Source: a virus. Taken from it: 23,778 bases of DNA. The stretch is taken from positions 1 to 23,778 of the IMG/VR virus record IMGVR_UViG_3300045256_000121; one strand, given 5' to 3'. Positions within the stretch are counted from its first letter, which is position 1; each line of letters starts with the position of its first letter. Under the pieces are notes generated by a model. The model searched no databases. It saw nothing but the letters and a program-made list of their open reading frames with translations, and was not told where the DNA came from. The position numbers and the translations under genes were made by a program. Shown piece after piece: positions 1 to 23,778 of the stretch.

Positions 1-2
1 CA

Positions 3-566
3 CACTTTTTACGGTTCCAGGGTCGGCCACAAGGACAGCCTGGTGTTGTTATTCTGCGGGCCGGTGGTCACGCCATTCGGCAAACTTATGACATGGACAT
101 CGTTTTAGTCGGAGATAAGGAAAAAAACCCGTCTGACAAGTTTACATATGTTTCCAAGCGACACATCCGGGCTACGGAAGAAACTGACTTCCGGTATGCT
201 GGTGACTTACATATTCTCTTTGCCGAGAAGTACATATTACTGATGGCCGGTCGGGATTGCCCGCCGACCGCTGGCAAGAAGTGTTGTGGACCCTGCCTCT
301 ATCCGGTCATTATCGGCCGGTGCCCTGTCATCTGCCCTCTTACTGGCATTGTTCACTGGACCGAGATGGCTATGAGCGAGCGTGTGTTCGCCTCCGGTTA
401 CATGGCACCCCCGTGTCCGCCTGTTCAGGGATGTTCTGGTGCCGGATCAAGTAAGGGTTGTAAGGAAGACGACGAGAAGTCGCAGAACATTGATACCGGC
501 AACGGTAACGTTAATATTGGCAGCGGTTTAACTAACATTAACTTTACTGGAGGACCGGACTTATGA
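3..566 (+). CDS. 3' part of a tail/baseplate spike-locus protein (5' end outside window)
   Basis: The frame is open from the first complete codon of the window, so the gene starts upstream and only the last 187 residues are seen; an internal ATG at 93 is probably not the start. The visible part has a beta-rich stretch, then a Cys-rich region (KKCCGPC, GRCPVICP, PPCPPVQGC) and a Gly/Asn-rich tail (NIDTGNGNVNIGSG). Such a Cys-rich region could bind metal or form a stiff trimeric tip. The gene overlaps the gp25-like gene by ATGA (563-566), and in T4-like and P2-like phages the spike or hub gene often sits at this place, so a spike or hub role is inferred from position. No family was recognised from the residues. 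Confidence 0.6.
   Translation, partial: HFLRFQGRPQGQPGVVILRAGGHAIRQTYDMDIVLVGDKEKNPSDKFTYVSKRHIRATEETDFRYAGDLHILFAEKYILLMAGRDCPPTAGKKCCGPCLYPVIIGRCPVICPLTGIVHWTEMAMSERVFASGYMAPPCPPVQGCSGAGSSKGCKEDDEKSQNIDTGNGNVNIGSGLTNINFTGGPDL
549..553 (+). promoter_or_regulatory. Ribosome binding site of the gp25-like gene
   Basis: GGAGG lies 9 bases before the ATG at 563, inside the end of the upstream gene. It supports this start in the ATGA overlap and suggests coupled translation. Confidence 0.7.
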
Positions 567-994
567 TAACTAAACCTAAATTTATCGGGTGCCAGTACCC
601 GTTGATGAAGACGCCTCGGGGTATTATGGCACAGAAGAATGGTGTTGACCAGATTAAGGCTGACATGCTTCAACTTTTGCTCACCAACCCTGGGGAGCGG
701 GTAATGTTGGCCGACTTCGGGGTGCCGTTGCGGAAACTGATATTTGAGCCAAATGATGTCGGGTTGGAGATTCAGGCCCGGAACATGATCGTCGAAGCTA
801 TTAATAAATGGGAGCCACGGGTTGTTCTGCAACAGGTCCAGGTGAGTTCGGTCGTCGATATTGATGACCTTGCCCCGGACGACCCTCGTGAAGATACGCC
901 ACATGTCTTGTCGATTAAGATTTTATTCTACGACCCAGAGAACATTACGGAAGTGCAGGAATTGAAACTCGAAGTGCCACTAGGGAGCGCCTAA
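563..994 (+). CDS. Baseplate wedge protein, gp25/protein W family
   Basis: This 143-aa protein matches the gp25 (lysozyme-like, GPW/gp25) fold, a small wedge component that joins the baseplate inner ring to the sheath start. The typical core is visible: an N-terminal helix region (GVDQIKADMLQLLLTNPGER), then LADFGVPLRKLIFEP, where family members have the conserved 'R.m.p.fG..l..l.FEP' pattern, and a C-terminal helix-strand part ending in an acidic tail. Length is usual for the family. It is coupled to its neighbours at both ends: ATGA with the upstream gene and TAATG with the downstream gp6/J-like gene, the same order (25 then 6) as in T4-like tails. Confidence 0.92.
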   Translation: MITKPKFIGCQYPLMKTPRGIMAQKNGVDQIKADMLQLLLTNPGERVMLADFGVPLRKLIFEPNDVGLEIQARNMIVEAINKWEPRVVLQQVQVSSVVDIDDLAPDDPREDTPHVLSIKILFYDPENITEVQELKLEVPLGSA

Positions 995-2547
995 TGCAAG
1001 CAGGATGTCCGGTAGTAGTCGTACCTTACGATCAGAGTAGGTTAATCAAAAATCCGAATTTGGTGTCGATCAATTACACCAACCAGGATTTCTGGTCTAT
1101 GAAGGCACGCCTTGTTGATTACATCAAAGAAAAGTTTGCGGATGACTTCAACGACTTCGTTGAGTCTTCGATTGCCATCATGTTGATCGAAAACTGGGCG
1201 TATATTGCCGACACGCTTTCTTTCAAGATTGACCAGATTGCAAATGAGATTTTTATTGATACTGTTAGTGAAGCCGACAACGCTTTTCGGTTATCGCAGC
1301 TTGTCGGCTTCAAACCGACTCCTCCGATTGCGGCTCGAAGTTTATGGTCTGCCACTTCCAACCAAGTTCTCGAAACTGACCTGATTATTGACGTGCCAGT
1401 GTCCATTGACATTACGACCGAGGCTGGTTCTCGTACCATCGAACTTTTCGCAGCCGATAACAACAACAATCCGATCTTCAATGAGCCGATTATTATTCCG
1501 GCTGGTAATTTCATTAACACATCCATTGTGGGTGTTGAGGGGCAGACTCGTGAGCAGTTTGAGCAGGGGGACGGGTCGATTAACCAGTTTTATCAGTTGG
1601 CCTATGGTCCGGTGATTTGGAACTCGATCCGGGTGTACGTTGACGGCGTTCCGTGGGAGCAGGTAGACTACTTCACAGATTCTCAGCCCCGGCGTGAGTT
1701 CCGGGTGGAATACGACCCTGATTACAACGCATTCATTTTGTTTGGGAACAACCGTGCGGGCATGATCCCGTCTAACAACTCTGATATTCGAATTCTTTAC
1801 CGGACGGGCGGTGGTGTGGCCGGTAACATCGTGACCGGATCGGTGGAATTGCAGAGAAACTTTATATTGTCGGGGTTCGATTTCCGAGTCCCCGTGACGT
1901 TCCGAAACTATACTAAGGGTGAGTTCGGATACGCCGGTGACGGCATCGAGGACATTAAGAGAAAACTTCCGCCATATCTTCGAACTCAGAACCGCTGTGT
2001 GACCGGGGATGATTATCAGACGTTCGCTAACCAGTTTGTGACGCCGTACAACGGACAGGTTGGCAAGGCGACGGCGGTGTTAAGAAACTACGGGTGTGCG
2101 GCGAACATTGTTGACATTTATATCCTGGCTCGGTCGGAAGAAGACCAACTGGTTGAGGCGGGGAACGAGCTTAAGCGTGCGTTGGGTGACGCCCTTAATG
2201 AAGTCAAGATGTTTACTGATTATGTCTGTATAAAAGACGGGTCGGTCATCGAAGTTGATATACAAATCGACCTGACGATGGACAAGTTCTATAAAAAATT
2301 TGAGGACGAGTTTAAGCAGCGGGTGACGAACCGGCTGGTGATGTTCTTCTCACTGAACAATTGGGACTATGGTCAATCACTAAAGTCTATTGATATCGTG
2401 AGAGAAGTGTCCGATATTAAAGAAGTCAGGACGGCGGACGTTAACCTCGTGACAGATAACGAAGACAACTCTGGGCAGTTGGTGGTTGCTCATTTTTATC
2501 AGATTATTCGTCCGCAGGTGGTCGAAATTAACTTTATCTACGAGTAA
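994..2547 (+). CDS. Baseplate wedge protein, gp6 / baseplate J family
   Basis: This 517-aa protein is a baseplate J/gp6-like wedge subunit. The N-terminal motif INYTNQDFWSMKARLVDYI (about residues 26-44) is typical of T4-like gp6 proteins. Near residues 310-350 the J-family pattern is seen: G.DGIEDIKRKLPPYLRTQNR followed by VTGDDYQTFANQF. The C-terminal third holds the usual alternating helix-strand part ('IDIQIDLTMDKFY', 'QSLKSIDIVREVSDIKEV'). In the virion gp6-like subunits dimerise to form the ring that controls baseplate opening. The start codon overlaps the stop of the gp25-like gene (TAATG), and the gene ends with a double stop (TAATAATGG) just before the next start at 2550. Confidence 0.92.
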   Translation: MQAGCPVVVVPYDQSRLIKNPNLVSINYTNQDFWSMKARLVDYIKEKFADDFNDFVESSIAIMLIENWAYIADTLSFKIDQIANEIFIDTVSEADNAFRLSQLVGFKPTPPIAARSLWSATSNQVLETDLIIDVPVSIDITTEAGSRTIELFAADNNNNPIFNEPIIIPAGNFINTSIVGVEGQTREQFEQGDGSINQFYQLAYGPVIWNSIRVYVDGVPWEQVDYFTDSQPRREFRVEYDPDYNAFILFGNNRAGMIPSNNSDIRILYRTGGGVAGNIVTGSVELQRNFILSGFDFRVPVTFRNYTKGEFGYAGDGIEDIKRKLPPYLRTQNRCVTGDDYQTFANQFVTPYNGQVGKATAVLRNYGCAANIVDIYILARSEEDQLVEAGNELKRALGDALNEVKMFTDYVCIKDGSVIEVDIQIDLTMDKFYKKFEDEFKQRVTNRLVMFFSLNNWDYGQSLKSIDIVREVSDIKEVRTADVNLVTDNEDNSGQLVVAHFYQIIRPQVVEINFIYE

Positions 2548-2549
2548 TA

Positions 2550-5500
2550 ATGGCTGAGAAGAAATACAATGATAACCCGAGAGTAACTGACACGGTTGTT
2601 TTCGACATTACGACACCCGACGCCTCGGGCTGTCTAACTACTGACCCTTATAAGGTGGATCGGTTAGTAGTCTATTACGTCGAGCGTAACTTTCTTGGCA
2701 ACAATTTTGGCGAATACGAAAAGGTAAAATACAACGACACGTTGCTCGCTCAGACTCTAGCGGCTGAGCAGTTGGCGTGTGCCTCACCTACCCCGGCGAA
2801 CATTTTTGCCGCTCAGCAGTTAAGAAATGAATTGGAGTCGAAAGCCCAACGGAACCAGTTTTTCTTCAAGGACGCCGTGCCGGTAAAAACTGTTGGGACT
2901 TCACTTAACCCGGCTTGGCTTTCGTCCGACGAGGACAATTCACAAATTGAACATGTTACTGAAGATGAGGATGGGAACCCTCAGTTCGGTCGGTTCCGGT
3001 TCAAGTGGATGCCCAACGGTTCTGTGCGGGAGGGTGACTATTTTATCTGTTGGACATGGACACCACTGCCAGCCGGTGACAGCCTTTCCGCACACGAGTC
3101 ATTTTCGATGTTGGGCGACCCTCGGGCTGTCACCACCATCCCGTCCCACATCACGCCGGAAGAGAAATATGAAGTTTTGTTAGAACGCTACCTGCCAGAA
3201 GTGTACAAGAATTATCTGGCGGACAAAGACATCACGCCCGAGACTACCTATAAGCTCAATCGGGCGGTAGCAAAGGGCTTTAAGTATCTGGAAGATTTGG
3301 CTAACCAGGTCATCGACCTTTATGACGCCAATGCCCTTCATGAGAGTCTGTTAGTCTATTTGTCGAACCTGTTCAGCCTCAAGTTGAAGTCCGACGACCC
3401 GACCCTGTGGCGGCGTCAGATCAAAAATGCGATCACCCTGTTTAAGAAGAAGGGGACAATTCGGGGTTTGCAGGAGGCGTTCGCTCAGGCTGGTATGAAG
3501 CTTGAAAAACTGACTCAACTCTGGCAAGTGGTTTCGCAATACACTTGGGTGGAGTCGTTCCGGGTGAAAGACAGTCCGGTATTCACTCTGAGTAAAAGGG
3601 CGTTGCCTGTTGACCCAGACAATTTTGGCTTATGGGTTCGTCGCCAGGGCGACGGGGTGTACCAAGAGGTTTTGAGCGATTGTGTCATTTTCGAAGATAC
3701 CGATTGTAATTTTGCCACCCGGATGATTTGGGTCGGGGACGAACTTTCGTCCAACCCAATCAGCCTGTTTGAAGGCGATATTATCAAGATTCTGTACAAG
3801 TACAAAGAACTGCCTATTGGACAGCAGCCTATTGAGAACTATATCCGATCTCTGGATTTGGCCGACGAGCGGGACGAGGCTGATCAGGAGTTCCCGCCGA
3901 AGAATTGGAATGTCCGCGTAATTGAAGAAGATGACCCGTTGTTTGGCGTGGTTGTTCCTGTGCGGCACCCGTTCCATGAGGCGTTGGTGTTCGGTTGGGT
4001 TCGTACAGAGTTCCCGTACTCAGAAAATGTTTATAACATGGAAGAATATAACGGTTCGACCCGAGAGACCGGCGACCCGTGTTTGATTGACAAGGCGTTT
4101 ACCGACCCGTGCGGGTCGTGTATCAGCAGTAAATTTAACATTGACGTATCGGTGGAATCGTTGAGCGATGACCGGTTGAGCGAAGTCCGTGACATCATTC
4201 GGGAATACACACCTTTCCACGCTCAGGTTCACCGAATAAACTTTTATGGTTCGGTTAACGAGTTCGTGCCGCCGCCGGTAGAAAATATTGAATGTCTTGT
4301 TACCTATCGTGTTACGGATATTGTGCTGTCGGGCAACTCGAACCTGTTCTTCACCCGCATCATGCCGGACGGGTGGAATCTGTCCACGCTCGGTGTGGCT
4401 CGTGATGCTCTGGCACAAAACACGCTTGTCGTCAGTGCAACGACGGGTATCGGGTATAACCCGAGAATTGCGGTGGTGACGCCGAATGTGAATCTTCAGA
4501 AGATCGGTTTGGACTTAGCTAACCATGTCTTCGAGGTACTTTCGCCTTCGATCAACTCTGGGGCTTACACGATTAGCAATCCGATTATGGAGACGGCGAC
4601 GGTAAATGGTGGCGTGAGTGAGCCGGTCAACGAGTCCATGTTCACGTTCCATTTGTCTAATATCACTTATGAAAATAGTCAGACTATTATAACACAGGAC
4701 GACAAATTTAGTTTTACGTCTGAATCGGTTGATTTTGTATCACTTGGCGTCAAGACGCTTTGGGACGTGGAAAACACACCGGATTACGCTGGCGGGTCAT
4801 GGAAGGTTTCAATTCCCGCTTACGACGCCACGCCGTATGAAATTAAAGAAATTGTCGAAGGTGTCCTGATACTGGCCGACCCAGGACGAACACTTCCGAC
4901 TACCGTAACTTCGGGCATTAATTTTGAGTTACTAGACGACACGGGCGTAACGCGGGGCAGTGCGATAGACGGCAACCTGAGTGTTGAGAGGTTCGGCCGG
5001 GTGGATTTGAACGATAACGCCATTTTGGATATTCGAGAATTCGTGCGTGTTAATGATAAATTCATATACAACAATTTCGAGTATCGGGTGAGCGGACTAG
5101 ACGAGCAGAAATTTATAATTGAAGACTATGTTGATGGTGATGTTAGTGGGGCGACGGTTGAGATTAGGCGTCGTCTGGTTGAGAACGAGATTGGGTTTTT
5201 CGGATACGCCGGGTTGAAATTGCAAACGGTGGTTGATTATGAAACATCGTTAGGCATCTTGAACGGCGAGAACGGGACGGAAAACGAAGACGAGATCACC
5301 GATAACAGCAAGTTTAAAGAGAACTTTTTAGTGAAGATCGGTGACGACTATTACAAGATTGTTGCCATTAACGCCACGGACATCACGCTGGACGGACCGT
5401 CGAATGACTGGATGACCTTGGGTGCCGGCGGCACGCTTGTCAACTTCTCGATTCACCACTTTGTTGAGTCGCCTGTGGCTACTTCTTTTCTATTATTCGA

Positions 5501-5705
5501 TAACATCGACCGGCGAGGGCGTGATACGGTGGTGCGGGAAACCTTCTCGACCGTCACCCAGGACACCGAAGTGGTAGCGTTCGCTACGGGCGAGGCAGAG
5601 CCGGTGCCCCGTCCGAACGGGTTCTTCGATAAGGTCGAGCAGAATGAGAAGGTAAGTTATACAATTGAGTATAAGAGTGGTAAGAAGTCCACCGGAGAAC
5701 TATGA
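2550..5705 (+). CDS. Large baseplate wedge protein, gp7 / tail protein I-like
   Basis: This 1051-aa protein is the third wedge gene. Around residues 204-345 it has the tail protein I (P2 gpI) pattern: a helical start (EKYEVLLERYLPEVY), a middle (ANALHESLLVYLSNLFSLKL) and the hallmark WRRQIKNAITLFKKKGTIRG followed by LQEAFAQAG. This region docks to gp6/J in known baseplates. The rest is mostly beta-rich and acidic, with several Ig- or OB-like strands (DKFIYNNFEYRVSGLD; FLVKIGDDYYKIVAINATDI look like two related units). The protein is much longer than P2 gpI and nearer T4 gp7 in size, so added outer domains are likely. It ends in an ATGA overlap with the next gene. Confidence 0.85.
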   Translation: MAEKKYNDNPRVTDTVVFDITTPDASGCLTTDPYKVDRLVVYYVERNFLGNNFGEYEKVKYNDTLLAQTLAAEQLACASPTPANIFAAQQLRNELESKAQRNQFFFKDAVPVKTVGTSLNPAWLSSDEDNSQIEHVTEDEDGNPQFGRFRFKWMPNGSVREGDYFICWTWTPLPAGDSLSAHESFSMLGDPRAVTTIPSHITPEEKYEVLLERYLPEVYKNYLADKDITPETTYKLNRAVAKGFKYLEDLANQVIDLYDANALHESLLVYLSNLFSLKLKSDDPTLWRRQIKNAITLFKKKGTIRGLQEAFAQAGMKLEKLTQLWQVVSQYTWVESFRVKDSPVFTLSKRALPVDPDNFGLWVRRQGDGVYQEVLSDCVIFEDTDCNFATRMIWVGDELSSNPISLFEGDIIKILYKYKELPIGQQPIENYIRSLDLADERDEADQEFPPKNWNVRVIEEDDPLFGVVVPVRHPFHEALVFGWVRTEFPYSENVYNMEEYNGSTRETGDPCLIDKAFTDPCGSCISSKFNIDVSVESLSDDRLSEVRDIIREYTPFHAQVHRINFYGSVNEFVPPPVENIECLVTYRVTDIVLSGNSNLFFTRIMPDGWNLSTLGVARDALAQNTLVVSATTGIGYNPRIAVVTPNVNLQKIGLDLANHVFEVLSPSINSGAYTISNPIMETATVNGGVSEPVNESMFTFHLSNITYENSQTIITQDDKFSFTSESVDFVSLGVKTLWDVENTPDYAGGSWKVSIPAYDATPYEIKEIVEGVLILADPGRTLPTTVTSGINFELLDDTGVTRGSAIDGNLSVERFGRVDLNDNAILDIREFVRVNDKFIYNNFEYRVSGLDEQKFIIEDYVDGDVSGATVEIRRRLVENEIGFFGYAGLKLQTVVDYETSLGILNGENGTENEDEITDNSKFKENFLVKIGDDYYKIVAINATDITLDGPSNDWMTLGAGGTLVNFSIHHFVESPVATSFLLFDNIDRRGRDTVVRETFSTVTQDTEVVAFATGEAEPVPRPNGFFDKVEQNEKVSYTIEYKSGKKSTGEL

Positions 5706-6178
5706 AAATCGAATCAACAGTAAATGTATATGGTCACGTTTTTGGCATTATTGATTACAAAGATGGGCGGAGTGAGAAGTTCGACTTCCCCAACACGATT
5801 TTGCGTGGCGGGCGTCGTGCCTTAGCCCTGGGGCTTGCTAATCAGGTTGGGAACGCCTTCCAGTTCTATGTGACCCGAATGATGTTTGGGGATGGCGGGA
5901 CGTTCAACGGCGTGAAAAAGTTTGTCAACGCCAACCGAAACGGTTTGTTTGGCGTGACCCGGTTGTCAAAGCCGGTAATTGCGAACATCGACATTAACGT
6001 TCCGACGCAAGTCATCTTTACCTCGGTAATCACGTTCGACGAGGCGGTTGGAGTCGTCCTGAACGAGATGGCTTTGCAGATGGCAACCGGTGACCTGTAC
6101 AGCATGGTGACGTTCCCAGATTTGAGTAAGACCGAGGAAATGCAAATCACTTGGAATTGGCACATTTCGTATTCTTAA
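5702..6178 (+). CDS. Small structural protein of the baseplate block, unknown family
   Basis: This 158-aa protein is translationally coupled to the gp7/I-like gene (ATGA, 5702-5705), so it probably belongs to the same assembly. It looks like a compact beta-sandwich: it has RGGRRALALGLANQ, MMFGDGGT, NRNGLFGVTRL and a C-terminal ITWNWHISYS, with alternating hydrophobic strands and no signal peptide or membrane segment. I do not recognise a named family. Its place after the last wedge gene fits a baseplate-periphery or fibre-attachment protein, which is an inference from position only. Confidence 0.75.
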   Translation: MKIESTVNVYGHVFGIIDYKDGRSEKFDFPNTILRGGRRALALGLANQVGNAFQFYVTRMMFGDGGTFNGVKKFVNANRNGLFGVTRLSKPVIANIDINVPTQVIFTSVITFDEAVGVVLNEMALQMATGDLYSMVTFPDLSKTEEMQITWNWHISYS

Positions 6179-6203
6179 AAATTTCATTTAAATGCGAGCA
6201 GGA

Positions 6204-6257
6204 AGTCTCTATTACGGTGGGGCGACGTGACTGGTAATACATACACTCCTAAGAGAC
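6204..6257. repeat. Nested inverted repeat after the baseplate block
   Basis: AGTCTCT (6204-6210) pairs with AGAGACT (6251-6257), and inside it ATTAC (6211-6215) pairs with GTAAT (6234-6238). It could fold in RNA or single-stranded DNA. The sequence GCAGGAA...CGGTGGGG just inside loosely resembles the right-end sequence at 8140-8177, but the match is weak. No T-tract follows, so it is not a standard terminator. Confidence 0.35.
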
Positions 6258-6266
6258 TGCGACTCA

Positions 6267-6377
6267 GTGTTGAGAAACAATAGCGAATTATTGAATACGG
6301 CAAAGACGCAGAAGGAAATTGCCAGAGAAGTTGGGCGCGATCAGGCAACAGTTTCTATATTAAAAAATAAACAATAA
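6267..6377 (+). CDS. Short helix-turn-helix reading frame (possible fragment)
   Basis: A frame of about 36 codons with a possible GTG start at 6267 (TTG at 6270 is an alternative) ends at TAA 6375-6377. Its last part, KTQKEIAREVGRDQATVSIL, has the spacing and residues of a helix-turn-helix: QKEIA, then VGRDQATVS as turn and recognition helix. There is no ATG and only a weak upstream purine run (AAGAG, 6251), so this may be a very small regulator or the end of a lost, larger gene. It sits in the only gap of the left-hand structural block, next to the nested inverted repeat. Confidence 0.35.
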   Translation: MLRNNSELLNTAKTQKEIAREVGRDQATVSILKNKQ

Positions 6378-6389
6378 AAAGGAATGAAT

Positions 6390-6638
6390 ATGGACATCTC
6401 GCATGTAATGATTGGGTTTGACAAACTGGAGGAAGCCTTTGGTTTACGGGGTTATGCAACCATTGTGGCTTGTAAGGAACACGAAAGTGGGCGGCACCTA
6501 ATTATGCGTTTGATTTCAGAACATGCCCCGAGAGAAATAAATATCCAAGAAGGAGAGCCGCTGTCCAAACTTGGTGAAGCCTACCGACCGGTAGAAGTTG
6601 CCAAAGTGCATGTAGTGAAGGCTCCCGCCATCGAGTAA
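6390..6638 (+). CDS. Small hypothetical protein
   Basis: The protein has 82 residues from the ATG at 6390. An earlier in-frame ATG at 6384 directly abuts AAGGA (6379-6383), whereas 6390 has a 6-base spacer, so 6390 is the better start. The content is soluble and mixed alpha/beta (MDISHVMIGFDKLEEAFG, LIMRLISEHAPREINIQEG). No family was recognised. It is followed after a few bases by the 261-aa structural gene, with GGTGAAG before that start, so both are likely on one transcript. Confidence 0.6.
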   Translation: MDISHVMIGFDKLEEAFGLRGYATIVACKEHESGRHLIMRLISEHAPREINIQEGEPLSKLGEAYRPVEVAKVHVVKAPAIE

Positions 6639-6648
6639 AAGGTGAAGA

Positions 6649-7434
6649 ATGCCTCGTATTGAGCTAATCACAGTCCCGCTGTATAACCCGACTGATCCGT
6701 ACCACTTTGAGTTTGACAACATTCCGTTAAAGAATATTTTGCGGCGACAGAATCTCATTAATCTGTCGTTAGATAATGTAATCGAGCAGATTCGGGACGC
6801 GATTGGCACACAAGGGAGCATAGCGAATCGGCTCAATCAGTCGATCAATGCCAACGGCAGTTTGAAAAAGGCTGCCGTTGACGAGGCACTTCACAGTATT
6901 GAAGAACACGAAGACACTGTAGATTATGTTCGGATGTTGCGGTCCGAGTCGGATAAGCTGGCGTTGGTGGCTGATGAGGCAACTAACACTTCTTTGGAAA
7001 TTCAGCTTGACGAGAACGGGGTTGATGTCGTAACATTAGATAATGGTCCGGCGAGACTCGTGCCGAGCAACACGGTAACGTGGAGTGTCGAGTCCCCGAA
7101 CAAGATCAGTGCAAATCTGACGTTCCCGGTCGAAGCCGCTCACCGGCACTACTACGATCAGGAACCAGTTCCCGTTGATCTCAACGAACCGGACTACATT
7201 AACTACAAGGTAAACACAGCTGGTACGCCGTTTGTTGAGGGTACCTTGCGTGTCTACATTAATGGCGTGCGTTTATCTGCCACGACTTCTATCTACGTCC
7301 CAGGTGCTTTGGTGAACGACCCCTGGACGCTGATGACCTATACGTCCGATTTCGAGAACGGCTTATTTTCCCTTTCAACTGCCGTTTCTGAAGATGATGT
7401 AGTAAGAATTGACTATGACATTTCGTACATCTAA
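6649..7434 (+). CDS. Putative tail/baseplate fibre-type structural protein
   Basis: This 261-aa protein begins with PRIELITVPLYNPTDPYHFE and a helical stretch (ILRRQNLINLSLDNVIEQI, GTQGSIANRLNQSINANGSL) which has the look of an N-terminal attachment part of phage fibre or baseplate proteins; then KKAAVDEALHSIEEHEDTVD continues as helix. The second half is beta-rich (GTLRVYINGVRLSATTSIYV; GLFSLSTAVSEDDVVRIDYD), like the 'y.nG..l' and 'v..g.v...dD.v.idY' patterns of tail fibre repeats. I infer a fibre or baseplate-periphery role from this and from position. The end overlaps the next gene by 20 bases. Confidence 0.7.
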   Translation: MPRIELITVPLYNPTDPYHFEFDNIPLKNILRRQNLINLSLDNVIEQIRDAIGTQGSIANRLNQSINANGSLKKAAVDEALHSIEEHEDTVDYVRMLRSESDKLALVADEATNTSLEIQLDENGVDVVTLDNGPARLVPSNTVTWSVESPNKISANLTFPVEAAHRHYYDQEPVPVDLNEPDYINYKVNTAGTPFVEGTLRVYINGVRLSATTSIYVPGALVNDPWTLMTYTSDFENGLFSLSTAVSEDDVVRIDYDISYI

Positions 7435-7990
7435 AAAGAATACAGAGACCGTGCGTCCTGAGTTCGGGTTCGTAATCCTGTGCCCGGAACGCAACCTCGG
7501 TGGATTGAATAATACCGTCAATTCGATTAAGAGCAACTTCCCGGAGTGTTCTTATGTTTGTGCCGTCGGCGACGATGTGCAGAAAGGCGAATTGTCTGAG
7601 ATGATTGGTATTTGTAATACCGTTAAGGCTAGTAACACGATTACCAGCCTAATCAATGTTGGGATGAAGCACTCAGACGCAGAATGGAATGTTATCGTCT
7701 TCTCAGGCAGTTGGCTCAATACTAACCTTATCAATAAAGCCAAGACATTCATCAAAAGCGACCGAGACGTACTGTTCCCGGTGGTTGACTTTAAGTGCAA
7801 CTTTGTTGACGGCTCGATGAACGGTATTGTCTTGCACCGTAAGATGTTCGAGGACGCTGGGGATTTTCCTACCGGGGCGATGCAGAGGGCAGGGGTAAGC
7901 GATATTGAGATGGCGAAGCTGTTTTGGGCTATTGAGGCCATCGAGAAGGGTGCGATCTTTAAGGGTATTGTGGGAATGAGGGTGTGTTAA
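7415..7990 (+). CDS. Glycosyltransferase family 2-like protein (GT-A fold)
   Basis: The 191-aa protein starts at the ATG at 7415; a TTG two codons upstream (7409) is less likely. The N-terminal part reads as the nucleotide-sugar half of a GT-A enzyme: FGFVILCPERNLGGLNNTVN SI followed by CSYVCAVGDDVQKGE, then NTITSLINVGMKHSDAEWNVIV where the acceptor/metal region is expected. The classic DxD is not clear, and the protein is short for GT2, so activity is unsure. It could add sugar to the fibre proteins encoded on both sides. It overlaps the preceding structural gene, so they are co-transcribed. Confidence 0.6.
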   Translation: MTFRTSKKNTETVRPEFGFVILCPERNLGGLNNTVNSIKSNFPECSYVCAVGDDVQKGELSEMIGICNTVKASNTITSLINVGMKHSDAEWNVIVFSGSWLNTNLINKAKTFIKSDRDVLFPVVDFKCNFVDGSMNGIVLHRKMFEDAGDFPTGAMQRAGVSDIEMAKLFWAIEAIEKGAIFKGIVGMRVC

Positions 7991-8022
7991 ATGCCAGTCC
8001 TATATCTGAAAATCGAGTTGTG

Positions 8023-8172
8023 ATGCGATATAAATTTCTTCGAAATGGACAAACTGCCCATGAAATGTGGGGAAGTAAGGACCGTGGGTTCGTGAATTAA
8101 TTCGCCCTTGAAGTGGCTAAAAAAGCGACCGAGGCTGAAACAGGAAACTGCTGCCCTTTAGCGGTGGGGTAG
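8023..8172 (+). pseudogene. Decayed short frame ending in an IS605-type right end
   Basis: An ATG frame (MRYKFLRNGQTAHEM...) meets TAA at 8098-8100, then continues in the same frame (FALEVAKKATEAETGN) to TAG at 8170-8172, ending CCPLAVG. This ending resembles that of the TnpB remnant at 22176 (PLSLAAG) because both run through the same right-end sequence. The first 25 codons may be an unrelated small phage gene. No TnpB catalytic motif remains, so the assignment rests on the end sequence only. Confidence 0.3.
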
Positions 8173-8177
8173 TTCAC
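8150..8177 (+). mobile_element. IS200/IS605-type right-end-like sequence, copy A
   Basis: CCCTTTAGCGGTGGGGTAGT then TCACA closely matches the right end of the TnpB remnant (22158-22182, TCTTTAGCGGCGGGGTAGTT then CACA). CTGCT (8151-8155 region) can pair with AGCGG around a CCCTTT loop. Such hairpins at the right end of IS605-family elements also form the 3' part of the TnpB guide RNA. No left end or transposase is seen nearby, so this is a solo end or a strongly decayed copy. Confidence 0.55.
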
Positions 8178-8200
8178 ACAGGTTGTGGACTCCAAATTAT

Positions 8201-8315
8201 CCGGCCCATCAGAAGTCAACAATCACGGACCCAGGCTAATCCCGATACGGGGATTAGAAACAGGTTGGAAGACCTGGGGAGAACCCGGATTGCGGCAGAG
8301 ACTCTGATGGGCCGG
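8201..8315. ncRNA. Structured RNA-like element with a 13-bp closing stem
   Basis: CCGGCCCATCAGA (8201-8213) and TCTGATGGGCCGG (8303-8315) are perfect reverse complements. Inside, CCCAGG (8230-8235) pairs with CCTGGG (8273-8278), enclosing a perfect 8-bp hairpin CTAATCCC (8236-8243)/GGGATTAG (8250-8257) with loop GATACG. CAGGT/ACCTG (8261-8276) offers an alternative hairpin that competes with the second stem. The purine-rich joining parts (GAAACAGG, GGGGAGAACCCGG) look like those of folded RNAs. There is no coding frame, and I do not recognise a known RNA family. The coding strand cannot be decided by eye. Confidence 0.5.
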
Positions 8316-8330
8316 TAGATTGGTTCAATA

Positions 8331-8351
8331 ACGGCTTCTAAATCAAGCCGT
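8331..8351. terminator. Perfect 7-bp hairpin at the end of the deoxyribosyltransferase-like gene
   Basis: ACGGCTT (8331-8337) and AAGCCGT (8345-8351) flank a 7-base loop that includes the stop codon of the minus-strand gene. No T-tract follows on either strand, so it may protect the transcript end or weakly terminate in both directions. Confidence 0.4.
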
Positions 8352-8877
8352 AAGTGAACAACCAGCGGTCATTCTCTTTGTGTTTTCCTTCATTAACTTC
8401 GTCCAGATAGTTATACAGTTCGTTCCAAGACCCGAACATGAAGTCCAAGGGGATGAACCCGTAGTACCATATCGGAATGTATTCCTTTCCCTGCGGGCAC
8501 ATCAGGAGTGTCGGCTTCTTCTGGTTATTGCTGTTGATGACCTCATGGTGTGTGCCGGTCGTAGGCACCTTCCAAGGAAGGTACGAGATCACGATGTCGG
8601 CCCGATCAACCATCTTAAGGTCTTTCTTTACGAACTGGCGGGCAATCTGTTGCATCGTGTTGAAATCCTTTTCAGCCTTGGCTTTAGTGAGTGCAGGTAC
8701 CCATTGTTGCTTCGGGTCATCGAACGGGTCGAATAGATCGAGGCCGAATCGCTCGGTCAGAACCTTTTTCGGCTCGGTCCGCCAGTTGTGGTCGGACGTG
8801 TCGTGCTCAATCGGCCCGGACAGGTAAACACGCTGTCCGGTCAAATAACTTTTCTTTTCTTCTGTAAACAATGACAT
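8338..8877 (-). CDS. Nucleoside 2-deoxyribosyltransferase-like protein
   Basis: This 179-aa protein fits the nucleoside 2-deoxyribosyltransferase-like superfamily, which moves or cleaves deoxyribose or ribose from bases in nucleotide salvage and sometimes in making modified bases. Visible signatures are VYLSGPIEHD (residues 17-26) with W32, DLFDPFDD (47-54), the D94-IVISYLP segment and TGTHHE (107-112), where Glu112 is at the position of the catalytic Glu in the family GT.HE motif. AAGGA lies just before the ATG (rc of 8880-8892). It is alone on the minus strand among rightward structural genes and diverges from 8927, so it has its own promoter somewhere in 8878-8926. Substrate is unknown. 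Confidence 0.75.
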   Translation of the reverse strand: MSLFTEEKKSYLTGQRVYLSGPIEHDTSDHNWRTEPKKVLTERFGLDLFDPFDDPKQQWVPALTKAKAEKDFNTMQQIARQFVKKDLKMVDRADIVISYLPWKVPTTGTHHEVINSNNQKKPTLLMCPQGKEYIPIWYYGFIPLDFMFGSWNELYNYLDEVNEGKHKENDRWLFTYGLI

Positions 8878-8926
8878 TTCTAGTTTTCCTTAACTTTCAT
8901 AATCACAGTACCGAAAAGAGGAAGAT

Positions 8927-9652
8927 ATGTCAAGTGTAGACCCCCAGAAGTTGTTCGAGAACGTTCAGGAACTCTTGGCTAAAGTTGAGATACCCGAGCG
9001 GCACACTTTTTTTCAGATGAAAAACTTCATTATCGGCAAGGAGTGCACGGTACAAGGTCAGTTGTGGCAGATCACCCGTGAACTCCGCTCCCGAACGGAT
9101 TCTTTGTTGGCCTTACACGACCAGATCGCCGATACCCAGGATAACATTGAATTGCTGAACATTGCAACTGAGAGGCTGCGAACCGTCCAGCAAGGTTTTG
9201 AGCCGGATGAGCTAGACAATAGAGAAAGGCAGGTGAAGTTAAGGAAAATAGACCGGGAACGAGCTTCCTTGGAAAGAACTGTGGAAACACTGAGGAACAA
9301 ATCTAAATACCTATTGGAAGAAATGGCGTACCTTTACAACGCCCATGAATCGTTGAGCAAGGTTCAAGCCATGAAGCCTTTGGACGACGTGCAGGCACAG
9401 CAGGAATACTGGAACGAAAAGCTTACCGAAGAACTCAATCTTCGTCTAATCCTCCGTAACCCGCTAGACAGTGATTTTGTCAAAACCATTTTGGCTCTCG
9501 AAGACACGTCACCGGTCAAGAAGCAAATGGTCGAAATCCTCAACAAAGTTCAGAAACAAATGATCGAAGACCGTGATCGCCAGTTAGCCCTGGCGTCCGA
9601 CAAGCAGACGGGTCAACACAAGGCTTCACTGAGAAAACAAGGTGGTAAGTAA
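8927..9652 (+). CDS. Coiled-coil protein of the fibre block, unknown family
   Basis: The 241-aa protein has AGAGGA 6-8 bases before its ATG. It is almost wholly alpha-helical and charged, with heptad-like stretches at about residues 45-85 (LWQITRELRSRTDSLLALHD) and 90-150 (ERQVKLRKIDRERASLERTV, ETLRNKSKYLLEEMAYLYNA), and a basic C-terminus (KASLRKQGGK). There is no signal peptide or membrane segment. It ends in TAATGG shared with the first PKD-type gene, so it is made together with the fibres; a fibre chaperone, trimerising partner or structural protein is possible, but none is shown by the residues. Confidence 0.7.
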   Translation: MSSVDPQKLFENVQELLAKVEIPERHTFFQMKNFIIGKECTVQGQLWQITRELRSRTDSLLALHDQIADTQDNIELLNIATERLRTVQQGFEPDELDNRERQVKLRKIDRERASLERTVETLRNKSKYLLEEMAYLYNAHESLSKVQAMKPLDDVQAQQEYWNEKLTEELNLRLILRNPLDSDFVKTILALEDTSPVKKQMVEILNKVQKQMIEDRDRQLALASDKQTGQHKASLRKQGGK

Positions 9653-10695
9653 TGGTAAGCGACAGAATATCTTCTCTTGATGACGGTTATGAAACGGGAG
9701 ACTTGTCCGTGTTTCCGTCCGCTCTGGACAACAAGGATATTCTGTACACTGCTACGAACAACTCCAAGACTGCATTGAAGCAAACTCTTTCCTACAACGG
9801 GCAAATCGTTGTTGTGGACGATACCAGCAGTTTTCCCAGTCAGGGCATCATCCGCATTGGGTTAGCCAGCGAAGGCGAGGGTAACTTTGAGTTGATATCT
9901 TATAAAAAGAAAACCGGCAATACCTTCCAGCAGTTGAAGCGAGGGTTTGCCGGGTCGAAGCAGGGCGTATGGCGACCGGGACAGGCTTATATTACGAACA
10001 GCGTTGTGGCCGAACACCACAACGCTATCAAAGACGCTATCATTAACATTGAAGTAAACCTGGGCACGAAGGAAAACCCCGATCCGAATTCGCTCAACGG
10101 TATTCTGAAACAACAGGAGGTGCGTTTCCTCACCCCGAAACCTCTGTTCCGGGCTTTTCCGACGAAAGGGGCGCCACCGCATCAAGTCCGATTTCAAAAC
10201 TTCACGACGGGTCACGTTATCCGTAATTTGTGGGATTTCGGCGACGGCGGCACTTCCCTGGAGAAGAATCCGATCCACACCTATATGCAAGAGGGTGTGT
10301 ATACCGTTAAGTTAAACATTATCACTTCGACGGGGGCACAGGGCGTGGCGACGAAGGTCGGCTACATTACCGTGGACAAAGATGAGAACATTCCGTTCAT
10401 CTACGTTGATTCGTTGTTAAATCCCTACTCGGTGGAGACGGCTTCGGCATTGACTGACGGCGGGAACCCGACCGAGCCGAAAACGTTTGTCTTCGTCGAT
10501 CAGTCGGACGGCGACATCGTTCAGCGAAATTGGGTGTTCGGCGATGGCACTCAGTACACCGAAAACGACCCGGATATCCATACTATCACTCACATTTACG
10601 ACAAACCAGGATCGTATAACGTGACTCTGATTTTGATCTACAGCAACCGACGGCTGAAGAAAGTGAATTTGTCTGAAGAATTGGTGGTTTTGTAA
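9652..10695 (+). CDS. PKD-domain fibre-like protein, paralogue 1
   Basis: The 347-aa protein has an N-terminal domain (about residues 1-140) shared with the next two genes and ending in VVAEHHNAIKDAIINIEVNLG. Two PKD (Ig-like) domains follow: residues 160-243 with LWDFGDGG at 193-200, ending in the typical 'H.Y...G.Y.V.L.' (HTYMQEGVYTVKLNI), and 250-347 with WVFGDGT at 294-300 and HIYDKPGSYNVTLIL. PKD domains act as stalks or carbohydrate-contacting modules in surface and phage proteins. It is coupled to its neighbours at both ends by TAATG. A role as a tail fibre or decoration protein is inferred. Confidence 0.8.
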   Translation: MVSDRISSLDDGYETGDLSVFPSALDNKDILYTATNNSKTALKQTLSYNGQIVVVDDTSSFPSQGIIRIGLASEGEGNFELISYKKKTGNTFQQLKRGFAGSKQGVWRPGQAYITNSVVAEHHNAIKDAIINIEVNLGTKENPDPNSLNGILKQQEVRFLTPKPLFRAFPTKGAPPHQVRFQNFTTGHVIRNLWDFGDGGTSLEKNPIHTYMQEGVYTVKLNIITSTGAQGVATKVGYITVDKDENIPFIYVDSLLNPYSVETASALTDGGNPTEPKTFVFVDQSDGDIVQRNWVFGDGTQYTENDPDIHTITHIYDKPGSYNVTLILIYSNRRLKKVNLSEELVVL

Positions 10696-12980
10696 TGACG
10701 ATCCCCACAGCGAGTAACTACCCGAATGCGTTTGACACGAACACTAACCTGTTCGAAGTCCACGACGGTTTACGGGTTCGTCTTGCCGAAGATTATAACC
10801 CTGGCGATACCGAGATCACGGTTGAAGGCGATATTCTTATTCTGTCCCGGTTCCCGCCGACGGGTATCATTACGCTTACCGAGCAGTGCAGCGATATCGA
10901 CAAGCGAGCCATATCGTTTTTTTATTCGAACATCGATACAGCCACTGGCATTATCAGCGGACTTGAGCTGTTACCAACTTTCGTAGATGTCCCAAAGCTC
11001 AAGCGTATTACGAATGTCACTCAAAACGTTATGGCTCAGCATCATAATGCTTTGAAAGACGCTTTGATCGCTATCGAAGAATTTATTGGCGTCAAAGGCA
11101 CTACTGACAACTTGCCGTTCGGTCCTACTATGGAAGGTCGGGTCAACTTCTTACGCAAAGTTGTACTTACCCCTCGGGCGTGGTTTACCGCCGACAAGCG
11201 GACGGGCATTGTCCCGCTTGACATCGAGTTCAAAGATTTGAGCTTTCGCTTGGGCGCCGACGGTACGTCCGGGCCGGTGACGATCTCCTGGGACTTCGGA
11301 GACAACACTACCAGTAACATCTCGTTCATCAGTGTCATCAGTGAAACCTCCGTGGTTCCAGAGGGCGCCGATAACGTTTTGGTTTATGATATGGACGGCG
11401 GAACTATCAAGAAGACTTATCTGCGACCGGGTATTTTTGACGTTACGCTTACCGTTTCTAACAATTTCGGTACGGATTCGTGTACTTTCCCTGCCTTCAT
11501 TAAAGCCCGTGTGAAGGCCCCCGATTCGGCGATTATCAAGTTTCAGAATGTCGAAGGGCAAACGATCATTCCTGGTACGCCGGTCAACGGACCATACACC
11601 GTAAACCCACGGGTGCGGGCACCTATTAACACCATCATTAATTTGTTCATTCCGGACGGCGAGAACCTGTCTACCCCGGGCATCAGTTTTGGCGGGGAAC
11701 CACTTGACGGTAATGGTTCCCCAATTGACCCGATTGTGACTTACACTTGGAGTCTGGGGGACGACTTGAACCACCCGAACGCTTCCAGTACGAAGGCGTC
11801 TTACTCCATTGGCGGGTTGTACGACTTGAAACTGCGGGTGGATACAAACTTTGGGGCTTATCGAATTACTACCTACGAGAACTGCATCGACGTGGTGGAG
11901 AACATAAACCTTTGGTTGTGGACATTCGACACTGGCGTGACCGTCCGGGCTTACGAGTACGGCTTAATTAGTGAAACTTTCAAGCTCAACAGTAACTCGT
12001 CACAAATCGTGCTGCGGGATGACAGCTTCTTGAACAATGTGCCTTCAGCCTCACAACAGAAACGTGAATTCAAAAGAAATACCGGCTTCGCCCCTCGTGG
12101 TACGTTGGAATCGGGGCGTGGCGGTTCGGTGTTGCTGTATTGGGCTTCCGGTCGGTCGGAATACGACCCGATTGGTGCTGAAGAAATTCGATTTGTCGAA
12201 TACACCGGGTTTATCGACACTTACATTACCCGACCCGAGATCAGTCGCCCGTGGAATTGGGCAACTTTCAATTCCGCCGGAATCACGTTCTTTGTATTTG
12301 GCTCCCCGACAACGCCCCCGATGCCTTCGACTTCACCAACCAACCCGACGAAAACCGTTCTGAATTTGACGTTCTTGACACCCACTAACGAAACGTTGAC
12401 AGTGAGTAACTTTAGTAACGGTGCCCAAGAGTTGTTGAGTAACGTGGCTTCTTTTGACAACAGTGGCAACAGTATTTACGGTAACTTTAGTGTATATCGG
12501 ACGGCATGGAAAGACAACACGGGTTACATTACCAGAAACTCGGGTATCGGACCTTTCTTCCGCATCAAGAGTTTTTATCGGACGGAAGGGACTGTAGGCA
12601 ACCCGTTCCAGACGATCCGTAAGTTGACGGATATGCAGGGCCCGACCAAGACCGAAGGGCAGTTGTCAAACTTGAGTCAGGGCGTATACTTTTTTAACAA
12701 CTCCGGGTCCATTTCGGCGTTCAGTGATTCGACGCAGACGTGGAGCACAGGCGGTCCTGGGTTCAATTCCGTGGCGTATCGGGCGTTACAAGATAACGGC
12801 GTTTCGGGATACGATAATATATCGAATACGCTGCTGTGTACCTCTGACGGGGACAAGCGGGCGTATCTGAGCTTCGACTACAGTGAGAACGTGTTCTTGA
12901 AGTTCTCTGAAACAGAACTTACATTTACCGCCCTGGGCACAAGACCGAGTGGCGAACAATGGATTATGGGCGTATATTAA
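10695..12980 (+). CDS. Large PKD-domain fibre-like protein, paralogue 2
   Basis: The 761-aa protein repeats the plan of its upstream neighbour: an N-terminal domain starting YPNAFDTNTNLFEV and closing at residues 114-133 (AQHHNALKDALIAIEEFIG), a PKD domain with SWDFGDNTT (198-206) and PGIFDVTLTVSNNFG, and a second, looser PKD unit (TYTWSLGDD, GGLYDLKLRVDTNFG). The last roughly 360 residues form a separate beta-rich domain, rich in Ser, Thr, Asn, Gly and aromatic residues, with repeated short strands (GNFSVYRTAW, GQLSNLSQGVYFFNNSG, RAYLSFDYSENVFL); this could be a propeller or a receptor-binding tip. Its start overlaps the previous stop (TAATG). A receptor-binding fibre is a reasonable inference. 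Confidence 0.8.
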   Translation: MTIPTASNYPNAFDTNTNLFEVHDGLRVRLAEDYNPGDTEITVEGDILILSRFPPTGIITLTEQCSDIDKRAISFFYSNIDTATGIISGLELLPTFVDVPKLKRITNVTQNVMAQHHNALKDALIAIEEFIGVKGTTDNLPFGPTMEGRVNFLRKVVLTPRAWFTADKRTGIVPLDIEFKDLSFRLGADGTSGPVTISWDFGDNTTSNISFISVISETSVVPEGADNVLVYDMDGGTIKKTYLRPGIFDVTLTVSNNFGTDSCTFPAFIKARVKAPDSAIIKFQNVEGQTIIPGTPVNGPYTVNPRVRAPINTIINLFIPDGENLSTPGISFGGEPLDGNGSPIDPIVTYTWSLGDDLNHPNASSTKASYSIGGLYDLKLRVDTNFGAYRITTYENCIDVVENINLWLWTFDTGVTVRAYEYGLISETFKLNSNSSQIVLRDDSFLNNVPSASQQKREFKRNTGFAPRGTLESGRGGSVLLYWASGRSEYDPIGAEEIRFVEYTGFIDTYITRPEISRPWNWATFNSAGITFFVFGSPTTPPMPSTSPTNPTKTVLNLTFLTPTNETLTVSNFSNGAQELLSNVASFDNSGNSIYGNFSVYRTAWKDNTGYITRNSGIGPFFRIKSFYRTEGTVGNPFQTIRKLTDMQGPTKTEGQLSNLSQGVYFFNNSGSISAFSDSTQTWSTGGPGFNSVAYRALQDNGVSGYDNISNTLLCTSDGDKRAYLSFDYSENVFLKFSETELTFTALGTRPSGEQWIMGVY

Positions 12981-13040
12981 ATCTGAATAATATTAAACTG
13001 CTAATGAAAAATTATATAATAATTCGGAGATGAATAAATA
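12981..13040 (+). promoter_or_regulatory. AT-rich leader before paralogue 3
   Basis: Sixty non-coding bases separate paralogues 2 and 3, while all other genes of this block overlap. The stretch is highly AT-rich (AATTATATAATAATTCGGAG) and ends with a GGAG site. It may hold a promoter for paralogue 3, but no clear -35/-10 pair could be fixed. Confidence 0.35.
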
Positions 13041-14912
13041 ATGCCATTTCCGCCTATTCCTGCTTACCCGAATGCGGTTGACTCGGACTACACGTTGTTC
13101 CTGGTGTATAACACCACGGAAACGAAGTTGTGCGCAGACAATCCCGCCTGGGCGGAAACTATTGAAATCCTGCCCGTGGCGTCTGACAAGCCGGAAATCT
13201 GGGCCGACAACGGGTTTGGGAACATTGACGGTGAGTTGTTCTATTACGACTCTGTGGGTAAGGACTCTAACGGCAAGGTAAACAAGCTCAAGGGCTGTGC
13301 TCGTGCCTTGTCTGGTAAATCAAAGTTCAACCCCCGTGGCACTTGGGTTCGGTCTTATGTCATTGCCGAACATCATAATCAGTTGGTTGATGCCATCTTG
13401 AAAGTTGAAAACTTTGTAGGGTTTAACTTCGACCCCCGTCAAGAAACTCTCGACTGGCGCATCCGCAACCTTCAGTCGTTAGCGATCATTTTTGATGATT
13501 ACGCCTGTCCGGATGTTAATTTTACGTTCAACATCGTAGAGAACGATAAGGAAACTGGTATCCTTGCCAACTACGTTGTCGAACTCACACAGCCGACAAC
13601 TGCCAATTCGTTCCGATTAGATTTTGGCGATGGGGAGTTCACGACGACGGCTCTGTCCGGTAGCCATCGCTACGCTCTTAACGCCACGATTGACCCTGTT
13701 GTTACGCTGTCTAACGACAAGTGCCAGATCATCGTGACGCCAGTTGAACGTGAGAACCCGAGTGAGCCGCCTGCCGTTATTGAAGACGTGTTCGACATTC
13801 CGATTCCGGCTGTCCCGGACGTGCCTGACTTTACGTTCGTGCCATGTGAGGTTCCCGAACCGAACATTAACCTACCGCCGTTAGTTTTCCCGTGTCTGTC
13901 GCTAGAAGGTCAGGTCGGTCCGTTGCCGTCGGTCATCATCGGACCGGACATTCAGTTGGTATCGAACGTGGTGATTGAAGGCCCGGACAACCCGGTCCAG
14001 ATTCTTCACAGCACGGTTACGATTGAGGGTGGGTTCAGTCTGCCGTCGATCATTTTCGTGGACGTTCCGCCGACGATTGTTATTGACCCACCAATCCCGC
14101 CGACTATTGTTATCGTGGCTCAGTCTAGTATTGCGATGGGCATTGATTACGGTGAGTTGCCGAAGTTCGAGATCGACTGGAGCAACATGCCGGAAATGAC
14201 CATGCAGATGACAATGGTTCGCCCGGTTGTAAAGCCGCAGTTGATGGCTCAGGGCGTTCAGAACGAGTTCGGTGAAGAATTCGCCGACTTGTTTCAGGCG
14301 TCCGAACAACTGAAGGTTGAATATGAAACCGTTGGCATACCTGAAGAAATTCGAGTCATCATGCCGGACGAAATCCCGGACATTAAGGTTGACGCCACGG
14401 ACGTGCCAAAAACGATAAAACTCGTTACCGAAGATGTTAACCTTCCAGACATTATCCGCATCTTCGGCCCGGATAAGCCGTTGCCTGAAGTGATTAGTAT
14501 TCACGGGCCGGAAGTCCCTTTGCCAGACCAAATCGAGTTGGTAAACCGTGACGTTCCTCGCCAGATTGATTTGGTGAACAAGGACGTGCCGCATGAGATC
14601 GTGTTGCGAACAGAGACACCAATCCCCGAGAAGATTTTGGTCGAGATGGTTCAGCCCATTCCGAGTAAGATCATCTTGGACGCATCGGGCGTACCGACCT
14701 CATTGCCGGTCACTGGTATCCCGGAATCCCTGACGGTTGTGGGCTTCCCGGAAGGCATCCCGATCCTTTTCCCGAAGGAAGAAGATATGCCGAAGATTGA
14801 GCTGGTTTACAAGGGCGCCCCACTCGAACTGAAGATTACAATGGATAAGATGATCGCAGCGGCGGAAGGCGAAGACGCACAATGCGTCCGAATCATACCC
14901 TGTGTGAAGTGA
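13041..14912 (+). CDS. Fibre-like protein with proline-punctuated beta repeats, paralogue 3
   Basis: The 623-aa protein has the shared N-terminal domain (YPNAVDSDYTLF at 9-20; IAEHHNQLVDAILKVENFVG at 108-127) and a degenerate PKD unit with LDFGDGEF near residue 192. The rest is unusual: from about residue 240 it is rich in Pro, Ile and Val, and from about 430 it becomes a regular array of 10-14 residue units of the form [ILV]P..I.[LIV]...[DG]., for example LPEVISIHGPEVP, LPDQIELVNRD, VPRQIDLVNKD, VPHEIVLRTETP, IPEKILVEMVQP. This fits an extended beta-solenoid or fibrous shaft. GGAG lies 10 bases before the ATG. Two terminators follow, so this closes the fibre operon. Confidence 0.8.
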   Translation: MPFPPIPAYPNAVDSDYTLFLVYNTTETKLCADNPAWAETIEILPVASDKPEIWADNGFGNIDGELFYYDSVGKDSNGKVNKLKGCARALSGKSKFNPRGTWVRSYVIAEHHNQLVDAILKVENFVGFNFDPRQETLDWRIRNLQSLAIIFDDYACPDVNFTFNIVENDKETGILANYVVELTQPTTANSFRLDFGDGEFTTTALSGSHRYALNATIDPVVTLSNDKCQIIVTPVERENPSEPPAVIEDVFDIPIPAVPDVPDFTFVPCEVPEPNINLPPLVFPCLSLEGQVGPLPSVIIGPDIQLVSNVVIEGPDNPVQILHSTVTIEGGFSLPSIIFVDVPPTIVIDPPIPPTIVIVAQSSIAMGIDYGELPKFEIDWSNMPEMTMQMTMVRPVVKPQLMAQGVQNEFGEEFADLFQASEQLKVEYETVGIPEEIRVIMPDEIPDIKVDATDVPKTIKLVTEDVNLPDIIRIFGPDKPLPEVISIHGPEVPLPDQIELVNRDVPRQIDLVNKDVPHEIVLRTETPIPEKILVEMVQPIPSKIILDASGVPTSLPVTGIPESLTVVGFPEGIPILFPKEEDMPKIELVYKGAPLELKITMDKMIAAAEGEDAQCVRIIPCVK

Positions 14913-14913
14913 A

Positions 14914-14948
14914 CTGTCACTCCCCTAAATGGCAGTGACTTTCTTTCT
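14914..14948 (+). terminator. Terminator after the fibre operon
   Basis: GTCACT (14916-14921) pairs with AGTGAC (14934-14939) two bases after the stop codon, followed by TTTCTTTCT. The stem is short, so termination may be partial. Confidence 0.6.
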
Positions 14949-14991
14949 CAATCTCGGTCACCTCTTTAGCCGCCTCAAGAGTGTTTTTCCC

Positions 14992-15014
14992 AAGTCCACA
15001 GGACTTACTTTTTT
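14992..15014 (+). terminator. Second terminator hairpin
   Basis: AAGTCC (14992-14997), loop ACA and GGACTT (15001-15006) are followed by a run of six T (15009-15014) and more T-rich sequence. It backs up the weaker hairpin 50 bases upstream. Confidence 0.65.
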
Positions 15015-15031
15015 AAGTTTTTTTGAATAGT

Positions 15032-15059
15032 TTGCCTTTTTAGAGATAATTTGTATTAT
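15032..15059 (+). promoter_or_regulatory. Sigma70-like promoter
   Basis: TTGCCT (15032-15037) and TATTAT (15054-15059) are 16 bases apart in an AT-rich stretch directly after two terminators. It probably drives the rightward unit 15249-16700. The transcript would begin near 15066 and have a leader of nearly 200 bases. Confidence 0.5.
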
Positions 15060-15248
15060 ATCATAATTTGGTTTTCGTTGCGATACAAAATCAGTTTCAT
15101 TTAGTTAACTATCAAGGGGGGGCGAGACGTTTTTTAACCCATCGCTTTCATCCCCTGCCTTAAAAGGCTGGCAGGCGGTTTCGTTGGCTTTGCCTGTCAG
15201 TATCTATGATTTAGGTGTTTTCGGTTCCAAAGAAGAGTAGACCTGCAA
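15060..15248 (+). other. Non-coding leader with short hairpins
   Basis: No credible gene is seen. The leader has a seven-G run (near 15116-15122) and a hairpin-forming stretch CTGCCTTAAAAGGCTGGCAG (about 15156-15175), where GCCTT pairs with AAGGC or CTGCC with GGCAG, plus a later GCCTGTC. It may fold as a 5' UTR structure. Confidence 0.35.
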
Positions 15249-15407
15249 TTGGCAGAGAAGATTAAGGCTGTTAACTACATTAATCGATTGATGTCGATTA
15301 TGCGACTCTATGATTTGGACATGGTTTTGGCTCGTAACGAACTTGCCAGCCGCCTTGAAGGCACTAACACGATTGCCGACGTGCTGATGGTTGACAGAGC
15401 TAGTTAA
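15249..15407 (+). CDS. Short hypothetical protein or gene fragment
   Basis: A 52-codon frame from TTG at 15249 to TAA at 15405-15407 encodes a well-formed helical peptide (LAEKIKAVNYINRLMSIMRL, DLDMVLARNELASRLEGTN). An AGAAGAG run lies about 11 bases upstream of the TTG; ATG codons at 15291 and 15300 would give much shorter products. The frame is open upstream to a TGA near 15207 without an ATG, so it might be the end of a broken gene. No family was recognised. Confidence 0.4.
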   Translation: MAEKIKAVNYINRLMSIMRLYDLDMVLARNELASRLEGTNTIADVLMVDRAS

Positions 15408-15439
15408 CCATTCACGAAGGGGGGATAAACTATTACACT

Positions 15440-16303
15440 ATGAGAATTAGAAAAGACGAAAAGACTCACAATCACTTCATCCGTGCCGGGGGCGTGTGGG
15501 TGCGTGATTTCACTAAACCCAACTCTATACCGGTGACGCCGAACACCTTGATTCGCCCTGCCGATAAGGCGTTGATGGTTCAGAATGAGTTCGAGAACCG
15601 GGCTTTGAACATTGGTAACATTTGTGATGAGAAGTTGGTTTTCCCGAAAGTGGTCGTCATCTCTGATGGCTACTCGTTTGCTAAACGGGTAGACTTTATC
15701 AACAGCCTGCCCGAAGATGTGGCGATCTTCGCCGTTAACCATGTGTTAACGAAGTGGCGCCAGTTTGGGTTTAAGAAGGCGGTGAATCTGTATGTGGTGA
15801 ACAACCCGTACTCGGAGGTGATGACTTTCTTACCGAGAAAGTCCAAATACTATCCGGCGTGTGTGGCGTCCATACGGACCAATCCGAAGTTCTTGAAAGA
15901 TTATAAAGGAACGACATATGTGTATGAGCCAGTTCTCGAAGTAGGGTTCGGACAAAAGGGGGATAGCCTTTATTACATTGACGACTACCGTAACCCGGTG
16001 TGTGCGGCGATTTGCCTCGCTTATCGGATGCATGCCCAGAAGATTATGCTTGTTAGTTGTGACGAGTCGTTTAGCGAGAAGAAAGACGGAGCCGAAGGGC
16101 TAATGAACGGACTTTATACCTATCCTCAACAGTTGATCGCTCACGATTTGATTGATGCCAATTTGTACTGGTTTACTAAGAAAAAGACCGGAACGCCAAA
16201 GGCCGCAAATTACTCAGACGGACCAGAAAACAAGTATGCTACATATATAACCCAAGACGAACAGGCATTGGCATTCTTTGCGGATGAAGATGAAGACGCC
16301 TAA
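15440..16303 (+). CDS. DUF115/MAF-like sugar-processing protein
   Basis: The 287-aa protein resembles the DUF115 / motility accessory factor (MAF) group, Rossmann-type proteins linked to adding nonulosonic or other sugars to surface proteins. The evidence is fold-like: VVVISDGYSFAKRVDFINSL (a 'G.G.S' type loop is replaced by SDGYSF), then IFAVNHVLTKW, as in 'i.a.n..l..l', and a later YRNPVCAAICLAYRMHAQKI followed by MLVSCDESF, like the second conserved block ('vg...a..la..lG.k.I.l.G.D'). The acidic tail is unusual. A GGGGGG tract lies about 15 bases before the ATG, which is a long spacing for a ribosome site. A sugar-transfer role is inferred, also from the GT genes nearby. Confidence 0.5.
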   Translation: MRIRKDEKTHNHFIRAGGVWVRDFTKPNSIPVTPNTLIRPADKALMVQNEFENRALNIGNICDEKLVFPKVVVISDGYSFAKRVDFINSLPEDVAIFAVNHVLTKWRQFGFKKAVNLYVVNNPYSEVMTFLPRKSKYYPACVASIRTNPKFLKDYKGTTYVYEPVLEVGFGQKGDSLYYIDDYRNPVCAAICLAYRMHAQKIMLVSCDESFSEKKDGAEGLMNGLYTYPQQLIAHDLIDANLYWFTKKKTGTPKAANYSDGPENKYATYITQDEQALAFFADEDEDA

Positions 16304-16327
16304 AGGATGTACTGTGCGGGGCTGAAC

Positions 16328-16354
16328 GAATGCAGTGCTTACACTGGTGCATTC
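16328..16354 (+). promoter_or_regulatory. Hairpin just before the 16368 gene
   Basis: GAATG-CAGTG (16328-16337), loop CTTA, CACTG (16342-16346), a GTG bulge and CATTC (16350-16354) form a 10-bp stem that ends 4 bases before the GGAG ribosome site at 16358. It has no T-tract, so it is more likely an mRNA processing or translation-control hairpin than a terminator. Confidence 0.45.
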
Positions 16355-16367
16355 TTCGGAGAAATTA

Positions 16368-16700
16368 ATGAGTATAGAACGACCATCGTTTTCGTTATAC
16401 GATTTCAAGAACTGGCTGTCCAAGCAGAAAGATATGTCTGAGTTCTTTAACATTGAAAAGCCTATTGCTTTGAAGGTGGAAGGTTTCATCGGCATGAATG
16501 TGATCCCAAAGGTGGGGGTGAAGAAGTTGCTTGAGAAGGCTCACGCCGATGACGGCGATGCGGAACAAATGGTTCATGAACTCATTGAGGAAGGCGGCGT
16601 GATCGTTGACACGAAGGGTAAAGAACTCTTAATTGAGGTTGATTCGGGTTGTTTTTACCTGCCCCGCTTCTGCGTCCGACTTGTTAAGGACGAGGAGTAG
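16368..16700 (+). CDS. Small hypothetical protein
   Basis: The protein has 110 residues from the ATG at 16368, which has GGAG at 16358-16361; an upstream in-frame non-ATG start (16335) lies within the hairpin and has no ribosome site. It starts MSIERPSFSLYDFKNWLSKQ, continues with a helical middle (VGVKKLLEKAHADDGDAEQM) and ends in short strands (GKELLIEVDSGCFYLPRFCV). It is soluble and I do not recognise it. Its last 72 bases overlap the end of the convergent GT9 gene on the other strand. Confidence 0.7.
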   Translation: MSIERPSFSLYDFKNWLSKQKDMSEFFNIEKPIALKVEGFIGMNVIPKVGVKKLLEKAHADDGDAEQMVHELIEEGGVIVDTKGKELLIEVDSGCFYLPRFCVRLVKDEE

Positions 16701-17492
16701 CGCCTCCCACATGTCGTCTACCGAAACTCGGCTGACGCAAGCCTGATCGCCGGTTTCACAAATATCCGTACAATACGTTAGTCCTGTCTTTCGGCTGTGA
16801 CAGCCAAGGCAAGGTAATCCTTTTGCCGTCACTGCAACCACATTATCATTAAACACCCGAGTGTTCGGGGACACACTGCCGAAGAACACCACCGCCGGTG
16901 TTTCGACCGCCTGTGCAACGTGGAACGGGAACGAGTCTACCCCCACGAACGCTTTCGCATCTTTAATGATAGTCGCCAATTCGCCGACGGTCGTTTTATT
17001 CCTCACATCAACGTGACTCGGGACGAAATTGTCTTTTTTGCCACCCACGCATACGATCTGGTAACCTGCGTTATACAATCGCAGTGCCAGTTCTCGCCAC
17101 TCATTTTTACCCCAAGCTCGCCCGACCCAGCCTTCGGACACACCGGCATGGATGACGACGTAATTCTGAACTTCCGGCTTATTCACCGGGTCGTTCTTCA
17201 CAAACAGTTTGCAATCCTCGACCGGAATTCCGGCCTTCTCGGCGTAGCACTTCAAGAAGTTCTCATTTTGGCGTGCCTCGTAGGCGGCATCCAGGTTGAT
17301 GACCAGATCGAACTGCCGTTGCGGGTCGGGTTTGATAATGAAATCTACGAACGGGTTGCCGTGGAGGGAGTGGGGGCACTCTGTAGCAAAGTAGATGCGG
17401 CAGTCCGGGTACTTCTTCTTGAGAGCAGGGCAGACGGCGGCGGCTACAAAAACGTCGCCGGTCGAACCCATTCGGTTGATGAGGATGTCCAT
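16629..17492 (-). CDS. Glycosyltransferase family 9 (heptosyltransferase-type)
   Basis: The 287-aa protein has the GT9 (GT-B fold) plan. The N-terminal half starts ILINRMGSTGDVFVAAAVCP ('R.g..GD.l...p.l') and continues LKKKYPDCRIYFATE. The C-terminal nucleotide-sugar domain has VVIHAGVSEGWVGRAWGKNE and AFVGVDSFPFHVAQAVETPA followed by VVFFGSVSP, the best-known GT9 block. A Cys pattern follows (CLGC, YCTDIC, ACVSR), as in many GT9 enzymes. GT9 enzymes move heptose or related sugars to LPS or, in some systems, to proteins. It is coupled (TAATG) to the small gene before it and converges on 16368-16700. Donor and acceptor are not evident. Confidence 0.85.
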   Translation of the reverse strand: MDILINRMGSTGDVFVAAAVCPALKKKYPDCRIYFATECPHSLHGNPFVDFIIKPDPQRQFDLVINLDAAYEARQNENFLKCYAEKAGIPVEDCKLFVKNDPVNKPEVQNYVVIHAGVSEGWVGRAWGKNEWRELALRLYNAGYQIVCVGGKKDNFVPSHVDVRNKTTVGELATIIKDAKAFVGVDSFPFHVAQAVETPAVVFFGSVSPNTRVFNDNVVAVTAKGLPCLGCHSRKTGLTYCTDICETGDQACVSRVSVDDMWEALLLVLNKSDAEAGQVKTTRINLN

Positions 17493-17860
17493 TACGATTC
17501 TTTCTTTCTGAGCATTGTTTTCACTACCTTACAACCACTTGTATTTGCTTTCGGGGCTTTGTGGATGTTGGTGAAATGGATCATGGGGATTTCCCCCATT
17601 GGTAGATTAGTAAAACCACGGTCTTTTAACTTCTGTCGAAGTTCGGCGTATGAATTGGCCGTTTCTAGGCGTGGCTCGTACAACATTTTGTTGTCATTCA
17701 AGATTTTGCCCACTGCCATCTTCCATTGTGGCGGGAGTCCTAATTCCTCCAGACTCGTCAGCGGCGAGTTCACTTCCTTGTCCGTGTCTAGTTTGAAGGT
17801 TGTCACTATTTTCGCCCCTTGTTTCGACCGGCTCGCCAAGTAGAGATACAACTTTCGCAT
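17492..17860 (-). CDS. Small hypothetical protein coupled to the GT9 gene
   Basis: The 122-aa basic protein starts MRKLYLYLASRSKQGAKIV and has TSLEELGLPPQWKMAVGKIL and LRQKLKDRGFTNLPMGEIPM; no family was recognised. AGAGGAG lies 7 bases before the ATG, a strong ribosome site that fixes the start. Its TAA shares a base with the GT9 start codon, so the two are made together and it may be a partner of the enzyme. The first 167 bases overlap another minus-strand frame (17694-17984). Confidence 0.65.
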   Translation of the reverse strand: MRKLYLYLASRSKQGAKIVTTFKLDTDKEVNSPLTSLEELGLPPQWKMAVGKILNDNKMLYEPRLETANSYAELRQKLKDRGFTNLPMGEIPMIHFTNIHKAPKANTSGCKVVKTMLRKKES

Positions 17861-17984
17861 TAAACAACTCCTCTAGTAGTATAGAAAGTAATTCGAAGGT
17901 GTACTTCCCACCTGGTTCGCCGAACTGCTGGAAAAAGTCCTTCACGGTTACGGCGGCGAGTGCCGCTTTTTCTTGTTCATTCAT
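17694..17984 (-). CDS. Possible small gene overlapping the previous one in another frame
   Basis: This 96-codon frame starts ATG at 17984 and reads MNEQEKAALAAVTVKDFFQQ with a helical KYTFELLSILLEELFNAK before it runs into the region shared with the 17860 gene. The unshared part (17861-17984) looks coding and otherwise has no gene, while the shared part gives a low-complexity polar sequence (TRHGQGSELAADESGG), which suggests the real coding frame there is that of the other gene. No ribosome site is seen before 17984. It could be a separate protein, or the front of a longer product made by frameshift. Confidence 0.4.
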   Translation of the reverse strand: MNEQEKAALAAVTVKDFFQQFGEPGGKYTFELLSILLEELFNAKVVSLLGEPVETRGENSDNLQTRHGQGSELAADESGGIRTPATMEDGSGQNLE

Positions 17985-18641
17985 ATGATACCGTTTACGA
18001 AATACGCCAAGATCAAAGACAACTACTGCGTGGCTTATCTGGGATTGTGTAACGAATACTTGTTGTTGTTGAACTATTTCGTGCCCAAGTTAGAAGTATT
18101 GTACCCCGGCATCAATATTTATCTCTGCTGCCGTGACGAATATCTGCCAATTCTTACACACCCCCGATCATTCCCGATCTCTTTGCTCAAGCAGAAGAAA
18201 GAAGAACTCGTCTACGTCAAAGAGATTGTGTACGACGGGAACGGTCATCCTATTGAAACATTTCTGATACAGAGCGGTCTAACTATATCACCGGTACCGA
18301 TTGCGACTCCTGTACGAACAACACGGGCTGTGATTTTGACTAAAGGTAACTTCCCGACGAACAATCTGAATACTCAGGAAACGGAATGGCTGATGCTCAA
18401 GTCGAAAGAGATGGGTTTCACTCCTGAGTTAGATGTTCCGGTAGACAACGCCGGATACGTCTTGGGGGTTGAATGTTATGAAATGTATCGTGCCGGGTTT
18501 GCCGGGATAAAGACGGCGTTGGTTAATAATGGTGTCGGGACGGAATTTTACAAAAAGTTGTTTCTCGATACGGATATTTTAGAAATGGCAGGATATATAA
18601 AATCGAAGACGGGCAAAGTACCTAACAATCTTAGGGGATAA
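17985..18641 (+). CDS. Hypothetical protein, possibly glycosyltransferase-related
   Basis: The protein has 218 residues from the ATG at 17985; a TTG at 17973 would add four. It reads MIPFTKYAKIKDNYCVAYLG, then a Rossmann-like run (VLYPGINIYLCCRDEYLPIL) and later RAVILTKGNFPTN, LGVECYEMYRAGFAGIKTAL and VNNGVGTEFYKKLF, in an order that recalls the two halves of a small GT-B-type enzyme ('G.E...a...g...lv..G.GT'). This likeness is weak. It lies between GT genes. The start is back-to-back with a minus-strand frame at 17984, leaving no room for separate promoters; its stop (GGGGATAA) overlaps the ribosome site of the next gene. Confidence 0.6.
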   Translation: MIPFTKYAKIKDNYCVAYLGLCNEYLLLLNYFVPKLEVLYPGINIYLCCRDEYLPILTHPRSFPISLLKQKKEELVYVKEIVYDGNGHPIETFLIQSGLTISPVPIATPVRTTRAVILTKGNFPTNNLNTQETEWLMLKSKEMGFTPELDVPVDNAGYVLGVECYEMYRAGFAGIKTALVNNGVGTEFYKKLFLDTDILEMAGYIKSKTGKVPNNLRG

Positions 18642-18646
18642 ATAAT

Positions 18647-19216
18647 ATGTCAGTATTCAAGGTTAAGTTGAACAACGTAGGCCAGGGTCTTCTGGATATC
18701 GATCCGACCACGGGTGTTCCTTTTACTACGTCGAACCAGCGTAGCATTTATGTTGCTGGTCCGGGACGCAAGTACCGGAAACTGCGTGACGGTGAAACCT
18801 TCACCGATAACAACTATTGGAAACAGTTTACCGCCGAAGTTATTGGACAAGAAGCCGCTTTCATCGAAGTTGTGAGCGACGACGGTTCGGTTTATTCAAA
18901 CATTCCGGCTGAAAACACGTTCGCTGTCGGCGGAACCTACTCTTTGTCTACGTCTTACACGCCCGCGAACACCATCGACTTCGTGGACACTTATGGTGGT
19001 CCGGCTCTTTTCCTTCAAGTCACGAACACCGGCAACACGAACGGACTCGTCGGCGAACTCAACGGCGATACCAATGTTATCTTCACTCTGGCTGCTGGCG
19101 AGACTCAGGTTTTCAACAGCGGCGACTTGTCGATTACTATGCTCCGTCTCAAGTCAGCCGCAAACACGACTACGGCAAGCATCCTCGGCTCGGTTCGCAG
19201 CATCGCTAAGAGCTAA
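18647..19216 (+). CDS. Putative virion structural protein
   Basis: The 189-aa protein is beta-rich, acidic and rich in Thr, Gly, Asn and Val (PAENTFAVGGTYSLSTSYTP, GGPALFLQVTNTGNTNG, VIFTLAAGETQVF, DLSITMLRLKSAAN), like a phage head decoration or tail structural protein. There is no signal peptide. It has a good ribosome site (AGGGG at 18632-18637), C-ending codons at many positions (such as ACC, AAC, GGC) and a strong terminator just after the stop, all in keeping with high expression. No family was recognised. Confidence 0.65.
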   Translation: MSVFKVKLNNVGQGLLDIDPTTGVPFTTSNQRSIYVAGPGRKYRKLRDGETFTDNNYWKQFTAEVIGQEAAFIEVVSDDGSVYSNIPAENTFAVGGTYSLSTSYTPANTIDFVDTYGGPALFLQVTNTGNTNGLVGELNGDTNVIFTLAAGETQVFNSGDLSITMLRLKSAANTTTASILGSVRSIAKS

Positions 19217-19238
19217 AACTGCTTAACAAAAAACAGTA

Positions 19239-19262
19239 CCCGCCAGAAATGGCGGGTTTTTT
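19239..19262 (+). terminator. Strong intrinsic terminator
   Basis: CCCGCC (19239-19244), loop AGAAAT, GGCGGG (19251-19256) and a run of six T (19257-19262), 22 bases after the stop of the 189-aa protein gene. Confidence 0.9.
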
Positions 19263-19270
19263 CTTTTATA

Positions 19271-19386
19271 CCATAGGCGGCGAGAAAACCACTACTTTTC
19301 TCTTAATGAGAAAAGTTAGCCCTGCGTAAGGAACGAACAACCAAACAGGGCTAACCTCTTTAGGGTAGTGGGATGAGAGCCGCCAT
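19271..19386 (+). repeat. Cloverleaf-like structured repeat, copy 1
   Basis: Four nested stems are perfect: GGCGGC (19276-19281)/GCCGCC (19379-19384) closes; CCACTAC (19289-19295)/GTAGTGG (19365-19371) is next; two arms stand inside, CTTTTCTC/GAGAAAAG (19295-19315, loop TTAAT) and GTTAGCCCTG/CAGGGCTAAC (19315-19355). Copy 2 at 21071 keeps the arms with changes mostly in loops. Both copies sit at the left of a segment that ends in the same right-end sequence, so this is probably the left end of an IS605-like element, or an RNA it carries. Confidence 0.75.
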
Positions 19387-19667
19387 CTAACTTCCATCGA
19401 GAACACGCTAGAACACATTGCAGAAGACCGACCGCAAGTTGCCAAGAAGTTAAATGATAACAAAAAACTTAGTAAAGATTTGCCGAACGGTTGTAAGAAG
19501 TAGTGTTGTTGAAATTGTTAATGAACGAACCAGCTTGATTATAACTCATCTAGGAACATTTTAGTTTATGAGATGATAATATTAATCTCTGGAATAGAGT
19601 GGGTAGCCGTTTGTTTTGGCGTAAGACCTGTTCAGGGCGGGCTGTTGATTAGAACTAAAACCATGTC

Positions 19668-19690
19668 GTCTTTAGCGGCGGGGCAGTTGA
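19668..19690 (+). mobile_element. IS605-type right-end sequence, copy B
   Basis: GTCTTTAGCGGCGGGG (19668-19683) is identical to the right end of the TnpB remnant at 22158-22173, followed by CAGTTGAC against TAGTTCAC. The upstream half of the hairpin seen in copy C is not kept here (CCATGTC), so the stem is weak. The 25-bp tandem duplication begins at its edge. Confidence 0.6.
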
Positions 19691-19738
19691 CAAGGGGTGG
19701 TAATATGTCTATCGACAAGGGGTGGTAATATGTCTATC
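19689..19738 (+). repeat. 25-bp exact tandem duplication with ribosome-site/ATG pairs
   Basis: A 25-base unit beginning GACAAGGGGTGG and ending GTCTATC occurs twice in a row (19689-19713, 19714-19738), followed by GAC of a third start. Each unit holds AAGGGG and an ATG (19705, 19730). It lies directly at the edge of right-end copy B and just upstream of the second GT9 gene. Confidence 0.9.
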
Positions 19739-19768
19739 GACTTAAATTGGTCAGAGGAAGTATTTTAA
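19730..19768 (+). CDS. 12-codon leader reading frame before the GT9 gene
   Basis: ATG at 19730 opens MSIDLNWSEEVF and stops at TAA 19766-19768, which shares its last A with the ATG of the glycosyltransferase gene. AAGGGG lies 9 bases before the ATG. The TAATG join could couple translation of the leader and the enzyme. The upstream duplicate ATG (19705) gives only MSIDKGW. It may be a chance product of the duplication. Confidence 0.4.
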   Translation: MSIDLNWSEEVF

Positions 19769-20748
19769 TGAAGATTGTGACTCGACGGGTGGAGAATCGC
19801 AAGCCGGATAAGTTACAAAGAATCTTATCCCTGGGAGAGTTTGCTGAAAAGCGGAACCAAATCCTGATTCAGCGAAACGTTGGTGGGTTAGGTGACATCT
19901 TCATGCACCGTATGATGTTTGAGGATTTCAAGCGGGTGATGCCGGATGCCGAAATACACTTTGCCTGTCCGCGGAACTACCATGATGCCGTGATCGACCA
20001 CCCATTCATCGATAAGGTACTGGATTCGGCGACGGTGGATCGGTTTCAGTACATCATATCGTATAACACAACCACCGCCTGTGGGCGATACGAGCTTCGC
20101 ATGTTTCCCTATTCCGGTTTAAACCGAAGTGACATTTGGGCACAGCATTGTGGTGTTTACCTGACAAATCACAATATGCACATCCGCATGACGCCCGAGG
20201 AGGTTGCCTGGGGCAAGGCAAAGTTGGAGGAAAACCGTGACCGACCAGGACCGATTGTGCTAATGTCGCCCGTCTCCTCAATGGAGAACAAGAACCTGCT
20301 ATACCATCAGACCGAGGGTACGGTAAAGGGGTTGTGGGAACGGGGTAATTGCGTAGTCGGATTACATTACAACCCGCTTCAACATTTCACGAAATTGAAC
20401 GCACCGTGTCTCTACAATCTTTCACTGAGACAATGGATGGGTGTAATTGCGGCTGCGGATTACGTCGTGAGTGTGGACACGGCAGCCTTTCACTGTGCGG
20501 GTGGTATGGGCAAACCGTTGACTGGTATCTTTACTTTTGCCGACGGAAAAGTGTACGGCCGGTATTATAAGGGGTTTGAGTTGGTCCAAAAACACAGAGA
20601 CGACGGATGTTGGGATTGCGGTCCATGTTACGATTGGGGACGGTGTACTAAAACGAAAGCCAACCCGAAGCCATGCCTGACCGAGATTACTGTGGATATG
20701 ATTCTTAAGGCAATAGACAAAATGTTTGCTAAATACTCATCTAAATAA
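19768..20748 (+). CDS. Glycosyltransferase family 9 (heptosyltransferase-type), second gene
   Basis: The 326-aa protein starts at the ATG at 19768, with GAGGAA about 9 bases upstream; a TTG at 19747 is in frame but has no site. The N-terminal GT-B half has IQRNVGGLGDIFMHRMMFED ('GglGD.l...') and MPDAEIHFACPRNY. The C-terminal half has GPIVLMSPVSSMENKNLLYH, AAADYVVSVDTAAFHCAGGM and GKPLTGIFTFADGK, the GT9 'D....H.a.a.g.P....fg' block, then the Cys pattern CWDCGPC...GRC...PCLTEI. It differs greatly from the GT9 at 16629-17492, so they probably act on different steps or acceptors of one glycan. Confidence 0.85.
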   Translation: MKIVTRRVENRKPDKLQRILSLGEFAEKRNQILIQRNVGGLGDIFMHRMMFEDFKRVMPDAEIHFACPRNYHDAVIDHPFIDKVLDSATVDRFQYIISYNTTTACGRYELRMFPYSGLNRSDIWAQHCGVYLTNHNMHIRMTPEEVAWGKAKLEENRDRPGPIVLMSPVSSMENKNLLYHQTEGTVKGLWERGNCVVGLHYNPLQHFTKLNAPCLYNLSLRQWMGVIAAADYVVSVDTAAFHCAGGMGKPLTGIFTFADGKVYGRYYKGFELVQKHRDDGCWDCGPCYDWGRCTKTKANPKPCLTEITVDMILKAIDKMFAKYSSK

Positions 20749-20751
20749 GAC

Positions 20752-20994
20752 ATGCCGCAGCGAATTACACCCGTGAAAGTTATGTCCGTGAGCCAGGACG
20801 GCGAGTGCCACCTGACGATCACTTTGGAGTTGAATATCAATTTAACAGCAAACGGCGAGATCGGTGCGTCCCTTCAGGCTCAGAGCGAGAAGCCTTCGAA
20901 ATCTCGGCCAATTCAAGAAGACGACGATGTTGAACTGACTATTCCCGATTTTGTTTCGGGTATGAAGCTGGACTTTGGTAAACAAGTAGAGTGA
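20752..20994 (+). CDS. Small hypothetical protein
   Basis: This 80-aa acidic protein starts three bases after the GT9 stop, so it is likely on the same transcript, although no good ribosome site precedes its ATG. It has a beta-strand pair (ECHLTITLELNINLTANGEI), a polar linker (AQSEKPSKSRPIQEDDDVEL) and a short hydrophobic end (TIPDFVSGMKLDFG). I do not recognise it. Confidence 0.6.
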   Translation: MPQRITPVKVMSVSQDGECHLTITLELNINLTANGEIGASLQAQSEKPSKSRPIQEDDDVELTIPDFVSGMKLDFGKQVE

Positions 20995-21037
20995 AAGTGA
21001 TCGGCATCAATAATTTAGTGAATTTTAAGTAATACTA

Positions 21038-21066
21038 TTGACAGTCAATTGATATTAAAGTAATAC
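21038..21066 (+). promoter_or_regulatory. Possible promoter before structured repeat copy 2
   Basis: A perfect TTGACA (21038-21043) is followed after 17 bases by TAATAC (21061-21066), a poor -10. If active, transcription would begin near the left edge of the structured repeat and produce it as RNA. Confidence 0.35.
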
Positions 21067-21070
21067 TTAT

Positions 21071-21195
21071 CCATAAGCGGTGAGAAAACCACTACTTTTC
21101 TCTGAATGAGAAAAGTTAGCCCCGTGTAGGAAGCGAGCAAAGCGAACGAAAAAACAGGGCTAACCTATTTAAGGTAGTAGGATGAGAGCCGCCAT
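21071..21195 (+). repeat. Cloverleaf-like structured repeat, copy 2
   Basis: About 125 bases match copy 1 (19271-19386): the CTTTTCTC/GAGAAAAG arm is identical apart from one loop base, and the GTTAGCCC/GGGCTAAC arm is kept while its loop differs in length and sequence. The outer stem is slightly worn (AGCGGT with GCCGCC; CCACTAC with GTAGTAG). It is the left part of the element holding the RHH gene and TnpB remnant. Confidence 0.75.
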
Positions 21196-21310
21196 AATAA
21201 AAATTACCTAAAAACCGAAGCTAATTTGGCTTCCATTCGTCTAATTAAAAGATACAAAAAAACAGATAATTTTTCGATGAGATTTCTTTCTGCATTACTA
21301 TGAAATGTGT

Positions 21311-21466
21311 ATGACCAAGAAAAACAAAGCAGAAAAGGTGTTGTCAGTCAGAGTTCCTGAAAAATTGTTTGAGAAATTCAAGCAACTCTGTGATGAAAAT
21401 TACAAAACAATGTCTGATACGCTAAGAGACTTCATCCGGGATTATGCCAAACGAGGCAATAAGTAA
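21311..21466 (+). CDS. Ribbon-helix-helix (CopG/Arc-type) small protein of the IS element
   Basis: The 51-aa protein reads MTKKNKAEKVLSVRVPEKLF, then EKFKQLCDENYKTMSDTLRD and FIRDYAKRGNK. This is the ribbon-helix-helix plan: a short basic strand (KVLSVRVPE), helix A (KLFEKFKQLCDEN), a turn (YKTMSD) and helix B (TLRDFIRDYAKR). Such proteins bind DNA as dimers and often control the genes next to them; small RHH genes are found directly before tnpB in some IS605-type elements. The frame is intact, unlike tnpB. The ATG at 21305 is an alternative start; no clear ribosome site is seen. Its stop lies within the first codons of the tnpB remnant. Confidence 0.7.
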   Translation: MTKKNKAEKVLSVRVPEKLFEKFKQLCDENYKTMSDTLRDFIRDYAKRGNK

Positions 21467-22176
21467 AACACCTGTATTTCTACAAATACAGATTGAACCC
21501 AACACCAAGATAACAAGTGCTATTGAACAAGCACTTCGGTTGTATTCGCTACCTTTATAATCATTTCCTCGCTCAAAGAATCGCTGTATACAAATAAACA
21601 TAAAATTATTACGACAATGCAATAGAAATACCAAAACTCAAGAAAGACTTGCCTTGGCTCAACGAAGTGGGAAGCCAATCCTTACAATACGTAATCAAAT
21701 AATTACAAAATGGATATGATAATTTTTTTCGTAAATGCAAACAGAAAGTCAAGGGCAAAAAAGGTTTTCCTCGATATAAGTCCAAACACGGCAAACAATC
21801 ATTCAAGGTAATGCAAAATGTAAGACTGATTGAAGGCAATATGATAATACCTAATTTTTTAGAAGGTATCTCAATTGTTCAACACCGAGAGTTAGAAGGT
21901 AAGATTAGATTTGCTGCTGTCGGGAAGAACAAGGCAGGACAATAATTACTGTTGAGAAGGAAATTTCTTGTTTGCTTAAGTCTAGAAAAACTGTCGGTGT
22001 GGATTTGCTGGACTTCACATAATCGTGATGAAAATGCTAGTGTCAATATATACAATGAAGGTTTTAGAATCAGAACTTTCGGAACGAGAGGGATAACCGA
22101 CTGCCCCGATATAAGTCCCATCAGAGATGGGTTATTAGTTGTGTCGGAAGCTCCGCTGTCTTTAGCGGCGGGGTAG
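21463..22176 (+). pseudogene. tnpB: TnpB (IS605 OrfB) remnant with stops, frameshifts and a core deletion
   Basis: One frame from 21463 keeps TnpB landmarks: HLYFYKYRLNPTP, LLNKHFGCIRYLYNHFLAQR, IPKLKKDLPWLNEVGSQSLQ, YDNFFRKCKQKVKGKKGFPR and YKSKHGKQSFKV, broken by TAA at 21511, 21595, 21601, 21700 and 21943. A shifted frame then gives RKTVGVDLL, the RuvC-I motif with its Asp at 22002-22004, and after another shift HNRDENASVNIYNEG, the RuvC-III motif with Asp at 22027-22029. Only 25 bases separate these two Asp codons, so the RuvC-II Glu region and zinc finger are deleted. The protein cannot be made or be an active nuclease. It ends with TAG at 22174-22176. Confidence 0.85.
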
Positions 22177-22182
22177 TTCACA
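22075..22182 (+). ncRNA. Right end / possible guide-RNA (omega RNA) scaffold, copy C
   Basis: The end of the tnpB remnant forms two hairpins: CCCATC/GATGGG (22117-22131, loop AGA) and CCGCT/AGCGG (22153-22168, loop GTCTTT), followed by CGGGGTAGTTCACA. In IS605-type elements the tnpB 3' end and right end make the guide RNA for TnpB, the guide being copied from the flank. Here the flank would be the ribosome site and start of the actin gene. Because TnpB is broken, the RNA would only work with a TnpB supplied in trans. Confidence 0.5.
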
Positions 22183-22186
22183 TTAA

Positions 22187-22191
22187 AGGAG
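22187..22191 (+). promoter_or_regulatory. Ribosome binding site of the actin-like gene
   Basis: AGGAG (22187-22191) lies one base before an ATG at 22193 and 7 bases before the ATG at 22199, so the second ATG is the real start. The site is only about 5-10 bases from the right end of the IS element. Confidence 0.75.
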
Positions 22192-22198
22192 AATGATT

Positions 22199-23209
22199 AT
22201 GCCAGTAGGGTTTGACGCTGGGACTTACAACTTGGTCTGCTGCCGCCGTAACGATAAAGGGGAATTCCTTTACCGCCGGGAGGTAAACGCCTTCTTGGAA
22301 ATGCCTCTCGAAAACAAGTTCGTTTACAACATGATGAAGAAGGCAGGCGTGCCACTAATCCTTCGGGAAGATGTCAACGTTGCCTACGCCATCGGTGAGG
22401 CTGCTGTCGAGATGGCTTATACGATGCCGCAGATCGAGCTTCGTCGCCCGATGAAGGACGGCTGTGTCAACCCGAAAGAACGTGACGCCTTTCAAATCTT
22501 GAATATTATGGCTCATAGCCTGATTGGTGACATTTCGGAAGACAAGACGACTCTGTACTATTCCGTTCCGGCTAACGCCGTAAATACCGAGACGGACGCA
22601 GACTATCACCGCAAGATTCTTGACGCCATTTTCAAGGCTTATAAATCGAAGGACGGGTTCATCGTCAACGCACACCCGATTAACGAAGCCCTCGCTTTGA
22701 TCTACGCCGAATTGGCCAACAAGGCGTTCACGGGGATTGGTATCAGTTTCGGTGCCGGTATGGTTAACCTGTGTTACTCAATTTTCGCTGCCCCGGTGTT
22801 CCAGTTCTCGCTGGTCAATTCGGGAGACTGGATTGACAAGCAGGCCGCCAAGGCTCTCGGCGAGAGTGTGGCGTTTGTCAACAAAGAGAAAACGAAGATT
22901 GACCTGGGTAAAGAGCCGACGAACAACACCGAACGGGCTATCGGCACCCAGTACAAGCTTATGATCGAGAAGACGGTCGCCGGTATCAAGAAGGGACTGG
23001 AAGAGAGTAAGAAGGGACACACCGCTGAAGCTGTTGACGTGGTAATTGCCGGTGGCACGTCGAGTCCTCCGGGCTTCGACAGGTTATTTGAGACGGTGTT
23101 GCGGGAAGCCGAATTACCGATTAATATCGGTAAGGTTATCCGCCCTGCCGACCCGCTGTACAGTGTAGCCCGTGGTTGCCTTGTAGCTGCGGAGAATGCC
23201 AATGTTTAA
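22199..23209 (+). CDS. Actin-like ATPase (ParM/MreB superfamily)
   Basis: The 336-aa protein has the actin-fold nucleotide motifs in order: phosphate-1 VGFDAGTYNLV (residues 3-13), a connect-like PINEALALIYAELA (about 160-173), phosphate-2 GISFGAGMVNL (181-191), then SGDWIDKQAAKALGE (about 207-221) and the adenosine motif VVIAGGTSSPPGF (281-293). Length fits filament-forming ParM/Alp proteins. In phages and plasmids such proteins position or separate DNA, and in some large phages cytoskeletal proteins place the replicating genome. Its end overlaps the next gene by 8 bases, so both are coupled. The promoter is not evident; the IS end lies right upstream. Confidence 0.85.
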   Translation: MPVGFDAGTYNLVCCRRNDKGEFLYRREVNAFLEMPLENKFVYNMMKKAGVPLILREDVNVAYAIGEAAVEMAYTMPQIELRRPMKDGCVNPKERDAFQILNIMAHSLIGDISEDKTTLYYSVPANAVNTETDADYHRKILDAIFKAYKSKDGFIVNAHPINEALALIYAELANKAFTGIGISFGAGMVNLCYSIFAAPVFQFSLVNSGDWIDKQAAKALGESVAFVNKEKTKIDLGKEPTNNTERAIGTQYKLMIEKTVAGIKKGLEESKKGHTAEAVDVVIAGGTSSPPGFDRLFETVLREAELPINIGKVIRPADPLYSVARGCLVAAENANV

Positions 23210-23618
23210 TCGTCAGATGGCTATTGTCGTTTCGATCTTTTTATTTATTATAGGTGCGACTATAATGATGAGTTGTTTGGTCTGGCGGGGGAATCCACCC
23301 GCCGGTCAAATGATGAACCAGCCCGTTCCGGCTCAGTCAGATAAGTTGAACGTTAACAGTACGGTAATAGGACACATTACCGCACATCGCTTGGATGCCG
23401 ATGGGTTAATGTTGATGGTTTGCACGGACCGGTTTTGCCACAATGTTAAAATCACCAATAAGTCCGAGATCATTGTGACCAAACTTAATGGTCATCGTGA
23501 ACTTAATCACTCTTACGAGTCTGTGGCTGAAATATTGAGTAAGACCAAAGAATGTAATGCCGCTGTGGGGATTAACGGTGGAAATGTCGAAATGGTTATC
23601 ATCTACTTGCCAGAGTGA
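23202..23618 (+). CDS. Small membrane-anchored hypothetical protein
   Basis: The 138-aa protein starts at the ATG at 23202, which is 7 bases after GGAG (23191-23194); the in-frame ATG at 23196 is too close. Residues about 5-27 (MAIVVSIFLFIIGATIMMSC) form one membrane segment or signal anchor; the Cys is not in a clear lipobox. A Pro-rich linker and a soluble alpha/beta domain follow (VIGHITAHRLDADGLMLMVC, VKITNKSEIIVTKLNGHREL, GINGGNVEMVIIYLPE). No family was recognised. Coupling to the actin-like gene (ATG before its stop) suggests a joint role, such as tethering filaments to the membrane, but this is inference. Confidence 0.7.
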   Translation: MFNRQMAIVVSIFLFIIGATIMMSCLVWRGNPPAGQMMNQPVPAQSDKLNVNSTVIGHITAHRLDADGLMLMVCTDRFCHNVKITNKSEIIVTKLNGHRELNHSYESVAEILSKTKECNAAVGINGGNVEMVIIYLPE

Positions 23619-23630
23619 TATTCATTGATT

Positions 23631-23712
23631 GCGAGCCAGAAACCACTACTTCCTAGCGAAGCGATAGGTGAACTACCGTTACCCTAAAGGGTAGCGGCTT
23701 CTTGGCTCAACG
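23631..23712. repeat. Third, diverged structured element
   Basis: GAGCCA (23633-23638) pairs with TGGCTC (23703-23708). Inside stand AAACCACTACTT, shared with the other two structured repeats, a small arm CCTAGCG-AAG-CGATAGG (one mismatch) and a strong arm CCGTTACCC (23676-23684)/GGGTAGCGG (23689-23697) with loop TAAA. The plan recalls repeats at 19271 and 21071 but most bases differ, so kinship is uncertain; it could also stabilise or end the actin operon transcript. Nothing coding is seen to the window edge. Confidence 0.5.
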
Positions 23713-23778
23713 ACTCCAACTTGCTCACCTGAATGCCCTTGATTTTACTCAAAGCCCCAAGAAAAGTAGAGGTTGAAA

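Follow-up and report, generated by a model that had tools for sequence, protein, structure and literature searches.

Cloverleaf-like left ends of IS200/IS605 elements in a phage DNA fragment

In the DNA stretch analyzed here (the window, a 23,778-base IMG/VR virus fragment carrying tail and baseplate genes), each of the two cloverleaf-like repeats forms the left end (LE) of a non-autonomous IS200/IS605 element; the two elements are termed E1 and E2. We regard this reading as very probable: the LEs would be recognized by the transposase TnpA, and they consist of a plain hairpin with two inserted arms and an outer stem. The ends, the boundary and insertion site, the guide rule, the autonomous relatives, the covariation and the clustering in one clade were all observed in the sequences. 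A preliminary description of this DNA had matched the repeats to no named family; the family is IS200/IS605. The mechanism is known, and the novelty is the branched structural form of the end. No earlier description of branched or cloverleaf IS605 ends was found among open-access PMC papers.

Two cloverleaf repeats in the window

The preliminary description placed two copies of a repeat at 19271-19386 and 21071-21195, and proposed an outer stem, a CCACTAC/GTAGTGG stem and two inner arms. Both copies (83% identity over 125 nt, E 1e-33) and the plan were confirmed, and a search of the 23,778-base record gave these two copies and no others. The cloverleaf is completed by a small apical hairpin, CCTCTTTAGG. 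The first element base is better set at 19270 in the first copy and at 21072 in the second. With RNA parameters, the copy at 19270-19386 folded at -47.1 kcal/mol (z -6.4) and the copy at 21072-21195 at -36.2 kcal/mol (z -4.3); each was more stable than all of its 200 dinucleotide shuffles. Folding with DNA parameters agreed with this result (z -7.0 and -2.4, respectively). The Rfam gathering search of the window gave no match, including no group I intron, and no hit was obtained in the tRNA/tmRNA search.

It had also been proposed that the loops change while the stems are spared. This is largely right for the window pair, in which 4 substitutions were counted at 58 stem positions and 7 substitutions plus indels at the 59 other positions. 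However, the pair alone gives no compensation, because its four stem changes are one-sided (in E2, the substitutions lie in the outer and foot stems). The compensatory changes that the preliminary description recommended looking for were seen across the wider family, as described below, and its proposal of selection on structure was upheld.

The elements E1 and E2

All parts of E1 and E2 are on the plus strand. E1 (19270-19691) has no ORF left. Its target and left cleavage site (CL), TTAT at 19266-19269, flanks the element and was also found in relatives without E1 (CTTTTATA). The branched LE (19270-19386) is composed of the outer stem GGCGGC/GCCGCC, the foot CCACTAC/GTAGTGG, arm A (CTTTTCTC/GAGAAAAG), arm B (TTAGCCCTG/CAGGGCTAA) and the apical CCTCTTTAGG, and its guide (GL), AAAA, is at 19285-19288. 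The remainder (19387-19691), which lacks an ORF, retains sequence resembling the tnpB 3′ end/omega-RNA region. The right end (RE) is decayed; it terminates in GGGGCAGTTGAC and its hairpin is broken. E1 thus has the form of a PATE or MITE, which keeps both ends (here an LE and a decayed RE) and carries no transposase gene. A 25-nt perfect tandem duplication (GACAAGGGGTGGTAATATGTCTATC) was observed at 19689-19738, at the right edge of E1.

E2 (21072-22181) contains an intact ribbon-helix-helix (RHH, CopG-like) ORF and a broken tnpB, and is flanked by the CL TTAT at 21068-21071. Its branched LE (21072-21195, GL AAAA) follows the plan of E1. The RHH ORF (21311-21466) encodes 51 aa, and its homologue in L077 matches PF01402. 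The tnpB pseudogene (21463-22170) has lost its start codon and carries in-frame stops, a frameshift and an internal deletion. The identity of TnpB was established from intact homologues (tblastn, Pfam); the pseudogene shows 89% identity to the intact TnpB of L077 over a 105-aa query. The RE (22144-22181) possesses the guide (GR) GAAG, a hairpin around CTTTA and the right cleavage site (CR) TCAC at 22178-22181. Decay in the window elements is therefore found in the RE of E1 and the tnpB of E2.

A small RHH gene lies immediately 5′ of tnpB in the window (21311-21466) and in L077, L078, L079 and L080, and where both genes are intact, their start and stop overlap. A literature search gave no report of RHH-TnpB pairs.

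A third copy had been suggested at 23631-23712. This region is not a copy: 23668-23701 is an IS605-type RE on the minus strand. It reads GAAGCCGCTACCCTTTAGGGTAACGGTAGTTCAC, and a near-identical RE is present in L080 from 1517 onwards. The RE is preceded by a tnpB-like tail that ends in KLESLSQEAATL and a stop (translation read from the sequence). It belongs to a further IS605 element running off the contig, the RE of which (23668-23705, minus strand) has GR GAAG, the hairpin CCGCTACC/GGGTAACGG and CR TCAC. On the plus strand, outside this RE, AGAAACCACTACTT at 23637-23652 resembles the 5′ half of an LE; this may be a piece of a further LE or due to chance. A solitary IS605-type RE remnant lies at 8137-8177 (plus strand). 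The sequence GAAAGTCACTGCCATTTAGGGGAGTGACAGTTCAC at 14909-14979 (minus strand) shows 72% identity over 71 nt (E 6e-4) to the RE at 8107-8177. It is probably another IS605 RE remnant, and relatives possess a longer gene there.

Relatives of the window were located via its volactin-like gene. The actin-like protein encoded at 22193-23209 matches Pfam Volactin (E 4e-67), and this phage gene has 73 relatives in IMG/VR, some of them on contigs of 245-533 kb. Volactin was apparently named for a Haloferax volcanii protein. L004 and L005 align to the region at about 82-85% DNA identity. They lack 20997-22208 (the E2 region), and other sequence replaces 19271-19720 (the E1 region). Thus, each cloverleaf sits in an inserted segment. 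L004 and L005 are not base-exact empty sites, since extra AT-rich DNA is present left of E2 and a different ORF replaces E1. A joined-flank search for empty sites gave a single match, which was a self-match.

Relatives with the same left end

Relatives of the elements were gathered from IMG/VR by scans with TnpB, the RHH protein and the motif CTTTAGGGTAGNGGGATG. A regular-expression survey gave about 30 branched LEs with a common plan, and 27 remained after near-copies were removed. The order of the parts is constant: a TTAY site, 11-15 nt with the 5′ half of the outer stem, a four-base guide, the foot CCCCTAC, arm A, arm B, the apical CTCTTTAGG hairpin, the foot GTAGnGGG and the 3′ half of the outer stem. 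The branched LE is 117-132 nt in the fullest members. Both ends are carried by 22 whole elements. Three architectures were found, namely tnpA (pointing at the LE) with tnpB, RHH with tnpB, and gene-free miniatures of 312-463 bp. The constant location left of tnpB elements, which the preliminary description expected, was borne out. L003, the lone match to AGAAAACCACTAC...GTAGTGG in viral contigs, was judged to be a chance match (a few such matches are expected by chance, and it has no outer stem and no tnpB).

One 338-bp miniature, the LE of which is branched, was found at several sites in copies that are 96-100% identical. Every copy begins exactly 3′ of TTTAT and no target duplication is seen. 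The full copies end in GTAGTTCAC, and their right flanks are unrelated. As is characteristic of IS200/IS605, these copies and the 22 whole elements are inserted 3′ of a fixed tetra- or pentanucleotide without duplication.

L182 is an apparently intact autonomous copy, with a branched LE (from about 1370), tnpA (1495-1911, minus strand), tnpB (1974-3182) and an RE (to about 3188). Its TnpA is a Y1_Tnp (PF01797) protein and matches the IS608 TnpA structures 2a6m/2vhg (E 1.6e-14). A tnpA of PF01797 is present in the autonomous relatives with the same LE (L104, L112, L120 and L182). Since tnpA is absent from the 23,778-base window record, we can only infer that E1 and E2 are mobile; the Y1/HUH TnpA that would mobilize them is represented by the gene in the autonomous relatives, not by one in the window. 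L005 is closely related to the window, and its 245-kb record contains a tnpA adjoined by a branched LE (L184). Mobilization in trans within this phage lineage is therefore plausible.

Two unusual ends were observed among the relatives. In L147, the first 73 nt of a branched LE (10994-11066) are joined straight to the final RE bases (CGGGGTAGTTCAC); this 86-nt LE/RE chimera perhaps arose by recombination between similar hairpins. In L157, a solitary LE (3359-3456, minus strand) has a 3′ tail, GCCGCCGATGGATAAA, that mirrors its start, TTTATCCATCGGCGGC. The mirrored tail carries the outer stem over the cleavage site.

Pairing of guides with cleavage sites

In IS608, the cleavage sites are not read directly by TnpA; each pairs with a guide located 5′ of a hairpin, TTAC (CL) with AAAG (GL) and TCAA (CR) with GAAT (GR) (PMC5934647). 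In the LEs of the phage family, the fourth bases of CL and GL are complementary in 30/30 cases, and none of 100,000 permutations was as good; this count overstates independence because the LE sequences are related, although several states occur. The pairs were TTAT-AAAA (19 LEs), TTAC-AAAG (8), TTAC-AACG (2) and TCAT-GAAA (1). The RE pairs also covary: TCAC-GAAG, TCAT-GAAA (L111, L134 and L086) and TGAC-CAAG (L199 and L211). Across these RE pairs, changes at base 2 and at base 4 are both accompanied by a change of the partner base. The rule is broken at position 2 in L174, where GR GAAG occurs with CR TGAC. Apart from this exception, guides pair with cleavage sites as in IS200/IS605 elements. 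Since CL lies outside the element, the pairing shows that integration is guided by the element's own end.

Branched right ends were observed in L199 and L211 (G033 87591-87708; G004 19669-19754), with the guide CAAG and the site TGAC. In the 1,573-bp element of L209, the LE and the RE both have the branched form.

Stems, arms and origin of the branched end

Arm covariation was counted by script in the 27 LEs, with the register wrong for a few of them (L079, L154 and L184). Arm A has 15 distinct stems and arm B has 19, almost all of them Watson-Crick paired, and two to five pair types occur at nearly every position. The outer stem also varies, from GGCGGC/GCCGCC to GACGCC/GGCGTC, GCGGGCA/TGCCCGT and others. 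When outer-stem halves were swapped, own partners gave 6.5 bp and swapped ones 5.5 bp, a weak contrast, both values being inflated by chance helices.

The arms were counted in this way because MAFFT put them out of register, and the covariance model R1 captured the foot pairs only. R1 matched 7/50 phage records and none of 395 Bacteroidota, 148 Geobacteraceae-phylum and 299 Paraburkholderia-phylum genomes, a contrast that is only suggestive, because the filters were stricter, the genomes were a sample and no bacterial positive control was available. Nothing convincing was obtained by blastn of the LEs against phage and plasmid records, and the RHH protein had no match in plasmids.

An IS200/IS605 left end typically, if not universally, carries one small imperfect palindrome. 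The LEs described here are branched, and the view that they are unusual for IS605 left ends stands. Because the palindrome (foot and apical loop) is still recognizable, we treat the branching as a variation and not as grounds for exclusion. The RE hairpin of L108 is CCCCTACCCTTTAGGGTAGGGG. Its LE reads CCCCTAC, arm A, arm B, CCCTTTAGGGTAGTGGG, which is the RE hairpin with both arms added at a single position in its 5′ strand. Judged by such sequence comparison, the foot and apical loop together are the plain hairpin of the RE and of the bacterial relatives. A plain 23-nt hairpin without arms, with the same guide rule, is found in the bacterial homologues L081, L083, L086 and L092, and the outer stem (AGTGCC/GGCACT) is present in the Bacteroidota homologues. 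In the TnpB tree, the 15 branched members are all on one side of a single branch (support 98/97), with L084 placed among the simple forms on the basis of a presumed LE. On this tree, the arms map to one phage-borne clade.

Discussion

Among the three roles offered in the preliminary description, that of a transposase recognition site with several arms is strongly supported, and that of an RNA acting with TnpB is unlikely. The cloverleaf marks the left boundary, adjoins the target tetranucleotide, carries a guide that covaries with it and is kept in the gene-free miniatures. By analogy with IS608, a Y1/HUH TnpA supplied in trans by an autonomous copy would bind the single-stranded LE. The guide AAAA 5′ of the foot would pair with the flanking TTAT, and GAAG would likewise pair with TCAC at the RE. 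The element would be excised as a single-stranded circle and reinserted 3′ of another TTAT or TTAC. From this analogy we infer both TnpA binding and single-strand transposition. The arms would leave the putative TnpA-binding core (foot, bulge, apical loop and continuous 3′ strand) intact. They may promote folding of the end while the DNA is single-stranded, or identify it as 'self'. Tentatively, and with some doubt, we suggest that arms and clamp form a functional multi-arm single-stranded DNA site, which aids folding in replicating phage DNA or serves as a self/non-self signal. If so, this clade has evolved an end more elaborate than that of any described IS200/IS605 element.

There is a sizeable chance, somewhat short of even, that the LE arms are functionless. 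They would have arisen once, with their complementarity kept via template switching or conversion and not by selection, and would be tolerated because TnpA contacts the foot and apical loop only. The TnpA of the branched elements is of normal size, and its end resembles that of the TnpA of the bacterial relatives with plain hairpins, so that it has no extra domain reading the arms. Arm length is also highly variable, with one short arm in L177 and short arms in L157 and L172. However, nearly every branched LE has two arms, even between members whose TnpB proteins are deeply diverged, and a GCGA-rich sequence recurs in the loop of arm B.

It is improbable that the cloverleaf acts as an RNA, either as a 5′-UTR regulator of the RHH-tnpB operon or as an RNA partner of TnpB. 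In the RHH and tnpB elements it does lie upstream of both genes on the coding strand, it folds well with RNA parameters, and G.T wobbles slightly exceed A.C on that strand (10 against 3, leaning weakly to the top strand). However, the cloverleaf is retained in the miniatures, which have no genes, and in the tnpA and tnpB elements the LE lies past the 3′ end of the LE-facing tnpA, about 530 nt from tnpB (L182); a shared RNA role with TnpB is therefore unlikely. The guide-target pairing links the cloverleaf to integration. The guide RNA of TnpB is expected at the right end, and no Rfam match was obtained; an omega RNA overlaps the tnpB 3′ end and the RE, whereas the cloverleaf is at the LE and the RE hairpin is separate.

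IStrons combine a structured 5′ RNA with IS605 ends, but it is extremely improbable that the structured part is what is left of a group I intron in such a fusion, since the window has no Rfam group I intron or group I core, 117-125 nt is below the size needed for a catalytic core, and no ORF continues on both sides of E1 or E2.

For transposition through hairpins of single-stranded DNA, the ends of IS200/IS605 elements serve as the model, and they are also the setting where TnpB, a relative of Cas12, evolved. Along the natural gradation that leads from the plain hairpin to the cloverleaf, the guide-target rule is conserved; this gradation shows where the end tolerates change, and is ready material for testing how TnpA reads structure. 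Large phages host both autonomous and miniature IS605 families.

IS608 of Helicobacter pylori shares with the phage elements a Y1/HUH TnpA, subterminal hairpins at both ends, insertion on the 3′ side of a tetranucleotide resembling TTAC, and guide-cleavage-site pairing. A preference for C right after the target is likewise seen in most LEs here. In contrast, IS608 has a single small imperfect palindrome as its LE, followed on the 3′ side by another hairpin (PMC5934647), whereas the phage LEs have two arms inside the palindrome and an outer stem enclosing guide and foot. The IS605-type elements of Bacteroidota and Geobacteraceae (L081, L083, L086 and L092) are closer in their homologous TnpB and TnpA, guide pairing and CTTTA-type loop, and the Bacteroidota members also have the outer stem; they differ in their plain 23-nt hairpin without arms. 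E1 and the 312-463 bp elements retain both ends while lacking a transposase, as do the PATE/MITE derivatives of IS200/IS605; a PATE-like form has been reported from Halanaerobium (PMC7290912). The elements studied here differ in that their LE is branched and in that they lie on phage contigs. REP sequences with TnpA-REP (RAYT) resemble the LEs in being palindromic DNA tied to a Y1-type transposase (PMC8266576). Unlike these dispersed REPs, the phage LEs have partner right ends and a precise insertion site.
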